This document shows positions 1 through 64,000 of a DNA stretch of 64,000 nucleotides, in pieces. Positions within the stretch are counted from its first letter, which is position 1. Each line of letters opens with the position of its first letter. The translations under genes and the position numbers were made by a program. The notes below the pieces were generated by a model. It was not told the DNA's origin, searched no databases, and was given only the letters and a program-made list of their open reading frames with translations. Source of the stretch: Leptolyngbya sp. NIES-2104 (GTDB lineage Bacteria > Cyanobacteriota > Cyanobacteriia > Leptolyngbyales > Leptolyngbyaceae); the NCBI RefSeq assembly GCF_001485215.1, contig NZ_BBWW01000001.1:1736001-1800000 (forward strand). Reading direction: 5' to 3'.

Positions 1-1
1 A

Positions 2-871
2 AAGTTGATCGTGGGACTGAGTGGGCTAAATGCGATCGCGCTCATTCTGGCTGCTCTTTCTCCAAGTTTATTTGGATTGTTAACGGCGAGTTGTGCGATC
101 GGGCTGACCGCAGTGGTTCCTCAGTTGCTAATTCCATTTGCAGCACAGTTAGCGGATGCTGAACAGCGAGGGCGAATCGTAGGAACGGTGATGAGCGGGT
201 TACTCGTTGGAATTATTCTAGGTCGGGTTGCAGGGGGATTGGTTGGCGGCTCGTTGGGTTGGCGATCGATGTTTTGGATTGCAGCCGCGTTGATGATTAC
301 ATTAGGAATCGTGTTACTTAAACAATTGCCGTTTACGGTTCCTTCAGCGATTAATATTTCATATTTTGGCTTACTACGATCGTTACCGCTGCTGTTGTCG
401 GAACATGCTGCCTTGAGAACGCGATCCATTGCCGGAGCAGTTTTATTTGCATCTTATAGTGGGTTCTGGGCAGTGTTGCCTTTCTTGTTAGAGCGTCCGC
501 CGTTTGAATTTCACAGCGAGGTTGCGGGATTGTTCGGCTTGGTTGGAATGATTAGCGCCACGGCTTCTCCTTGGCTGGGACGAATGACCGATCGAACCAG
601 TCCACGCTTAACGTTGAAGATTGCGATCGGGCTTTTTGCGATCGCGCTTCTGATTCTCTGTCAGTTCTACACCACTCTTTGGGGACTGATCCTAGGCGCG
701 GTCTTACTAGATTTGGGAACGCAAACCGGGCAAATCTCGAATAAAGCAAAAATTTACAGTTTACCGATCGAGTTTCACAATCGTCTCACCACAATCTACA
801 TGGTGATCTTCTTTACTGGAGGCGCGATCGGCTCTTGGCTATTCGCTTATGGTTTGCGATTCACAAGTTAA
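2..871 (+). CDS. MFS transporter, C-terminal part (cut by window start)
   Basis: The reading frame is open from the first bases, so the true start lies upstream of the window. What remains is about 289 residues of a very hydrophobic protein with about eight or nine membrane segments. A G-R-x-x-G-G-x-x-G-x-x-x-G-W-R loop, typical of the first half of drug- and sugar-efflux MFS carriers, lies around residues 73-87. Full-length relatives are near 400 residues, so roughly the first quarter is missing. It is an inner-membrane secondary transporter, probably proton-coupled. The substrate cannot be read from the sequence. The TTG at position 5 is only the first possible start in the window and is unlikely to be the real one. 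Confidence 0.85.
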   Translation, partial: KLIVGLSGLNAIALILAALSPSLFGLLTASCAIGLTAVVPQLLIPFAAQLADAEQRGRIVGTVMSGLLVGIILGRVAGGLVGGSLGWRSMFWIAAALMITLGIVLLKQLPFTVPSAINISYFGLLRSLPLLLSEHAALRTRSIAGAVLFASYSGFWAVLPFLLERPPFEFHSEVAGLFGLVGMISATASPWLGRMTDRTSPRLTLKIAIGLFAIALLILCQFYTTLWGLILGAVLLDLGTQTGQISNKAKIYSLPIEFHNRLTTIYMVIFFTGGAIGSWLFAYGLRFTS

Positions 872-1384
872 TACAATTCTCAATATTTTTAATAATTTTA
901 AGCATCTGGAAGAATGTAAAAAATATACATACAGCACACTACCGCGGTGGTCAATTTGTATTGAAGAAAACAGTTTCATGATTTTCTTGCCGCTATAAGT
1001 AGTATCGAACGTACTCAATATACGGTATACGCTTCTCAAAAGATTGCTCGATCGCTTCATGAAGCCCGCTCATTCCTAGTCCATATTCACAATTTGTAAA
1101 ACAGATCTATCTTGAGAGGAACAAGACTCTTTTGTATACTGCATACCTAAGAGCGAATCAATCTCAATTTGTAAACAGAGCCAAAGTTCAGAGCGCCCGT
1201 TCTCGCAAACTATATGATCACTTTTGTATTCGTTTAACTAATTAAAAAGTGTTGTAGCATTCGATACTGTTTGCGTTGTTTCAAATATTGTAAAAGTCTT
1301 CAAAGTTCTTAAGACTTTTAATTCTGTACGATGTTTTTAACAATCTTTTATGTAGCTTTTCTTGCAAATAACTAACATCGAAAA
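872..1384. other. AT-rich intergenic region, no gene seen
   Basis: About 510 bp between the MFS gene and the next coding region. It is clearly more AT-rich than its surroundings and has short GTATAC-type palindromes (for example near 1022 and 1135). I see no convincing gene, RNA or repeat. It probably holds the promoter of the exported protein that follows. Confidence 0.5.
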
Positions 1385-1402
1385 ATGGAGAAAGATAGTC
1401 CT

Positions 1403-2206
1403 ATGGGTAGCTTGTTCCGCCGTCAGTTCAGTGCGATCGCACTGTCGATTCTCCTGAGCTTGATGATCCTCATCGGGTTTCCCGCTCGTGCGGAAGCGAT
1501 GAAAGCTCTAAAAGCGATCGCATTTGATCCAGGTGCAACCGCTGTGAATGTGGCAGCGATCTACGAAACCACCCCTACCACGCAGAAATCGACGATGAAA
1601 TCGCTCAAAAGCACGAACAAAGCCCTGAAGAAAGCACCGGGTTTTGCTGGATCTGCAATGCTACAAGGCGATGACGGAACTCGATTCATTGTTCTGTCAC
1701 AGTGGCAAGATCTCGCGAGTTATCAAGCCGCGATCGCCACTCCAACCGCTGAGAGCAGCAAAGAAACAAACACAGAGAAAGCCACTGCGATCGCGCCCTC
1801 TCGCACCGTTGTCTTTGAAATTAGTAAAGCGCAAACCGCTCGTGAAGGACTGGTTCCCGCTGTAAAAGGCAAGCAGGCTGTCGTGGAATTTAGCGAGTTC
1901 AAGCTAAAAGCTCCCGAAGATCAGGCAAAGATTGTTGCGAGTGCTGAGAAGCTTATTCCTGCAACTTTACTGAAACAACCAGCGCCCCAGTCCGTTGTGT
2001 TGTTGAACAGTACGGATAGCACCGATGTCGCGCTGATGGCGAACTGGAACTGTACGGCTGACTTTGCAGAAGGCGAAAAGCCCGCTGCATTCGATGCGCT
2101 CGATGCTGAGGTCGCTGCATTAGTCGATGTCGATGAACATCTGTACAACGTCGTTGGAATCATGCCCGCAGAAGTCAAAAAACCGAAAGAATCCGAAGAA
2201 TCATAA
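1403..2206 (+). CDS. Exported protein with two ABM-like (dimeric alpha-beta barrel) segments
   Basis: The protein starts with a short basic stretch, a strongly hydrophobic core and an A-R-A-E-A signal-peptidase site around residues 27-31, so it is probably periplasmic or secreted. Two following segments look alike. Each runs through a strand, helix and strand pattern as in antibiotic-biosynthesis-monooxygenase (ABM) folds, with the end of the first reading S-Q-W-Q-D-L-A-S-Y-Q-A-A-I and the second ending at A-N-W-N-C. I chose the ATG at 1403 because a GGAG lies 12 bases upstream; an in-frame ATG at 1385 has no ribosome-binding site and would add six residues. The ABM resemblance is from pattern recognition, and no catalytic activity is implied. 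The next gene, a DUF1275 membrane protein, follows after 60 bp. Confidence 0.75.
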   Translation: MGSLFRRQFSAIALSILLSLMILIGFPARAEAMKALKAIAFDPGATAVNVAAIYETTPTTQKSTMKSLKSTNKALKKAPGFAGSAMLQGDDGTRFIVLSQWQDLASYQAAIATPTAESSKETNTEKATAIAPSRTVVFEISKAQTAREGLVPAVKGKQAVVEFSEFKLKAPEDQAKIVASAEKLIPATLLKQPAPQSVVLLNSTDSTDVALMANWNCTADFAEGEKPAAFDALDAEVAALVDVDEHLYNVVGIMPAEVKKPKESEES

Positions 2207-2266
2207 CGGCTCGATCGATGACGGCAATCATTTCCTCTTTCCCTTGCATCCCAGAGAGATCTCGCC

Positions 2267-3049
2267 ATGACTGTTACTCTGCCAGAAAAAGAATCCTTTA
2301 GCCTCAGTGCGTTTCTCATTCGCGATAATCCTGCTCGATTTTTGCTGAGTTGGGTTGCTGGATTTGTTGATACTGCTGCGTTTATTGTCTTATTTGGTAT
2401 CTTTACGGCTCACGTCACCGGAAACATCGCGCTGGCAGGTTCCGCCTTTGCCAGTTCAGAACCCCAAACTACCGCTTTACGGCTTTCGATGCTGCCGATC
2501 TTTATGCTGTCGGTAGTTTGTACTTCGTTGTTAGCGCGGCTTGCCCGCAAAAAAGGGTGGGATGTGCTGACGGTGTTGCTCAGTGCTGAAGCGATCGCGC
2601 TCGGTTTGTTTATGGTGGTCGGGTTGCAGTATTCTGGAACGCTGATCATTGATGCTCAGAGTGATCTGATTTTTCCGATCGCGGTTTCAGGCGTGATTGC
2701 GATGGGGATTCAAAACGCGCTGATGAAGGAAGCGGCTTCTGCGTTTACCGGATATTTTCCAACAACTGTAATGACCGGAAACTTTACGCAGTTCACGATC
2801 GATCTCGTTCATTATTTCAGCGCAAAACTATCCGAGCAAACCGAAGAAACGAAGACAGAAGCCGAGGACGCGATCGTCAAAATCAAGCGGGTTGCTCCTT
2901 TGTTGGTTGGATTTTTTCTCGGTGGAACGGGCGCGGCTTATTTCGTGCCATCGGCTGAATTCTGGTCTTTATCAATGCCGTTGTTGATTGTCAGCATGAT
3001 GGCAGTTGCAGCCTATATTCAGGCTGGTGTGAAAGCTCAAAGTGTTTAA
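2267..3049 (+). CDS. YoaK family (DUF1275) membrane protein
   Basis: A 260-residue polytopic protein with about six membrane segments. The W-V-A-G-F-V-D-T-A-A-F segment near residue 30, the H-V-T-G-N motif near residue 50 and the second T-G-N near residue 168 are hallmarks of DUF1275/YoaK. The family is widespread, sits in the inner membrane and has no established biochemical role. Relatives are usually 220-250 residues, so this one is full length. It lies 60 bp after the exported ABM-like protein and 19 bp before a small exported protein, all in one direction, so the three may be co-transcribed. Confidence 0.85.
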   Translation: MTVTLPEKESFSLSAFLIRDNPARFLLSWVAGFVDTAAFIVLFGIFTAHVTGNIALAGSAFASSEPQTTALRLSMLPIFMLSVVCTSLLARLARKKGWDVLTVLLSAEAIALGLFMVVGLQYSGTLIIDAQSDLIFPIAVSGVIAMGIQNALMKEAASAFTGYFPTTVMTGNFTQFTIDLVHYFSAKLSEQTEETKTEAEDAIVKIKRVAPLLVGFFLGGTGAAYFVPSAEFWSLSMPLLIVSMMAVAAYIQAGVKAQSV

Positions 3050-3068
3050 TAACTGAGGTAATGAAAGG

Positions 3069-3569
3069 ATGAAACGGATTTTAGTGAGTGTATTGGCTTG
3101 TGTGATGATGGGGCTGAGTTTTGCGGTAGCTCCGCTGGCTCATGCAATTCCATTATTTGCAGCGGTGGAAGCACCCCCTACAACAACTGATCCTTTAGCA
3201 GAGTTGAAAGCGAAGATTGTGCCGCAGCTTGAAGCGATTTTAACTCCAGAGCAGCGCACCCAGCTTGAAGATGCGATCGCGAATGGGACGAGTGTGAAAA
3301 AAGCGTTTAAGTCGATCGCGCTCACTCCAGAGCAAAAAGGCAAAGTCGGAATGATGATGAAGTCGGTGCCGAAAGATTACTTTACGTCTCTGACTCCGGC
3401 TCAAAAGCGTGAGTTGTTTATGCAGAAGAAAGATTTCTTCATGACGAGCGGTAAGGCGAAAGCAGAAGCGGCGATGCAAGCAGCAAGCGAGAAGGTTGAA
3501 GAGGTTACGAAAGCGGCAAGCGGTAAAGTTGATGATGCGGTGAAAGCGGTTCAAGACGTGGTGGATTAG
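3069..3569 (+). CDS. Small exported helical protein, function unknown
   Basis: 166 residues with a clear signal peptide (basic start, hydrophobic core, A-L-A-H-A site near residue 26). The mature part is almost wholly helical and charged, with three similar L-T-P-E-Q or L-T-P-A-Q segments near residues 58, 85 and 111. It ends in a K/A/E-rich tail with a repeated A-S-x-K-V-x-x-x-x-K-A pattern. The L-T-P-E-Q units recall periplasmic Spy/CpxP-like helical proteins, but the similarity is too weak to name it. An ATGAAAGG with a good ribosome-binding site (GAGGTAATGAAAGG) precedes the start. Confidence 0.7.
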   Translation: MKRILVSVLACVMMGLSFAVAPLAHAIPLFAAVEAPPTTTDPLAELKAKIVPQLEAILTPEQRTQLEDAIANGTSVKKAFKSIALTPEQKGKVGMMMKSVPKDYFTSLTPAQKRELFMQKKDFFMTSGKAKAEAAMQAASEKVEEVTKAASGKVDDAVKAVQDVVD

Positions 3570-3584
3570 AGTATGTTTTGAAAT

Positions 3585-3648
3585 TTCTCGCTTCGCTTCG
3601 ACCTCGCCCCGGAATGAAATTTGCGGCGGTTGGACGACGAAGCGAGAA
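3585..3648. repeat. Internally deleted copy of the 170-bp palindromic repeat
   Basis: TTCTCGCTTCG at 3585-3595 is repeated in inverse at 3638-3648, and the CTCGCCCCGGAATGAAATT segment between them matches the left arm of the full copies at 11.8, 17.6, 50.9 and 61.5 kb. The middle and right arm are lost. It lies between two convergent genes and could also act as a transcription terminator. Confidence 0.65.
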
Positions 3649-3651
3649 GAC

Positions 3652-4665
3652 TCATCGAACTGACTCTTTTTTCCCAACCACTTCACGGACGCGATAAATC
3701 GGACGACCTTGAGATTCGTGATAGGTTCGCATCGAAATTTCAGCTAACAAGCCAAAACTGAAAAGATTTAAACCTGCAAGAAAGAGCACGACCGCAAGAA
3801 TTAACAGGGGGCGCTGTCCGATTTCTTCACCAAAACCGAGCTTCAAAATTGCGAGATAAAGCCCGATCGACATTCCCGATAACAGCGACACTAATCCAAA
3901 CAAGCCGAAAACGTGCATCGGACGAGTGAGAAACTTCCGCATGAAGGATACAGTAAGCAAATCCATCACCACGCGGAATGTGCGATCGAGTCCATATTTA
4001 CTTTTGCCAAACTGCCGTGAATGATGTTTGACCGGAACTTCTGCAATTCGCGCTCCTTCGATAAACGCCAAGGCAGGTAAGAATCGGTGCAATTCTCCAT
4101 AAAGGTTCATATCGGCAACGAGTTCCGATCGATAAGCTTTCAACGAACAGCCGTAATCGTGCAATCGCACACCCGTCACCTGTCCAATCAGCCAATTCGC
4201 AATCTTAGAAGGCAAAACGCGGGTGAGAGAAGCATCCTGTCGATTTTTCCGCCAGCCGCTGACGAGATCGTATCCTTCGTCTAATTTTTCCAACAGCATC
4301 GGAATATCGCTCGGATCATTCTGCAAATCGCCATCGAGTGTGATGATCACTTTCCCGATCGCTTGCCCGAATCCGGCTGCCATTGCGGGAGTTTGTCCAT
4401 AATTTCGCCGCAGAATCACCGCTTTGAGATCGTTCCGAGCGTGTGCCAGTTGTTTCAAGAGCGCATCTGAGCCATCACGAGAGCCATCATCGACGCAGAT
4501 GATCTCATAGGTGAGCGCGGCATTTCCTAAATGAGTCGCGATCGCATCAATCAATCTGGGAATGCTTTCGACTTCGTTATAGATCGGAACCACGATCGAC
4601 ACATTAGGCTGAAGCGTGGATGCAAGCGCAGTCGATACTCCGTCGGGAATCAAGGGCGAATTCAT
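3652..4665 (-). CDS. Family 2 glycosyltransferase, membrane-anchored (DPM1/GtrB/ArnC type)
   Basis: 337 residues. The N-terminal GT-A domain opens with V-S-I-V-V-P-I-Y-N-E. It has the V-D-D-G-S-R-D-G-S nucleotide-sugar loop near residue 60 and the D-G-D-L-Q-N-D-P metal-binding motif near residue 115. Two C-terminal membrane helices, about residues 250-275 and 285-312, are usual for enzymes that load a sugar from a nucleotide donor onto a polyprenyl-phosphate carrier at the inner membrane. The sugar is not predictable. The gene is convergent with the small exported protein and separated from it by a partial palindromic repeat. The next gene on the same strand, ybaK-like, lies 69 bp upstream. 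Confidence 0.88.
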   Translation of the reverse strand: MNSPLIPDGVSTALASTLQPNVSIVVPIYNEVESIPRLIDAIATHLGNAALTYEIICVDDGSRDGSDALLKQLAHARNDLKAVILRRNYGQTPAMAAGFGQAIGKVIITLDGDLQNDPSDIPMLLEKLDEGYDLVSGWRKNRQDASLTRVLPSKIANWLIGQVTGVRLHDYGCSLKAYRSELVADMNLYGELHRFLPALAFIEGARIAEVPVKHHSRQFGKSKYGLDRTFRVVMDLLTVSFMRKFLTRPMHVFGLFGLVSLLSGMSIGLYLAILKLGFGEEIGQRPLLILAVVLFLAGLNLFSFGLLAEISMRTYHESQGRPIYRVREVVGKKESVR

Positions 4666-4734
4666 GAATGGTTCAAATCTAAACGATATGCAATCAGGAT
4701 TTAGCTTAGAGCATTCGGACGATTTTAAAGCAAA

Positions 4735-5217
4735 TTAAGTTGCAGATTTGTCTTGAGCAATTGCCCCGATCGTTCCTTTGACTGCCCGTAAATAATCACT
4801 GGGAGCTAATAAAATCTGCAATCCGCGCATTCCCGCCGAAATCGAAATCACGTCAAATAGCTCGATCAATTCATCAACGTAAACGGGATAGTCTTTTTTG
4901 CAGGCAAGAGCCGTTACACCCCCTCGAATATATCCGGTGAGCGGTTGAACTTCTTTGAGCGGAACGGTTTCAATTTTGCGATCGCCCGTTAATTTCGCCA
5001 ACGCTTTGAGGTCTAGCTGCATATTGCCACCAATGACAGCGAGACAAATCCCGTTTCTGTCTCCCCGTGCAACTAATGTTTTGAACACTTGTTCGGGTGG
5101 AAGCCCGATTTTTTGGGCAACGGATTCTGCTGCTAAATTGTCGGGATCGACTTCGTATTCTCTTAGTTCGTAAGCGATTCCTAAGTTGTCTAAGATACGA
5201 GCAGCATTCGTTTTCAT
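4735..5217 (-). CDS. ybaK: Cys-tRNA(Pro)/Cys-tRNA(Cys) deacylase, YbaK/EbsC type
   Basis: 160 residues, the normal size for the family. It carries the conserved V-F-K-T-L-V near residue 44, V-I-G-G-N near residue 61 and the G-Y-I-R-G-G-V core near residue 95, where the lysines and glycines that line the aminoacyl pocket lie. Proteins of this group hydrolyse cysteine mischarged onto tRNA-Pro, a proofreading role in the cytoplasm. The start (ATG at 5217) matches the family N-terminus, K-T-N-A-A-R-I-L-D. It is transcribed away from the binding-protein/histidine-kinase pair. Confidence 0.88.
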   Translation of the reverse strand: MKTNAARILDNLGIAYELREYEVDPDNLAAESVAQKIGLPPEQVFKTLVARGDRNGICLAVIGGNMQLDLKALAKLTGDRKIETVPLKEVQPLTGYIRGGVTALACKKDYPVYVDELIELFDVISISAGMRGLQILLAPSDYLRAVKGTIGAIAQDKSAT

Positions 5218-5294
5218 GGTTGACGATAGTAAATTCTTGAGCGGATTACTAATGGGCTGGGAAATCTACAGACAGTCCTTTACCGCGATCGATC

Positions 5295-6182
5295 ATGACA
5301 ATTCCTAGACGGTTCGTGCTTCAGACTGGAGCAAGTTTTTTAGTTACGGCAGGGTTTCAAGGCTGTATCCAAACCGCGCAAACTCAGCAATCCACCTTTA
5401 AAGTCAGTCAAACGTTAGCAGACCGAGTTCAACGACGCGGATATTTAAAGGTTGCGACCGAAGATGATTATCCACCGTTCGAGTTTTTGGTCAACGGTAA
5501 ACCGACCGGATTTGATCATGAATTACTAGCGCGATTTCGGCAAGTCGTTCCATTCCAAATTCAGCAAGAGATCATGGCTTGGCAGGGATTGCTTCCCGGA
5601 GTCGGTGAGGGTAAATACGATGTCGCGCTCACCGCAGTTGGTGTGACCGACGATCGCGCTAAATTTCTCGACTTTACGATGCCGATTGCAGAATCGACGA
5701 TCGCTTACATCAAACGCAAAGACGATGCCTCGATTACGGGAGTTAAATCGCTTTCAGGAAAAGTTTTGGGTGTCCAGCAGGGCGGAGTGTCTCAAGCTGC
5801 CGTCCCAGATTTAGAAGCCGAACTGAAAAAGCAAGGCGGAACGCTTGGAACAGTGAAACAATATCGAGGATTTTCAGAAGCTTATCAGGATTTGATTAGC
5901 AAAAAATTAGATGCTGTTTTGCATAACATTGTGTCGCTCTCGGTGTTGGTGAGTGAGAAACCTGCAATTTTTGAGCTAGGAGAGCGAGTCAGCCGGAAAT
6001 CCTACGCGGCTTGGGCGGTGAAAAAAGGCGATCGAGAATTATTAGCATTGCTGAATCAATTTTTGCAGCAACAACGCGATCAAGGAGAAATGCGAAAACT
6101 TCAGCAAGATTGGTTTAAGTTGACGTTTGACAATCTACCGCAAGAACCGCTTCTGCCAGGAGATCGTCCGATTGCATCATGA
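5295..6182 (+). CDS. Extracellular solute-binding protein family 3, probable Tat lipoprotein
   Basis: 295 residues. The N-terminus has twin arginines (P-R-R-F-V-L-Q) followed by a hydrophobic stretch and Cys24 in F-Q-G-C, so it may be a Tat-exported lipoprotein, although the lipobox is not canonical. The mature part has the family 3 signature: L-K-V-A-T-E-D-D-Y-P-P-F-E-F, then G-F-D-H-E-L, then Y-D-V-A-L-T-A-V-G-V-T and the lobe-two region S-L-S-G-K-V-L-G-V-Q-Q-G. Such proteins bind amino acids or similar polar solutes. No permease or ATPase lies nearby. Its stop overlaps the start of a sensor histidine kinase (ATGA), so it may deliver a ligand signal rather than feed a transporter. Confidence 0.88.
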   Translation: MTIPRRFVLQTGASFLVTAGFQGCIQTAQTQQSTFKVSQTLADRVQRRGYLKVATEDDYPPFEFLVNGKPTGFDHELLARFRQVVPFQIQQEIMAWQGLLPGVGEGKYDVALTAVGVTDDRAKFLDFTMPIAESTIAYIKRKDDASITGVKSLSGKVLGVQQGGVSQAAVPDLEAELKKQGGTLGTVKQYRGFSEAYQDLISKKLDAVLHNIVSLSVLVSEKPAIFELGERVSRKSYAAWAVKKGDRELLALLNQFLQQQRDQGEMRKLQQDWFKLTFDNLPQEPLLPGDRPIAS

Positions 6183-8008
6183 AACTAAATCTCCGCAAAT
6201 TGGCTTCGCGGCAGCGTCCTTTGTCGATGCGATTTCTGATCGGCAGTACGATTTTGATCGTGAGTTGTGGCGCTTATTACAGTTATCAATTAGTGCGGAA
6301 TACGCTGCTTGAGAGCTTAAAAAAGAATGCGTTTCTCGAACTCGCTCAAGGTCGAGAAAGTCTCGATCGCTGGCTGTCTAACCAGAAAACCCATATCGAA
6401 ACTCTGGCGAACACGCCTCAAGTCCGATCGATGAATTGGGCGGAAACGGAACCTTACTTAAAAGCAGAAACCTTACGATTTAGTGATCTTTATGCGCTTG
6501 CGATCGGCAAGCCTGATGGCTGGCGGAATGTGATCGGCGGTGAGACTGCTTATATTGGCGATCGCGACTATTTCAAGAAAGCGATGGCGGGTATTACCAA
6601 TGTCAGCGATCCGATGATTAGCCGAGTGAATAACCTACCCGCAATCGCGATCGCTGCACCGATTCGACAAAGTTTTGACACCACGAGTAAACCGATTGGG
6701 GAAATTCACAGCGCGGTACGATTAGAGCGAGTTAATCAGGTTGTGAGCAGTGTGAGATATGGTCAATCTAGCTATGCGTTCGCGATCGATTCTCAAGGGC
6801 GAATTGTGGCTCATGCGGATCGCTCTTTTAATTTCAGTGAGCAGCAATCTCATGACGACCGACTACTCGCGGTGATTCAGCACATCAGCAAGCATCGAGA
6901 AGGCATTGAGCTACTAAGGATGGGTGACCAGAATCAGTATGTTGCTTATCTTCCGCTTCAAGAGGCAAGCTGGTCGGTCGCGCTGGTAATTCCGAGGGAA
7001 AATATCGAATCTCAACTGCGATCGCTCGATACAATCGCGCTGATTCTTGCAGGAATGGCGATCGCGCTTTTGATCATTCTGGGGCAGATTCAATCGATCG
7101 AACAGCGACACCTGAAGAAATCAAATGAACTGCTAGAGCAGCGAGTCGAAGAGCGAACGGCGGCACTCTCTGACGCACTGTCACAGCTCCAACAATCCCA
7201 ACTGCGCCTGATTCAAACTGAGAAGATGTCAGCGCTTGGAAATTTAGTTGCGGGAGTAGCTCATGAGATCAATAACCCGGTGAGTTTTATCTATGGCAAC
7301 ATTAACCACGTCAACGAGTATGCTAGAAATCTGCTGCATTTGATTGATTTGTACCAACAGCATTTCCCCGCTGCGTCAGACGCGATTCAGGAGTATTTAG
7401 AAGAGATTGATTTTGAATTCGTCGCCAAAGATTTACCGAAAACGTTGACCTCAATGCAGGTGGGAACCGATCGCATCAAAGAGATTGTGTTGTCGCTGCG
7501 GAACTTTTCTCGATTAGATGAAGCCGAAGTTAAACCCGTTGATATTCACGATGGTATTGATAGCACGCTGCTGATTTTGCAACATCGAACGAAAGCAACT
7601 CCTAATTTAGCGGCGGTTGAGGTAATCAAAGAGTATGGAGATTTGCCGCTCGTTGCCTGCTATGCCAGTCAGTTAAATCAAGTATTTATGAATATTTTGG
7701 CGAATGCTTTGGACGCGCTCGAGGACCAACGCGCTCAATCGCATCTCTGTACGATTCGGATTAAAACTCAACTGCTCGAACAAAACTGGGTGCAAATTGC
7801 GATCGCAGACAATGGTTCAGGAATGCCGCCAGAAGTACAGCAACGAATCTTTGATCCTTTCTTCACAACAAAACCTGTCGGCAAAGGAACAGGGATGGGA
7901 ATGTCAATCAGCTATCAGATCGTGACCGAACGGCATCGAGGAAAGCTGTATTGCGTTTCCGAGACAGGTAAGGGTACGAAATTTCTTATTGAAATTCCGA
8001 TTTCATAA
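6179..8008 (+). CDS. Sensor histidine kinase with periplasmic PDC/Cache domain
   Basis: 609 residues. A membrane helix near residues 18-37 is followed by a roughly 240-residue extracytoplasmic region of PDC/dCache type, with Y-I-G-D-R-D-Y-F-K-K-A near residue 125. A second membrane helix lies near 283-303, then a coiled coil (about 310-350). The HisKA-type dimerisation helix holds the phospho-acceptor His362 in V-A-H-E-I-N-N-P. The ATPase domain has the N box around N-I-L-A-N-A-L-D-A-L, the D-N-G-S-G-M-P G1 box and G-K-G-T-G-M-G-M-S. There is no receiver or HAMP domain and no response regulator beside it. Translational coupling (ATGA) to the upstream binding protein suggests the two form a sensory unit. 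Confidence 0.9.
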   Translation: MKLNLRKLASRQRPLSMRFLIGSTILIVSCGAYYSYQLVRNTLLESLKKNAFLELAQGRESLDRWLSNQKTHIETLANTPQVRSMNWAETEPYLKAETLRFSDLYALAIGKPDGWRNVIGGETAYIGDRDYFKKAMAGITNVSDPMISRVNNLPAIAIAAPIRQSFDTTSKPIGEIHSAVRLERVNQVVSSVRYGQSSYAFAIDSQGRIVAHADRSFNFSEQQSHDDRLLAVIQHISKHREGIELLRMGDQNQYVAYLPLQEASWSVALVIPRENIESQLRSLDTIALILAGMAIALLIILGQIQSIEQRHLKKSNELLEQRVEERTAALSDALSQLQQSQLRLIQTEKMSALGNLVAGVAHEINNPVSFIYGNINHVNEYARNLLHLIDLYQQHFPAASDAIQEYLEEIDFEFVAKDLPKTLTSMQVGTDRIKEIVLSLRNFSRLDEAEVKPVDIHDGIDSTLLILQHRTKATPNLAAVEVIKEYGDLPLVACYASQLNQVFMNILANALDALEDQRAQSHLCTIRIKTQLLEQNWVQIAIADNGSGMPPEVQQRIFDPFFTTKPVGKGTGMGMSISYQIVTERHRGKLYCVSETGKGTKFLIEIPIS

Positions 8009-8500
8009 TGTTGGCATATACGGAAGATCAGTAATTCCCGGATCATAGCCGAGTTGATTTAATAAGGTCGTTAGCTGCCCTCGGTGATGGGTTTGATGAT
8101 TGAAAAAATGTGTCACTAACAACCATGCAGAGCGAGTAACGTGTTTCGTCGGAGTTGTAATTGTTGTGTAGGTAAATGAAGCTTCAAGCCATTCGGATGT
8201 AAATTGCTGTGACCAGTTGAGAATATCTTGGTCAGTACGATCGCGTTCTCGTCGCAATTCGTCAAAGTCAGAGTACAAAGCGTCATTGAGCTTTGAGACA
8301 AAAGGCTTCTGAGTGAAACGACCGAGCCATATCCGATCTGCTACCAGAATATGATTGAGCGTTCCATCGATCGATTTAAAGAACGCACCTAAGTTTTCAT
8401 TACGTTTTGCATTTGGAATCTCAGCACAGATTGTATAAATCTTCTGATTCATCCAGTGATTATACTTTGCTAGCGTTGTGTAATATTGTGTGCTGGTCAT
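8003..8500 (-). CDS. DinB family protein
   Basis: 165 residues with the DinB/YfiT four-helix-bundle pattern. An N-terminal Y-N-H-W-M-N helix is followed by H-I-L-V-A-D-R-I-W near residue 50. The C-terminal H-F-F-N-H-Q-T-H-H-R-G-Q helix near residues 130-141, together with the first histidine, forms the usual three-His metal site. Some members are metal-dependent thiol transferases, and most are uncharacterised. The last six bases overlap the end of the convergent histidine kinase gene. Confidence 0.88.
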   Translation of the reverse strand: MTSTQYYTTLAKYNHWMNQKIYTICAEIPNAKRNENLGAFFKSIDGTLNHILVADRIWLGRFTQKPFVSKLNDALYSDFDELRRERDRTDQDILNWSQQFTSEWLEASFTYTTITTPTKHVTRSAWLLVTHFFNHQTHHRGQLTTLLNQLGYDPGITDLPYMPTL

Positions 8501-8509
8501 TTTATCTTC

Positions 8510-8698
8510 TCAATGATGACGTTGATCAAGCCACATTCTAACTTCTTGCTCTGTTCCGAATGCGTTATGTTTATCAGCTTGTGGATCGTAGATTTGATAA
8601 TACCAATTTCCTTGATGATCTTGGCGGTGATTGACTTGAGGTTCACCGCTGTTAGAAATTCGACTAACAACAGCATTCCAAAATTGATTGAGCTTCAT
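8510..8698 (-). CDS. Small conserved-looking cyanobacterial protein
   Basis: 62 residues. The pattern is K-L-N-Q-F-W near the start, then a W-Y-Y-Q-I-Y-D-P core and V-R-M-W-L-D-Q-R at the end. I recall similar short proteins from cyanobacterial genomes, so I take it as a real gene, but there is no known function. It lies 9 bp upstream of dinB on the same strand and is probably co-transcribed with it. It is divergent from the MocR-type regulator across a 77-bp gap. Confidence 0.65.
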   Translation of the reverse strand: MKLNQFWNAVVSRISNSGEPQVNHRQDHQGNWYYQIYDPQADKHNAFGTEQEVRMWLDQRHH

Positions 8699-8775
8699 GA
8701 TGAGTATTTTCGATCAATGATTTATTTTCTTCTCGATCGCATCTAGCCAACCAGGGACAGTTCGCCTAAATTGTA

Positions 8776-10233
8776 ATGGTTACAGTTCAAGTTCTAGAAA
8801 CTGTTATGCTCAAAAAAATGGAGAATTGTGATGCTTCGACGCTTTATGAACAAGTTGCCAATCGCATTCGCACCCTGATTGAGGAAGGAACACTAAGGTC
8901 AGGCGATCGTTTACCGTCCGTCCGCAAACTGCATCGACAATTCTCAGTCAGCATTTCAACTGTTCTAGAAGCCTACCGATTATTAGAAGATCAGGGCTGG
9001 ATTGGAGCACGTCCGCAATCGGGCTATTATGTCAAACCGTTGCAGAATCGAGCAGAACCGAGTTCCTGCACCTCACTGAGGTATGACAATCCCGTGGATG
9101 TCTCTTTGGCGTTTCGAGTCATGCGCGATCCGAGAAGTTTGGGATTAGGTCATGCGATTCCAGGATTGGAACTTTTACCGATCGCTTCTCTCAATCGCAT
9201 CGCCAATCGAATTGTTCGAGAACAACCAACTGCTCTACATTCTTACAATGCACCACAAGGATCAGAAATATTACGGCATGAAGTGGCACGTCGATCGATC
9301 GAATCGGGCTGTACGTTCTCACCCGATGACTTAATCATCACTAATGGTGCAACCGAGGCGATCAATTTAGCGCTGCGGGCGGTGACTCAACCTGGAGATA
9401 TTATTGCGATCGAGTCCCCAACCTACTACGGCTTTCTCGAAATTCTGGAATCACAGCATTTGAAGGCGTTAGAGATTCCCACTGAGCCGAAAGACGGCAT
9501 TGTGTTAGAGCATTTAGAATTCGCGCTGAAGCATCAGAAAATTGCAGCTTGTTTGATTGTCTCCAACTTTAGTAATCCGCTGGGAAGCTGTATGAGCGAT
9601 CGTAAAAAACAGCAGCTTGTGAATTTACTCAATCAATACGATGTGCCTTTAATTGAAGACGATGTTTACGGAGAACTCTATTTCTCGAATGTGCGCCCCA
9701 AAGCGATTAAAGCGTTTGACACGGACGATCGCGTCTTGTACTGTGCATCGGTGAGTAAAACGCTCTCACCTGGATTGCGTGTAGGTTGGTGTGCCGCAGG
9801 GCGATATCACGTTAAAGTTGAACGATTGAAAATGGCGATGAATTGGACAACTGCTATCGTGCCTCAGTTAACGGTTGCCGAATTCTTATCGAATGGCGGA
9901 TGCGATCGACATCTGCGGCAAATCCGGCGATCGTATCAAACTCAAATGCTGAGAATGATGCAAGCGATCTTTGCAGAATTCCCGATCGAAACGCGAGTGA
10001 CTCAACCGAATGGCGGTCAAGTTTTATGGTTAGAGTTACCGATCGAGTTCGATGCAATGGCACTCTATGACACTGCGTTACAGCATCAAATTACGGTTGC
10101 TCCAGGAATGATGTTTTCCCCATCTGGAGCGTATCGCAACTGTTTACGGTTAAATTGTGGCTTACCTTGGTCAACAGGAATCGAAACTGCAATGAAAATG
10201 CTAGGAAAACTCTGTAAAGAACAGTTAGCCTAG
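8776..10233 (+). CDS. MocR/PdxR-like transcription regulator with aminotransferase domain
   Basis: 485 residues. A GntR winged helix lies near residues 20-90 (L-Y-E-Q-V-A-N-R-I, then G-D-R-L-P-S-V-R-K-L and S-T-V-L-E-A-Y-R-L-L-E). It is joined to a fold-type I aminotransferase domain with N-G-A-T-E-A-I-N-L-A, E-D-D-V-Y-G-E-L and the PLP lysine at about residue 328 in S-V-S-K-T-L-S-P-G-L-R-V-G-W. MocR proteins use PLP or a PLP-amino acid adduct as effector. Starts at 8806 or 8818 are also possible. The divergent small gene and dinB are plausible targets, purely by position. Confidence 0.88.
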   Translation: MVTVQVLETVMLKKMENCDASTLYEQVANRIRTLIEEGTLRSGDRLPSVRKLHRQFSVSISTVLEAYRLLEDQGWIGARPQSGYYVKPLQNRAEPSSCTSLRYDNPVDVSLAFRVMRDPRSLGLGHAIPGLELLPIASLNRIANRIVREQPTALHSYNAPQGSEILRHEVARRSIESGCTFSPDDLIITNGATEAINLALRAVTQPGDIIAIESPTYYGFLEILESQHLKALEIPTEPKDGIVLEHLEFALKHQKIAACLIVSNFSNPLGSCMSDRKKQQLVNLLNQYDVPLIEDDVYGELYFSNVRPKAIKAFDTDDRVLYCASVSKTLSPGLRVGWCAAGRYHVKVERLKMAMNWTTAIVPQLTVAEFLSNGGCDRHLRQIRRSYQTQMLRMMQAIFAEFPIETRVTQPNGGQVLWLELPIEFDAMALYDTALQHQITVAPGMMFSPSGAYRNCLRLNCGLPWSTGIETAMKMLGKLCKEQLA

Positions 10234-10235
10234 CA

Positions 10236-10823
10236 CTAATTCATTTCTCGGAAATAGTGCGATCGACAAGGTGATCCCCAACAGACAAATTGAGCAGGCA
10301 TTGATTTCAACACCGTACTTCGAGCACCAATCACGGCATTTGAACCGATTTGAACTCCCGGAGCAATAAAGCAATCTGAGGCAATCCAAGCACCGTGACC
10401 GATTTCGATTGAACTGGTTTCGAGTCCAAATGCTCGATCGCTAAGATCATGACTCCCAGTGCAAAGGTAGCTTTTTTGAGAAATCACACAATGATCGCCA
10501 ACGGAAATGCGATCGAGACTGTAAAAGACAACATTATCGCCAATCCAACTGTGATCGCCAATCTCAACTTTCCACGGATAAGTAAATCGCGCCGTTGGAC
10601 GAATTAGAACATCTTCGCCAATCTTGGCTCCAAATAATCGCAAAATCGAGCAGCGAACCGAATTAAGCGTTTGAGGCGTGATCGGAAATACGATCGCTTG
10701 CACCAGCCACCAGAGCAGCACATACCAGCCTGGACGACCGCGATCGTACCAGGACTGATCATAGTTACGAAGATCGACGAGCGGTGGCGCGTTTAAGTCG
10801 ATCGAAGGTCTGATTTGCGTCAT
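10236..10823 (-). CDS. wcaF: WcaF-like left-handed-helix acetyltransferase
   Basis: 195 residues from the ATG at 10823, which overlaps the stop of the upstream glycosyltransferase (ATGA). A longer open frame to 11039 would run far into that gene and is rejected. The sequence has the WcaF-type N-terminal W-Y-V-L-L-W-W segment and F-G-A-K-I-G-E-D-V-L-I-R-P. Hexapeptide turns of the left-handed beta helix follow (I-G-D-H-S-W-I-G-D-N, I-G-H-G-A-W-I-A-S-D, I-G-S-N-A-V-I-G-A-R-S). It is expected to O-acetylate a lipid-linked sugar during extracellular polysaccharide synthesis. It is the last gene of its strand group and is convergent with the MocR gene, 2 bp away. Confidence 0.87.
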   Translation of the reverse strand: MTQIRPSIDLNAPPLVDLRNYDQSWYDRGRPGWYVLLWWLVQAIVFPITPQTLNSVRCSILRLFGAKIGEDVLIRPTARFTYPWKVEIGDHSWIGDNVVFYSLDRISVGDHCVISQKSYLCTGSHDLSDRAFGLETSSIEIGHGAWIASDCFIAPGVQIGSNAVIGARSTVLKSMPAQFVCWGSPCRSHYFREMN

Positions 10824-11746
10824 GATTCTGGTTGTACGATCGCTTGAGGAGTCATCGGTTTTGGAGTGTTCAACGTGCCGCCGAACTGCTGCAACTCGTA
10901 CAATTTCACCCCAATCTGAAATTCGTACTGACTCAGCAGACGAGCATAGATATAGCCCGCTCTGCCGTCGAGGAATCCCAACCGAAACACGTACGCTAAT
11001 AAAAATCGCAATGTTGGCTTGAACGGCAATCTCACCCAAATCCGTTTCAAGAACCGCTTGCGCTGCACTGAATCCCCGAACAAATCAGCACCGATCGTGC
11101 CGTGATCGCCTTTGCCTGTAAGCAAGTTGAGATACACCTGAGCTTCCCAATTTGAGTAGCGATTGTGCCGTTCTAACCAGTGATACAAATCCTTGAAGTC
11201 GATGTGCAGCATATCGTTTTTCAGATAGCCAACTTTGCCCGACATCACGACGTGTTCATGAACTTCGTTATCTCCAGTGTTCCGAATCGCTTCGGTGCTG
11301 AGATTTTCGTAGCGTCCTTGCTTGTGTTTGAAAAGTCTCAAATTCCAGTCTGGATATTTGCCACCGTAGCGAATCCATTGACCTAGAAAGAACACTCTAC
11401 GATTCAGGTAATAGCCTTCAAACTCTGAATTCTGAATCGCTGTCTCAATCTCGTCCCACAATTCCGGCGTGATCCGCTCATCACAATCAACAATCAGCAC
11501 CCATTCATTCCGAAACGGTAAATTTTCCAGTGACCAATTCTTCTTTTTGGGCCATCGCCCATTGAAGTGAAACTGAACTACCGTTGCCCCGTAGCTTTCT
11601 GCAATTTCAACTGAGCGATCGCTACTCTGCGAATCCACGACGAAGACTTCATTGGCTCTTGCAACACTCTCAAGACAAGCAGGCAAGTTCGCTTCTTCAT
11701 TGCGGGCAGGAATGAGAACCGAAACCGGGAGTTTGGAGACAGTCAT
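10820..11746 (-). CDS. Family 2 glycosyltransferase (WaaE/KdtX-like)
   Basis: 308 residues from the ATG at 11746. The longer open frame (to 11983) would translate the palindromic repeat lying upstream, so I reject that start. The N-terminus reads V-S-V-L-I-P-A-R-N-E-E-A-N-L and continues with V-V-D-S-Q-S-S-D-R-S. The V-D-C-D-E-R-I-T metal motif lies near residue 97, as in WaaE/KdtX-type transferases. The sugar and acceptor are unknown. Translational coupling to the WcaF-like gene indicates joint work on one surface polysaccharide. Confidence 0.87.
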   Translation of the reverse strand: MTVSKLPVSVLIPARNEEANLPACLESVARANEVFVVDSQSSDRSVEIAESYGATVVQFHFNGRWPKKKNWSLENLPFRNEWVLIVDCDERITPELWDEIETAIQNSEFEGYYLNRRVFFLGQWIRYGGKYPDWNLRLFKHKQGRYENLSTEAIRNTGDNEVHEHVVMSGKVGYLKNDMLHIDFKDLYHWLERHNRYSNWEAQVYLNLLTGKGDHGTIGADLFGDSVQRKRFLKRIWVRLPFKPTLRFLLAYVFRLGFLDGRAGYIYARLLSQYEFQIGVKLYELQQFGGTLNTPKPMTPQAIVQPES

Positions 11747-11798
11747 AATCTGAGTACAAAGAGGGCACGACACAGCTAAATCAACGTTAGTTCGACAG

Positions 11799-11969
11799 GT
11801 TTTTCCGCTTCGATTCGACCTCGCCCGTGACTGGAAGTCTGGGCTAACAGTGCGAAGCCCACTGAAGGGGGCTAAAGACCAATTACTATCGGACTTGTAG
11901 TCCTGGAGGGACTTCGCACCGTTAGCCCCGAATTCTATTCCGGGGCGGGTGAGCAACGAAGCGAAAAGC
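11799..11969. repeat. 170-bp palindromic repeat, full copy
   Basis: Left arm (CGCTTCGATTCGACCTCGCC at 11807, diverged) and right arm (ACTTCGCACCGTTAGCCCCG near 11911, CATT-type CCGGGGCGGGT end, CGAAGCGAAAAG at 11958) are inverted copies of one another, with small internal hairpins at the AGTCC boxes. It matches the copies at 17.6, 50.9 and 61.5 kb, although its left arm is the most diverged. It lies in the untranslated region just upstream of the glycosyltransferase gene. Confidence 0.8.
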
Positions 11970-12030
11970 TTTGTCAACCTCACGTTAAATCAGCTATGAC
12001 AGCCTCAGTATTCCCATTCACACTAAAAAA

Positions 12031-12055
12031 ATCGGAGCCATTTTCAGACTCCGAT
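12031..12055 (-). terminator. Rho-independent terminator after the WcaI-like gene
   Basis: ATCGGAG and CTCCGAT flank an 11-base loop. On the minus strand the stem is followed by a run of seven T. It separates the WcaI-like gene from the downstream glycosyltransferase/WcaF pair, so the three genes are probably not one simple operon. Confidence 0.75.
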
Positions 12056-12078
12056 CGACGAACTCAGGGGATCACACC

Positions 12079-13356
12079 TTAACTACTCGACTTATCCACA
12101 CTGAATCGATAAGCAGGCTTGACCGCTGGAGTGTTCGCCACTTTCTCGAACAAGGTTTCATACTGCGTTAATGCCTGCTCGAATGAATAGCGCTCGATCG
12201 CATACTGTCTTCCTTGTTTTCCCAGTCGGGTCGCTAATTCTGGATTCTGATACAGTTCCAAGATCTGATCGGCTAACGCTTCTGGATTTTCTGGCTCAAC
12301 CACAACGCCACCGCGACTTTTCTCGATCGCTTTCGCCGCACTTCCAGTACTCGGAACTGATGCAATTACAGCCCGACCGCTGGCAAGCAAGACCTGAGTT
12401 TTTGACGGCATATTAAACGAAACGACATTTCGCTTCTGCACAATCAAGCCCACATCCGCCGCCGCTAACATTTCAGGCAATTTCTCGCGAGGTTGGAATG
12501 GTAAAAGTTTCACATTGTCCGCGCCGAGTCGTTCACAGTGTTTTTTTAACTGCTCGATCGCTTTCGGCTCTCCCACGATCGCAAATGCAATCTCTGGAAT
12601 ATGTCGCACCTTTGCAGCCGCCTCGATCACCGTCTCTAAGCCTTGTGTGAGGGCAATATTCCCCGCATAAAGCACGACAAATTTTCCATCTAGCCCGTTC
12701 TCTGTCCGAAACGCATTGTCTTCCTTGGACATTGGACGAATGAAGCCTGTATCGACCCAGTTTGGAATACAAGCCAATTTATTCGAGGGTACACCCTTGT
12801 TTTCTAGATTTTCGACAAAGCCATCTGCAATCACACTAATCGTATGAGCCGTTCTGTAAGCAAACTTCTCCAATGCTTCAAACACTCGAATCATCGTCTT
12901 ACTCTTCAGCAATCCGACGTGAACTGCTGCTTCAGGAAGAATATCTTGGACATTAAGCACGATCGGGCAATTGTGCAACCAGCTTAGAAGAGCGGCAGGA
13001 ACGCAAACCGGGAGCGGCGGAACCGTGAGTAAAATTACATCCGGTCGCCAACCTTTCAGCGCTTGAAAGAAACTGGTAAAAACAAAACTGCTGTCTAATA
13101 GAACTCGATCGATCAAACTCGGTTTCGGTTTAACCCACATATAACTGCGCTGAATTGTTACGCCGTTGCGTTCTTCAGTGGTGTAGAGCTTGCCGCGATA
13201 TCCTTCGTAGATCTGGCGTTGTGGATAGTTCGGCATTCCGGTGATGACTCTGACTTGATGCCCCCGTCTGACTAGCCCTTCAGCAAGTTCTGTCATTAAA
13301 GGCGCGATGCCTATCGGTTCTGGATGATAGTTATAGGAATAGATCAAAACACGCAT
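12079..13356 (-). CDS. wcaI: WcaI-like family 4 glycosyltransferase
   Basis: 425 residues. The start M-R-V-L-I-Y-S-Y-N-Y-H-P-E-P-I-G-I-A-P and the V-I-T-G-M-P-N-Y-P segment are typical of the WcaI/WbuB group of GT-B enzymes. The C-terminal nucleotide-sugar domain has V-L-Y-A-G-N-I-A-L-T-Q-G-L near residue 227 and a P-S-K-T-Q-V-L-L-A-S-G-R-A-V donor-binding stretch near residue 320. It probably adds a sugar during assembly of an exopolysaccharide repeat unit at the cytoplasmic face of the membrane. Downstream on the same strand lie a terminator, a palindromic repeat, then a second glycosyltransferase and the WcaF-like acetyltransferase. Confidence 0.87.
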   Translation of the reverse strand: MRVLIYSYNYHPEPIGIAPLMTELAEGLVRRGHQVRVITGMPNYPQRQIYEGYRGKLYTTEERNGVTIQRSYMWVKPKPSLIDRVLLDSSFVFTSFFQALKGWRPDVILLTVPPLPVCVPAALLSWLHNCPIVLNVQDILPEAAVHVGLLKSKTMIRVFEALEKFAYRTAHTISVIADGFVENLENKGVPSNKLACIPNWVDTGFIRPMSKEDNAFRTENGLDGKFVVLYAGNIALTQGLETVIEAAAKVRHIPEIAFAIVGEPKAIEQLKKHCERLGADNVKLLPFQPREKLPEMLAAADVGLIVQKRNVVSFNMPSKTQVLLASGRAVIASVPSTGSAAKAIEKSRGGVVVEPENPEALADQILELYQNPELATRLGKQGRQYAIERYSFEQALTQYETLFEKVANTPAVKPAYRFSVDKSSS

Positions 13357-13831
13357 AGCTTAGGAACCCAAACGGCAATGGTCGCAGTATCGAAACTCAG
13401 CCGCCAAGCGTTCAGAAGCCACAGATGACTTGAACAAAGTCGATATTCAGATGTGCTAGGGGGGTCACATGATGCAGAGCTAAATCTGCGATCGGGTTCA
13501 ATCAATCCTGTGAGTTCTGGGCTGAACGTTCGGAAGAAATTTAGGGACGCTGGTTCTAGATTGCCCAGAAAACAATAGTCTTCACATTGCTTTCTAAAAA
13601 GCGCTCATTTCAGCTTTTCTCTGATGTGTTGAATTTGGACAAATACGATGAGAATCTGACCTTTTGCGGGGGCGGTCTATATTCCATTTCAACCTAAAAT
13701 GTGCAACTCCGGAAAGTGTTGGATGTTACAAACGTAAAGTATTTAGAGAAAAAACATATTGCAGTTCATCAAAACTTGCTTCTGATAGGATCTGGTAAAG
13801 TAACAGGACACACGTTTAGGGGCTTCGGGCT
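13357..13831. other. Divergent intergenic region, no gene supported
   Basis: 475 bp between the divergent WcaI-like and Uma2 genes, presumably holding both promoters. A 61-codon open frame at 13701-13886 has no family features and overlaps the Uma2 start. I see no repeat or RNA gene here. Confidence 0.45.
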
Positions 13832-14479
13832 ATGGTTTCCAATCTGCAAGAAACCGTCGTTTATCCGGACAGTGACGGGAAATTAATGTCAGATAATACC
13901 AAGCAGTTTCGTTGGATTGTTGAGATTAAACAGAATTTAGATTGGCTATTTGCTGATGACCCGACAGTTTTTGTTGCAGGGGATTTACTGTGGTATCCGA
14001 TCGAAGGTCGTCCTGATATCCGAAATGCTCCGGATGTGATGGTGGTGTTTGGTAGACCCAAAGGAGATCGCGGCTCTTATCAGCAATGGAGAGAAGAAAA
14101 TATCCCGCCTCAAGTGGTGTTCGAGATTCTGTCTCCAGGAAACACAAAGACGGAGATGGAAAAAAAACTCTTATTCTACGATCGCCATCGAATTCAGGAG
14201 TACTACATTTACGACCCGGATACGAACGCGCTGAGTGGTTGGCAGAGAACTGAAGATGGACTGGATGCGATCGCAGATATGACAAATTGGACAAGTCCAC
14301 GCCTAGGAGTTCGCTTTGATCCTTCGCATGAGGAATTACAAATTTATTATCCGGATGGAACTCGATTTCGTTCTTTTAATGAAATAAACGAATCGTTAGA
14401 GCGAGAACGCCAAAGAGTAGAAGATTTAGAGGCGACCTTACAGCAATACCGAGAGCGTTTCGGAGAATTACCAAATTGA
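13832..14479 (+). CDS. Uma2 family (DUF820) restriction-endonuclease-fold protein
   Basis: 215 residues of the cyanobacterial Uma2 expansion. The PD-(D/E)XK-like core is visible: R-N-A-P-D-V-M-V-V-F near residue 55, P-P-Q-V-V-F-E-I-L-S-P near residue 91 and K-L-L-F-Y-D, then I-Q-E-Y-Y-I-Y-D-P-D. A charged C-terminal coiled-coil tail (about residues 185-213) follows the usual domain. The cellular role of this abundant family is not established. The start at 13832 gives the normal N-terminus; a second ATG at 13886 is possible. A second Uma2 gene lies at 25.3 kb. Confidence 0.85.
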   Translation: MVSNLQETVVYPDSDGKLMSDNTKQFRWIVEIKQNLDWLFADDPTVFVAGDLLWYPIEGRPDIRNAPDVMVVFGRPKGDRGSYQQWREENIPPQVVFEILSPGNTKTEMEKKLLFYDRHRIQEYYIYDPDTNALSGWQRTEDGLDAIADMTNWTSPRLGVRFDPSHEELQIYYPDGTRFRSFNEINESLERERQRVEDLEATLQQYRERFGELPN

Positions 14480-14497
14480 TTTCTTTAAGAAGCACGT

Positions 14498-15370
14498 TTA
14501 AAGATTCTTTTTGTTGCTATCAATAGGACAAACGATCGCAAATAAAGCTGCATAGTCAAGATCTGATAAATTCTCGGAAATTGCCTGGTTTAAGATTTCT
14601 TGAACTCCCTCAACTGATGCGGTTTCAAGATTTGACGATCGCGCCGCTTCAATAAATAATCCAATGTCTTTTTGTAAGTGCTTTGTCGGAAAATTCGGAT
14701 TTTCAAAATCTCGATCGATCATTCTTTGTAATTTCTTGTCAAAAGTCGGTGCATACAATGCACTTTGCCGCAGAATCTTCATGAATGCTTCAACATCAAC
14801 ATTCTGACGCAGCACTAATCCAAGACTCGCAGCAAACGCACTTGTTAACGATCCAATCAATTGATTTAACGCCAGCTTCACAGTCGCAGCGGAACCGACT
14901 GAACCTAGTAAAACTGGATTTTCTCCGAATATTTGCAGAAGTGATCGCCATTTTTCAAACTGTTCGGGTTCTGCCCCAACCATCACGATCAATTTTCCCG
15001 ATCGCGCTTCGGGAATACTGCCTAGCACCGGAGCTTCGAGATAAGTTCCACCAGCGGCGATGACTTGATCCCGAATCGATTGGCTTTCATCAGGCGCGAT
15101 CGTACTCATTTGAATCACAGTGCGATCGCGTAAAACGGACGAATCAGCAAGCAGCGTTTCTTGAATTGCCTGAGCGTTCGTGAGCATCAGGACTACACAC
15201 TCAGAAGCCGTGATCGCTTCCGAAGCAGAAGAAGCAATCACGGCTCCAGTCAAGGATTCTAATTTTGCAGCGGTGCGATTGTAAGCGGTGACAGAATGAC
15301 CAGCATCGATTAGGCGTTGCGCCATCGGTAAGCCCATCAATCCGGTGCCGATAAATCCAATCTTTGCCAT
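14498..15370 (-). CDS. NAD(P)-dependent oxidoreductase, 3-hydroxyisobutyrate dehydrogenase family
   Basis: 290 residues. The Rossmann motif G-F-I-G-T-G-L-M-G-L-P-M-A is at the N-terminus and the family substrate loop E-A-P-V-L-G-S-I near residue 117. The C-terminal all-helical domain has the catalytic lysine in A-T-V-K-L-A-L-N-Q near residue 165. Members reduce or oxidise beta-hydroxy acids such as 3-hydroxyisobutyrate, tartronate semialdehyde or succinic semialdehyde/glyoxylate. Which substrate applies here cannot be told. The gene is convergent with Uma2, 18 bp away. Confidence 0.86.
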   Translation of the reverse strand: MAKIGFIGTGLMGLPMAQRLIDAGHSVTAYNRTAAKLESLTGAVIASSASEAITASECVVLMLTNAQAIQETLLADSSVLRDRTVIQMSTIAPDESQSIRDQVIAAGGTYLEAPVLGSIPEARSGKLIVMVGAEPEQFEKWRSLLQIFGENPVLLGSVGSAATVKLALNQLIGSLTSAFAASLGLVLRQNVDVEAFMKILRQSALYAPTFDKKLQRMIDRDFENPNFPTKHLQKDIGLFIEAARSSNLETASVEGVQEILNQAISENLSDLDYAALFAIVCPIDSNKKNL

Positions 15371-15415
15371 TGCTACACTCCAGACTGCTCTTTCACCAGT
15401 CTAGAGGCAAAGGCA

Positions 15416-16333
15416 CTATTGGATCGCTTTCATAATGAAGTCGGCAATTTCAATCAACTCCGATTTATTAAAGGATTCGAGGAGCGATCGGGCAGCCGCT
15501 CTCGGTTCAAGCGGAATCGAAATTTGCTGTTTAGTGGTAGGTGCAGATGGAGATTTTGCAGGCTGTGCAGGCGGATTCACCAGATTTTTCAGATTTGCGC
15601 TGACGGCGATCTTGTTTGCGCTTCCGGTGAGAAGAAGATCGCTCGCTTGTTTGAGATTTTTGATGACGATCGGCGCAAGAGTTGCGTAAGTATTTCTGGG
15701 ATTCGCGATCGCTCTTTGCGCCGTTTGCAGGAGTGACACCCAGGTTGGTGTGGTGCTGCTGATTTGGATCAATCGATTGCAGAGCGCGACTAGTTGCTGC
15801 CGACTTTTTTGAGAATCACCCTGTTTGAAGAGTTGCAGCATCGCCTTGAGAACGGCTGTGATTTGGGTAGCAGCATTCTGAGAAGAAGCAGATCTTGAAG
15901 CAGTGCTTTTTCCTGCAATCAGCTTGTTGAGATAGGATTGCAGCTCTCGGAAGGTTGGTTCTGCCTCGGAAACCGCTTGTTGGGCATCTTCTTCTCGTAA
16001 GCCAAAGGGACTTTGAAGCGCTTCGATCAATTCTTTCAGCGTGTCGAAGCCTTTGAGAAATAGATCTTCTAACCGCTGATCAATCTTAACAGGATGCTCT
16101 TTGAGAATTTTGAAGCAATCCTCGAAATGGTGCGCGGTTCTTTGAATGCCATCAAAACCGAGCATTGCAGCGCCACCTTTAACCGAGTGAGCCGCTCGAA
16201 ACAGTTCGTTCACGCGCTCAGAATCTGCCATCGTTGCTGCTAGATCGACTAAGCCTTGCTCGATCGTGTCCAGATGTTCTTTCGCTTCTTCGATGAAATA
16301 GCCGAGAATTTGCTGTTGCTTAACAGATTGCAC
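15416..16333 (-). CDS. Hpt (histidine phosphotransfer) domain protein
   Basis: 305 residues. An N-terminal Hpt helical bundle covers about residues 1-105, with the phosphorylatable His49 in F-R-A-A-H-S-V-K-G-G-A-A-M-L-G, the sequence seen in CheA/PilL-type P1 domains. The rest is a linker with A/T/S-rich stretches and a helical region (about 150-240) without kinase or CheW domains, ending in a short helical segment that names E-L-I-E-I-A-D-F-I. It looks like a free-standing phosphotransfer partner in a chemotaxis- or motility-type phosphorelay. It is divergent from a pilin-like gene, which fits a link with type IV pili, but this is inferred only from position. Confidence 0.85.
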   Translation of the reverse strand: MQSVKQQQILGYFIEEAKEHLDTIEQGLVDLAATMADSERVNELFRAAHSVKGGAAMLGFDGIQRTAHHFEDCFKILKEHPVKIDQRLEDLFLKGFDTLKELIEALQSPFGLREEDAQQAVSEAEPTFRELQSYLNKLIAGKSTASRSASSQNAATQITAVLKAMLQLFKQGDSQKSRQQLVALCNRLIQISSTTPTWVSLLQTAQRAIANPRNTYATLAPIVIKNLKQASDLLLTGSANKIAVSANLKNLVNPPAQPAKSPSAPTTKQQISIPLEPRAAARSLLESFNKSELIEIADFIMKAIQ

Positions 16334-16645
16334 CGGGGACGCTCCTGACGTGACAGATCCACAAAATTCTGGGGCGACTTGCCCATATAACTTGAGTGTT
16401 CCCTGGCGCGGTAAGAATTCACAGCAAAAATAGGCTAAATTGCTGGTATGACAAATCTTTACTGCAATTTCATTAGATCGCGATGAAATGTTAATTCCTG
16501 ATTGAGAAGCTTAAAATTCTCTAAATCAAATGGTTCTAATCCTGAACGATCGTCGATCGAGCGGATAATTAGACAGAACCGGGGTTACAGCGGTAAAGTA
16601 AGGCATTCCCGCAACTACCCTTTTATCACTGCCCGTTTAGTGTCT

Positions 16646-17578
16646 ATGGAACAGTCCAATCTCTTAGAACTCGCCAAGCAGGGTGAACCAAATGCGATCG
16701 CTGCTTTGATGAATGCGGTGTTGTCCCCGAAAGGTATCACGGCGCATGCGGGAATGGATGAGGACTGTTTGTGTATCTTTCTAGAGTCGCAAAAGCCGCT
16801 GAATCAAGAAACGCTAGTGGCGTTTATTCAGAAAGGGTTATTGGAATTAGGAAATGACTCGATTCGATCCGTTCGAGCGCAAGGGAAACGCATCGGGGAA
16901 GAAGGCGTTGCTTGGACACGGGAATTTACAGTGCGATCGACGGAACCCACTTCACGAGTAGCAACCCTAACTCCTCCGGCTGAAATTGAAGCGCATGAAG
17001 AAGAAATCGTAGAAGAGCATCTCGAAGAGGAAGTTGAGGAAGAGCCGCTATCGTTCCGAGGATGGCTAAAAACTCGGTGGCGCGTTTATGCGATTCCAGT
17101 GGTGTTGGTCGTGATTGGTGGCTTTATCGCAGGTGGAACAACTGCTTTTTGGTCAACGGCAAAAAGTCAGTCTCAGAGCGATGCGAATCCTGTGGTGAAC
17201 GCCTCTCCGGATGGTGCCCTTGAAAAACAAAAAGAGGCAGAGGTTTATCTCAAGGCAATGACCGCTGCACAACAGAAGTTTTATCAGCAGAATAATCGCT
17301 TTGCGAACAGTTTAGAAGAGCTGGAGCGATCGGCAAATATCATTTCTCAAAGCTATAGCTATGCGTACCGATTACGAGTTGGAAAGGATTCGGTGATCAC
17401 AGCAATTCCAAGAGAGGCAGATCTTCAGAGTTATGTTGGCGTAGTAACAGTGACTGCATCGGGGACAGAGAGCTTGATCTGTCGATCTTTGAAACCTTCT
17501 GTTCAAGCTCCTGAGAAACCGCCATTGGCGAAGGGCAGCAGGAAATTGGCTTGTCCGGCTCGATCGCAGAAACTTTAG
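16646..17578 (+). CDS. Type IV pilin-like G/H family protein with N-terminal cytoplasmic domain
   Basis: 310 residues from the ATG at 16646; an in-frame TTG at 16502 would add 48 residues without family character. The first roughly 110 residues resemble a small cytoplasmic domain shared with other cyanobacterial proteins (L-E-L-A-K-Q-G-E-P-N-A-I-A-A-L-M-N). A Glu-rich stretch follows, then one membrane helix (about residues 150-172), then a G/H-type pilin-like domain with Y-L-K-A-M-T-A-A-Q-Q-K-F-Y-Q-Q-N-N-R-F, the segment seen in minor-pilin-like proteins. There is no prepilin peptidase site, so it is a membrane-anchored relative rather than a pilus subunit. Confidence 0.8.
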   Translation: MEQSNLLELAKQGEPNAIAALMNAVLSPKGITAHAGMDEDCLCIFLESQKPLNQETLVAFIQKGLLELGNDSIRSVRAQGKRIGEEGVAWTREFTVRSTEPTSRVATLTPPAEIEAHEEEIVEEHLEEEVEEEPLSFRGWLKTRWRVYAIPVVLVVIGGFIAGGTTAFWSTAKSQSQSDANPVVNASPDGALEKQKEAEVYLKAMTAAQQKFYQQNNRFANSLEELERSANIISQSYSYAYRLRVGKDSVITAIPREADLQSYVGVVTVTASGTESLICRSLKPSVQAPEKPPLAKGSRKLACPARSQKL

Positions 17579-17593
17579 AGTGTGTTTTAGGAT

Positions 17594-17760
17594 CTTCTCG
17601 CTGCGTTGCGAGTCCGCCCCGGAATGGAATTCGGGGCTAACAGAACGAAGTCCACTAAAGGGGACTGAAAGCCAAGATTAGTATCTTTAGTCCTTTGAGA
17701 AGGACTTCGCACGATTAGCCCCAAATTTCATTCCGGGGCGGGTGTGAACGAAGCGAAGAA
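17594..17760. repeat. 170-bp palindromic repeat, full copy
   Basis: TTCTCGCTGCG at the left end mirrors CGAAGCGAAGAA at the right. CGCCCCGGAATGGAATTCGG in the left arm mirrors the right-arm block ending CATTCCGGGGCGGG. Two internal hairpins (AGTCCACTAAAGGGGACT and AGTCCTTTGAGAAGGACT) lie on either side of the centre. It sits between convergent genes (pilin-like and map). Confidence 0.85.
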
Positions 17761-17774
17761 TTTCAAAACGTGCC

Positions 17775-18581
17775 TTAGAGTTTTGTGCGATCGGTCAAGA
17801 TTTCATATCCAGTTTCAGTCACTAACACCGTGTGTTCAAACTGAGCGGAAAGCGATCGATCTACGGTCACCGCTGTCCAGCGATCGGGCAAAATTCGCGT
17901 ATTTTTTGAGCCAGCATTAACGATCGGCTCGATCGCTAATGTCATTCCCGCTTTTAGTTTCACATTCGGCATCTGATAAGTTCTGAAGTTAAACACAGAC
18001 GGTTCCTCGTGCAAATTCCGTCCAACTCCGTGACCCGTGAAATCTTCTACCACCTTGCAGCCGTTGGATTCGACATAATCTTGAATTGCACCAGCAAGAT
18101 CTAATAAAAATGCACCTGCTCGAACTTGCTCAATGCCCTTATAAAGCGCTTGTTCGGCAACGTGAATCAGTTTTGCGGCATCGGGAGAAACTTCACCGAC
18201 TGCGATCGTGACACAGGAGTCGCCATGAAACCCTTCATAGAATGCGCCCGTATCTACTTTCAGCACGTCACCCGTACGAATGGTCTTCTTCTTATTCGGA
18301 ATGCCGTGAACGACTTCGTGATTGATGCTAGAACAAATCGAGGCGGGAAAGCCGTGATAGCCCTTAAAGCTCGGTGTTGCACCCATTTCGCGGATCCGCT
18401 TTTCGGCGTGAACATCCAGGTCCCAAGTCGTCATTCCGGGTCTAACAAGTTCGGAAATCTCTTTTAGTACAGTGGCAACAATGCGAGAAGCCTGCCGCAT
18501 CGTCTCGATCTCGTGCTCAGATTTAATTTCAACGGTGCGACGTTTTTTGGGAGTCGGTAGAAGGTTGGTCAGAATGTTCAT
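17775..18581 (-). CDS. map: Methionine aminopeptidase, type I
   Basis: 268 residues. All five metal ligands of the pita-bread fold are present: Asp110 (L-K-V-D-T-G), Asp121 (H-G-D-S-C), His184 (T-G-H-G-V-G), Glu218 (A-I-E-P-I) and Glu249 (Q-F-E-H-T). The substrate-pocket histidine is His92 (V-V-H-G-I-P). It removes the initiator methionine from nascent proteins. The N-terminal extension of about 20 residues (L-P-T-P-K-K-R-R-T) is modest and lacks the zinc-finger linker of some longer type I forms. Cyanobacteria often have more than one map gene, so essentiality cannot be assumed. Confidence 0.93.
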
Positions 18582-18622
18582 GAACTGCGATCGCTAAGAG
18601 TCCTTTACTAAGTTAACTCAAA

Positions 18623-20164
18623 CTACGGCAACCATCGCGGGTGTAATCCCCGGAACGGAAGTTCTTCAGGCTGAGTTTTGTTGTTCAGATCACCTTTGAG
18701 CGGAAGTAACCAGAGTTTACTTCCTGCGAGTGCTTGACTCACTTCGGCTTTAGCGCGATCGTCTGCCTGAGTTTGATCGAAAATTAACGCCTTGCCATCA
18801 GGAGCGAGGTCAACCTGAATTTCTCGCTGATTGGGTAGTAGAACTAGAGGGCGCAAGGTTTGTTCCATTGGCTTGCCTTCGCGTGCAGCTTTGAGGTCAA
18901 CTGCGGCGAGAAACGGCTGTTCTTGGAATGTATTGCCTGGAACGAGATTGGTTAATAGGCAATACAGAATGTCACCATTTGGATCAAAATTCGCGCTGAT
19001 GATTGATCCTGGAATTTTGAGGATTTCTTTTTGAACGCCTTGAGAGACGAGGAACATCGATCGAGTGTAGTCGGTGTTGAATTTCACCATGACCGCTGAT
19101 GTTCCATCCGGCGAAAAGCTCAGAACCGTTCCAAACTTTGGCAAAAAGTCTAATGGGTCTGCGGGTTGTTCGGATTCGGGCTGGAGGGGCAAAATGGCGA
19201 GTCCTTGCCCTTGAGCGACTGCCAGCGAATCGCCATCGGGTGTGATAAGAAAATCGCCGCCTGTTTGTTGATTGCTGATCGCTTTTGCAGGTTGACCATC
19301 TCGAATTAACCACGCTCCGGCATCATTCGGATCACGGCGACTCAATCGCTGAACCACAATCGATCGACCATCTTTCGACAAGTCAAATCTCAAATTCTGA
19401 TAGTCTCGATTGTCTAGAATTTGCGTGATTTGTCCGGGTTGGGATGGAGACGCAGACGCGGTTGGAGTGGATGTGTCTCCAAGCTGTGCGGGATCGTTGA
19501 TTTGAATCCCAGTTGTGACCGTGTAGATTTTTTGTTCTGCTAGAGACTGTGGTGGATTGGTGCGCTCAATTGCACTAAATACAATCTTGTCGCTACCTGG
19601 ATAAGTTCTAAAATCCATGACAGCAAGATTTTCTGGTGTCAAAATTTTCTTGTCTTGCTGCGTCAAGTTGTACAGAATTAGCCGTCCTGCTTCATTGCCT
19701 TCGGCTCCGATGAATGCGAAAACGCGATCGCGACTTTTAAACTTTTCATTGAAGTCTCGCAAAATCCCATGATCAGATCCTTCTTTGCTGAATCGATCTC
19801 TAGCATTGGTTAGCGAAACTGTGAATTCTGTTCCATAGGGAGCAGGCTGATCGAGCGTGTAAGCCATTCGTCGTCCTGCCCAACTCACTTTTCCTTTCAA
19901 ATCGGGCTGAATCTTCAAATTCTGCTCGACGCTCGGATGATCCATTGGGCGGCTAAACGTGAGCAGAAAAGCGCGATCGTCGGCTCCGACTTGTTTTCCT
20001 TGCCAGTTGAATTCTCGAACTCTAGGGGCACTGCGATCGCCGCTCAGCAGTAGAATTCCAATCAGCACAATGAGAACTAGCATTAAGCCGATCGCCACTC
20101 GATCGAGCGGTTGCGGAAACTTGCGGAACGATTCAGAGGACGGTTGCATAGGGTTGTGATCCAC
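18623..20164 (-). CDS. Membrane-anchored Ig-like/beta-propeller-like protein, unknown function
   Basis: 513 residues. One membrane helix at about 24-44 is followed by an Ig-like segment (about 50-125), with F-L-L-T-F-S-R-P-M-D-H as in Big_5/SbsA-type Ig domains. A long beta-rich part follows, with recurring S-P-D-G-T, T-P-D-G-D and A-P-D-G-K turns typical of TolB/WD40-like propeller blades. A proline/threonine/serine stretch near residue 225 interrupts it. It should face the periplasm. The segment names come from reading the pattern, not from a search, and I cannot assign a role. The gene is 41 bp upstream of map on the same strand. Confidence 0.75.
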   Translation of the reverse strand: MDHNPMQPSSESFRKFPQPLDRVAIGLMLVLIVLIGILLLSGDRSAPRVREFNWQGKQVGADDRAFLLTFSRPMDHPSVEQNLKIQPDLKGKVSWAGRRMAYTLDQPAPYGTEFTVSLTNARDRFSKEGSDHGILRDFNEKFKSRDRVFAFIGAEGNEAGRLILYNLTQQDKKILTPENLAVMDFRTYPGSDKIVFSAIERTNPPQSLAEQKIYTVTTGIQINDPAQLGDTSTPTASASPSQPGQITQILDNRDYQNLRFDLSKDGRSIVVQRLSRRDPNDAGAWLIRDGQPAKAISNQQTGGDFLITPDGDSLAVAQGQGLAILPLQPESEQPADPLDFLPKFGTVLSFSPDGTSAVMVKFNTDYTRSMFLVSQGVQKEILKIPGSIISANFDPNGDILYCLLTNLVPGNTFQEQPFLAAVDLKAAREGKPMEQTLRPLVLLPNQREIQVDLAPDGKALIFDQTQADDRAKAEVSQALAGSKLWLLPLKGDLNNKTQPEELPFRGLHPRWLP

Positions 20165-20182
20165 TCGATCAACGTGAGTTCC

Positions 20183-20659
20183 TTAGACCAAGTATTTTAC
20201 ATAAACTCGATCGCATCTCAATGTTTCTACTCCAGTACTCGGCTGATATCCGGCACGTTCATAGAGTTGAACTGCTTCTTTGAGAACGCTTGCAGTTTCG
20301 ATCCAGATTTGCTCAAAGCCTTTTTTAGCGATCACATCTTCCAACTGATTCAACAAAACTTTTCCGAGTCCAACGCCTCGCGCTTCAGGCAGCAAATACA
20401 TTTTGCGAATTTCAACTGCGTTCTGACCGCGTGAAATCGGATAATAGGCTCCAGTTCCAACCAGTTGATGATTACGCTCAATCACCCAAAATTCGCCGTT
20501 TTTCTTTTGATAAAACTCTTCAACTTCCAGAACATCGCGATTGGCTCCTTCGGGTTCTTGTTTCAAATCGTATTCAGCCAGCACAGATCCAATCAGATTG
20601 AAGGCAGCCTCCCGATCTGACCGTTGCCAATTACGAATCAGAAAATCTTTATACTGCAT
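20183..20659 (-). CDS. GNAT family N-acetyltransferase
   Basis: 158 residues. The acetyl-CoA pyrophosphate loop (motif A) reads L-P-E-A-R-G-V-G-L-G-K-V-L near residue 94, after the strand E-I-R-K-M-Y-L. The C-terminal Y-E-R-A-G-Y is the usual motif B end. The substrate is unknown. Its ATG shares a base with the stop codon of the miaE-like gene (TAATG), so it is translationally coupled to it. Confidence 0.88.
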   Translation of the reverse strand: MQYKDFLIRNWQRSDREAAFNLIGSVLAEYDLKQEPEGANRDVLEVEEFYQKKNGEFWVIERNHQLVGTGAYYPISRGQNAVEIRKMYLLPEARGVGLGKVLLNQLEDVIAKKGFEQIWIETASVLKEAVQLYERAGYQPSTGVETLRCDRVYVKYLV

Positions 20660-21255
20660 TAGCTATGAATTCTCGGTTGAGGATAAAGCGTGGAGAGGAT
20701 TTCGCTTTCGATCGCGCCTAATTCTTCTAAGCGTTGATTGACCTGCGATCGCTCAAAATAAGTATCCGCCAGTGTCCAATACATGCCATAATGCCGCGCT
20801 TCGGATGCCATCAATGCCCGGTAAAATTTTGCCAATTCTTGATCGTCGCAATGTTGCGCTAGTAATCCTAAACGCTCGTGGCTCCGGGCTTCAATCAATC
20901 CTGAAACTAACAATGAATCCAACATACGATCGGGTTCTTCACGTCGAATTTGTTTATTGAGACTCGCACCGTACGGAGGTGCGGCAAGTGGCGCGAGAGG
21001 GATAGACCGACGCTCTAAAATCTGGTTTACTTGCTCAAAGTGTTCTAACTCTTCTTGCGCGATCGCGGTTAACGATCGAACTAATTTCGCGCTAGATGGA
21101 TAACGAAACATTAGATTAAGTGCGACTCCTGCGGCTTTTCGCTCACAGTGAGAATGATCAAGCAAAATCGTATCTAGGTTTGCCACTGCCTGATTGACCC
21201 AAGCTTCAGAAGTAGGCTGTTGAAGAAAGCGAATCGTCGCAAAAGAAGAAACCAC
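20659..21255 (-). CDS. miaE: tRNA-(ms2io6A)-hydroxylase
   Basis: 198 residues of the ferritin-like diiron family. The carboxylate/histidine motifs are H-S-H-C-E-R-K-A-A-G near residue 36, E-E-L-E-H-F near residue 67 and E-A-R-H-Y-G-M near residue 151. MiaE hydroxylates the isopentenyl group of ms2i6A37 in tRNAs reading U-starting codons. The gene overlaps the GNAT gene by one base. It is divergent from the EamA permease, with the two start codons only 9 bp apart. Confidence 0.88.
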   Translation of the reverse strand: MVSSFATIRFLQQPTSEAWVNQAVANLDTILLDHSHCERKAAGVALNLMFRYPSSAKLVRSLTAIAQEELEHFEQVNQILERRSIPLAPLAAPPYGASLNKQIRREEPDRMLDSLLVSGLIEARSHERLGLLAQHCDDQELAKFYRALMASEARHYGMYWTLADTYFERSQVNQRLEELGAIESEILSTLYPQPRIHS

Positions 21256-21264
21256 GGAATTCTC

Positions 21265-22128
21265 ATGATTTGGTTAGCATTTGCAATTTTAACGGCTTTC
21301 TTTGAGTCTTTGAAGGATGTTTCTAGTAAACACAGTCTCAAAAATCTAGATGTTTACATTGTTGCTTGGGTTGCAAATATCTTTGCTGTAATTTTTCTGA
21401 TCCCATTACTGCTATTGGCTGGAATTCCCAAGATAGAACCTCAGTTTTGGATAGCATTGCTGATTGGTGGTAGTTTGAATGTGGTTTCCTTTACGCTCTA
21501 TATTCGTGCGCTTCAGGTTGCAGATTTATCATTAACGGTTCCACTAGTAACGCTCACACCGTTGTTTCTTTTGGTCACTTCACCGTTGATCGTGCATGAA
21601 AATCCGACGTTTACCGATGCGATCGGGATTTTTCTCATTGTGGTTGGCTCTTATGTGTTGAACTTACGAGAGCGTAAAAATGGGTACTTTGCACCCTTGA
21701 GAGCTTTGTTTCGCAATCAAGGCAGTCGCTTTATGTTGATGGTTGCATTTATCTGGAGCATTACTTCAAACTTCGACAAAGTGGGTGTAGTTCACTCCTC
21801 ACCGTTGCTTTGGTCTACGGCTTTGTATAGCTATTTAGCAGTGGGAATGTTTCCGATCGCGCTTTTCAACTCCCGCCACAAGTTCCATCAAATCTTCCCT
21901 AATCTTAAACCGTTGATGGTGATCGGATTCTTTCATGCGATCGCGATTACATTTCAAATGATTGCTGTCACTTATACCTTGGTTACACAAGTAATTGCAG
22001 TCAAACGGATGAGCGCTTTAATCAGTGTTTTATTCGGACACTTCCTCTTTCATGAACGAGGATTACGAGAGCGATTATTCGGAGCCACGATCATGGTATT
22101 GGGCGTAATTGTGATGACCTTGTTCTAA
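21265..22128 (+). CDS. EamA/DMT family permease
   Basis: 287 residues from the ATG at 21265. A TTG 45 bases upstream is in frame but would overlap the divergent miaE start. Ten hydrophobic segments form two EamA repeats; the second begins near residue 150 (F-M-L-M-V-A-F-I-W-S-I-T-S-N-F-D-K). Conserved E-S-L-K-D-V-S-S-K-H in helix 1 and P-L-V-T-L-T-P-L-F near residue 95 are usual in this group. It is an inner-membrane exporter or importer of an unidentified metabolite. Confidence 0.85.
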   Translation: MIWLAFAILTAFFESLKDVSSKHSLKNLDVYIVAWVANIFAVIFLIPLLLLAGIPKIEPQFWIALLIGGSLNVVSFTLYIRALQVADLSLTVPLVTLTPLFLLVTSPLIVHENPTFTDAIGIFLIVVGSYVLNLRERKNGYFAPLRALFRNQGSRFMLMVAFIWSITSNFDKVGVVHSSPLLWSTALYSYLAVGMFPIALFNSRHKFHQIFPNLKPLMVIGFFHAIAITFQMIAVTYTLVTQVIAVKRMSALISVLFGHFLFHERGLRERLFGATIMVLGVIVMTLF

Positions 22129-22305
22129 CTTTATCGATCGATAAATTTTTGCTGAACTGGGATGAGATCTCTCGGTCAAGTCCGTATTTCTATGGAGAAT
22201 AAATCCAGGTGTGAGAAAAGCAATTCTTCCTCTATCTATAGGAGGACTTTCGCTAAAAGATATTACGTATTTTTAATCAGTTTTTGAAAAATACATAAGC
22301 AAGGC

Positions 22306-23274
22306 ATGATTGACAGAGTTTCTCATCGCAAACGCTTCATGATTCGCTGGTTGTCGTCTGTTCCCGGTAGCTTCTTAGTTACAGCGACCTGTACGCTCTT
22401 TACTTGTGCAATCCTGTTTCCTCGGCTCTCGATCGCACCCGAACCTGTTGCGATCCCGATCGCGGTTGCAAGCACTGAACGTTCTGGAATTGCTCGCCCG
22501 ATCTCGGTAATTAAAAAGACGATCGAAGGTGTTCCGATTCGAGTTGCGACAATCGATCTCACTGATCCCAAAACCTTTATCAGCATCGGACTTGCAAACC
22601 GGGCAACTCAGGCGAATAGTTCTCGATCGACTCGTGGTGATGAACCTTTTGAAGCAATGGTACGCCGTCATAAAGCCGCTGTTACAGTGAGCGGAACTTT
22701 CTTCAGCATGGATGCTCAAAAGCGCGTCATGGGGAATATGGTCGCAGGTGGGCGCATTCTCAAATACAGTCCTTGGGAGAACTATGGAACGACTTTAGGG
22801 ATTCGTCGCGGCAATCGTCCTGAGATGATCACAGCCCGAACTGAAGGGAAACCCCAATGGGATCAGCACTGGTTTTCGTTGACTGCGGGTCCTCGACTGT
22901 TAAAACAAGGCAAGATTTCGATCCATCCGAAACAAGAAGGTTTTAGTGATCCAGCGGTTTCAGGTGTGGCATTGCGAGCAGCGATCGGCTTTCCCGAAAA
23001 TGGAAACCGATTGTATCTAGTCACGTTTCACAAGCCAATCACGCTAGAAAAAGAAGCGGCAATTCTACGATCGATCGGTGCTTATGAAGCAATGAACTTA
23101 GATGGTGGAACTTCGGTTGCTTTAGCGGTTGGAAATCGGATTATAAAACCTGCGGGACGTGAACTTACAAATGTCATTACCGTGTATGATTCGCGGTTTC
23201 CTGCACCAGAGGAGTTAAAGCGATCGTGGGTCGAGTTTCAGGAAAGCAATCCAGTTCCACTACAGTTCAAATAG
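22306..23274 (+). CDS. Phosphodiester glycosidase family (NAGPA/DUF2233) exported protein
   Basis: 322 residues with an N-terminal hydrophobic anchor or signal (about residues 18-35). The C-terminal half carries the family hallmarks: V-S-G-T-F-F near residue 127 and A-M-N-L-D-G-G-T-S near residue 264. Relatives include mammalian uncovering enzyme and bacterial exopolysaccharide-modifying glycosidases. Substrate is unknown, and the location is expected to be periplasmic or membrane-bound. A second ATG at 22339 could also be used. The gene ends at a strong hairpin shared with the convergent M48 protease gene. Confidence 0.85.
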   Translation: MIDRVSHRKRFMIRWLSSVPGSFLVTATCTLFTCAILFPRLSIAPEPVAIPIAVASTERSGIARPISVIKKTIEGVPIRVATIDLTDPKTFISIGLANRATQANSSRSTRGDEPFEAMVRRHKAAVTVSGTFFSMDAQKRVMGNMVAGGRILKYSPWENYGTTLGIRRGNRPEMITARTEGKPQWDQHWFSLTAGPRLLKQGKISIHPKQEGFSDPAVSGVALRAAIGFPENGNRLYLVTFHKPITLEKEAAILRSIGAYEAMNLDGGTSVALAVGNRIIKPAGRELTNVITVYDSRFPAPEELKRSWVEFQESNPVPLQFK

Positions 23275-23280
23275 CTTAAA

Positions 23281-23316
23281 AAATTAGAAGTGTAGACTAA
23301 TCTACACTTCTAATTT
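23281..23316. terminator. Bidirectional hairpin between convergent genes
   Basis: A perfect 16-bp stem (AAATTAGAAGTGTAGA with its exact complement) around the loop CTAA. A/T-rich ends give U-rich tails on both strands. It lies in the 47-bp gap between the glycosidase and the M48 protease. Confidence 0.8.
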
Positions 23317-23321
23317 GATTA

Positions 23322-25190
23322 TTACCGCTGAAGAATCAGAGCGTGATCGACCTTTGCCATTCTGCTCTTCAGGTCATCATCTTCGAGAATCACAATGTAA
23401 AAGCCCTCGATCGGGAACTGAACTTCTTGAGCAATTCGCCCAAAGAGTTCGCGATCGCCATCTTTACCATCGAGTATTCCCTTCTTGCGGACAATGCCCA
23501 AAACACAGAATCGATCTTCAGGAAAATAGTGCACTACCTTCTCAACAACGTAAGCTTCTTTGATCTCTGTGTATGCTTCTAACTGTTGCTTCAGTTCATC
23601 TAGCTCCGAGGTTGTTAAAGAATGAGGCTTCAGCTTGTCTTGAGGGCTAATGCTTTCTCGTTCTAGCTCGGCTTTTTGCACCAATTCGTAATGTTGTTCT
23701 GCTCGATCGCGATATTCGTCTGCTTTCTCAGTTTGACCTTGCTCGATGTAGAAATCGTGAATGAGCTTGCATCCATCAACGACTAGATTGTATTGTTGTG
23801 CGATCGCAGTTTCCACACATTCAATTCCCGCTGCATCTCCTTGCTTCAACAACACACCACCATATAGATAGTTCGCTGCAATATGCTTCGGTTGGCGCAC
23901 TAAAACATCTCTAAAATAAGGTGTTGCTGCTTCTGTTCCGCGCAGTTCCATCACATAGTAAGCCCGCTTCCACAGTTCGGAGTCAGAAAGCTCTGTTTTT
24001 TGTTCCAAAGCTTCTAACTTAGCTTTCACCTCAGACAACTCAGCATAGCGCTGTCTCCAAGGGGTTGCTTGTGTTTCCTTCCACGATTGATCAAACACTG
24101 CAACAAAGTCTTTCACAGTGTTTCCTAATAGTTGTTCGGCTGCACTCACTTCAATTGGCGCAGGTTGAACGGGTTCGAGACAGCCTAATGCTTGAAGTCG
24201 ATCGCGAAAACAAGGATGAGTATCTGCATTCGTTGTTTGTTCTGACAATGCTTCTTGAATCCATTGATTGCTCTTTTCTTGGGCGATCAGGTGGCGTAAT
24301 GCAACCAGCATCGAAGAGTAAGCATCATCAGGCGGATCAGCTTGATTTTCCACTTTCTCGTAAACCGTTGACCAAAATTCCCGCTCTAGATATCGTGCTT
24401 TCAGTTCAACATTCGTCAGTGCATCAGCGGTCGCTTGTCTTCCTGCAAGTTCCACCGCACAGCGATCGGCATCATATTCATTCAATCGCCCTAAAACGAA
24501 TGAGTAAGCATTGAATCGAGGAAAGTACCAATCGAGAAAGCGATCGAACAAGACCGAAGTGCTTCTACGATCGCTTTGATGAATGCGATCGTAAAGCTGA
24601 TACCAAGTTTTCCGCAGTCGATAAATCCAACCTGCAAAGCGTGAGTGATTCCCCGAAAGATGCCCTAGTTCATGTGCTAAAACAGCTTTCAATTGATCAA
24701 GCGTCAGTCCTTGTAATAGTGGAAGCCCCAAAATCAGATAGTTCTCTTGCCATCCAAAAATCCCTAATCTTGGAACTTGAACAACCGCTGCATTGAAATC
24801 GGAGGTTAGCAGAATGTTATGGAACTGTGGGGCTTGTAGTTTAGCAGTGAGTTCATCAACGAGATTAAACAATTGAGGAACTTTTTCGCGATCGAGCTTC
24901 AATCCTTCAGGCGGCGGGAATGTCACCCACAGCGATCGCGCAATCATCCACGCAGGAACCAGCAGAAGGAACATCAATTGTACGATCGTAGAATTGACCC
25001 GACGCACTGACAGCGCCAACGTCACCACGAGCCAAATCCCAATCAGTAATGCAGCTAAAATTAAAAAGATGTAACCGTAACCGAGAACTGCAAGGAGTGC
25101 AACTCGAAAGCGATAACTTTCAGGTGACTTTTGCGAAAAGACTTCTAACTTTTTGACAAGCTGATCAAATTGTTCTTGTGTAATTGCCAT
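23322..25190 (-). CDS. M48 family zinc metallopeptidase with C-terminal TPR-like tail
   Basis: 622 residues. Two N-terminal membrane helices (about 30-60 and 66-88) precede the protease domain. The zinc motif H-E-L-G-H is at residues 173-177, and the third ligand is likely in R-L-N-E-Y-D-A-D-R-C near residue 236. The C-terminal roughly 250 residues are helical, with TPR-like pairs (for example around E-A-A-T-P-Y-F-R-D-V-L-V-R-Q-P-K-H-I-A-A-N-Y), and could hold substrates. M48 proteins of this build act in membrane-protein quality control. There is no signal of an operon; the neighbours are convergent or separated. Confidence 0.88.
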   Translation of the reverse strand: MAITQEQFDQLVKKLEVFSQKSPESYRFRVALLAVLGYGYIFLILAALLIGIWLVVTLALSVRRVNSTIVQLMFLLLVPAWMIARSLWVTFPPPEGLKLDREKVPQLFNLVDELTAKLQAPQFHNILLTSDFNAAVVQVPRLGIFGWQENYLILGLPLLQGLTLDQLKAVLAHELGHLSGNHSRFAGWIYRLRKTWYQLYDRIHQSDRRSTSVLFDRFLDWYFPRFNAYSFVLGRLNEYDADRCAVELAGRQATADALTNVELKARYLEREFWSTVYEKVENQADPPDDAYSSMLVALRHLIAQEKSNQWIQEALSEQTTNADTHPCFRDRLQALGCLEPVQPAPIEVSAAEQLLGNTVKDFVAVFDQSWKETQATPWRQRYAELSEVKAKLEALEQKTELSDSELWKRAYYVMELRGTEAATPYFRDVLVRQPKHIAANYLYGGVLLKQGDAAGIECVETAIAQQYNLVVDGCKLIHDFYIEQGQTEKADEYRDRAEQHYELVQKAELERESISPQDKLKPHSLTTSELDELKQQLEAYTEIKEAYVVEKVVHYFPEDRFCVLGIVRKKGILDGKDGDRELFGRIAQEVQFPIEGFYIVILEDDDLKSRMAKVDHALILQR

Positions 25191-25290
25191 TCGGATTATT
25201 CTCTAAGAACCATTTCGAGTCGTGGTTTGATTACCTGACTTGAATTATTGATTCCCGAAAATCGCGATCGAATCCGAAACAATTTCCGAT

Positions 25291-25893
25291 CTACCAAATC
25301 TTTGCCATTCGCAATACAAATCCTGGTAACTCTGGCTCACCACTCACCGTTTCAGGTTTTTCTGGAATTTCAGGTGTGTGATTTGGACGATAAACGTGAA
25401 CTGTACTGTTTTTACGATCGATTAAAAACCCTAAAACCGCTCCATTCTCGATGTATTCCTGCATCTTGGCTTGTAGTCCAGTCAATGTATCGCTTGACGA
25501 TCGCAGTTCAATGACAAAATCAGGACAAATGGGAGCAAACGACGCTTTCTGCTCATCGGTTAAAGCATTCCACCGCTCAGATCGAATCCAGGACGCATCC
25601 GGCGATCGCGTTGCTCCATTCGGCAGCGTAAACCCACTACTAGAGTCGAATGCTTCACCTGTTCCATCTTCATCAGCCCAGTTCGCGACCTGCTGACTGA
25701 TTCTCATGTTCCGATTTCCTGTATCTGAAAAAGCGGGCGGCATAATAATCAATTCTCCTTTTGCCGATCGCTCAATCCGTAAGTCTCGATTGGCTTGGCA
25801 AAACTCATAAAACTGCTCATTGCTCATGTCTACCAATGCTGGAAAGCTAACCGTCAAGGGAATCTGTTCGGTCTGAATCAGTAGTGTTGTCAT
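25291..25893 (-). CDS. Uma2 family (DUF820) restriction-endonuclease-fold protein
   Basis: 200 residues. The sequence has E-L-I-I-M-P-P near residue 47, R-S-P-D-A-S-W-I near residue 95, P-D-F-V-I-E-L-R-S near residue 124 and the core G-F-L-I-D-R. These are the conserved parts of the PD-(D/E)XK-like Uma2 domain. It differs from the Uma2 at 13.8 kb in lacking the coiled-coil tail. Its role is not known. It lies 100 bp from the M48 gene on the same strand. Confidence 0.85.
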   Translation of the reverse strand: MTTLLIQTEQIPLTVSFPALVDMSNEQFYEFCQANRDLRIERSAKGELIIMPPAFSDTGNRNMRISQQVANWADEDGTGEAFDSSSGFTLPNGATRSPDASWIRSERWNALTDEQKASFAPICPDFVIELRSSSDTLTGLQAKMQEYIENGAVLGFLIDRKNSTVHVYRPNHTPEIPEKPETVSGEPELPGFVLRMAKIW

Positions 25894-26025
25894 CGCTCCT
25901 GCTCCTGAATAAGTTCTGCGCTTTCACAGCTTGTGTGTCGATTGATTGTAATTCAAATAAATTCAACTCGCCCCCGCATCTCATTTGGCTCAAGCACTTC
26001 TCAAATCAATGTCAGGCTTCTGATA

Positions 26026-26319
26026 ATGTCGCCAATGGAGCGACTACTTTTCGCACAATACACAATGCCTGCATTGAGTTCAACAGCACCGTGTGCGTTG
26101 GTTCTTTATGTTGCAGACCCTTACTTCCCTAAACGAATAGGCTCAATAATCCTTGGGGTGATTGTGGGAGCGATTGTTGGTTTTTGCAAATCTCCTTTCA
26201 TTGCTCTTACCGCTTTCGTACCTAAACTGGTTTGGCGCAGAAGAGTAATTCTAATTCTCGCAGCAGTATCAGCGGTAGCGGAAGGACAGCTATACTATGA
26301 TTTAGCACTCGTCTGGTGA
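26026..26319 (+). CDS. Small membrane protein A (paralogue of 26746-27075)
   Basis: About 97 residues from the ATG at 26026; ATGs at 26035 and 26065 are also possible. Two or three hydrophobic segments (I-I-L-G-V-I-V-G-A-I-V-G, then A-L-T-A-F-V-P, then V-I-L-I-L-A-A-V-S-A-V-A-E-G) end in Q-L-Y-Y-D-L-A-L-V-W. The layout and the final E-G-x-x-Y-Y pattern match the protein on the other strand at 26746-27075, so I take both as members of one small family. Function unknown. Confidence 0.5.
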   Translation: MSPMERLLFAQYTMPALSSTAPCALVLYVADPYFPKRIGSIILGVIVGAIVGFCKSPFIALTAFVPKLVWRRRVILILAAVSAVAEGQLYYDLALVW

Positions 26320-26470
26320 AAGCACTGAGCGATCGTGTAGACTTGACAAAATCAAATTTCTTCCAATCTACATAAAACTTTTAGACAGTTTCGGCGCTCA
26401 CATCTGCAATTTTCTCTACTGTCTGTCGTTCGATTGAGATGTCCATATAGCTTTGAAAGGAAGTAAGTCA

Positions 26471-26779
26471 ATGTCTTCTCACCAGCTTCGATATAGCAAT
26501 GAGGAAATTGCTCGACGGGGACGCGAAATTTATGAATCGCAAGTACGATCGCAAGTCGAAGAAGGCAATCACGGTAAGATTGTCGCGATCGACATCGAAA
26601 CCGGAGCCTTTGAGGTTGCCAAAGATAGCTTAACCGCTTCTGATCTCTTACTCGCTCATCATCCTGATGCTCAAATCTTGTTCGTGAGAATTGGACATCG
26701 TGCAGTTCATCAGATATCACTTCTTACCAGATTGTTAACACATCATCAGCCGAAAGGAAGCGTCAAATTCCAGATGTAA
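26471..26779 (+). CDS. Small hypothetical protein, R-Y-S-N-E-E-I type
   Basis: 102 residues from the ATG at 26471, which follows the ribosome-binding site AAGGAAG. The pattern R-Y-S-N-E-E-I-A-R-R-G, then G-K-I-V-A-I-D-I-E-T-G and L-F-V-R-I-G-H-R-A-V is one I recognise from short cyanobacterial proteins often found beside aspartic-protease or toxin-antitoxin genes. The usual ending follows the R-I-G-H-R-A-V segment within 10-20 residues, so the tail here is slightly long and overlaps the convergent small membrane gene by 34 bp. Function unknown. Confidence 0.65.
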   Translation: MSSHQLRYSNEEIARRGREIYESQVRSQVEEGNHGKIVAIDIETGAFEVAKDSLTASDLLLAHHPDAQILFVRIGHRAVHQISLLTRLLTHHQPKGSVKFQM

Positions 26780-27075
26780 TAATAGGTAGCTCCTTCTAGC
26801 AAAGATAGAAACAGTGTTCCTCCCAAAATTAACCACCATCGAATCTCGTCAGAGCGTATGCTGCCAGCAAGTACAGCAACAATGAAGGCTTTGAATACTC
26901 CTACACTGATGGTTGTGGCTAAAAGGATGAGTACAGGTACAAGTGGACTAAAGAATACATCGAAAAAATTACCTGGTTTAGAACCGATGACTAATAAATG
27001 CGTAAGCACTGAACTTACCACACAGCAAATTAGAGAAGCAGATGGAACTTGATACGGGGGTAACGGAGGTAGCAT
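26746..27075 (-). CDS. Small membrane protein B (paralogue of 26026-26319)
   Basis: 109 residues with three or four hydrophobic segments (S-L-I-C-C-V-V-S-S-V-L-T-H, L-I-L-L-A-T-T-I-S-V-G, F-I-V-A-V-L-A-G-S-I, L-I-L-G-G-T-L-F-L-S-L-L). It ends in L-E-G-A-T-Y-Y-Y-I-W. A charged loop before the last helix (R-S-D-E-I-R-W-W) matches K-L-V-W-R-R-R in the protein at 26026-26319. Function unknown. Its end overlaps the end of the hypothetical gene on the plus strand. Confidence 0.55.
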   Translation of the reverse strand: MLPPLPPYQVPSASLICCVVSSVLTHLLVIGSKPGNFFDVFFSPLVPVLILLATTISVGVFKAFIVAVLAGSIRSDEIRWWLILGGTLFLSLLEGATYYYIWNLTLPFG

Positions 27076-27181
27076 TGTTCTAAATTACAAAACAGAATTC
27101 AGATCGCTTTATTTTCCTCCAAATCTCCCCACCTTAAAAAATTCCTGGACAGTTTTGCCAATCTTGGCTTACACTGTTTAA

Positions 27182-27457
27182 TTGTCGCTAAAATTCAGTT
27201 GGGCGGATTCCGGGAACTCTCTCTGGAAAAGATTCAGAGAGCATTTTTATCGTGTGGCGCGATCGCACAATAAAACAATTCCCAAAATTCGCACCTCTTC
27301 AAGCGTTGAAGCTGATTCTTTCGATAATCAGTTTTTCTTCGCGAATGAAATTCCATCACCGGAAACTGAATGGTTCGCTATTCAAGTCCGATCGGAATTC
27401 GCAGTTTTAGAGCATGATGCACCATCAGCTTTAGTCCGCTTTGAAGAACCAACTTAA
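27182..27457 (+). CDS. Doubtful small ORF upstream of rplC
   Basis: 91 codons beginning with TTG and no clear ribosome-binding site. The translation has no recognisable domain, and a terminator-like hairpin (CTCTCT/AGAGAG followed by a T run, 27218-27250) lies inside it. It may be only part of the untranslated leader of the ribosomal cluster. I list it because the stretch is otherwise without a gene. Confidence 0.2.
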   Translation: MSLKFSWADSGNSLWKRFREHFYRVARSHNKTIPKIRTSSSVEADSFDNQFFFANEIPSPETEWFAIQVRSEFAVLEHDAPSALVRFEEPT

Positions 27458-27474
27458 ACAAACGCGGAATCCGC

Positions 27475-27610
27475 TGCCTCTAATCTCCTAGAGGCAAGAT
27501 TCTTCTGGTTGTCCGACCGTGGAATCCGTTGGAGTGACAGAGACACAAATCGGCGATCGCTAATCCCGTTCGCTGTATTTGTCATGATGTGTAAACAAGG
27601 AGAAAAAACA
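27475..27610 (+). promoter_or_regulatory. Leader of the ribosomal protein cluster
   Basis: The region just before rplC has a 7-bp hairpin (TGCCTCT/AGAGGCA, 27475-27496) and ends with the ribosome-binding site AAGGAG at 27598-27603. The transcript start is not visible. A role in ribosomal-protein autoregulation is possible but only by analogy with other bacteria, where S10 leaders bind L4. Confidence 0.35.
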
Positions 27611-28249
27611 GTGGCTGTCGGAATTGTCGGCACGAAACTGGGCATGACTCAAGTGTTTGATGAGCAGCGGCGAGCAATCCCCGTTACCGTCATTCAAGCA
27701 GGTCCTTGCCCCGTCACCCAGGTCAAAACAAAGGAAACAGACGGGTATTCTGCAATCCAAATCGGATATGGCGAATGCACAGAGAAAGCTTTGAACAGAC
27801 CGGAATTGGGTCATTTGAAGAAATCGGAATCACCGCCTTTGAGACACTTGATCGAGTATCGAGTGGACAATGCGGGAGAGTATACCCTTGGTCAGCAATT
27901 AAAGGCTGATTTGTTCGAGGCGGGTCAAACTGTCGATGTGATTGGAACGAGCATCGGGCGAGGTTTCGCAGGCTATCAAAAGCGGCATAACTTTGCGCGA
28001 GGTCCGATGTCTCACGGTTCTAAGAATCACCGTGAACCCGGTTCGACCGGAGCGGGAACGACTCCCGGACGGGTTTACCCAGGGAAGAAAATGGCGGGTC
28101 GTTTGGGTGGCACTCAGACTACTGTTCGCAAATTGACGATCGTGCGTGTGGATGTCGATCGCAATGTGATTTTAGTCAAAGGTGCTGTTCCCGGAAAGCC
28201 TGGTGCGCTGGTTCAAATCGTACCTGCTACGATCGTCGGGGGTAACTAG
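27611..28249 (+). CDS. rplC: 50S ribosomal protein L3
   Basis: 212 residues from the GTG at 27611, placed 7 bases after AAGGAG; an upstream in-frame start at 27509 lacks this and is rejected. The N-terminus [12 protein letters not shown] and the central [14 protein letters not shown] segment are the L3 signatures. The long loop that reaches the peptidyl-transferase centre is [12 protein letters not shown]. It is the first gene of an 18-gene block. rpsJ, which precedes rplC in many bacteria, is absent, as is usual in cyanobacteria. Confidence 0.97.
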
Positions 28250-28251
28250 AA

Positions 28252-28887
28252 ATGGCAGACTTTACAGTAAAAACGTGGGACGGAACGGACGCGGGAACTG
28301 CCGCGATCGAGCTTAAAACCGCAAGACCCGAATCCGCTGCTGGGATTTTGCATCGGGCAGTGATTCGCCAGATGGCAAATTCGCGTCAAGGAACGGTTTC
28401 GACAAAAACCCGCGCAGAAGTTCGGGGGGGTGGTCGCAAGCCTTGGAGACAGAAAGGAACTGGACGCGCTCGTGCAGGTTCTAACCGTTCTCCGTTGTGG
28501 AGAGGGGGCGGTGTGATCTTTGGACCAAAACCCAGAGATTACTCGATTAAAATGAACCGCAAGGAGCGGAGATTAGCGCTCAGAACGGCATTCCAAGGAC
28601 GAGCAGAAGATTTGATCGTGGTGCAGGACTTTGCAGATAAGCTGCCTCGCCCGAAAACGAAAGAGCTGGTTCAAGCGTTATCGCGTTGGGGTGTTGAAGC
28701 AGGATCGCGGGTTTTGATGATCGTGGCTGAACGGGATGAAAACGTTTATCTCTCGGCTCGAAACGTTGAGCGTTTGAGACTCATTTCAGCGAACAACCTC
28801 AATGTTTATGATTTGCTCCACGCGGATCATATTGTTGCGACTTCCGCAGCACTCGAAAAAATTCAGGAGGTGTACGGTGAAGACTGA
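28252..28887 (+). CDS. rplD: 50S ribosomal protein L4
   Basis: 211 residues. The extended loop [19 protein letters not shown], which lines the exit tunnel, is intact, and the globular part follows it. It binds 23S rRNA early in assembly and in several bacteria represses its own operon. It starts 2 bp after rplC. Its last 11 bases overlap the start of rplW. Confidence 0.97.
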
Positions 28888-29176
28888 TCCCCGCAATCTA
28901 GCTGATATCATTCGTCGCCCTCTGATCACAGAAAAAGCGACACGGTTGCTCGAACTGAATCAATATACATTTGAAGTTCAGCCGAAAGCCACTAAGCCCG
29001 ACATCGTAGCTGCGATCGAATATCTTTTCGACGTTAAAGTAACGGGCATCAGCACGATGAATCTTCCTCGCAAGAAGAAGCGCGTCGGTAAGTATCTGGG
29101 CTATAAGCCGCAGTACAAAAAAGCGATCGTGACCTTAGCTGAAGGCAACACGATTACTCTGTTCCCCGAAGTATAA
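28877..29176 (+). CDS. rplW: 50S ribosomal protein L23
   Basis: 99 residues from the GTG at 28877, preceded by AGGAGG with 6-base spacing. The longer frame from 28802 would run inside rplD and has no L23 character. The protein has [10 protein letters not shown] near residue 14 and the basic P-R-K-K-K-R-V-G-K tail loop. It sits at the tunnel exit and docks trigger factor and SRP. The GTG start overlapping rplD by 11 bp implies coupled translation. Confidence 0.96.
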
Positions 29177-29194
29177 CCATCCAGAGAAAAAACT

Positions 29195-30058
29195 ATGGGA
29201 ATCCGAAATTTTCGACCCTATACCCCTGGTACACGCCAAAGAAGCGTCTCTGACTTCAGCGAAGTCACCAAATCGGAACCCGAAAAGTCTTTGGTGGTGT
29301 ACAAGCACCGTAACAAAGGACGGAACAATCGGGGCGTGATTACCTGCCGTCACCGGGGCGGCGGTCACAAGAAGCTGTACCGCATGATCGATTTCAAACG
29401 CGATAAGCGCAATGTCGTCGCAACCGTTGCCGCGATCGAGTACGATCCCAACCGCAACGCCCGGATTGCATTGCTGTTTTACGCGGATGGTGAAAAGCGC
29501 TATATCTTGCAGCCTGTCGGTTTGAAGGTTGGCACGAAAGTGCAAGCGGGCGACAATGCCCCGATCGAAGTTGGAAACGCTTTACCGTTGGAAAAGATTC
29601 CGCTCGGTACGATCGTTCACAACGTCGAACTACAAGCGGGTAAAGGCGGTCAGATTGTTCGTGCTGCGGGTGCTGCCGCGCAAGTTGCCGCAAAAGAAGG
29701 TGACTATGTAACTCTGAAACTGCCTTCGACTGAAGTTCGGATGGTGCGGAAAGAGTGTTACGCCACGATCGGACAAGTGGGCAACACCGATCACAGAAAC
29801 CAAACGCTTGGAAAAGCGGGACGTAAACGCCATTTAGGTCGTCGTCCTGAAGTGCGTGGTAGTGTGATGAACCCTGTGGATCACCCACATGGTGGGGGTG
29901 AAGGACGTGCGCCAATTGGTCGATCGGGACCTGTCACGCCTTGGGGTAAACCGACCTTGGGCGCGAAGACTCGCAAGAAGAAGAAACTGAGTAACGCCTT
30001 GATCGTGCGTCGTCGTCGTAAGACTTCTAAGCGCGGACGTGGCGGACGCGAATCGTAA
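29195..30058 (+). CDS. rplB: 50S ribosomal protein L2
   Basis: 287 residues, full length. The signature [13 protein letters not shown] lies near residue 226 and includes the histidine implicated in subunit association and peptidyl transfer. The C-terminal tail is highly basic (K-T-R-K-K-K-K-L-S, then [10 protein letters not shown]). It starts 18 bp after rplW. Confidence 0.98.
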
Positions 30059-30078
30059 GTTAAGGAGACGCACAAACG

Positions 30079-30357
30079 ATGGCACGTTCATTGAAAAAAG
30101 GTCCCTTTATTGCTGACCACTTGATGAAAAAAGTGGAAAACGCAAGAGCAAAAGGTGACACGCAAGTGATCAAAACTTGGTCACGCGCATCGACAATTCT
30201 GCCGCAAATGATCGGTATGACATTTGGCGTTCATAACGGGAAAGTTCATGTTCCCGTGTACGTGAGCGAACAAATGGTCGGTCATAAGCTGGGAGAATTT
30301 GCGCCAACTCGGACTTACCGAGGACATGGCGGCGGCGATAAGAAATCGCGGAGGTAG
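30079..30357 (+). CDS. rpsS: 30S ribosomal protein S19
   Basis: 92 residues. [10 protein letters not shown] begins the protein and the [14 protein letters not shown] signature lies near residue 70. S19 binds the head of the 30S subunit near the decoding site and contacts S13. It is 20 bp after rplB and 5 bp before rplV. Confidence 0.97.
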
Positions 30358-30362
30358 GAACA

Positions 30363-30722
30363 ATGGCGACACAAACACCAGGAGAAGTCAAGGCGGTAGC
30401 CCGCTATATTCGGATGTCACCGTTTAAGGTGCGCCGAGTGCTGGATCAAATTCGCGGTCGTTCCTATCGGGAAGCGCTAATTATCCTCGAATTTATGCCG
30501 TATCGCGCTTGTGAGCCTGTTCTTAAAGTTCTAAGATCGGCTGCTGCTAACGCAGAACACAACGAAGGTTACAGCCGGGGCAATCTGGTCGTGAGTCAAG
30601 CATTCGCTGACCAAGGACCAGTCTTGAAGCGGTTTAGACCGAGAGCACAAGGACGGGCATATCAAATCCGCAAACCGACGTGCCACATCACGATCGGCGT
30701 TGCACCTAGCGCAGATTCATAA
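30363..30722 (+). CDS. rplV: 50S ribosomal protein L22
   Basis: 119 residues. The sequence starts with [16 protein letters not shown]. Near the C-terminus the hairpin loop [12 protein letters not shown] reaches into the exit tunnel, the site of macrolide interactions. It precedes rpsC by 11 bp. Confidence 0.97.
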
Positions 30723-30733
30723 GGGAGAACAAC

Positions 30734-31486
30734 ATGGGACAGAAGATTAACCCGAATGGATTTCGGCTCGGTGTGATCAAAGAACATCGATCGCGCTGGT
30801 TTGCAGATTCCGATCGTTATCCCGACTTGCTTCAGGAAGACCACAAAATTCGGCATTTCTTCACCAAGAATCCGAGAAATCTGGACAACCTGAAGAAGCC
30901 AGGGATTTCTGAAATCCGCATCGAGCGCAAAGCCGATCAAATTGATTTAGAAATCCGTACCTCACGTCCCGGCGTTGTCGTCGGTCGCGGTGGTGCTGGA
31001 ATCGAAGTGCTAAGAACCAATCTTCAGCAAGCATTGGGAGCCAGCGATCGACAAATCCGCATCAACGTCGTGGAAGTTGCTCGTGTGGATGCCGATGCTG
31101 CGTTGATTGGTGAGTACATTGCTGAACAGCTAGAGCGTCGGGTTTCGTTCCGTCGCGTCGTGCGTCAAGCGATCCAACGCGCTCAACGGGCAGGTATTGA
31201 GGGCATCAAAATCCAAGTGAGCGGTCGTCTGAACGGAGCTGAAATTGCTCGTCCAGAAGCTTCTCGCGAAGGAAGTGTCCCGCTGCACACCTTGAGAGCA
31301 GATATCGATTACGTTTGCACGACTGCCCAAACGATCTACGGAACGTTGGGCATCAAAGTTTGGGTGTTCAAGGGAGAAATCTTACCCGGACAAGAGCGTG
31401 AAGCGGAAGTCGTTGCACCGAATCAACAGCCGCGTCGTCGTCAACAGCGTCGTCAGCGTTTTGAAGATCGATCGAACGAAGGGTAG
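30734..31486 (+). CDS. rpsC: 30S ribosomal protein S3
   Basis: 250 residues. The KH domain motif is [10 protein letters not shown] near residue 82, and the C-terminal domain has [10 protein letters not shown] near residue 165. The C-terminal tail ([11 protein letters not shown]) is longer and more basic than in many bacteria. After this gene the tight spacing of the cluster is broken by a 142-bp insertion of heptamer repeats. Confidence 0.97.
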
Positions 31487-31491
31487 GTAAG

Positions 31492-31606
31492 AAGGTGCGA
31501 GGTGTGAGGTTTGAGGTGTGGGGTGTAAGAGGGCAAGAGAACTTGAAATTTCTTCCCACACCCCGCACCCCACACCCCACACCCCACACCCCACACCCCA
31601 CACCCC
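31492..31606 (+). repeat. Inverted array of heptamer repeats between rpsC and rplP
   Basis: Positions 31492-31526 hold five G-rich heptamers (AAGGTGC, GAGGTGT, GAGGTTT, GAGGTGT, GGGGTGT). After a 31-base spacer, 31558-31606 hold seven C-rich heptamers (ACACCCC, with one GCACCCC). GGGGTGT is the exact complement of ACACCCC, so the two blocks can pair in the mRNA. This matches the type of short tandem heptamer repeats known in cyanobacteria, but its place inside a ribosomal cluster is unusual. Confidence 0.9.
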
Positions 31607-31628
31607 CAAACCTTACAGGTATCGACCA

Positions 31629-32057
31629 ATGTTAAGCCCAAGAAGAACAAAATTCCGTAAGCAGCAGCGCGGTCGGATGAAAGGATTGGCGACACGCGGA
31701 AGTCAACTCAACTTCGGTGACTTCGGCTTACAAGCCCTAGAGCCAACCTGGATCACATCGCGCCAAATTGAAGCCAGCCGTCGTGCGATGACGCGCTATA
31801 TCCGCCGGGGTGGACAAATCTGGATTCGGATTTTCCCCGATAAGCCCGTCACCGCTCGCGCCGCAGAAACCCGGATGGGATCTGGTAAAGGTGCGCCCGA
31901 ATACTGGGTCGCAGTCGTGAAACCTGGTCGGATCATGTTTGAAATCGCTGGAGTGCCCGAAGAGACTGCAAGAGAAGCCATGCGACTCGCACAGTATAAG
32001 CTCCCGATCAAAACCAAATTCATCACCCGTCAGCAAGTCGTTGAGGAGGAATCATAA
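31629..32057 (+). CDS. rplP: 50S ribosomal protein L16
   Basis: 142 residues from the ATG at 31629. The frame stays open upstream to 31518, but that would translate the heptamer array and add a non-L16 N-terminus, so I reject it. [16 protein letters not shown] is the standard start. [18 protein letters not shown] and [10 protein letters not shown] are conserved. L16 sits at the A-site of the large subunit. The ribosome-binding site is weak, which may matter with the hairpin just upstream. Confidence 0.97.
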
Positions 32058-32060
32058 ACG

Positions 32061-32267
32061 ATGGCACTTCCAAAAATTGCAGACGCTCGATCGCTTAACG
32101 ACGAGGAACTTTCGGAACAGATTCTTTCCACTAAGAAAGACCTCTTCCAGCTCCGAATGCAGCAAGGGACTCGTCAACTCGAAAAACCCCATCAGTTCAA
32201 ACACCTGAAACACCGCCTCGCGCAGTTGCTGACGGTGGAACGTGAAAGACAGTTGAAAGGTGAGTAA
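32061..32267 (+). CDS. rpmC: 50S ribosomal protein L29
   Basis: 68 residues, all helical. The helical hairpin reads [11 protein letters not shown], then [13 protein letters not shown] and [12 protein letters not shown]. It is next to L23 at the tunnel exit in the ribosome. Gaps are 3 bp to rplP and 5 bp to rpsQ. Confidence 0.95.
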
Positions 32268-32272
32268 CTCCA

Positions 32273-32518
32273 ATGGCAGTCAAAGAAAGAACGGGTGTCG
32301 TAGTTAGCGACAAAATGGATAAAACGGTGGTGGTTGCAGTGGAAAACCGCGCAGCACACCCCAAATACGGAAAAATCGTAGTTCGGACAAAGCGCTACAA
32401 AGCACATGACGAAGAAAACAAGTGCAGACAAGGCGACCGCGTCCGAATTCAAGAAACTCGACCCTTGAGCCGCACCAAACGTTGGACTGTGCTTGAGATC
32501 GTGAGCACTAAAGCCTAA
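32273..32518 (+). CDS. rpsQ: 30S ribosomal protein S17
   Basis: 81 residues. [16 protein letters not shown] near the start and the R-Y-K-A-H-D-E, then [13 protein letters not shown] signature give the OB fold of S17. It is an early-binding 30S protein. It lies 18 bp before rplN. Confidence 0.97.
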
Positions 32519-32536
32519 CCCTACTAGGAGACGGAC

Positions 32537-32902
32537 ATGATTCAGCAGGAAAGCTATCTCAATGTGGCAGACAACAGCGGCGCTCGGAAGCTCATGTGCA
32601 TTCGTGTACTGGGTGGAAATCGTCGCTATGCCGGAGTTGGCGATGTGATTGTTGCTGTCGTGAAGGATGCAATTCCGAACATGGCAGTGAAAAAGTCGGA
32701 TGTTGTGAAAGCCGTGATTGTTCGCACTCGTAAAACCTTACGACGCGACAGCGGTATGAGCATTCGATTTGATGACAATGCCGCCGTGATTATTAACGCA
32801 GACGGCAACCCCAGAGGAACCCGTGTGTTTGGTCCCGTGGCGCGTGAACTCCGCGAAAAGAACTTCACCAAGATTGTTTCTCTAGCGCCGGAGGTGCTGT
32901 AG
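32537..32902 (+). CDS. rplN: 50S ribosomal protein L14
   Basis: 121 residues. [19 protein letters not shown] opens the protein. [13 protein letters not shown] near residue 100 is typical; this face contacts 16S rRNA in the intersubunit bridge. rplX begins immediately after its stop codon. Confidence 0.98.
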
Positions 32903-33253
32903 ATGGCATACAAACAGAAAAAATCTCTCGTTGCACTCAAAATGCACGTTAAAGCGGGCGACACAGTTCAAGTGATTTCTGGAAACGACAAAGGAAAAGT
33001 GGGCGAAATTATTCGCGCATTTCCGAAGCTCAGCAAAGTGATTGTCAAAGGGGTCAACCTTAAGACCAAGCACATCAAGCCGAGACAAGAAGGTGAATCC
33101 GGTCGGATTGAAACTTATGAATTTCCGATTCATAGTTCCAATGTGATGCTGTACTCCGAAAAAGAAAAAGTGGCTTCTCGCATTTGCTACACTTTCACCG
33201 AAGATGGACGCAAAGTGAGAAAGCTCGTCAAAACAGGCGAAATCATCGATTAA
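32903..33253 (+). CDS. rplX: 50S ribosomal protein L24
   Basis: 116 residues. The KOW motif [19 protein letters not shown] lies near residues 15-33. L24 starts large-subunit assembly by binding the 5' end of 23S rRNA. The start directly abuts rplN. A 50-bp gap to rplE follows, with a good GGGAGG site. Confidence 0.97.
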
Positions 33254-33303
33254 GCCTTTTCAACTCTTAGCCCTGACCAAGCCCAGGGAGGAACTAACAA
33301 ACC

Positions 33304-33849
33304 ATGTCCAACAGACTGAAAACCTCGTACCAAGAAAAAGTCGTTCCTAAGTTAACCGAGCAGTTTGGTTACAAGAACATTCATGAAGTCCCGAAAGTCG
33401 TCAAAATCACCGTAAACCGGGGTTTAGGCGAAGCGTCTCAAAATGCGAAAGCGCTTGAAGCATCTGTCAACGAACTCGCAGTCATCACTGGTCAGAAACC
33501 CGTCGTCACTCGCGCCAAAAAAGCGATCGCCGGATTCAAAATTCGTCAAGGAATGCCAGTTGGGGTGATGGTGACGCTCAGAGCCGATCGGATGTACAAC
33601 TTCCTGGATCGTTTGATGAACCTCGCACTGCCTCGGATTCGGGACTTTCGCGGCATCAGCCCGAAAAGCTTTGACGGACGCGGAAACTATACCCTCGGTC
33701 TGAGAGAGCAACTGATCTTCCCCGAAATCGAATACGACAGCATCGATCAAATCCGGGGGATGGACATCTCGATCATTACGACTGCAAGCACCGATGAAGA
33801 AGGACGTGCCCTGCTGAAAGAAATGGGCATGCCGTTCCGAGATAACTAA
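33304..33849 (+). CDS. rplE: 50S ribosomal protein L5
   Basis: 181 residues. [15 protein letters not shown] near residue 27 and [10 protein letters not shown] near residue 108 are the L5 patterns. It binds 5S rRNA and contacts the P-site tRNA. rpsN, which in many bacteria follows rplE, is not present, as is usual in cyanobacteria. Confidence 0.98.
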
Positions 33850-33872
33850 CGCAGTCACACACAGAGGCAACT

Positions 33873-34274
33873 ATGGCAGCAAACGATACCATTTCAGATA
33901 TGCTGACGCGCATTCGGAACGCAAGCTTAGCGCGTCACCAAACGACCGAAGTTCCATCGACCCGCATGACTCGCAGTATTGCTCAAGTCCTAGTCGCGGA
34001 AGGCTTTATCGCTTCCATCGAAGAAGTGGGCGAAATTCCGAAAAAGAATCTCGTTCTCGGACTCAAGTACAAAGGCAAAAGTCGCAAACCGATTATTACT
34101 GCCTTAAAGCGCATTAGTCGCCCTGGATTGCGCGTCTACTCGAACCACAAAGACCTCCCTCGCGTCTTAGGTGGAATCGGGATCGCGATCGTATCAACAT
34201 CAAGCGGCATTATGACCGATCGCGAAGCTCGTAAATCGGGTGTTGGCGGTGAAGTCCTTTGCTACGTCTGGTAG
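33873..34274 (+). CDS. rpsH: 30S ribosomal protein S8
   Basis: 133 residues. [14 protein letters not shown] opens the protein and the C-terminal [13 protein letters not shown] is the S8 signature. It binds helix 21 of 16S rRNA; in some bacteria it also represses the spc operon. It ends 12 bp before rplF. Confidence 0.98.
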
Positions 34275-34286
34275 GAGGAAAAAACA

Positions 34287-34835
34287 ATGTCTCGTATTGG
34301 AAAACGTCCGATTACAATCCCTGCAAAAGTAACCGTCACGGTGAATGGTCAGGAAGTCGTCGTCAAAGGACCGAAAGGCGAACTATCGAGAGTGCTTCCG
34401 GCAGGAGTCACGATCAATACCCAAGACGACGTGGTTAATGTGAATCGCGTCAACGAATCCCGCATGGCTCGTGAGCGTCATGGTCTATGTCGTACGCTGG
34501 TCGCCAACATGGTCGAAGGAGTCTCTAACGGATTTCAACGCCGTCTAGAGATTCAAGGGGTCGGTTATCGTGCCGCAGTTCAAGGTAGAAATCTGAACCT
34601 GAGCATGGGTTACAGTCACCCTGTCTTAATCGAACCGCCCGAAGGAATTCAATTCCAAGTGGAAAACAACACTAACGTGATTGTGACCGGAATTGATAAA
34701 GAGATTGTCGGCAACACGGCTGCGAAAATTCGATCGGTGCGTCCCCCGGAACCTTACAAGGGCAAGGGAATTCGCTATCAAGGCGAAGCAGTTCGCCGCA
34801 AGGTTGGTAAGACTGGCGGTAAAGGGAAGAAATAA
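34287..34835 (+). CDS. rplF: 50S ribosomal protein L6
   Basis: 182 residues of two repeated domains. [12 protein letters not shown] begins the protein, and [12 protein letters not shown] is the C-terminal signature near residue 153. It lies near the sarcin-ricin loop and factor-binding site. rplR follows after 3 bp. Confidence 0.98.
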
Positions 34836-34838
34836 ACT

Positions 34839-35204
34839 ATGAGCAAAGTAAGTCGTCGAGAATCTACACGGGTTCGCCATGCTCGGATTCGCCGCCGTAT
34901 GTCTGGCACTCCAGAGCGTCCCCGGTTAGCGGTCTTCAAGTCGAATCATCATATCTATGCTCAATTGATTGATGATGTGGCGCAACATACGATCGCATCT
35001 GCTTCCACAGTCGATCCTGAACTCAAAGAAAAGATCGAATCAGGAGCAAACTGTACGGCTGCATCAGAAGTCGGCAAATTGATCGCTGAACGTGCGAAAG
35101 CGAAAGGGATCGAGCAAGTGGTGTTCGATCGCGGTGGGAACTTATATCATGGTCGCATCCAGACCTTAGCGGATGCTGCCCGTGAAGCGGGTCTGAACTT
35201 CTAG
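34839..35204 (+). CDS. rplR: 50S ribosomal protein L18
   Basis: 121 residues. The N-terminus is highly basic ([14 protein letters not shown]), followed by [11 protein letters not shown] and the C-terminal [13 protein letters not shown]. It carries 5S rRNA into the large subunit together with L5. Spacing is 12 bp to rpsE. Confidence 0.97.
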
Positions 35205-35216
35205 GAGCAAACACAA

Positions 35217-35744
35217 ATGGCTAAGGCAAAAGGAAAAGAAAAGAAATCGCGTGAAAAGGAATCTGAATTCCAAGAGCGCGTGGTTCAGATCCGCCGGGTA
35301 ACCAAAGTGGTGAAAGGTGGTAAAAAGCTCAGTTTTAGAGCGATCGTGGTCGTCGGTAACGAGAAAGGTCAAGTCGGTGTCGGTGTCGGCAAAGCGAGTG
35401 ACGTGATCGGAGCCGTGAAAAAAGGGGTTGCAGACGGTAAAAAACATCTAATCGATGTCCCTCTAACCAAAGCAAACTCGATTCCTCACCCTGCGACTGC
35501 AACAGGCGGCGGCGCGAAAGTGCTGATGCGTCCTGCGGCTCCGGGGACTGGGGTAATTGCGGGTGGTGCGGTTCGTACCGTGTTGGAACTTGCTGGCGTG
35601 AAGAACATTCTGGCGAAACAGCTTGGATCAGATAACCCGCTGAACAATGCGCGTGCGGCGGTGAATGCGTTAGCTGGACTCCGCACTCTATCGGATGTAG
35701 CACAAGAGCGCGGCATTCCGGTTGAACAACTCTACAGCGTTTAG
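35217..35744 (+). CDS. rpsE: 30S ribosomal protein S5
   Basis: 175 residues. The N-terminal dsRNA-binding part has [16 protein letters not shown] near residues 40-55. The second domain has [12 protein letters not shown] near residue 108. An N-terminal extension rich in lysine and glutamate is typical of cyanobacteria. S5 affects decoding accuracy. Confidence 0.98.
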
Positions 35745-35753
35745 GAGTCACAA

Positions 35754-36197
35754 ATGAGATTAGAAGATGCTGTGCCCCAACCAGGCTCTACCAAGCGGAA
35801 ACGTCGCATCGGTCGCGGCATTTCTGCGGGTCAAGGCGCGAGTGGTGGCTATGGAATGCGGGGTCAAAAATCTCGATCGGGTCGTCCGACTCGTCCGGGG
35901 TTTGAAGGGGGTCAAACGCCGCTGTATCGTCGCTTGCCGAAGTTGAAATACTTTACGGTGATCAATCGTAAGTTCTTCACGGCGATCAATGTGGGCGATT
36001 TAGCTGAGTTGGATGCCAATTCTGAGGTGACGTTATCTTCGCTGATGGATGCGGGGATTGTGACACAAGATGATGGACCGCTGAAGATTTTGGGCGATGG
36101 TGAGTTGTCGGTGAAGCTGAGCGTGAAAGCGGCAGCGTTTACTGAGGGCGCGAAGTCGAAGATCGAAGCGGCTGGCGGAACTTGTGAAGTGGTTTAA
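35754..36197 (+). CDS. rplO: 50S ribosomal protein L15
   Basis: 147 residues. The glycine/arginine-rich N-terminal half includes [16 protein letters not shown] and [10 protein letters not shown]. The C-terminal L15 domain ends A-G-G-T-C-E-V-V. It is the last gene of the block. The secY, adk and infA genes usually next in other cyanobacteria are not present; a hairpin and an unrelated gene on the other strand follow. Confidence 0.97.
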
Positions 36198-36216
36198 CTT
36201 CCTAAGCTTACTTCTG

Positions 36217-36258
36217 ATGAAACCTACATCGAGCTTTTAATCTTGATGTAGGTTTCAT
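36217..36258 (+). terminator. Hairpin closing the ribosomal cluster
   Basis: A perfect 14-bp stem (ATGAAACCTACATC with its exact complement) and a 14-base loop lie 20 bp after the rplO stop. The tail after the stem is not a strict T run, so efficiency is uncertain, but the position argues for the end of the operon. Confidence 0.7.
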
Positions 36259-36313
36259 GTTAAAGATTGCCGTGATATTGCGAACTCTCATTTCGTTCCT
36301 CTAATGCACTAAA

Positions 36314-37573
36314 CTAAGCTTGATCTAAGCTGATAGTCACTCTTGTCTCTGTATTCTCTTCATCATTTAACAGAGGTACAAGAGTTTCAGATCCTCTGTG
36401 CCCGTTTGATTCTACAATTACGCGAACTGTATCTTTGGAGCTTTGAAAAGAAAAGAAGAAATATCCATTTTCGTCTGTATTCGTAACCTGTGGTACACCT
36501 TGAGCTTCCAGAATTACACGCGCCCCTTTGATTCCAAATTTACTATTATTCACTACGCGACCAACGATTGTTCTGTTTCTGCGTAGCTGCGAAATCGAAA
36601 GTGGAGATAATTTGATGTCTTTAGTTATTTCTTGTTCATCAGCAAGATTGATCAGTTGATCGAATCTTGTATAACCATTTGCGTCTACACATACACGTAC
36701 TTCATCTCTAGTACTCTGAAAAGAAAAAAAGAAATATCCATTTGAATCTGTACTCCTACTCAATGGTGCGCTCCCTGTCTCCAAGATCACTTGCGCTCCT
36801 TCAATTCCAATATTAGTTACGTCATTTAGCACCCGACCGATGATTCTTCTGTCTGCGCGTTGAGGCGTTTTCGTATTCCCTTGTATCCAACTACGTATCG
36901 TGCTAATAATTGCGCCAACAAACTGAGGATTGAGAACAGCAACAACAATTGATGCAAAAGCAGCAACTAGAGCAGCAACGATTCCAGGCTCTTTCCACCA
37001 GCCTTTAGTCCCCTGATCTGTTGTAGAACCTGTTGGATTTGTAGGTGACGAGTTGCTTTGCGATGGGCTATTCTGCGGATTCAAAGATTCTTGAGTCTTC
37101 AAATAGTCTTGAGCCTTTCTCAAGGTGGTTTCTGGCTTATTTAAGTCACTCAAAGCATCATCAATTAATCTTCGTAACTCATTGGTGTTGTTGGTTCCTG
37201 CTCTCACTGCCATTGCATAAGACTCCCTATCTGTTCTCGGTAAGTACTCTTTATTGTCAGGAGACTTGAACTCTCTGGAAGGAAAGACAGCGAACCCTTG
37301 ATTTTTGAATGCAGATCTTCCACGTACAAAATTCATTTCTCCTTGTTTTCCTCCTTCTGCTACACCCTCTTCTAGAAAGGACTGAACAATAGGAGCGTCA
37401 CTAGCAAGTGCATCAATTTCTCGCTTTTCCAAGCTCTCTAGAGCTTTTTCTAAAGCGTTTGTACCTAGTTTTGGAGTAGTTGGATCGGGAGTAAATGGTT
37501 CGATGGGACGAATGTTATAGTAATTTCTCCTATAGTCGTCTTGAAGCTGCTTCAAAGTTGTTGTGCCACTCAT
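36314..37573 (-). CDS. C-terminal part of a frameshifted solute-binding protein fused to carboxypeptidase-regulatory-like repeats
   Basis: 419 residues. The first 150 are the second lobe of a family 3 solute-binding protein (E-K-R-E-I-D-A-L-A-S-D-A-P-I-V-Q and R-E-S-Y-A-M-A-V-R-A-G-T-N-N). A Ser/Thr/Asn-rich linker, a membrane helix near residues 197-222, and two like domains follow (about 240-325 and 333-419). Both have I-x-G-R-V, then G-A-x-V-I-L-E, then N-G-Y-F-F-F-S-F-Q-S, the carboxypeptidase-regulatory (CarboxypepD_reg) type. The part before the first ATG continues in frame back to about 37704 with D-I-T-F-S-N-D-F-H-R-T-G-I-R-L-L-L, so the gene really begins at 38.1 kb and a frameshift splits it. 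I saw no CGATCG in it, unlike its neighbours, which hints at transfer. Confidence 0.8.
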   Translation of the reverse strand: MSGTTTLKQLQDDYRRNYYNIRPIEPFTPDPTTPKLGTNALEKALESLEKREIDALASDAPIVQSFLEEGVAEGGKQGEMNFVRGRSAFKNQGFAVFPSREFKSPDNKEYLPRTDRESYAMAVRAGTNNTNELRRLIDDALSDLNKPETTLRKAQDYLKTQESLNPQNSPSQSNSSPTNPTGSTTDQGTKGWWKEPGIVAALVAAFASIVVAVLNPQFVGAIISTIRSWIQGNTKTPQRADRRIIGRVLNDVTNIGIEGAQVILETGSAPLSRSTDSNGYFFFSFQSTRDEVRVCVDANGYTRFDQLINLADEQEITKDIKLSPLSISQLRRNRTIVGRVVNNSKFGIKGARVILEAQGVPQVTNTDENGYFFFSFQSSKDTVRVIVESNGHRGSETLVPLLNDEENTETRVTISLDQA

Positions 37574-37659
37574 AACTCCAATCTTGAGATTTCTAAGATC
37601 TGTTTCAAGAGAATTAGAAGAACTTAACCGTTGAGCAAGCTCTCTAGAAAGAAGTAGCC

Positions 37660-38073
37660 TTATACCTGTTCTGTGAAAGTCATTCGAGAAAGTAATGTCC
37701 CTAGAAAAAAATCATTACTTTTTGGATTGAGAAGATTTGCCGATGCTGTAGAGTTTGGTCCACATTCGATATCAATTCTCTTATCACTTGAGAGATCCAT
37801 TAGTAACCCAAAGTATCTAGAGTAAAAAGCATTCATATACTGATTTGCTATACCTCTAGGCTCTATCTGTATTCCCTCTTGTAGTCTTCTCCTTAATGAA
37901 ACCTCAAATGCGTAACAGAACTGAGCTACTGGAGATGATATAGTCCGAATACCCAAAATAATAGTATTGTTCGGTAAGTTAAGGTTGTATCGATTCGGTT
38001 GGGGAAAGGCACTTGTAGAAAGGGCAACACACAAAAGAAGCGAAATAGTAAAAATAGCTACAGACTTCATCAT
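37660..38073 (-). CDS. N-terminal part of the same frameshifted solute-binding protein
   Basis: About 137 residues from the ATG at 38073; an upstream ATG at 38124 is possible. The signal peptide (K-S-V-A-I-F-T-I-S-L-L-L-C-V-A-L) is followed by the first lobe of a family 3 solute-binding protein: Y-F-G-L-L-M-D-L-S-S, R-I-D-I-E-C-G-P-N-S. It then leaves the family pattern at N-D-F-F-L and soon stops. With one more T in the seven-T run (A run at 37705-37711 on the plus strand) the reading would pass straight into the downstream part. This may be a real mutation, a phase-variable tract, programmed slippage or a sequencing error. Confidence 0.75.
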   Translation of the reverse strand: MMKSVAIFTISLLLCVALSTSAFPQPNRYNLNLPNNTIILGIRTISSPVAQFCYAFEVSLRRRLQEGIQIEPRGIANQYMNAFYSRYFGLLMDLSSDKRIDIECGPNSTASANLLNPKSNDFFLGTLLSRMTFTEQV

Positions 38074-38546
38074 TTTCTTCTTAGCGCACCACAGAGCCAT
38101 AGAATAAACACGGGTAGAATTCACTAATTATTATCCACTAGATTTTATGAAAATCAGGGTATAAATTTGAAATTTCTCCGAGAGAGCGCCCTTGACATTA
38201 TTTCAAGTCATACATCTAACCCGATCGCAAATTCTCAATCTTTAAGGGATAATGGTTGAATGGCACCGTTAGATATTAATTGCACTTCTGCTCTTTATTC
38301 CTTGTGGCTTAATCAGTCTTACCCCTACGCTTCTCGCTCTGAGGAACGTAGAGGATGAAACAGCGCTTGAGGGCACAGGGTAGTGTGGTTCGACGGCTGT
38401 TGAATGCAATTATGCTGCGTTAGATGGGATTGTTCGACCTCTTTATTGGATTGTCGATCGCATATCCGTGTAGCAAAACCAAAATCCAAATTCTAGATCG
38501 CCTTTTTGTCCGCCATTCTTGGCATCGACGGGTGAAGCGTAAAAAT
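38074..38546. other. Spacer at the edge of the accessory island
   Basis: About 470 bp between the frameshifted gene and the first small-gene copy. It carries the promoter of the former. From about 38485 (GATCGCCTTTTTGTCCGCC, then TGAAGCG before the ATG) a segment recurs, diverged, before the second copy at 38966 and the truncated third at 40556. I see no intact gene or RNA. Confidence 0.4.
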
Positions 38547-38732
38547 ATGTTGGATGAAACCGAGATCGAACATCGTTTAGCAAAAATTGAGCAGGAAGTA
38601 GCAGCCCTCAAGCAGAAATCAGCCTCGACGAACTGGCTGGAAAATCTGATTGGCTCGATTTCAGACGAAGAAGTGTTCCTAGAAGCCTTAAAGTATGGAC
38701 GGGAGTTTCGAGATTCTGACCAAGCGATTTAG
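38547..38732 (+). CDS. Small coiled-coil protein, copy 1 (antitoxin-like)
   Basis: 61 residues from the ATG at 38547; an open frame runs further up to 38424 but the other copy shows the start. L-A-K-I-E-Q-E-V-A-A-L-K-Q-K is a coiled coil, then N-W-L-E-N-L-I-G-S-I-S-D-E-E-V-F and A-L-K-Y-G-R-E-F-R-D-S-D. I recall this plan in small antitoxin-like proteins next to PIN toxins, but no toxin is attached to this copy. It is a near-identical paralogue of the gene at 39026. Confidence 0.65.
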   Translation: MLDETEIEHRLAKIEQEVAALKQKSASTNWLENLIGSISDEEVFLEALKYGREFRDSDQAI

Positions 38733-38755
38733 GGGGGTACCTTTTGATGCACTCG

Positions 38756-38959
38756 CGATCGCTCAACTTCTCGATCGCCCTCTCCTAAAAAATCGTAAAT
38801 GCTAAATTCTGACCATCAAACTCAATCCGATACCGATTCATCAAATCGCGTCCAATGATCAACAGTTCGCCAATATCATCAATCGGACAGCCAAAGACTT
38901 CAATCCCGGCAAGATTGTATTGGTCAAATTGCAAGCCGACTAAATGAGGAATTGCGATC
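38756..38959. repeat. 204-bp direct repeat, copy 1
   Basis: Nearly identical to 41177-41380; the only difference I see is GCC versus GCT in the middle. It carries the last 58 codons of a retropepsin-like gene (minus strand) without its active site. Its copy 2 is the end of the intact gene, so this is a partial duplicate. Confidence 0.9.
38785..38959 (-). pseudogene. Truncated C-terminal fragment of the retropepsin-like protease
   Basis: The minus strand encodes A-I-P-H-L-V-G-L-Q-F-D-Q and ends with G-R-D-L-M-N-R-Y-R-I-E-F-D-G-Q, the same as the intact protein at 41206-41604 apart from one residue (G for S). The segment with the catalytic D-T-G-S is lost. Upstream sequence belongs to the next small gene, so it is not expressed as a protease. 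Confidence 0.8.
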
Positions 38960-39025
38960 ACCCAATCTCTTGATCGCCTTTCTATCAGTAAGCTATTCTT
39001 GATATTGACGGTAAAGCGTAGACCT

Positions 39026-39211
39026 ATGCTGGATGAAACTGCGATCGAATATCGTTTAGCAAAACTTGAGCAAGAAGTAGCTGCACTTAAGCAGAAATCA
39101 GTCTGGGCGAACTGGCTTGAAAATCTGATTGGTTTGATTTCAGATGAAGAAGCGTTCCTAGAAGCCTTAAAGTATGGACGGGAGTTTCGAGATTCTGACA
39201 AATTGATTTAG
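39026..39211 (+). CDS. Small coiled-coil protein, copy 2 (antitoxin-like)
   Basis: 61 residues from the ATG at 39026. It is about 85 percent identical by eye to the protein at 38547 (M-L-D-E-T, then L-E-Q-E-V-A-A-L-K-Q-K-S and the shared A-L-K-Y-G-R-E-F-R-D-S-D). The upstream sequence with TAAGCTATTCTTGAT and TGACGGTAAAGCGTA is shared with the third, broken copy at 40.6 kb. It precedes the VapBC-like pair by about 100 bp. Confidence 0.65.
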   Translation: MLDETAIEYRLAKLEQEVAALKQKSVWANWLENLIGLISDEEAFLEALKYGREFRDSDKLI

Positions 39212-39316
39212 AGAGTATCTTTTAGAGATCGCTAGTTTTTTGCTTGAGTTTGACGGTGAAGCACAATGACACGATCGAGGGATAAGATCAATTCACTATC
39301 GTTTGGAGCTTGCAAA

Positions 39317-39592
39317 ATGCTGGACATCGATAAGCAATACGTTTTCAACGAACAGGGTGAAGCGATCGCAGTACAGATCCCGCTCGATCAGTTTGAACAG
39401 ATTGAGCAACTTCTCAGCAACACATCGCAACAGAATAATCTTTCATCAGAAGAGACTGAATCTGAGCAACCCGAAGCCGAAATCGAATACGTGAATGGTT
39501 TTCCAGTGATCAAATCTCAAGGAAGTAAGATTCCTGCTTCGATTGTGGATGACATGAGGGAAGCAAGAATTCGAGAACTTGGCGGATGGTAA
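39317..39592 (+). CDS. Antitoxin of a VapBC-type pair
   Basis: 91 residues from the ATG at 39317. The N-terminus (Q-Y-V-F-N-E-Q-G-E-A-I-A-V-Q-I-P-L-D-Q-F-E-Q-I-E) is a swapped-hairpin or Phd-like DNA-binding start with a P-L-D-Q-F-E-Q helix; the rest is acidic and ends in I-R-E-L-G-G-W. It overlaps the PIN toxin gene by 7 bp. Antitoxins of this sort neutralise the toxin and bind their own promoter. Confidence 0.75.
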   Translation: MLDIDKQYVFNEQGEAIAVQIPLDQFEQIEQLLSNTSQQNNLSSEETESEQPEAEIEYVNGFPVIKSQGSKIPASIVDDMREARIRELGGW

Positions 39593-40026
39593 AAGTTTTA
39601 TTGGATACGAATGTTATCGTTGCCGCTCTCTCGCAAGACCATGAGATGTACTCAATCTGTAAACCCTTGCTCGATCGAATCCGTCTTGATCAAACCACAC
39701 AAGGTTTCATCTCAACTCACAGCTTGGCAGAATGCTACAGCATTCTGACTCGAATGCCACCTCCCTATCGAGTTAGCCCAGCGACCGCCGATTATCTTCT
39801 AACAGAAAACCTGTGCCAATTCACCAAAATCAGTTTGACGGCTGAGAACTATCAGGCTGTCCTCCAAAGAGTCGTGCAACTCAATATTTCAGGTGGCGGA
39901 ATTTACGATGCGCTGATCGCTCAAGCTGCGCTAATTGCCAATGTAGATTCGCTCCTCACTTTTAATACTCGGCATTTTACTAGATTGGGCGCGGAAGTCG
40001 CTCGACTCATTCAAATTCCGAGCTAA
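39586..40026 (+). CDS. PIN domain toxin, VapC type
   Basis: 146 residues. The four PIN acidic residues are in place: Asp7 (L-L-D-T-N-V), Glu49 (S-L-A-E-C-Y), Asp108 (G-G-G-I-Y-D-A) and Asp121 (N-V-D-S-L-L-T). Such enzymes are Mg-dependent ribonucleases, often cutting tRNA or 23S rRNA. The start codon lies inside the antitoxin gene, a standard toxin-antitoxin order. It looks intact. Confidence 0.85.
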   Translation: MVKVLLDTNVIVAALSQDHEMYSICKPLLDRIRLDQTTQGFISTHSLAECYSILTRMPPPYRVSPATADYLLTENLCQFTKISLTAENYQAVLQRVVQLNISGGGIYDALIAQAALIANVDSLLTFNTRHFTRLGAEVARLIQIPS

Positions 40027-40048
40027 TGTCTAGCGATCGAACATCAGC

Positions 40049-40422
40049 ATGGCGACTGCTTTAGAGCGTCACTTTATCAATTCATTCATCACAAAACCAA
40101 GAAGTTAGGCGGATGTCTTCATGCGATCGCTGGCATTGAAGATCATCTTCACCTGATTGTTTCAACTCCACCCAGTCTTGCTCTGTCTGATTATGTTTGA
40201 TTGGTCAAAGGAAGCAGCACCCGCTACATGAACGCTAATCATGCCTTTCACATCAAATTTGCATGGCAAAACGAGTATGGTGTCTTTTCGATTAGTCCGA
40301 AAAACCTCGATCGTGCGATCACTTATGCTCAAAATCAGAAAACCCATCACGCCGAGAACACGATTTTTCCTCATCTAGAACCCGATGCCCTACCACAACC
40401 CAAACCGCGCAAACAATCTTAG
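40049..40422 (+). pseudogene. Decayed Y1/IS200-like (RAYT-type) transposase
   Basis: Read in frame, the strand gives L-Y-Q-F-I-H-H-K-T-K-K-L-G-G-C, then the HUH motif in E-D-H-L-H-L-I-V, then S-D-Y-V, a TGA stop at 40198-40200, and V-K-G-S-S-T-R-Y-M-N. After that come F-A-W-Q-N-E-Y-G-V-F and I-T-Y-A-Q-N-Q, where Y is the expected catalytic tyrosine. The N-terminal part of the Y1 domain is missing. The TGA likely replaces CGA. The final stop at 40420-40422 lies at the junction with half of the palindromic repeat. Confidence 0.8.
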
Positions 40423-40495
40423 TCCCCGGAGCGCGGACTTCGCACCGTTAGCCCCGAGTTCCATTCCGGGGCGAGAAAACAACGCAGCGAAAAAT
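40421..40495. repeat. Right half of the 170-bp palindromic repeat
   Basis: AGTCC, then GGACTTCGCACCGTTAGCCC at 40434 and the CATTCCGGGGCGAG block followed by ACGCAGCGAAAAATC match the right arm of the full copies. It starts exactly where the transposase remnant ends, as would be expected at the 3' end of an autonomous element. Confidence 0.8.
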
Positions 40496-40555
40496 CTCGA
40501 TCGACGACTCGCTCCCAATCATTGAATCGAAGGGCTAAATGCTCGATCGCTCAAG

Positions 40556-40667
40556 TTCTCGATCGCTGTTCTGTTCATAAGCTATTCTTGATAGATACTG
40601 ACGGTAAAGCGTAAACCTATGCTGGATGAAACCGCGATCGGGCATAGTTTGGAAAAACATGTATAAG
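40556..40667 (+). pseudogene. Truncated third copy of the small coiled-coil gene
   Basis: The sequence TAAGCTATTCTTGAT, then TGACGGTAAAGCGTAAACCT, then an ATG at 40620 and M-L-D-E-T-A-I-G-H-S-L-E-K-H-V with a stop is a copy of the start of the gene at 39026, with its leader. The remaining 45 codons are lost. Confidence 0.7.
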
Positions 40668-40677
40668 AGAAAAACGT

Positions 40678-40914
40678 ATGATTCCAGTCGATGACGCTCG
40701 ACAGCAGTTGCAGGACTTAATTGATGCAGTCAGCCAGTCGCATCAACCGATCGTAATCGCAGGACAAACCAGCAATGCTGTACTACTCTCTGAAGCGGAT
40801 TGGGCGGCAGTGCAGGAAACGCTCTATCTGCTTTCAGTTCCAGGAATGCGAGAGTCGATCCGGGAAGGATTGGCAACCCCGACCGAGGAATGCGATCGAG
40901 AATTAGAGTGGTGA
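40678..40914 (+). CDS. Antitoxin, YefM/Phd type
   Basis: 78 residues. V-D-D-A-R-Q-Q-L-Q-D-L-I-D-A-V and P-I-V-I-A-G-Q, then A-V-L-L-S-E-A-D-W-A-A-V-Q-E-T-L-Y-L-L are the typical YefM order, and the acidic C-terminus would wrap the toxin. It is coupled to the downstream toxin by a GTGA overlap. YefM proteins repress their own promoter. Confidence 0.85.
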   Translation: MIPVDDARQQLQDLIDAVSQSHQPIVIAGQTSNAVLLSEADWAAVQETLYLLSVPGMRESIREGLATPTEECDRELEW

Positions 40915-41174
40915 GTTGGGAACTGGTTTATACGAAACAAGCACAGAAAGATGCTAAAAAACTTGCTTCTAGCAACTTGCGAGACAAGGCGCAGGCATTA
41001 CTCGACATCCTGCAAGAAGATCCTTATCAAAACCCGCCACCTTACGAAAAATTAGTCGGAGATTTGGAAGGGGCATATTCTCGACGCATCAATATTCAGC
41101 ATCGCTTGGTATATGAGATCATTGAGTCTGAGAATACGGTGAAGATTTTGCGAATGTGGACGCATTATGAGTGA
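40911..41174 (+). CDS. Toxin, YoeB/Txe type
   Basis: 87 residues from a GTG at 40911 (40908 is the other option). W-E-L-V-Y-T-K-Q-A-Q-K-D-A-K-K-L opens the protein. Y-S-R-R-I-N-I-Q-H-R-L-V-Y near residue 60 and the end R-M-W-T-H-Y-E match YoeB, including the histidine and tyrosine near the C-terminus required for mRNA cutting on the ribosome. The pair looks intact. Confidence 0.87.
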   Translation: MSWELVYTKQAQKDAKKLASSNLRDKAQALLDILQEDPYQNPPPYEKLVGDLEGAYSRRINIQHRLVYEIIESENTVKILRMWTHYE

Positions 41175-41176
41175 CT

Positions 41177-41380
41177 CGATCGCTCAACTTCTCGATCGCC
41201 CTCTCCTAAAAAATCGTAAATGCTAAATTCTGACCATCAAACTCAATCCGATACCGATTCATCAAATCGCGTCCAATGATCAACAGTTCGCCAATATCAT
41301 CAATCGGACAGCTAAAGACTTCAATCCCGGCAAGATTGTATTGGTCAAATTGCAAGCCGACTAAATGAGGAATTGCGATC
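41177..41380. repeat. 204-bp direct repeat, copy 2
   Basis: This copy lies within the 3' part of the intact retropepsin-like gene and just after the YoeB-like gene. Copy 1 is at 38756-38959. The two are 2421 bp apart and nearly identical, so the duplication is recent or kept by gene conversion. Confidence 0.9.
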
Positions 41381-41604
41381 GCATTGTTTCCTGCAACTGG
41401 AATCCGCATCGATCGACCGATAATTCTTGCATTCACTTGCATCAACAATGGCAGTGGAATGAGCGTGCAATCAGAACCCGTATCTAGAATTGCTTGGGTC
41501 TCGATCGTTCTTCTTGGTTCAAGTCCTGGTGTTGCTAGATGTACAGAGAGTAATGGAATTGGTGGAATATTAGAATCCAGAAAAGTGTATTGGTGTGTAC
41601 CCAC
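41206..41604 (-). CDS. Retropepsin-like aspartic protease (clan AA)
   Basis: 132 residues from the GTG at 41604; upstream ATGs in frame would overlap the preceding gene by about 125 bp. The active-site motif reads A-I-L-D-T-G-S-D-C-T-L-I-P, and the C-terminal part has G-E-L-L-I-I-G-R-D-L-M-N-R. Single-domain retropepsin-like proteins of this size work as dimers, and in cyanobacteria they occur in small accessory clusters; their targets are unknown. It follows the small gene on the same strand after 10 bp. Confidence 0.75.
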   Translation of the reverse strand: MGTHQYTFLDSNIPPIPLLSVHLATPGLEPRRTIETQAILDTGSDCTLIPLPLLMQVNARIIGRSMRIPVAGNNAIAIPHLVGLQFDQYNLAGIEVFSCPIDDIGELLIIGRDLMNRYRIEFDGQNLAFTIF

Positions 41605-41614
41605 GGAAGCTCGA

Positions 41615-41890
41615 CTAGCGAAACGGTGTTCTGACGACTGGTTGTGGATCTTGAAATACAACCTTTTTAATAAACAAGGGTCGATTTTCGTCCTCTCTGC
41701 AAACTCGAATTGCAAGAGCCTCAGAATTCTCGTCAGCATCTAGCACTTGTCCCCCTTCAAACCAAACATATTGATTTAGGTGCGTTTCGACAAGCTGCGA
41801 TCTCATTCTCTCGAATTCTTCCGCTTGTTGCTCCATGTATACCAGCACTTCAGCAGAGGGATAAGTAAAGCGATCGTTAGAAACTGACAT
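41615..41890 (-). CDS. Small protein upstream of the retropepsin-like gene
   Basis: 91 residues from the ATG at 41890 (41917 also possible). A coiled-coil helix (Y-M-E-Q-Q-A-E-E-F-E-R-M-R-S-Q-L) is followed by Y-V-W-F-E-G-G-Q-V-L-D-A-D and ends with V-R-T-P-F-R. I recall this ending as common in proteins next to clan AA proteases. It may be a partner or substrate of the protease, but this rests only on position. Confidence 0.65.
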   Translation of the reverse strand: MSVSNDRFTYPSAEVLVYMEQQAEEFERMRSQLVETHLNQYVWFEGGQVLDADENSEALAIRVCREDENRPLFIKKVVFQDPQPVVRTPFR

Positions 41891-42224
41891 AATTCTACTG
41901 CTTACACCTTTTACCAAATATCATATCTCACCGTGCCGCTTTGCAAACTCTACTATTATTCCGTTTAGTCAATACACGATCGACTTCCGTTGATCACGGT
42001 CGATCGAGAAGCATCACTCTATCAAAGTTTCAGCAGATATCATTTCGAGTGGAGATCTCGATTGTCATAACTTTAGAATGTGAAAAAGGTGAAGATTCAA
42101 GCGCGAACTTCTCAACCTCAACGCATCCTCACTGCGATCGCCTGTCGCGCATTTTCTTCCAATTGTGCGAGGAAAACCATACTGAACTTTGATGCAATTC
42201 AACTATCAATCCATTGGAGGCAGC
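41891..42224. other. Divergent spacer, nothing further seen
   Basis: Upstream of both the small retropepsin partner gene (minus) and the bulb-lectin/CAP gene (plus). Open frames at 41941-42192 and 42080-42280 lack any family feature and are probably chance. Confidence 0.4.
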
Positions 42225-43019
42225 ATGGCAACTCTTTTTCCTGGTCAGTCTCTAGCACCCGGACAAAGCTTGAAATCTGATAACCAGCTTTACACCTTGA
42301 TTTTGCAAACGGATGGTAATGTGGTGCTTTACAATCAGCGATTTCAGCCCTTGTGGTCAACTCAGACGGGCGGAGCAGCTCAGCCCGGTGTATTGGTGAT
42401 GCAAACCGATGGTAACTTGGTGCTGTATGACGTTGGATGGCAACCTAGATGGGCGACGGGTACAGCGAACTATCCTGGGGCTTTTCTCAGAGTTCAAAAC
42501 GATGGCAATCTAGTGGTTTATCGATCGGGTTCCCAAACTGAAACAGCCGACAATGCAGTCTGGGCATCAGGCAGTGTCGAGCAACCCGGAGGATTGAATG
42601 CTCAAGCTCAGGAGATTTTGGCGGTTCACAATCGCTATCGGGCGGAAGTCGGTTTGCCTCTTTTGCAATGGTCATCCGCTCTCAGTGCAAGTGCTCAACA
42701 ATGGGCGAATCAATTGGCACAAACAAACACCTTTCAACATAGTGGAAGAGGTGGAGAAAATCTCGCGAAAGGAACGGCGGGCGCTTTTTCTTTGACGCAG
42801 TTTGTTGATCTGTGGGGCAATGAAAAGAGAAGTTTTATCAGTGGTATCTTTCCAAACGTTTCTAGTACCGGGAATTGGAAAGATGTCGGACATTACACGC
42901 AAATGATTTGGAGAAATACTAACGAGGTTGGGGGTGGTGTCGCGACCGGAAATGGCAGTGATGTGCTTGTGTGTCACTACAGTCCAGCAGGCAATGTAAT
43001 GAATCAGCCAGTGCTTTAA
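42225..43019 (+). CDS. Bulb-type lectin domain plus CAP/SCP domain protein
   Basis: 264 residues from the ATG at 42225, which follows TGGAGG by four bases; ATGs at 42189 and 42192 lack such a site. The first half has three bulb-type mannose-binding repeats with Q-T-D-G-N-V-V-L-Y, Q-T-D-G-N-L-V-L-Y and Q-N-D-G-N-L-V-V-Y. The second half is a CAP/PR-1 domain: I-L-A-V-H-N-R-Y-R, then H-S-G-R-G-G-E-N-L-A, then G-H-Y-T-Q-M-I-W-R-N-T and C-H-Y-S-P-A-G-N. No signal peptide is obvious, which is odd for both domains. Its target or glycan is unknown. Confidence 0.88.
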   Translation: MATLFPGQSLAPGQSLKSDNQLYTLILQTDGNVVLYNQRFQPLWSTQTGGAAQPGVLVMQTDGNLVLYDVGWQPRWATGTANYPGAFLRVQNDGNLVVYRSGSQTETADNAVWASGSVEQPGGLNAQAQEILAVHNRYRAEVGLPLLQWSSALSASAQQWANQLAQTNTFQHSGRGGENLAKGTAGAFSLTQFVDLWGNEKRSFISGIFPNVSSTGNWKDVGHYTQMIWRNTNEVGGGVATGNGSDVLVCHYSPAGNVMNQPVL

Positions 43020-43020
43020 G

Positions 43021-43188
43021 TTTCCCGCGATCGGACATGTTCAATCTGATTTAACGGTTTCTGTGATTCCTCAAGCGTCTGGGAGAATTACGGGCGTTTT
43101 CTTTCAGAAAGGTCAGGAAGTGCATAAAGGGCAATTGTTATTTACGCTAGATGATCGATCACAAACTGCAACGATTCAAGGAAGTTAG
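43021..43188 (+). pseudogene. Fragment of an efflux membrane-fusion (HlyD-like) protein
   Basis: 56 codons in frame read V-I-P-Q-A-S-G-R-I-T-G-V-F-F-Q-K-G-Q-E-V, then K-G-Q-L-L-F-T-L-D-D-R, the biotinyl-lipoyl-like segment of RND-type periplasmic adaptors. No start, signal or rest of the protein is present, and the frame begins right after the CAP gene stop. I take it as the remnant of a lost efflux operon. Confidence 0.6.
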
Positions 43189-43189
43189 A

Positions 43190-46100
43190 CTAATCTCTCG
43201 CTGCTCCACAAGTGATGGGTTGGTGCAATACCATTGGTCGATCAACAATTAGCTCGATCTGACCGGTTTGGGAATTGCGATACCAGGAAGTCGCTTCTCG
43301 TAACGGTTGAGCAACAGGAGGCAACATAGAAGTCGAAGTCGATGGAGTTACTGGACGCAAATCTGCCCAAGTGGAATACACGGTAAACTCATTGATCGGG
43401 CTTTCAGGAATTCCGCCGCGTCCTGTGATAATAAAACTACTGCCCTGCGTCGTAGAGCACCCTTCTGCAACCTTTTGACCCGCATCCGCAAGTTCCGCAG
43501 ATAGTTCAATTAAGCCTGAATTTGGATCAAGACCAATATTATTGATTTGCACCGTACCATCAATACCAAAATCTGAGCTTGCGGTAATATCACTTTCAGG
43601 CGTTAAGCGATCGCGGTACTGTAAACCAAAAATTCCCTGGGTTGTAATGTTGATCTTTCCACCCTGACCTTGAACCGCATTTGCAATAATATCGCTGTTT
43701 TCTAACCCCAACAGAATCGGAGCATTGATCGTGATATTGCCTCCTTCAGCGTTTTTCGTCGCGTTCGTTGTGATCTGACTGCCACGCCGCAGCGTGAGTA
43801 GATTTGTGTTGATCTTAATGTTGCCTTGTCTGCCGCCCGCAACTTCTGCCGCTAAACTGGCTTGATTGTTTAACCGAACTCGATCGCTGGTAATTTCTAA
43901 GTTTCCGGCTCCTCCTTGTCCTCGACTGTTCACCTCGATCACAGCTCCATCGCTCAGGGTCAAGAGCGGCGTTTGGATGTTTACTGAACCCGCAGAAGCA
44001 TTCGACAGAGAACTTGCAGAAATACGGCTGGGATGGGAAGTACGATAGCCAAACAACGGAGCAGGTAAAGGACTCACTCCGCTTAAAGTAATCGATTCAC
44101 GGGCACGAATTACCGCATCTCCCGCATTCCCCTGTCCCAATGTTCCAGCACTAATCAATGCTCCGTCAGAAACGCGAATGCGATCGCTGTTGATGGTTAA
44201 ACTTCCGCCCTGACCTCGACTGCCGGGAAAAGTGCCGCTACCGATGAAGCTCGGTGTCGGTGTCATTCCCACGCCTCGAATCTCGGTGTTAGCCACTCCC
44301 GCAATATCAATTTCTTTGACATTGACGCTGACATTTCCTGCATTTCCCGCGCCTGCTGTCACAGCGGATAGCGTTGAACCTTCTCGCAGCACCAGTCGAT
44401 CGCCGCTCACCTGAATTGTTCCTCCCGTCGCTGTTCCCTGAACGTTGGTGGTGATGCGGCTGGCGCGATTGAGTCTAAGATCGGCGGCTTCGATCGTGAT
44501 ATTTCCACCTTGTCCGGCTTGCTGAACATTCGATAAAACTTCTGATTGGTTCGATAGCTGCAATTTACCCCGCACCGCTAATCGAATATCCCCAGCTTGT
44601 CCAGACAGTGTGGAAGCATTCACTTGTGCACCATTGTTGAGGTGTAAGCTTTGAGCATCTAGACTGATGTTGCCACCTCGTCCATTGAGTGCAGGTGCTG
44701 TCAGTTTGCCTTGATGGTCGAGCAAGACAGAATCCGCCTGAATCTGTAGCGTTCCAGCATTCCCATTGACGCTATCGTTGCGAACCGATATTTCTCCACC
44801 ATTCAAAACCTGCAATTGGGGAGTTTGAATCGATAAGCTACCTGCTGTTCCTGTTGGCAAGGGCGGTAGACCAAAAGCGAGACGGACACTCGGAACAGAA
44901 AGATCACTCGCAGCGATGATTTGACTTGGACGAGACGTAATATCTGTGACAAACTGCCCTTCAACCCGAATAAATTCAGAAGCACGAATGATTAAATCCC
45001 CAGATGCACCACTCGCTAAGGTGGAAGCGGTGATATTACCGCCATTCGTTACAGTAATCTGCTTAGAATCGATCGTTAATCGTCCAGCATTTCCAGACGC
45101 AAATGCGATCGTGCTAATTAACGAAGGAGTCAGCACGATCGGGGTTATCCCGGAAACTTGAATCGATTCTCTCGCATTGATAGTGACGTTGCCGCCCCGA
45201 CTCACGCCAGCACTCGTCGAAGTCAAAACTCCACCATTTGTGACACTAAGCTGGCTTGTCGAAACCAGAACATTGCCCGATGATCCCGCAGTTCCAAAAT
45301 TCGCGCTTCCTAGAAAGCTGTTTCTAGCAGAATTTCCAGATGCAAATCCGATAATCTGAAGGCTGCGATCGGCATTCACTTGCAAGGCTCCTCCAGTTCC
45401 AGAACCCAGTGACCAAGCTGAAACTTGCGCTCCATCTCGAATCGCGATCTGAGGCGCATTGATCACAATATCGGCACCTTTGCCGCTCGATAGGTTTTCT
45501 GTACGAATTTCACTCACTGCCAGTCCACCTAAGTCATCGCCTTGTAACGTTAGCGCTTCAGAGGCATTCACTCGCATTGTTCCTGCGGCTTGTGTTCCGA
45601 TGTTTTGAATCAGCAGTGTCGAGCCGTTTAGTAAATCAATTTGTCGTCCTTGCAGTTGGATCGAACCGTTGCCGATTCCACTTGCATCGACCAGCGATCG
45701 CTGATTGAGACGAATATCGCCATATTTTGCAATGCCATCGTATCCGAAGCCCCAACCTGTCTCGGTTTGACTCAAGCGAATTGGAATTTGGGACTCGGTG
45801 ACTGCACCTAATTCGACGTGTCCACCTTCTGCGGTCAAAATCCCACGCTCTAAAACTAAGTTGCCTCCGATTAAGCCCAGCGTTTTGCCTGCTGGAACAG
45901 ATAATCCACGATCGCTATTATTCCGGTCAAATGGAACATAAGGCGATCCAGGATAGGTTTGTGTATGTCCTGTTCCTCGGACTCGAATTTCGCCGGGAGT
46001 CTGCCCCATTTGCAGTCCAATTGGTGCACTGATCGTTAACAATGGTCGATCGGTTGATGTGGCACTAAACTCGCTACCATCTGCAAATTTAACGCGATCG

Positions 46101-46504
46101 GCAGTCGTTCCGATAAAGGAACCTCCTATGTTCAATCGAGCATTCGCGCCGAAAAGAATTCCATTCGGATTGAGCAGAAATAGACTGGCACTGCCATTCG
46201 TCTGTAGCAAGCCATCAATATTTGAGGCGGTTCCTCCGGTGACTCGGCTGAAGATTGTTTGAATATTGGTAGGATTGGCGAACCGTGCAGCTCCGTTTGT
46301 GGGAATCGAAAATTCACGGAAGCTGTGAAAGAGATGAGTGCCAGCAGTGATGCCACCCGTAATCGTAAAGTCTCGGTTGTTAGACGTGTTGACAACCGTG
46401 TTTAGTGTGCTGTCAGGAATGATGATTTGAGCTTTGCTCTGTTCAGCAATAACACTGAAGCTCATCATTACTAAGCCTAAACCCGTAACGGTACGGCGCA
46501 TCAA
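43190..46504 (-). CDS. Two-partner-secretion adhesin (TpsA, filamentous haemagglutinin type)
   Basis: 1104 residues. A signal peptide is followed by the haemagglutination-activity (TPS) domain, with N-P-T-N-I-Q-T-I-F near residue 77 and L-L-N-P-N-G-I-L-F-G near residues 110-119. The body is a long beta-helix of irregular repeats built from G-N-I-T-I, G-S-Q-I-T and G-G-A-G-N-L-type turns. A C-terminal tail (about the last 100 residues) of other composition ends the protein. It should be exported by a TpsB outer-membrane partner, which is not in the window. A large surface protein of this sort may serve in adhesion or aggregation. Confidence 0.87.
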   Translation of the reverse strand: MMRRTVTGLGLVMMSFSVIAEQSKAQIIIPDSTLNTVVNTSNNRDFTITGGITAGTHLFHSFREFSIPTNGAARFANPTNIQTIFSRVTGGTASNIDGLLQTNGSASLFLLNPNGILFGANARLNIGGSFIGTTADRVKFADGSEFSATSTDRPLLTISAPIGLQMGQTPGEIRVRGTGHTQTYPGSPYVPFDRNNSDRGLSVPAGKTLGLIGGNLVLERGILTAEGGHVELGAVTESQIPIRLSQTETGWGFGYDGIAKYGDIRLNQRSLVDASGIGNGSIQLQGRQIDLLNGSTLLIQNIGTQAAGTMRVNASEALTLQGDDLGGLAVSEIRTENLSSGKGADIVINAPQIAIRDGAQVSAWSLGSGTGGALQVNADRSLQIIGFASGNSARNSFLGSANFGTAGSSGNVLVSTSQLSVTNGGVLTSTSAGVSRGGNVTINARESIQVSGITPIVLTPSLISTIAFASGNAGRLTIDSKQITVTNGGNITASTLASGASGDLIIRASEFIRVEGQFVTDITSRPSQIIAASDLSVPSVRLAFGLPPLPTGTAGSLSIQTPQLQVLNGGEISVRNDSVNGNAGTLQIQADSVLLDHQGKLTAPALNGRGGNISLDAQSLHLNNGAQVNASTLSGQAGDIRLAVRGKLQLSNQSEVLSNVQQAGQGGNITIEAADLRLNRASRITTNVQGTATGGTIQVSGDRLVLREGSTLSAVTAGAGNAGNVSVNVKEIDIAGVANTEIRGVGMTPTPSFIGSGTFPGSRGQGGSLTINSDRIRVSDGALISAGTLGQGNAGDAVIRARESITLSGVSPLPAPLFGYRTSHPSRISASSLSNASAGSVNIQTPLLTLSDGAVIEVNSRGQGGAGNLEITSDRVRLNNQASLAAEVAGGRQGNIKINTNLLTLRRGSQITTNATKNAEGGNITINAPILLGLENSDIIANAVQGQGGKINITTQGIFGLQYRDRLTPESDITASSDFGIDGTVQINNIGLDPNSGLIELSAELADAGQKVAEGCSTTQGSSFIITGRGGIPESPINEFTVYSTWADLRPVTPSTSTSMLPPVAQPLREATSWYRNSQTGQIELIVDRPMVLHQPITCGAARD

Positions 46505-46600
46505 ACTACCCTCACTCGGAATTGCTCGGACATGACTAAGATTCCCAAGTATTCCTCGTCACGCCCTTGTAGAGCAGGTTAATTCTCATGCAAAGTTCAT

Positions 46601-47791
46601 TTAACTTCTTGCGGATTGATTTCGCTTCAAAGTTAACCAACTCTGTAGCCCGAACATGACGATCGCGAGCGGTAACATCAATCCCGGAATCACTCCAATT
46701 CCTGCCCGATTTGCAATCCAGCCCATTCCCGTCGGAATCATCGCGGCTCCGACACTCGCCATACTCGCCAATAGCCCGATCGCAGCCGGAACTATTGCGC
46801 GATCAACTCGTTGCGGAGTTAACCACATGATCGCTGGAAAAATCGTTGCTAAAGCAAATCCCAGAACAGGCAAAATCAGCCATGCACTCGGAATCTGCCA
46901 CCACACGAGCAATCCAACAATGAGCAATGCTAATGAATAAGTAATGGTGCGATTTGCTCCCAATCGGTTGACTAATTGACCGAAGCTTAATCGCCCGATC
47001 GTTAATCCAACCCAATAGCCTGCAACGCTATATCCTGCCGTCTGTGTCGAAATTCCTCGGCTCACATGCTGAACGGTATACGCCCAGTTTCCGATCCCTG
47101 CTTCGGTTCCAACATAAATCGCGAGTAGTACTGCTGAAACAATCACGATCGGGTTTTTCACTGCGGCGGCAAGATTCGATCGACCACTACTTTCACTGGT
47201 AAATCGCTGCTGTAGCGGTGTGTATTGATGCAGAACTGCCCAGAGTAACCCGACGATCGACAAACTCACGATCGTGGCAATCACTGCATAAATTTGTCGC
47301 CATTGCACGCCAAAAGTGAGTAATGTAGTCGCAAGGGCTGGACCTGAAAGTGCTCCTACACCATAGAACGCATGAAGCAATCCCATCAGGTTGGCATTCC
47401 GTTGATCACTGGCGATAAAAGTATTGCCGCCCGCATCAATTAATCCAATCCCGAATCCTAACAATGATCCGGTTGCGATCATTACGCTCCAGTGATTGGT
47501 TGAAGCGTAGAGACACAAAGCACTGGTGAGCAGAATTACACCCAATAGCATTGTTCTTGCTAAACCGAATCGATGAGTTAAGAGACTGGTTGTGGTTGCC
47601 GCGATCGCATATCCCGAAACTTGGCTAATAAATAACAATGTCACTGTAGCAGGAGTGAGCTTGTAAGTTTCGAGAATCGAGGGCAAAAGAACACCCAAGC
47701 CACCTTCAGCAATCCCGATCGCAACGAACGAGTAGAAGATCAGAGCAACCCCAATCCATAATCGATCGCTGCTTCGAGATTTTAATCGCAC
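46601..47791 (-). CDS. MFS permease
   Basis: 396 residues with about 12 membrane helices. The helix-2 region has S-Q-V-S-G-Y-A-I-A-A-T-T-T-S-L-L-T-H-R-F-G, and L-L-G-F-G-I-G-L-I-D-A-G-G-N-T near residue 112 resembles carriers of the FucP/YfkF group. It starts 3 bp after the end of the gene upstream, so they form an operon. The substrate is unknown. Confidence 0.85.
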   Translation of the reverse strand: MRLKSRSSDRLWIGVALIFYSFVAIGIAEGGLGVLLPSILETYKLTPATVTLLFISQVSGYAIAATTTSLLTHRFGLARTMLLGVILLTSALCLYASTNHWSVMIATGSLLGFGIGLIDAGGNTFIASDQRNANLMGLLHAFYGVGALSGPALATTLLTFGVQWRQIYAVIATIVSLSIVGLLWAVLHQYTPLQQRFTSESSGRSNLAAAVKNPIVIVSAVLLAIYVGTEAGIGNWAYTVQHVSRGISTQTAGYSVAGYWVGLTIGRLSFGQLVNRLGANRTITYSLALLIVGLLVWWQIPSAWLILPVLGFALATIFPAIMWLTPQRVDRAIVPAAIGLLASMASVGAAMIPTGMGWIANRAGIGVIPGLMLPLAIVMFGLQSWLTLKRNQSARS

Positions 47792-47794
47792 AAT

Positions 47795-49126
47795 CTAACC
47801 CCGTTTAAATCCTTTCGATGGCTGTTTTGCTTTGTCTTTCGCCTTAGTTTTGCTCACTTCTGCTAATGCTTCTTGAAAGAGATTATGCAGATGGAGCGGA
47901 ACACTGGCGATGTCTGGCAATTCGGGCACTAAAGGCTTGTGGTATTCCTGCAACAGCGGATCGAGATCTTGCTTAAGAGTGAACTCTGGTCGATCGAGAA
48001 ACGATCGCAGTAAATTCTCTAGCTCAGTCGGGTACTGTTCTGCTAACCGATGCCACACGAAATAGTTCGTCTCAGCATCCGTGAGATACTTCCGAATCAG
48101 CTTATCTGCACCTTTAATAGATTTCCAATCCTCGGATTTTAGTACGGTTTCAAACTGCGTGTAGGTTGTGAGTAACATCTGTCCCCAGCGTGGATGTGCA
48201 AGAACGGTTACTTCTTCGGCTTTTTTCAGTTCAGGAGGTAACTCAATTTGTGGTGTTACCATTTTTGCCGCTGCTTTGTTTTGAATCATTTTTGCAGCAG
48301 ATTCGGCATCGAGTCCCATTGCTTCCGCCATTTCGCTCAGTTCTTCATCGCTCACACCTGCATCTTTGGCGAGTTCTGCTAAAGATTTATTAGAATCAAG
48401 TCCCACTTCATCCATGCGCCGCTGAGTGAGAAAGTCCTGAAACTCTGCGATCTTTTTGCCCAGATGATAGCCTGACATCGTAACTTGATCGCTACCAAAG
48501 AAGTCAAGAAAATCTTGGTGATAGCGATCGACTGATTTCCAAGCTTCTTCGAGCAGTTCGGGCGCATCGCCGTAAAGATCAGATTTATAGTTCTGGCGGA
48601 AATTGCCGATCGCGACTGCTAACTTCGGTTTGCCTAAATTTCCTAGTTGCACATACGGACTAAAGATCGTCCAGTAATCCTCGATCGGTGCAATCCGCGT
48701 CACTAACATTTCGCCTTGTTTCAATCGCGCCATTGCTTCGAGCGTTTCTGAATCGTTTGGCTTCACAATGTACATTTTTGTAGTGAGCCAATTCATCAAT
48801 TTGAAGCCATCGGGAATAATCTCTTGAATCGCAAATAGTCCTGAAAAGTTGCGTTTCCATTCTAAAAGGAGTTGTCGATCGTGCGCTGACAGTTCCGGCT
48901 CTTCTTCGATAAACAGTTCTAGCGGTGTTTTCGTTCCGACTTGTCCATGCGTCAGAAAGATATCGACTACAGTATCTCGGTGTTTGCTGTCCTTTGATTG
49001 TGATTGCGCTAATCGCTCTGCGACAAACTTTTCAAATGCAGTCGCTAACTCACCTTCAGCATCGTACACAAAATCGGTTAGCGATTGTCTGAGTTCTTTC
49101 GATCTCGCCAAAATTGCATCTACCAT
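47795..49126 (-). CDS. Conserved hypothetical protein (helical)
   Basis: 443 residues, helical and charged, with no signal peptide or membrane segment. The tail is Lys-rich (K-T-K-A-K-D-K-A-K-Q-P-S-K-G-F-K-R-G). I do not recognise any catalytic motif; near residue 250 lies a helix-turn-helix-like stretch (L-A-K-D-A-G-V-S-D-E-E-L-S-E-M-A-E-A), which may bind DNA or another protein. It is 3 bp upstream of an MFS permease and probably co-transcribed. Cyanobacterial genomes carry proteins of this length and plan, but I do not know a role. Confidence 0.7.
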   Translation of the reverse strand: MVDAILARSKELRQSLTDFVYDAEGELATAFEKFVAERLAQSQSKDSKHRDTVVDIFLTHGQVGTKTPLELFIEEEPELSAHDRQLLLEWKRNFSGLFAIQEIIPDGFKLMNWLTTKMYIVKPNDSETLEAMARLKQGEMLVTRIAPIEDYWTIFSPYVQLGNLGKPKLAVAIGNFRQNYKSDLYGDAPELLEEAWKSVDRYHQDFLDFFGSDQVTMSGYHLGKKIAEFQDFLTQRRMDEVGLDSNKSLAELAKDAGVSDEELSEMAEAMGLDAESAAKMIQNKAAAKMVTPQIELPPELKKAEEVTVLAHPRWGQMLLTTYTQFETVLKSEDWKSIKGADKLIRKYLTDAETNYFVWHRLAEQYPTELENLLRSFLDRPEFTLKQDLDPLLQEYHKPLVPELPDIASVPLHLHNLFQEALAEVSKTKAKDKAKQPSKGFKRG

Positions 49127-49218
49127 AAGTTACCTCGATCGTCCTTGCACAGACTAGCTTTTACCTGACCCATCTCCGAAGCATCTTGAGGTAGATTTTC
49201 CGATTGGCTTAAAAAAAT

Positions 49219-49253
49219 AATCCTTTACAGAATACAAGACTCTGTAAAGGATT
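49219..49253 (-). terminator. Rho-independent terminator of ycf35
   Basis: AATCCTTTACAGA and its exact complement make a 13-bp stem with a 9-base loop, followed on the minus strand by ATTTTTTT. It lies 26 bp after the ycf35 stop. Confidence 0.85.
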
Positions 49254-49278
49254 ACGACGACTTCTAGAATTTGAGCAA

Positions 49279-49635
49279 TTAACCGCGAACCTTCACTTGA
49301 ACATTGGCACCTTGCAGTCCAGGACGGCTTGCAACTGCGCTAAGGGTTTGTTGCACAGCGTATTTTTGGTTCACAGAGGTCATCAATTCTGCAAGGTTGT
49401 GCTTTCTCGCGACACCCCACAAATCCGCCACGATGCTGTATGTTCCATCTTCATTGTGAACCCAACCAATGTCATAGCTACCGTCCAAAACGGCAACAAT
49501 GTCAGCATGAACGCGCTGACAGCCCATTCCCCGAACTTCGGTATTGGTTTCAACCGTGAAACCGAGGTCGCGCAACGAAACCTTGAGCAGTTCTGCATCG
49601 GTGATCTTGCTGCGGAGTGTACTAAAGTGTGACAT
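49279..49635 (-). CDS. ycf35: DUF1257 protein (Ycf35)
   Basis: 118 residues, standard size. The protein has M-S-H-F-S-T-L-R-S-K-I at the start, L-R-D-L-G-F-T-V-E near residue 22 and Y-D-I-G-W-V-H-N-E-D-G-T-Y near residue 54. The family is found in cyanobacteria and red-lineage plastids, with function unknown. A GGGAAAA site precedes the start. It ends at a strong terminator and is a single-gene unit. Confidence 0.87.
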   Translation of the reverse strand: MSHFSTLRSKITDAELLKVSLRDLGFTVETNTEVRGMGCQRVHADIVAVLDGSYDIGWVHNEDGTYSIVADLWGVARKHNLAELMTSVNQKYAVQQTLSAVASRPGLQGANVQVKVRG

Positions 49636-49834
49636 ACGTTTTTCCCTTGCTTGAATTGAGTGATCGTTTACTTGTTTGTTAACGGTAGCAGCGACGGATT
49701 GCAGCGACCGTCTATCTAAAGACTTCTTTTTTTATGTTACGGCAGACCTCAAAATGCGAGGTTGAGTTATGTAACGATTTCGGGGTTTCGATTGTTCGTT
49801 AAAATTCAAGTGCTGTCTTCTGAGAAATCTATCC

Positions 49835-50296
49835 ATGACCGTTACACAGTCTCAGCCACGATCGATTCTTTCAACGCTTTTACAATCCGATCTTAGTCCG
49901 AATCCAACTTTTCAAGCGGCTTGGTTAACGGTGCGGGTTGTCGTCGGTGCATTAATGATTCACAACGGCTTTAGTAAATTAGCAGACGTGCCAGGATTTG
50001 TGGATCATGTCATGACCGTGATTGGCTTTCCGTTTCCGGTCTTTTTCACCTACTGTGCAGCATTTGCGGAAATTGGAGCTTCGATTCTATTAATCTTTGG
50101 ATTTCTCACGCGCATCAGTGCATTGTCACTGGCATTCACGATGCTGATTGCGGTTTACTTCCACTTGAAAAAAACTGGGTTAGATGTTGGACCGTTGGAA
50201 ACCGCTTCACTGTATTTACTGATTTATCTGTTGTTTACCGTGGGCGGTGGGGGAAGTTATTCGATCGATTATCTGTTATCGAAAAATCGCTCCTAA
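49835..50296 (+). CDS. DoxX family membrane protein
   Basis: 153 residues with four membrane helices. R-V-V-V-G-A-L-M-I-H-N-G-F-S-K-L-A-D near residue 32 and F-A-E-I-G-A-S-I-L-L-I-F-G near residue 75 are DoxX markers. The family includes quinol-oxidase-linked and redox-stress proteins, but most are unassigned. It ends at a hairpin. Confidence 0.87.
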   Translation: MTVTQSQPRSILSTLLQSDLSPNPTFQAAWLTVRVVVGALMIHNGFSKLADVPGFVDHVMTVIGFPFPVFFTYCAAFAEIGASILLIFGFLTRISALSLAFTMLIAVYFHLKKTGLDVGPLETASLYLLIYLLFTVGGGGSYSIDYLLSKNRS

Positions 50297-50300
50297 AACG

Positions 50301-50365
50301 AATGGTCTAGATCTGTAAATCTGCAAAACTTCTTCAGCCTTGTAGATCTACGGGTCTAGACCATT
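50301..50365 (+). terminator. Terminator after the DoxX gene
   Basis: AATGGTCTAGA and its exact complement form an 11-bp outer stem, with a second inner pairing (AGATCT/TAGATCTA) in between and a T-rich tail (TTCAATTTTTG). The gene ends 4 bp before it. Confidence 0.75.
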
Positions 50366-50390
50366 TTCAATTTTTGAATCAAAGTGAGGC

Positions 50391-50519
50391 TTATTCTTCC
50401 TCTTCCAGTTCGATCTCTTCTTCAGCCTGCTGACTTTCTGCGGCAATTTCTTCTAACGCTTTCTGAATCCAGAGTCTTGATAAATCAAGTAAGCTAACGC
50501 TATCAGGCACGGTCGTCAT
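50391..50519 (-). CDS. Short acidic protein (42 aa) with strong ribosome-binding site
   Basis: 43 codons on the minus strand, below the size of most ORF screens. The protein begins M-T-T-V-P-D-S-V-S-L-L-D-L-S-R-L-W and ends with an acidic run of I-E-L-E-E-E-E, with about 13 Glu/Asp in all. AAGGAGG lies 9 bases before the ATG. It has no close neighbour on the same strand. I do not recognise the family; a small regulatory protein or a leader-type peptide are both possible. Confidence 0.6.
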   Translation of the reverse strand: MTTVPDSVSLLDLSRLWIQKALEEIAAESQQAEEEIELEEEE

Positions 50520-50645
50520 GGATTGATTCCTCCTTCTCTATCTTAGAGCGTAGCGAACTCTGTCTAAGGTTTCATGATTAGATCTACCTATTGAAACATT
50601 TGTTTACAATTCGTTGAATTTCTCAGATTTGGCTTCATTTGCACA

Positions 50646-50675
50646 ACAAAAAAGGGAAGTGGTAAGCTTCCCCTT
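50646..50675 (-). terminator. Terminator after tRNA-Leu
   Basis: On the minus strand AAGGGGAAG-type stem pairs with CTTCCCTT, followed by six T. It lies just after the tRNA 3' end. Confidence 0.7.
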
Positions 50676-50684
50676 CTAACTATA

Positions 50685-50765
50685 TGCGGATGGCGAGACT
50701 CGAACTCGCAAGGCAAAGCCACACGCACCTCAAGCGTGCGCGTATACCAATTCCGCCACATCCGC
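50685..50765 (-). tRNA. tRNA-Leu (anticodon GAG)
   Basis: Read on the minus strand the acceptor stem is GCGGATG with matching CATCCGC, discriminator A. The anticodon arm is CACGC-TTGAGGT-GCGTG, so positions 34-36 are GAG. A long variable arm typical of Leu follows and the T arm has GAGTTCGAGTCTC. CCA is not encoded. Confidence 0.93.
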
Positions 50766-50885
50766 CTAAGCCTTAATTAGAATAGCAGAGAAGTGGCAAA
50801 TTTGTGACAAAGATTTTTCAGAGTTGAAAATTTTGGAATTGTTGCAGAGTTCTGTTGCTCGATCGTGCTGGGTTGTGGTTTAAAG

Positions 50886-51053
50886 TTTTCTCACTGCGTT
50901 GTAACTCCGCCCCGGAATGGAATTCGGGGCTAACGGTGCGAAGTCCTTTGAAAAGGACTGAAGAGATATCAATTTGGCTTTTAGTCCCCTTTAGTGGACT
51001 TCGTTCGATTAGCCCCGAATTCCATTCCGGGGCGGGAGTGAACGAAGCGAAAC
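50886..51053. repeat. 170-bp palindromic repeat, full copy
   Basis: Left arm with CTCCGCCCCGGAATGGAATT and GGTGCGAAGTCCTTTG, right arm with TTAGTCCCCTTTAGTGGACT and CCATTCCGGGGCGGGAGTG, and CGAAGCGAAACG at the end. It is the best preserved copy with that at 17.6 kb. It is 90 bp upstream of murF. Confidence 0.85.
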
Positions 51054-51143
51054 GTTCTAAAGTACCCGCAAATCGGATGTAATCAAGGCAGTATACTCAA
51101 ATGCGGTACACTCAGAACTTTATCAATTTCTAGAGAATTCTTC

Positions 51144-52481
51144 ATGTCGTTTCATGCAACGCTCGATCGATTAATCGCAATCCTTGGGGCATCTTTCCAA
51201 AATCTACCGAGTTCGGACGCAAAAGGGATTACAACGGATACGCGATCGATTCAACCGGGCGAGGTGTTTCTAGCGTTGCGGGGTGAGCGGTTTGATGGGC
51301 ATGATTTTGTGCGATCGGCAATTGAACAAGGTGCGATCGCGGCGATTGTTGATTCTGAGTTTGAAGCGGGTGATTTGCCTGTTCTGATTGTTCAAGATAC
51401 GTTACAGGCATATCAAGCGATCGGGCATTGGTGGCGAAAACAATTCAAGATTCCGATCATTGCGATTACTGGCTCAGTCGGAAAAACGACGACAAAAGAA
51501 TTGATTGCAGCGGTTTTATCGAAATACGGCAAAGTGCATAAAACGCAGGCAAACTATAACAACGAAATCGGAGTTCCAAAGACTCTATTGGAATTGAATT
51601 CGGATCATGATTTTGCTGTGATTGAAATGGGAATGAGAGCGCTCGGAGAAATTGCGCTGCTATCACAGATTGCAAGTCCAGATATTAGTGTGATTACAAA
51701 TGTGGGAACGGCGCATATTGGGAGATTAGGATCGAGAGAAGCGATCGCACAAGCAAAATGTGAACTCTTAGCCGAAATGCCGGAAGATGCAGTTGCAATT
51801 CTGAATCACGATAATCCATTGCTGCTCGAAACTGCGAACACCATTTGGCATGGAAAATCAATCACCTACGGATTGCAGGGCGGCGATTTACAAGGGCAAT
51901 TGATTGATACTGAAACGCTGAAAGTTAGAAACGATCGATACCCGTTACCGCTTCCGGGTGAGCATAATGCGCTTAATTTCTTAGCAGCGTTAGCGGTGAT
52001 CAAAGCTTTAGATCTCGATGCTTCTAATTTAACCACAGGCGTTGAAGTGGAATTGCCAAGCGGACGGGCGCGACGGTATGAACTTTCTAATGATGTCGTG
52101 ATTTTGGATGAAAGCTACAACGCGGGATTAGAATCGATGCTGGCTTCATTGAAATTGCTGGCTCAAACGAAAGGCGATCGCAGAATTGCCGTACTTGGAA
52201 CGATGAAAGAACTCGGTGATTGGTCGATTCACTATCATCAACAAGTCGGTGAACAAGTGAAGGAATTAAAACTCGATCAATTATTGATTTTGGCTGATCC
52301 GGATGAAGCACAAGCAATGGCGATCGCAGCTTCTCCGATTCCTGCGGAAACTTTTACCGACTATACAGAAGTGATTGCCCGATTAAACGCTTTGATCCAA
52401 CCTGGGGATCGACTATTGTTCAAGGCTTCTCGCGCGGTTGGACTCGATCGGGTTGTCACGGCTCTGATTCCGTCTAAATAA
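51144..52481 (+). CDS. murF: UDP-N-acetylmuramoyl-tripeptide--D-alanyl-D-alanine ligase
   Basis: 445 residues. The N-terminal UDP-binding part has T-T-D-T-R-S-I-Q-P-G near residue 30 and L-A-L-R-G-E-R-F-D-G-H near residue 43. The ATP loop is I-T-G-S-V-G-K-T-T-T-K near residues 108-118. The motif T-N-V-G-T-A-H and the C-terminal D-E-S-Y-N-A-G are typical of Mur ligases acting last in the cytoplasmic pathway. It is alone, not in a dcw cluster, as is common in cyanobacteria. Confidence 0.95.
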   Translation: MSFHATLDRLIAILGASFQNLPSSDAKGITTDTRSIQPGEVFLALRGERFDGHDFVRSAIEQGAIAAIVDSEFEAGDLPVLIVQDTLQAYQAIGHWWRKQFKIPIIAITGSVGKTTTKELIAAVLSKYGKVHKTQANYNNEIGVPKTLLELNSDHDFAVIEMGMRALGEIALLSQIASPDISVITNVGTAHIGRLGSREAIAQAKCELLAEMPEDAVAILNHDNPLLLETANTIWHGKSITYGLQGGDLQGQLIDTETLKVRNDRYPLPLPGEHNALNFLAALAVIKALDLDASNLTTGVEVELPSGRARRYELSNDVVILDESYNAGLESMLASLKLLAQTKGDRRIAVLGTMKELGDWSIHYHQQVGEQVKELKLDQLLILADPDEAQAMAIAASPIPAETFTDYTEVIARLNALIQPGDRLLFKASRAVGLDRVVTALIPSK

Positions 52482-52670
52482 ATACTGCGTACTCAGTATC
52501 GAACATTCGCACTTCTCAATTTCCTCCTTTTAGTCGATCGCCCCTATCCCCTGCGAAAGATGATGATCACTCTATAGATAGGCGATTCTGGCATCTAAAG
52601 TAGTGTTTCAAAATGACAGCTTCACTGACACAGTTACTTGTGTTAGGCGCAGTCTGATGAGGGAATTTCT

Positions 52671-55600
52671 ATGAGTCAAGTCACAAATTTAACATGGGAA
52701 CTCGGTCAGATCCTGGCGCAAGTTCCACTCGATCGAGGCGTAACAACCCCGGAGGAAGCCGCTTTGGTGTTTTCTGGTCCTCGATTTTTCGTTGCTTTAA
52801 TTTCGGGAATTGTATTAGCATTTGCATTCCAATTACTGTTCACAAACCTATCCGTAGCGGCTGGGATTTCCTATCTGGGACGCTCTTCGGATGATCATGA
52901 CACGCATTCTCATTCGAGCGGAAACGGCGGCGGTACGATTCGCAAGATCGGTTTTGCAGTCGGAATGTGGACATTGATCACCGTTACGATTTCGCTGTTT
53001 ATCGCTTGCTTATTAGCGGTGAAATTGAGCTTGCTGACAACTGCGGGCTTAGGCGCGATCGTGGGTCTAGTGATCTGGGCGGCATATTTCACGCTGCTTG
53101 TCTGGGTTAGTTCTACAACCGTTGGATCGCTGATCGGTTCCGTAGTCAACACTGCAACCTCTGGGTTTCAAGCGATCGTAGGAACGGCAACCGCAGCACT
53201 CGGAGCAAAAGCCGTCAATCAGCAAGTCGTTTCGACCGCAGAAGCAGCAGCAGCAGCAGTCCGACGCGAATTAGGATCAGCAGTTGATCCTGCTAACATT
53301 CGCGATTCCCTCGAAGACTATATTGAGCGTCTCCGTCCAGCACAAATGGATTTCGGTCGAGTCCGTCGTGAAATCGAAGGCTTGGTGAACGATCCAGAAC
53401 TACAAAATGTGGTCGGTGGTGGTTCGCCTACGGAAGTGATGGATCGTCTGCGAAATGTCGATCGCAATACGTTTGCGAAACTGATTAGCGATCGGACTGA
53501 TTTATCAAAACGCGATGCAAATCGCTTAGTCGATCAGTTGGATGCAGTCTGGAAAGAAACGATCGGACGCTATCAGCCGCGCAAAGATCCCACTCAAGAA
53601 TTAGTGGAATATTTGAAAACGGTGCAATCCGGGCAAGTCAACACCAATGATCTGAGCCGTCGTTTGGATCAGTTGACCGAAGAACTGCGCCGTCAGGGTC
53701 AAATGTTGCAGAACACCCAGCAAGATCAAATGTCGGGAATGCGGGATGCGTTCTCGAATTTGGCGCAACAAGGATCGAAGCCGCAGGAACAAGCGAGCTT
53801 AGTCGATCGAGCTGTGCAAATGGGTCTTTCAACCTTGATGGGAACAGTTGTTGGACGTACCGACCTGCACGATCTCGATGTTGAAAAGATCATTGGACAG
53901 ATTCAATCGGTTCGCGACAAAGTGACCACAGGTGCACAGAAAGCGACTCAGCAAGTTTCTTCTGGCTTTAGTCCGATTAAAACGGATGTTGAGAACTATC
54001 TGCTGAATACCTATTCTTGGCACTTTAATCGCGAAACCTTGGACACTGAATTCCGCGAAGTCCTTTACGATCCAGAGGCTGATCCAGGTGCAGTCCGCCG
54101 CGAACTCGAACGCCTGAATCGCGGTGATTTTGTCAATCTCTTAACTCAGCGTGGAGATTTATCCGCTGCACGAGTCGCTGAGATTGCGGATCAACTCGAA
54201 ACCATTCGCACAGCGATTCTCGGTCAAGTTCAAACCGCTGAAGAGCATACAGAAACAACCGATCTGCGGAGTCGGGTTGAAAACTATCTACGATCGACCG
54301 ACAAATCCGAACTCAACCCGGATGCGATCGAGCGGGAAGTTTCATTGCTGCTCGAAGACCCCGAAGCTGGTTACGACGCGCTTAAGAACCGTTTAAGTCA
54401 TTTCGATCGCGATACGCTGGTTCAATTGTTGGGACAGCGCCAAGACTTGTCACCGGAAGAAGCGGATCAAATCATCAGCCGCTTTGAAGGCACTCGCGAT
54501 CGCGTGCTCAATTCGGCTCAAGAAGCTCAAAACCGCGTTCGTGCAGAAGCGGAAGCATTGCGTCTGAGAGTGGAATCCTACTTGCGGAACACCAACAAAT
54601 CAGAACTCAACCCTGACGACATCAAGCGCGAATTTCAATTGTTACTGGACGATCCGCAAGCTGGAGCGGCTGCACTCCGATCGCGATTAAGCCATTTCGA
54701 TCGCGATACCTTTGTTCAATTGCTATCGCAACGTCAGGACATGACTCCTGAAGAAGCCGATCGCATTGTGTCTCAGATTGAAGATGTCCGTCGTAACATT
54801 CTTCACGCGCCTGAACGAGTGGTTCACACCGCGAAGGATCAGGTCGATTATGTGACTTCAACGATCGACCAAGTTCTTCGCAATACCAATCGCGCAGAAC
54901 TCGATCCCGAAGGCATTAAGCGTGATTTGAATGTCTTGCTCAATGATCCGAAAGCAGGTGCATATCGCTTAAGAAGAAGACTGTCTCAAGTCGATCGCGA
55001 TACCATTGTTCGACTGTTAGCACAGCGTCCTGATTTAACCGAAGCTCAGGCAAATCAACTGGTCGATCAAACGTTAGCTTCGATTCGCAGTGTGGTACGT
55101 TCTCCGCGTCGTTTGGCATCGAGAACCCAACAGCGGGTGCAAAACTTCCAATCCACCTTTGAGAACTATCTGCGGAACACACACAAAGAAGAACTCAATC
55201 CCGATGGCATCAAGCGCGATTTACAGTTGCTCTTACGTGATCCACGGGCTGGTTTTGGAAGTTTTAGCGATCGCTTATCGCACTTCGATCGCGCCACGAT
55301 CGTCGCGCTCTTATCTCAGCGCAACGATATGACCGAAGAAGAAGCCAACCGCATTGTTGATCAAGTGCTGTCTGTGCGTGAGCAATTCATGGCACAAATC
55401 CAAGCAATTCAGCACCGGATTCAAAGTGTGATTGACGGCATTCTCGATCGCATTCGCAACTATCTCAATTCGCTCGATCGTCCCGAACTGAACTACGACA
55501 GCATTCGCGCTGATGTGCGTACGATGTTCCACGATCCACAGGCTGGATTTGATGCGTTACGCGATCGGTTGGGTAGCTTTAATCGCGATACGGTTGTTGC

Positions 55601-55868
55601 TTTGTTGTCTTCTCGTGATGACATTTCTGAAGCGGAAGCAAATCGGATTGTCGATCAAGTCGAGAATGCGAGAACTTCGGTCTTGCGTCGAGCAGAGCGG
55701 ATTCAGACTGAGGCACAGCATCGGTTAGAAGAAGTGAAGCGGCAGGCGAAGAAGCAGGCAGAAGAAACTCGTAAAGCGGCGGAAACGGCGGCTTGGTGGC
55801 TGTTTGGAACGGCGTTAGTGTCGGCTGGCGCGGCAGCTTTGGCGGGTGCGTTGGCAGTTGGACTGTAG
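52671..55868 (+). CDS. Membrane protein with seven roughly 98-residue helical repeats
   Basis: 1065 residues. Three or four membrane helices lie within about residues 35-175 (one after a short acidic start, a His-rich loop D-D-H-D-T-H-S-H near 75), and one hydrophobic segment at the very end. Between them seven like units follow. Units 3-7 begin near residues 543, 640, 738, 836 and 934. A unit reads S-E-L-N-P-D-x-I-K-R-E, then L-L-x-D-P-x-A-G, then R-L-S-H-F-D-R-D-T, then L-L-S-Q-R-x-D and E-A-D-x-I-V. Units 1 and 2 are more diverged (near 220 and 445). Cytoplasmic or periplasmic side is not certain. I know no function; the regular repeat suggests a scaffold or spacer. Confidence 0.82.
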   Translation: MSQVTNLTWELGQILAQVPLDRGVTTPEEAALVFSGPRFFVALISGIVLAFAFQLLFTNLSVAAGISYLGRSSDDHDTHSHSSGNGGGTIRKIGFAVGMWTLITVTISLFIACLLAVKLSLLTTAGLGAIVGLVIWAAYFTLLVWVSSTTVGSLIGSVVNTATSGFQAIVGTATAALGAKAVNQQVVSTAEAAAAAVRRELGSAVDPANIRDSLEDYIERLRPAQMDFGRVRREIEGLVNDPELQNVVGGGSPTEVMDRLRNVDRNTFAKLISDRTDLSKRDANRLVDQLDAVWKETIGRYQPRKDPTQELVEYLKTVQSGQVNTNDLSRRLDQLTEELRRQGQMLQNTQQDQMSGMRDAFSNLAQQGSKPQEQASLVDRAVQMGLSTLMGTVVGRTDLHDLDVEKIIGQIQSVRDKVTTGAQKATQQVSSGFSPIKTDVENYLLNTYSWHFNRETLDTEFREVLYDPEADPGAVRRELERLNRGDFVNLLTQRGDLSAARVAEIADQLETIRTAILGQVQTAEEHTETTDLRSRVENYLRSTDKSELNPDAIEREVSLLLEDPEAGYDALKNRLSHFDRDTLVQLLGQRQDLSPEEADQIISRFEGTRDRVLNSAQEAQNRVRAEAEALRLRVESYLRNTNKSELNPDDIKREFQLLLDDPQAGAAALRSRLSHFDRDTFVQLLSQRQDMTPEEADRIVSQIEDVRRNILHAPERVVHTAKDQVDYVTSTIDQVLRNTNRAELDPEGIKRDLNVLLNDPKAGAYRLRRRLSQVDRDTIVRLLAQRPDLTEAQANQLVDQTLASIRSVVRSPRRLASRTQQRVQNFQSTFENYLRNTHKEELNPDGIKRDLQLLLRDPRAGFGSFSDRLSHFDRATIVALLSQRNDMTEEEANRIVDQVLSVREQFMAQIQAIQHRIQSVIDGILDRIRNYLNSLDRPELNYDSIRADVRTMFHDPQAGFDALRDRLGSFNRDTVVALLSSRDDISEAEANRIVDQVENARTSVLRRAERIQTEAQHRLEEVKRQAKKQAEETRKAAETAAWWLFGTALVSAGAAALAGALAVGL

Positions 55869-55949
55869 GCTTCGTTTGAGGGGGTTTGTGCCCCCTAAAT
55901 CCCCTATTCTGGGGGACTTTGAGATAGGAAGCCTTTAAGACGAATGTGA

Positions 55950-55985
55950 AAAGATCCTGGTAGTGAGTGTTCTACCGGGATCTTT
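55950..55985 (+). terminator. Terminator after the repeat protein
   Basis: AAAGATCCTGGTAG pairs with CTACCGGGATCTTT (one mismatch), followed by TTTG. It lies 80 bp after the stop codon. Confidence 0.85.
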
Positions 55986-56079
55986 TTGTTTGAGCGATCG
56001 ACTTCATGCAATCCGCGATCGTCATTTGTAAAATTTGACAGTGCTACACTGAACTCACAACACCGTCATTGTTCAAAGA

Positions 56080-56358
56080 ATGAACATTAACCTGACTCCC
56101 GAACAAGCCCAGATCGTTCAGCAGAAGTTGCAGAGCGGACGTTATCAAACCTTGGATGATCTTCTCGCTCAAGCCTTCCAACTGCTCGACGATTGGGAGG
56201 AACAAAGCTTAACTGAAGACCCAAATTGGATCGACTCAACCCGCCGAAAAGTCGATGCAGCGGTTCAGTCATTAGATCAAAACGGTGGAACAGACGGCGA
56301 AACGGTGGTCAATCAACTTCTCGATAAATTTCGACAGGCTCGGCAAAATCAAGGATGA
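56080..56358 (+). CDS. ParD-type antitoxin
   Basis: 92 residues. The N-terminal ribbon-helix-helix part reads I-N-L-T-P-E-Q-A-Q-I-V-Q-Q-K-L-Q-S-G-R-Y-type, with Y-Q-T-L-D-D-L-L-A-Q-A-F-Q-L-L-D following. The tail is charged and would bind the toxin. Its stop overlaps the toxin ATG (ATGA). It looks intact, while the toxin gene does not. Confidence 0.82.
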   Translation: MNINLTPEQAQIVQQKLQSGRYQTLDDLLAQAFQLLDDWEEQSLTEDPNWIDSTRRKVDAAVQSLDQNGGTDGETVVNQLLDKFRQARQNQG

Positions 56359-56654
56359 GCTAATACGTTATTTCCGATGAAGCGATTCAAGATCTCGACG
56401 ATATTTCTGATTACTTTCTACAAACAAGTGTGGAAGCAGGCGAACAGTTCCTGATTGCTTTTAATGCAAGATGTCAGCAACTCGTTAGCTTTCCTAATCT
56501 AGGACGTAGTTATGCTCACATTCGCTCTGATCTACGGGGGTTGTCAGTGCGTGGCTTTATTATTTTGTATCGAGTGAGCGGAATAGACGATCTGGCTAGA
56601 ATCGAAATTTTGAGAGTTGTCAGCGGACGACGGAATTTAGAAGCACTGTTTTAA
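56355..56654 (+). pseudogene. ParE-type toxin with a stop at codon 3
   Basis: From the overlapping ATG the frame reads ATG-AGC-TAA; after the TAA it continues Y-V-I-S-D-E-A-I-Q-D-L-D-D-I-S-D-Y-F with the rest of a normal ParE (C-Q-Q-L-V-S-F-P-N-L-G-R, L-R-G-L-S-V-R-G-F-I-I-L-Y-R-V and I-L-R-V-V-S-G-R-R). TAA probably replaces CAA (M-S-Q-Y). The first later start is a GTG at 56430, which would lose 25 residues, including the first helix. So the toxin is likely silent, or starts at an unusual codon such as ATT at 56370. Confidence 0.72.
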
Positions 56655-56741
56655 GCCTCGGTTACCATCGCGTCTTTAAACGATAGAGTATTTCCGCTTA
56701 AAACGCGATCGACGCTCGAATCACATTCTTTCAAGATGAAA

Positions 56742-56776
56742 AAGACCCAGGCGCGGGGACTTGCTGCCTGGGTCTT
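56742..56776 (-). terminator. Terminator of psb27
   Basis: AAGACCCAGGC and its exact complement give an 11-bp stem with a 13-base loop, and a T run on the minus strand. It is 17 bp after the psb27 stop. Confidence 0.85.
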
Positions 56777-56792
56777 ATCGTGTCAAATTCAA

Positions 56793-57191
56793 TTAGTTGC
56801 CGCGCTTAAGTGAGGCTTCGACTTGACTGAACTCGGTATTTAATCGATCGATCATTTTCTGCGGCACTGGACGATTCGGATACGAGCTGTAGTGTCCTGC
56901 CAGCGAATTTAATGCTGTTCGCATCGTTGTAAAAGAACTCAGCTTTGCCAGCGCCGTATCGCGACGATAACGGGCAGCAAAATCATTGATTAGTTTGCGA
57001 GCATCGCCTTGAATTGCCGCTTTGTTCGGTGCATCGGCGGGGAGCGTTATCGCAGTTTTGAGGGTATTAATCACCGTGAGAGTATCATCACGGTAGTTGC
57101 CCGTCAGACCACCCGGTGCATTGGTACACCCGACAAGCCCGATCGCGACAACCATCACTAGCGCCAGCAGGCGAGACAATAAGCGCTTCAT
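56793..57191 (-). CDS. psb27: Photosystem II assembly lipoprotein Psb27
   Basis: 132 residues. A lipoprotein signal has L-V-G-C with Cys22. The mature four-helix bundle contains G-N-Y-R-D-D-T-L-T-V-I-N-T-L-K near residue 31 and S-Y-P-N-R-P-V-P near residue 103. Psb27 binds CP43 on the lumenal side and holds the photosystem II intermediate before the manganese cluster is built. Size and features are normal. It is single and monocistronic; the 6S-like RNA lies upstream on the other strand. Confidence 0.93.
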   Translation of the reverse strand: MKRLLSRLLALVMVVAIGLVGCTNAPGGLTGNYRDDTLTVINTLKTAITLPADAPNKAAIQGDARKLINDFAARYRRDTALAKLSSFTTMRTALNSLAGHYSSYPNRPVPQKMIDRLNTEFSQVEASLKRGN

Positions 57192-57367
57192 AAGCAGTTC
57201 GCGTTAAATGAACAAAAGTAACAGTCTTTTCATCGTACCGTGATTAGGAGCGGTGGGATCGGAGGAGAAAAATTTCAATCGATCGGAAGATTCGCGATCG
57301 TTCTCTTCAATTCGTTGGTGAGGGAATTGAGCGATCGCTTCCCAACTCGAAATCGACCCGCTAGAAT

Positions 57368-57566
57368 AAGTGAAGGATTTGCTGCGGCGTTGGTGACTGC
57401 CAACAATGTTTTATGATCTATGTTTTTTGAATCTGGGAGTCAATATTGACGGATGGCAGTAGACCGAGCTTGTACTCGGAAACTTTATATCCGTTCCATC
57501 GACACCCACCTGGTTTCGACCAGGTCAAAAGCTGAGGTAAGACGGCGCTGCGGTGTCCTACTTTGA
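57368..57566 (+). ncRNA. ssaA: 6S RNA
   Basis: About 200 nt. AAGTGAAGGA near the 5' end pairs with GTCCTACTTT near the 3' end as closing stem. Two internal hairpins are visible: CCGAGCTTGTACTCGG near 57463 and ACCTGGTTTCGACCAGGT near 57509. The 3' end GGCGCTGCGGTGTCC resembles the same part of E. coli 6S RNA (GCCTGCGGCGGCATC). The order of hairpins agrees with 6S. It would sequester the housekeeping RNA polymerase holoenzyme. Exact ends are not visible. Confidence 0.75.
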
Positions 57567-57598
57567 TCCCTTGCTAGTTTAGTGAGGGAATTTTTATT
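57567..57598 (+). terminator. Possible terminator of the 6S RNA
   Basis: ATCCCTTGC and GTGAGGGAAT make a short imperfect stem (CCCT with AGGG as core), followed by TTTTTATTG. Confidence 0.5.
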
Positions 57599-57761
57599 GT
57601 CAAAAATTATGTTGAGAATCAGTTTCTAATTCCGTTTTGTGCAAAGAATGTTCTAATTAAATTGATGAGTTGCGTCACGAAATCTCTGCATTTTGGCGCA
57701 AGAAATCCAGAATAAATAGCTACAAGAATAAATCTATAGCGCTAATGTTGTCATATAGACC

Positions 57762-59183
57762 TTGCGCTTGTCAGTCAACGAGATCACATTCGGTTTTTTC
57801 GAGAACTATCCCCAATTCTGTTATTCAGTTAGTCCCTTGAATATTCATCGATCGCCCCAACTTTCTCTGTCCCTTCCTGCGACTGTGCATCGATTAGACA
57901 ATGGTTTGACGCTGATTCACCATCATCTTCCCGCTACCGGAGTCAGCGCGATCGATGTCTGGGTCAATGCAGGCTCGATCGTCGAACCCGATGAATGGTC
58001 GGGAATGGCGCATTTTCTAGAGCACATGATTTTCAAAGGAACGCAGCGGATCGCACCCGGAGAATTTGATAGCGCGATCGAGAATCGGGGCGGGATGACG
58101 AACGCTGCGACGAGCTACGATTATGCTCACTTTTATATGACCACTGCATCGAAAGATTTTGCAGAGACATTGCCTTATTTAAGTGAATTGCTGTTGAATG
58201 CAGCAATTCCAGAGGATGAATTCGATCGCGAAAGAGAAGTCGTACTCGAAGAAATTGCCCAAACGTATGATGATCCTGATGCGATCGCGTTTCAAGTGCT
58301 CTCTGAACTCGTTTATCAGCGGCACCCTTACGGGCGACCGATTTTAGGCACCGAAGAAAGTTTAATGCCGCGATCGGCAGACGAAATGAGGTCGTTTCAT
58401 CGATCGCACTATCAACCGGAAAACATGACCGTTGTCATTGCAGGGGATGTTGATTTAGATCAGGCGAAACTTCAAGTCGAAAAAGCCTTTCACCCTTTTC
58501 CTGATTCCGGTTCTTGCCCGCGTCATGAAGCCGAAGCTGAACCTCCAATTACCAGTATTCGACGGGAAGAATTGCATCTTCCACGATTGGAGCAAGCTCG
58601 ATTGTTGATGGCTTGGATTGCTCCAGGAGTCGAACCGTTCACCTGGCACGATGAAGAGAATCTATTGCCTTGGAAACGGTTCGATCGCTCAAATCAGCAA
58701 GACCCTCTTAAAGCTGCCTGCGGACTCGATTTGCTCTCTGCGGTTTTGGCATCCGGGCGAACTTCTCGATTGATTCAGGAATTGCGTGAAGAGCGGCAAC
58801 TGGTACAGGCGATCGATTGTAGTTTTTCACTCCAGCGCGACTCAAGTTTGTTCACGATCGCGGCATGGCTTGATCCGAAAGATTTAGAGCGCGTTGAAGC
58901 TTTGATTTGCGATCGCTTATCTCATCTGATGACGATTCCCATTTCTCGTGCCGAACTCGATCGGGCTAAACGGTTACTCTGCAACGATTACGCTTTCTCG
59001 ACCGAAACCCCCGGACAGCTTGCAGGACTGTACGGCTATTATCATTCGATGGCAGAGATTGAAGCTGCGATCGCGTATCCGCACTGGATTCAATCGTTTA
59101 CCGCTGAAGATTTGCGCGATTTAGCCAGCCATTATCTTTCGCCGTATCACTATGCCGCGATCGTGGTGAAACCAGATTGCTAG
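57762..59183 (+). CDS. M16 family metalloprotease, catalytic subunit
   Basis: 473 residues in the longest frame (TTG start); a TTG at 57837 is a further option and would give the usual N-terminus. The inverted zinc motif is H-F-L-E-H at residues 84-88, with the third ligand in E-V-V-L-E-E-I-A-Q near residue 163. In the second half, R-L-I-Q-E-L-R-E-E-R-Q appears but the R/Y pair is less clear. It overlaps the next M16 gene by 7 bp. The two together match the heterodimeric M16B pattern. It would cut short peptides in the periplasm or cytoplasm. Confidence 0.88.
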   Translation: MRLSVNEITFGFFENYPQFCYSVSPLNIHRSPQLSLSLPATVHRLDNGLTLIHHHLPATGVSAIDVWVNAGSIVEPDEWSGMAHFLEHMIFKGTQRIAPGEFDSAIENRGGMTNAATSYDYAHFYMTTASKDFAETLPYLSELLLNAAIPEDEFDREREVVLEEIAQTYDDPDAIAFQVLSELVYQRHPYGRPILGTEESLMPRSADEMRSFHRSHYQPENMTVVIAGDVDLDQAKLQVEKAFHPFPDSGSCPRHEAEAEPPITSIRREELHLPRLEQARLLMAWIAPGVEPFTWHDEENLLPWKRFDRSNQQDPLKAACGLDLLSAVLASGRTSRLIQELREERQLVQAIDCSFSLQRDSSLFTIAAWLDPKDLERVEALICDRLSHLMTIPISRAELDRAKRLLCNDYAFSTETPGQLAGLYGYYHSMAEIEAAIAYPHWIQSFTAEDLRDLASHYLSPYHYAAIVVKPDC

Positions 59184-60496
59184 AATCAACAGATGTCTTT
59201 TGTACAACGATCGTGACCTCAACAATTGCCTCGCCCCAAAATCGAACGATTCACCGAACTGTCCTGAGCAATGGCATCACCGTTCTCGTGACCGAAAATC
59301 CGTCTGCTGACATCATTGCAGCGCGTCTCTTTTTCAAAGCAGGGACACGCTGGGAGCCACACAACAAGGCGGGACTTTCCCACCTCGTCGCGGCGGTGAT
59401 GACCAAAGGAACAGAGCGGCATTCATCTTTAGAAATTGCGGAGCGGGTGGAATCGATCGGGGCAAGTCTCAGCACAGATGCCGCATCGGACTACTTTTTA
59501 CTCAGTTTGAAAACGGTGTCGGCAGATTTCTCGGAAATGCTGATGCTGGCAGGAGAACTTTTACGATCGGCAACTTTCCCAGAATCCGAAGTCGAACTCG
59601 AACGCCGATTAACTTTGCAAGCGATCCGATCGCAGCAAGAACAGCCCTTTACCGTAGCACTCGATCGCTTACGTCATGCAATGTACGGCGATCATCCGTA
59701 TGCGCTCTCAGGTCTAGGAACGACCGAAACTGTTGAGCAATTAACCCGCGAGGATTTGCAAACATACTACAAAACGCACTTTCGCCCGGATAATTTGACG
59801 ATTAGCATTGCAGGTCGAATTACAGCAGATCAAGCGGTGTCACAAGTTGAGAAAATTCTGGGCGATTGGACAGCACCTGCGATCGCGATCTCACAATTAA
59901 CGTTACCCAGCATCACACCGAATCCGATTCGGAATACCGTTCCACAAGAGACGCAGCAATCGATCGTCATTCTTGGTTATCATGCGCCATCGATTCAAGC
60001 CGATTTGATGGAAGATTACGCTGCTTTAAAACTGTTGAACACCTATTTAGGCAATGGTTTATCGAGTCGATTATTTGTCGAACTGCGAGAAAAACGAGGA
60101 TTAGCGTATGAAGTGTCTGCGTTTTACCCGACTCGATTAGATACGTCGTATTTTGTCACGTACATGGGAACGGCTCCGACAAATACCGCGATCGCGCTTT
60201 CGGGCTTGAAAACCGAAGTCGATCGTCTTTGTGCCGCACCTTTAAGTGAGGAAGAAATCCAGGTTGCGAAAAACAAGCTACTCGGACAATACGCGCTAGG
60301 GAAACAAACGAATTCGCAACTAGCACAGATTTTCGGTTGGTATGAAACGCTGGGATTAGGGGTTGAATTTGATACGCAGTTTCAAAGCGCGATCGCTAGT
60401 GTGAGTGCAGAAGCAGCACAAGAAACGGCTTGTCGATATTTTGGCGAACCGTATATCTCGCTATTGGGACCTGAGAATGCGATCGCAACCGCATGA
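59177..60496 (+). CDS. M16 family protein, non-catalytic subunit
   Basis: 439 residues from the TTG at 59177; a GTG at 59213 would trim 12 residues. At the place of the zinc motif it reads H-L-V-A-A-V-M-T-K-G-T, so the first His is kept but E and second His are lost. The C-terminal half has the R/Y segment S-S-R-L-F-V-E-L-R-E-K-R-G-L-A-Y-E-V intact. So this subunit would supply the substrate-binding half to the enzyme encoded upstream. Confidence 0.87.
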   Translation: MLESTDVFCTTIVTSTIASPQNRTIHRTVLSNGITVLVTENPSADIIAARLFFKAGTRWEPHNKAGLSHLVAAVMTKGTERHSSLEIAERVESIGASLSTDAASDYFLLSLKTVSADFSEMLMLAGELLRSATFPESEVELERRLTLQAIRSQQEQPFTVALDRLRHAMYGDHPYALSGLGTTETVEQLTREDLQTYYKTHFRPDNLTISIAGRITADQAVSQVEKILGDWTAPAIAISQLTLPSITPNPIRNTVPQETQQSIVILGYHAPSIQADLMEDYAALKLLNTYLGNGLSSRLFVELREKRGLAYEVSAFYPTRLDTSYFVTYMGTAPTNTAIALSGLKTEVDRLCAAPLSEEEIQVAKNKLLGQYALGKQTNSQLAQIFGWYETLGLGVEFDTQFQSAIASVSAEAAQETACRYFGEPYISLLGPENAIATA

Positions 60497-60498
60497 AA

Positions 60499-60540
60499 AA
60501 GGAGACACATCAGCTTTGCTAAAGGTGCTTGCGTCTCCCT
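60499..60540. terminator. Hairpin between convergent genes
   Basis: GGAGAC and GTCTCC, with A-rich and C/T-rich flanks, make a short stem between the M16 genes and the pentapeptide gene. Loop is about 26 bases. Strength is doubtful. Confidence 0.45.
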
Positions 60541-60550
60541 CCTGCATTTC

Positions 60551-61240
60551 CTAAACTTCAAAGATTGCGCCGCGTTGAGTCAAATCCCGTTTTGCTTCTC
60601 TCGAAAACCAGCGAGGATTGTTAAATCGGGTTCTCTCAACATTAGCACCGACAAAATTCGTGTCTGATAGCGTTGCGCCGCGTAGGTCTGCACCCGCTAA
60701 ATCTGCACCATACAGACTTGCACCACTCAAGTCCGCGTTAATCAGATGTGCTCGTCGCAGCGTGGCATAGCTCAGATTCGTCTCATTCAGGTTCGTTCCG
60801 TTCAAATCTGCACTGGTCAACATCGATCGACGAACATCGGCATAACTCAACTTCGCATCGGTCAAGATAGCACCGGTTAAGTTTGCACTATCTAAGGTGG
60901 CATTCACCAGAATCGCACCGGATAAATTTGCATTAATCAAAGTGGCTCCGGTGAGCGTCGCATCGGTCAAGTTTGCGTGCGTGAGATTGCTGCTAATCAG
61001 TCGAGCATCCGTCAAATTGGTGCTAATCAAACTTGCGCCAACGAGGGTCGCTTCGATCAAGTCGGCTTTGGACATATTTTTCGATCGCAGATCGATTCCA
61101 CTCAGATTTGCTTCTGAGAAATCTCGAATCGGATCGAGTCCGGCAATGTTTGAGAGTGCAAAAAAGTCGTCGGTTTCAGCGGTCTTGACTTGTTCGATTA
61201 AGTCTAAAAGAAGTTGAAGAGATTGATCGGTGGTCATCAT
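60551..61240 (-). CDS. Pentapeptide repeat protein
   Basis: 229 residues. From about residue 40 to the end, A-(D/N)-L-x-x units repeat about 30 times (for example A-N-L-S-G, A-D-L-I-E, A-N-L-T-D). These form a right-handed square beta-helix. The N-terminal helix is short, with no signal peptide, so it is cytoplasmic. Pentapeptide proteins are numerous in cyanobacteria, with few known roles. Confidence 0.9.
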   Translation of the reverse strand: MMTTDQSLQLLLDLIEQVKTAETDDFFALSNIAGLDPIRDFSEANLSGIDLRSKNMSKADLIEATLVGASLISTNLTDARLISSNLTHANLTDATLTGATLINANLSGAILVNATLDSANLTGAILTDAKLSYADVRRSMLTSADLNGTNLNETNLSYATLRRAHLINADLSGASLYGADLAGADLRGATLSDTNFVGANVERTRFNNPRWFSREAKRDLTQRGAIFEV

Positions 61241-61494
61241 ATTTGCCTTGCCTAACTGAGACCATGTGGGGACACAGGACGCTGCACAGTTAGGAATACA
61301 AGGTGGCTCTAGTCGATTTCGTAAAAAGTACCGTCAGAGCCATCGTAATCTTGCAGAGGGTCGCCTGTCTCAGTCCGTATAAACAACCCCAAACCTGTGA
61401 GAAGTTAGGAACTACATTGTAGTACAGGCAAAGCAAGTTAGTCTTGTTTTTGACAAGACTATATCTCAGGATAGAGAGCGGGTAATCTTTAAAG
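61241..61494. other. Upstream region of the pentapeptide gene
   Basis: On the minus strand, an inverted pair TGGCTCT and AGAGCCA (about 61304-61340) and a 7-bp hairpin AGTCTTG/CAAGACT at 61440-61460. The hairpins may be in the mRNA leader. No gene is seen. Confidence 0.4.
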
Positions 61495-61662
61495 TTCTTC
61501 GCTTCGGTGAGTCCCGCCCCGGAATAGAATTCGGGGCTAATCGTGCGAAGTCCGTTGAGACGGACTGAAGAGATTTCAACTGGTTTTTAGTCCACTGAAG
61601 GGGACTTCGTTCTGTTAGCCCCGAATTCTATTCCGGGGCGAGTCAGTAGCGCAGTGAAAAAT
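61495..61662. repeat. 170-bp palindromic repeat, full copy
   Basis: CTTCGCTTCGG, CCCGCCCCGGAATAGAATTC and CGTGCGAAGTCCGTTGAG in the left arm; TTAGTCCACTGAAGGGGACT and CTATTCCGGGGCGAG in the right, with GCGCAGTGAAAAATC at the end. The base change at AATAG is matched by CTATT in the other arm, so arms have changed together. Confidence 0.85.
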
Positions 61663-61676
61663 CTTCAAACCCCGCC

Positions 61677-61850
61677 CTAACGATCAAGATGACTTTGTTG
61701 ATAGCGTCTTACCAACTGCTCGATCACGGCTCTTTTGTTGCTGCTGAGATTCTTGGGAATCAGCGATTCGAGCTTAGCGCGATCGTTCAATTGTTCCGGT
61801 GACTGCTGGGATTGAGTCGCAGTTTGACCGTTTTGGTTGGAAGAAGACAT
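61677..61850 (-). CDS. Small hypothetical protein (57 aa)
   Basis: 58 codons on the minus strand, below the usual screen. The N-terminal half is polar (S-S-S-N-Q-N-G-Q-T-A), and the C-terminal half helical (L-E-S-L-I-P-K-N-L-S-S-N-K-R-A-V-I-E-Q-L-V-R-R-Y-Q-Q). The helical part looks like proteins I recall from other cyanobacteria. It begins after a leader of about 240 bp with hairpins. No strong ribosome-binding site is seen. Confidence 0.5.
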   Translation of the reverse strand: MSSSNQNGQTATQSQQSPEQLNDRAKLESLIPKNLSSNKRAVIEQLVRRYQQSHLDR

Positions 61851-62206
61851 GGTAAGACTTGGGGTAAATAAACTGCAATGATGAGCAAATCGAACCTGTC
61901 AATGGCGCGGATCAAGTCACTGACAGCTTGTGAGGTAATATCCTCTGATAGTTCCACTATAGCCTGGGCGACTTTGCGATCGCAGTCCCTAATCGGGTAG
62001 TGGTATCCGGAGTGAACCCTGCTGATTCCTTGACCCAGGATAGCACCGTCATTCTAAGTACGCTGCGGATATATAAAATCTTTATGTCAACGAGTTTGAA
62101 GTCTAATTATAGAGAATTGCAAAACAACTCAGAATTTCAGCGAAAAATCCGCTAATTTATAGAGCATAAAAGCCTCCAAACTTTCGTCTCGATACCTAGC
62201 TCCAAC
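61851..62206 (-). promoter_or_regulatory. Structured-looking leader and divergent promoter region
   Basis: On the minus strand GGTGCTATCC pairs with GGATACCAC (near 62050 and 62009), and CTGTCA pairs with TGACAG around the 61900 segment, with GAGGATATTACCTC between. It does not match any riboswitch I know. It also contains the promoter of the plus-strand gene at 62207. A small RNA or a leader of the 57-aa gene are both possible. Confidence 0.35.
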
Positions 62207-62641
62207 ATGAAAATACACTTGGATCGAAAGTTGACAACTTGCCCTAAAAAACTAATTTGCACCGTTCGCAACACTGCATTTGAGGTAGGCAAAATTCGAC
62301 TTCTTCTGTATACCGATCGTGGACTTCTCTTAGGCGATCTTTCCCCCGAATGTCTAAAACTTTCTGCCTCTGAAATCCGCACAAAACTCCGAGAACGCGC
62401 TTGTGCGATGTTGCAAGATGACAATCCCGATCTCGATTCTCAAAGAGATTCTGCATTAGAACTGTTGCAGGCGGCTCAAGAACATGTCCGGTTTCCCGCC
62501 GCGTTTGATTGGTGGTTGAAGAAATTTGAAATCTTTTCTGAAGAGTCTCAAGAAGTCGAAGCGACTCGCAGCGGGCTTTCTGACTATTATGTGCTGGAAA
62601 GATCGCGCTTACAGAAAATGCTCGACGACGATCGCGACTAA
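62207..62641 (+). CDS. Conserved hypothetical protein
   Basis: 144 residues, no signal peptide. The N-terminal part has strands (L-I-C-T-V-R-N, then I-R-L-L-L-Y-T-D-R-G-L-L-L-G-D). The remainder is helical with a charged end (L-E-R-S-R-L-Q-K-M-L-D-D-D-R-D). No family signature is recognised. It is 59 bp from the SLH-domain gene in the same direction. Confidence 0.65.
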   Translation: MKIHLDRKLTTCPKKLICTVRNTAFEVGKIRLLLYTDRGLLLGDLSPECLKLSASEIRTKLRERACAMLQDDNPDLDSQRDSALELLQAAQEHVRFPAAFDWWLKKFEIFSEESQEVEATRSGLSDYYVLERSRLQKMLDDDRD

Positions 62642-62700
62642 CCCAAACTGAAGCCGATTTGCGCTAGTGTTGACGAAGTAATGATGGATGTTCGATCGTG

Positions 62701-63900
62701 ATGTCGCTTCAGAAAATTACGGCTTCTTTTGGGTTGGCAATGCTTTGTGTCTTGCCGCTATCGAGTTGTTCAAATTCGCTGCGAGATTCGCTGGCGGCTG
62801 ACCCAAGACTGACGGGGACTGCAACCCCCCAAGCTTCTCCTCAATCAACGGCACAATTGCCGCCCACGTTTCCGGCAGAAATTCCCAAGTATCCGAACGC
62901 AACTTTAGTAGAAGCGCGATCGACCGGAAGCACTCCGGTAGAGCAGAGTACGGATTTGTTTACGCGCTGGTCGAGTGCAGACGATCGCGATCGCGTCTTC
63001 AATTTCTACCGCGATGAACTGCAAAAGAACGGCTGGACGTTGAATGAGCAGAATGCAGAACAAGGACGACTGGTGGCATCGCGTCAAGGTTTAAGGATTG
63101 GTATCGGGTTGGCGACGGCTCAGAGCGGGGTGAATTTCTCGATCGAAACCAAATCCGAACAAACGGCACAAGTGACCGAATCACCCGCTGCAAGTCCTTC
63201 TCCGACTCCAGGAACTTCTAATCCGAGCTTCTCAGATATCGAGAAAGCACCTCAAGAACTGCGATCTTTCATCGGAGATTTGGCGCAGCTTGGCGTTCTG
63301 ACGGGTCAGACAAAAGACAATAACACGCTGTTTGAACCGAATAAGAATGTGACACGGCGAGTTTATGCGCGATGGTTGGTTGAAGCGAACAATCGGATTT
63401 ATCGCGATCGACCTGCGCGTCAAATTCGCTTAGCGGTCGAAACGGGACAAACGGCGTTTCGAGATGTGTCCGCGAAAGATCCCGATTTTTCAGTGATTCA
63501 AGGATTGGCAGAAGCGGGATTGATTCCCAGTTCGCTATCGGGCAGTAGTAGTGCAGCGTTATTTCGACCGGACGCGCCTCTGAGTCGGGAAGATTTGATT
63601 CTGTGGAAGATTCCGGTAGATACCCGTCAGCCGTTGCCGAATGCCACGATCGATTCGGTAAAACAAACCTGGGGATTTCAAGATGCGAGTCGGATTGATG
63701 CGAATGCGCTAAGAGCGGTGTATGCCGATTTTCAGAATGGCGATCAGGCGAACATTCGACGGGCGTTTGGGTTTACGACGATTTTTCAGCCGAAGCGATC
63801 GGTGACTCGTGCAGAGGCGGCGGCGGTGTTGTGGTATTTCGGATTTCAGGGGGATGGGATTTCGGCGCAGCAGGCGTTGAAGGGTGAGAAACCGCAATAG
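62701..63900 (+). CDS. SLH-domain lipoprotein
   Basis: 399 residues from the ATG at 62701 (a GTG lies directly before it). Lipobox L-S-S-C with Cys23. A Ser/Pro/Thr-rich linker is followed by a small domain (about 60-150) with F-T-R-W-S-S-A-D-D-R-D-R-V-F-N-F-Y. After a second linker come SLH repeats (F-S-D-I-E near 179, F-R-D-V-S near 258, F-R-P-D-A-P-L-S-R near 297, and S-V-T-R-A-E-A-A-A near 365). SLH domains bind cell-wall polymers, so it may link the outer layer or membrane to peptidoglycan. Confidence 0.85.
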   Translation: MSLQKITASFGLAMLCVLPLSSCSNSLRDSLAADPRLTGTATPQASPQSTAQLPPTFPAEIPKYPNATLVEARSTGSTPVEQSTDLFTRWSSADDRDRVFNFYRDELQKNGWTLNEQNAEQGRLVASRQGLRIGIGLATAQSGVNFSIETKSEQTAQVTESPAASPSPTPGTSNPSFSDIEKAPQELRSFIGDLAQLGVLTGQTKDNNTLFEPNKNVTRRVYARWLVEANNRIYRDRPARQIRLAVETGQTAFRDVSAKDPDFSVIQGLAEAGLIPSSLSGSSSAALFRPDAPLSREDLILWKIPVDTRQPLPNATIDSVKQTWGFQDASRIDANALRAVYADFQNGDQANIRRAFGFTTIFQPKRSVTRAEAAAVLWYFGFQGDGISAQQALKGEKPQ

Positions 63901-63980
63901 GGCGATCGGGGTTTTGGGGATGTTTTGGGGACGATCAATTTCGGGGAACCAATTGACAAATTCTGCATTTACCCGATGCC

Positions 63981-64000
63981 GTAGAGACGCGATTAATCGC
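63981..64000. repeat. Start of a palindromic repeat cut by the window end
   Basis: The last 20 bases read GTAGAGACGCGATTAATCGC. GCGATTAATCGC is palindromic, and I recall GTAGAGACGCGATTAATCGC followed by GTCTCTAC as a common cyanobacterial repeat. The other half is outside the window. Confidence 0.5.

Follow-up and report, generated by a model that had tools for sequence, protein, structure and literature searches.

An inverted heptamer-repeat array between rpsC and rplP of Leptolyngbya sp. NIES-2104: a predicted mRNA hairpin that recurs in the genus with differing stems and a possible separator of the two cistrons

The gap between the ribosomal protein genes rpsC and rplP of Leptolyngbya sp. 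NIES-2104 holds an inverted array of seven-base repeats, which is a member of the broad class of cyanobacterial heptameric tandem repeats in a hairpin-forming arrangement. Relatives keep an array or a hairpin at the same place with other letters, which hints that place and shape may matter more than sequence. Tentatively, and with somewhat less than even confidence, we favour the reading that repeat turnover supplies the sequence and that, in the genus, the hairpin would be kept as an mRNA separator between the two cistrons.

The window is the whole stretch of DNA that was analysed (64,000 nucleotides), and the features of the gap are collected in Table 1. The flanking genes were identified by Pfam as rpsC (S3_C/KH_2) and rplP (L16), and the rpsC stop codon lies at 31484-31486. 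Tandem Repeats Finder gave match levels of 85% for the G-rich and 95% for the C-rich array, and these two were the only period-7 rows among its 17 rows for the window. The period-7 score of the gap was 39, a value reached by 0 of 200 shuffles, and the other periods tried scored at most 7. The inverted heptamer array that a sequence-only reading had placed in this 142-bp gap is real, with 4.9 G-rich and 7.4 C-rich units, and its final G unit, GGGGTGT, is, as claimed, exactly complementary to ACACCCC. That reading had also put the other rplC-rplO gaps at no more than 50 bp; the sizes agree, the remaining gaps from rplB to rplE measuring 20, 5, 11, 3, 5, 18, 0 and 50 bp and the rest of those between rplC and rplO, as read from the ORF list, also lying below 50 bp. 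The length it gave for the spacer, 31 bases, has to be corrected to the 28 measured between the arrays. Across 31518-31628 the rplP frame stays open through the C arm, and an annotator could wrongly lengthen rplP by 37 residues. We judged the ORF that runs from GTG 31518 through the C arm in this frame to be a chance extension, because the full-length matches of relatives all begin at ATG 31629.

Table 1. Features in and around the rpsC-rplP gap (positions of the window)
Feature	Positions	Strand	Basis or remark
rpsC (ribosomal protein S3), upstream cistron	30734..31486	+	ORF list, Pfam
rpsC-rplP intercistronic gap, 142 bp	31487..31628	+	Sequence and ORF positions
G-rich heptamer array, 5' arm, 4.9 units AGGTGTG	31493..31526	+	Tandem Repeats Finder
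28-base A/G-rich spacer; the predicted fold has a short inner stem in it	31527..31554	+	Sequence and fold
C-rich heptamer array, 3' arm, 7.4 units CCCACAC	31555..31606	+	Tandem Repeats Finder
Leader AGGTATCGACCA, the 12 bases abutting the rplP ATG, identical in 8/8 genus genomes	31617..31628	+	Genus comparison
rplP (ribosomal protein L16), downstream cistron	31629..32057	+	ORF list, Pfam, matches in relatives

The RNA of the + strand of the gap was predicted to fold at -59.6 kcal/mol (z -5.95), and none of the 200 shuffles folded as well. The - strand gave -86.2 kcal/mol (z -9.80), again with 0 of 200 shuffles as good. The strong mRNA hairpin proposed upstream of rplP is thus borne out in prediction. 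Assignment of the gap to a known structured RNA family was rejected, since the 52 matches found with Rfam 15 up to an E value of 5 were, as far as listed, all under the gathering score and nearly all to hairpin models of the microRNA type.

Within the genus eight genomes were compared (G000-G007). A significant period-7 array was present at the rpsC-rplP gap in six of them, and in seven the gap folded at z < -2, the eighth (G007) having a z of -1.89; the stems differ. The unit at the gap was of the GGGGTGT type in G000 and G004 and of the GGGGAGT type in G002, G005, G006 and G007, and the hairpin of G001 is unrelated to heptamer units. The gap of G003 is 261 bp long and carries a large palindromic insert that replaces the heptamer array (z -6.94). 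The G005 gap also scored at periods 5 and 11 in the first of the two genome sets described below, where these scores were taken without a significance test. The tree of the flanking genes grouped G002 with G005 and G004 with G000 and G003, with no resolved grouping of the remainder. A comparison of this spacer in relatives had been proposed from the sequence alone, and its outcome, a hairpin that recurs in the genus with differing stems, fits a structural role and is no proof of one. Assembly error, raised in the same place as an alternative, is rejected as unsupported, because separate sibling assemblies also bear arrays or hairpins at this gap.

Within the genus the letters at the gap follow those found elsewhere in the same genome. 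Pattern matches of the GGGGTGT type numbered 18 in G000, 32 in G004 and 0-1 in the other six genomes; those of the GGGAGT type numbered 30 in G002, 8 in G005, 4 in G006 and 2 each in G007 and G000, with none in G001, G003 and G004. Since these genome-wide counts match the unit at the gap, the local unit in the genus tracks the repeat stock of its genome, for the two units that the comparison covers. The broader rule that the gap unit is always the commonest one of its genome was rejected: it is true in the genus for these two units, and G010, G012 and G037 depart from it outside. The G010 genome holds 326 pattern matches of the GGGGTGT type, 249 of the GGGAGT type and 28 of TGACTCC, and its rpsC-rplP gap bears TGACTCC. 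The sole exact match to TGACTCCTGACTCCTGACTC in the G011 and G027 genomes is the copy in the rpsC-rplP gap.

The complementarity of the arms was examined by permutation over seven genomes (G003 left out), the halves being cut at the predicted apex of each gap. Three of the 5040 permutations, the true pairing included, paired at least as well as the true arms (a fraction of 0.0006), and over four clades the true pairing was the best of 24. Several foreign pairings equalled or beat the own pairing, for example the 5' half of G000 with the 3' half of G004. By this test on sequence, the arms remain complementary across the genus even as their unit changes.

The genus-wide comparison covered four further array gaps. 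The rpoB-rpoC1 gap (contig C1, 2194.7 kb) and the rpoC1-rpoC2 gap (2192.7 kb) hold inverted heptamer arrays in the own genome. At rpoB-rpoC1, z was below -2 in seven of the eight genus genomes (G005, -1.17), and at rpoC1-rpoC2 in six (G002, -0.24; G005, -0.10); the stems were built of heptamers in some of these genomes and unrelated to them in others. At 4785k five siblings have a short gap with no array, and G002 and G005 have arrays. At 1383k the four siblings that could be placed have a short gap with no array (G001, G005 and G002 were unplaced by the script). Some arrays are new gains, because those at 4785k and 1383k face short array-free gaps in siblings. The arrays are thus in part located where siblings carry other hairpins and in part new.

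The own genome (6.39 Mb in 5 contigs) has nine further places of the GGGGTGT type and about 20 of the GGGGAGT type with up to 3 mismatches, the latter a rough count because the pattern read backwards also matched 21 times. The G arm came first in every inverted pair that we read in this genome. A script run over sampled stretches of the own genome and of G020 found the paired array sides G-first in 18 of 18, a count of array sides, not of distinct pairs, with seven of the stretches picked for holding arrays and 4 arrays set aside as simple sequence; the G031 stretches had no pairs, and 56 arrays of the sampled set were single. With genes called crudely as the longest ORFs, 17 of 24 array loci (the rpsC-rplP one included; 896k, three other places and several weak rows of the GGGGAGT type left out) lie between same-direction genes, 1 lies between divergent genes, 4 belong to a longer repeat that they share and 2 fall within ORFs. 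The array-bearing places include rpoB-rpoC1, rpoC1-rpoC2, a gap between two ClpP-family genes and a cas cluster (Pfam). In the last of these, at about 817-819 kb of C1, three array places fall within about 1.5 kb along cas2, a gene for a 23S IVP-like four-helix protein and cas1 (Pfam); it is in itself unusual for cas2 and cas1 to flank a gene of the 23S rRNA-intervening-sequence family. Four hairpins of the GGGGAGT type on C1 (204k, 757k, 1326k and 3375k) lie, by eye, within a longer common repeat that resembles a small mobile element.

The arrays also have a polarity with respect to genes. On the coding strand 16 of 17 intergenic arrays near starts were C-rich and 16 of 22 near stops were G-rich, again on crude longest-ORF calls and after 24 arrays within ORFs and 11 distant from any gene end had been set aside. 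Arrays were found in 2 of 112 same-direction gaps of 60-180 bp of the own genome (33 sampled stretches, 660 kb; crude longest-ORF calls), and are therefore rare in it. Hairpins with z < -2 were predicted in 28 of 95 same-direction gaps of 60-160 bp of this genome, on the same kind of calls. Since hairpins are common in its gaps, arguments from the presence of a hairpin alone are weakened.

Across cyanobacteria, 40 of the 156 extracted rpsC-rplP gaps bear a significant period-7 array. The first set comprised 90 gaps from 95 matching genomes (G016, G042, G066, G074 and G093 left out), and the array was present in 23 of 40 genomes of the own family and in 1 of 50 others. The second set comprised 66 extra genomes from among the matches listed of 211, hand-picked across families; the small-genome family f2 and the bulk of one large genus are absent from it. 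Here the array was present in 11 of 11 genomes of f32, which is probably Nostocaceae, in 3 of 20 of f24, in the single genomes of f34 and f38 and in 0 of the remaining 33. Gaps below 40 bp were counted as array-free by default; in the first set these were 5 from the own family and 26 from elsewhere, and the second set had 18. The significance of other periods was computed in the second set, the first having scores only; of the 48 gaps tested there, 16 were significant at period 7 and none at periods 5, 6, 8, 9 or 10.

The 40 array-bearing gaps together hold 55 arrays made of 34 units, counted with rotations and strands merged and with some units one base apart. Arrays in the 3' half of the gap were C-rich in 32 cases, G-rich in 2 and even in 2, and those in the 5' half were G-rich in 15 and C-rich in 4. 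Outside the genus, a z below -2 was reached in 9 of the 27 tested gaps of the own family and in 3 of the 11 gaps of f32. Pairing is therefore not general, and a hairpin general to the own family is unsupported.

In the reading that we prefer, the gap is presumably co-transcribed. Turnover of the repeat, by slippage and by copying between the arms or from other loci, would supply and rewrite the letters, and in the genus selection would keep the hairpin, which sits downstream of the rpsC stop and upstream of the conserved rplP leader. There it would act as an mRNA separator that slows 3' decay of the upstream part and holds the rplP start region apart. In favour of this, seven of the eight genus gaps have z < -2 despite stems that are of the GGGGTGT type, of the GGGGAGT type or unrelated, and hairpins with differing stems are also predicted at rpoB-rpoC1 and rpoC1-rpoC2. 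Arrays are rare in the own genome (2/112), yet they occur at rpsC-rplP in 6/8 of the genus, and the own-arm pairing, the match between unit and stock and the location of 17 of the 24 loci between same-direction genes point the same way. Against it, hairpins are common in the own genome, pairing is weaker outside the genus, some arrays are newly gained and foreign arms can pair strongly.

In a second reading, slippage and template switching make a neutral or selfish repeat grow wherever a transcribed gap is dispensable for translational coupling. Within this operon the rpsC-rplP gap would then be the one where growth is tolerated, and inverted copying would yield the hairpin as a by-product. 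We hold this close rival to be nearly as likely as a separator, because z < -2 is reached in just 9 of 27 family gaps, the f32 gaps mostly fold poorly and the long gaps of Nostocales mostly bear arrays. The last point comes from named genomes, of which 21 (L125-L145) of the 80 named loci were used, L128, L138, L140, L141 and L143 seeming to duplicate genomes of the G set. The rpsC-rplP array was present in 14 of the 21, including species of Nostoc, Stenomitos, Dolichospermum and Okeania. In seven named Nostocales, 26 of the 28 rplB-rplE gaps of at least 60 bp bear arrays, and in all 21 named genomes 41 of 59 do so. An array peculiar to the rpsC-rplP gap can thus be rejected, since most long operon gaps of the named Nostocales bear one. 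L134 has an array in rpsQ-rplN and L139 in rpmC-rpsQ, both of which are short gaps in most other named genomes. Neutral growth is also consistent with the many arrays elsewhere that pair poorly, with the new arrays in gaps that are short in siblings and with the agreement, in the genus, between the unit at the gap and the repeat stock of the whole genome. It fits less well with arm complementarity that is kept in the genus while units change, and with the heptamer-free siblings G001 and G003, which still have a hairpin at rpsC-rplP. Gaps of the ribosomal operon, moreover, exceed random same-direction gaps: five f32 genomes had arrays in 16 of 54 random same-direction gaps of 60-180 bp (crude longest-ORF calls), and the comparison of 26/28 with 16/54 is a guide only, because the sets are different, related genomes.

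The other explanations fare much worse. It is highly improbable that the element acts as a G-quadruplex, with quadruplexes of the G-rich strand retarding RNA polymerase or replication. Quadruplex formation in vitro is described for related G-rich heptamers in the available parts of Rehm et al. 2015 (PMC4692102), and the C arm on the - strand, taken alone, was predicted to form one (-40.3). The G arm of the + strand alone gave none in prediction, however, and with quadruplexes allowed the full gap remained a hairpin on both strands at unchanged energies (-59.6 and -86.2), so that in prediction it prefers the hairpin; other genomes have, besides, many units here that are not rich in G. More doubtful still is the idea that a mobile miniature element inserted here recently. 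The four own-genome hairpins of the GGGGAGT type within a longer common repeat and the palindromic insert of G003 speak for it, but by eye the rpsC-rplP copy lacks the flanks of the longer repeat, and one insertion is insufficient because six of the eight genus genomes have arrays here with different units. Least credible of all is a transcription attenuator or terminator between rpsC and rplP, such as the sequence-only reading had allowed for, since the stem is strong and GC-rich but is followed by no T-run on its 3' side, and 31300-31700 holds 0 terminator-like and 0 promoter-like sites. The hairpin is not an intrinsic terminator, an element made of a GC-rich stem and then a T-run, and a separator would act by other means than intrinsic termination.

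A wider reading, which we regard as unlikely, is that heptad arrays or other hairpins serve in many cyanobacteria as sequence-free mRNA separators at fixed, uncoupled boundaries of core operons, with site, period and polarity kept and the letters rewritten. The boundaries would be rplB-rpsS, rpsS-rplV, rpsC-rplP, rplX-rplE, rpoB-rpoC1 and rpoC1-rpoC2. If it were true, such separators would give the long-unexplained heptamer repeats a use. If the rpsC-rplP element is functional, it would be a separator that escapes ordinary motif searches for want of conserved letters. Lying in an essential operon, at a gap where many relatives have an array or hairpin of another sequence, it provides a clean natural experiment on what selection acts upon: the structure, the period or neither.

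The array shares with the broad class of cyanobacterial heptameric tandem repeats a tandem seven-base unit, dispersed copies and intergenic polarity; the link drawn from sequence alone to these repeats holds in period, in dispersal and in polarity to genes. REP and REPIN sequences are intergenic inverted repeats scattered over a genome and may be part of mRNAs; REPs are short, imperfectly palindromic and associated with a dedicated transposase. Both they and the present elements are dispersed intergenic inverted repeats, but the arms here are tandem heptamers, not short imperfect palindromes. Going by the title of a 1997 paper by Vioque, STRR sequences reportedly occur in the RNase P RNA gene of heterocyst-forming cyanobacteria; like the arrays here these would be short cyanobacterial tandem repeats, there inside an expressed RNA gene. 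In a literature search limited in journals and in entries listed, none of the titles or abstract openings listed dealt with heptamer arrays in the rpsC-rplP gap, which is no proof of their being unpublished.

The closest description of dispersed copies is that of Rehm et al. 2015 (PMC4692102), whose available sections report G-rich heptameric repeats in Xanthomonas and Nostoc that are dispersed and lie for the most part between genes, the coding strand being C-rich in those ahead of starts and G-rich in those behind stops. In the same sections, convergent inverted pairs are given for Xanthomonas (70 and 75 cases) and are few in Nostoc, the gene context is often common to two species with the length differing, and the discussion leaves the role of the repeats open. 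The rpsC-rplP arrays are like these in being seven-base tandem repeats, dispersed and mostly intergenic with the same polarity to genes. The units in those sections are GGGAATC and GGGGA(C/T)T, and the unit here, GGGGTGT or GAGGTGT, falls outside the narrow GGGNATC type of that paper. Replacement of the motif at one gap across genera, as seen here, is unreported in the sections of Rehm et al. 2015 (PMC4692102) that were available. A parallel for it is found in the trnL intron of Nostoc, where, according to the accessible portion of Kaasalainen et al. 2015 (PMC4476775), the P6b stem is made of complementary seven-base motifs and one motif class has repeatedly been swapped for another with the structure remaining similar. 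Both cases have a stem in RNA that is built of heptamers, with motifs swapped and the shape kept; in that portion the P6b stem belongs to an intron RNA and has two motif classes, whereas here the site is a gap between protein genes and 34 units occur over many genera.
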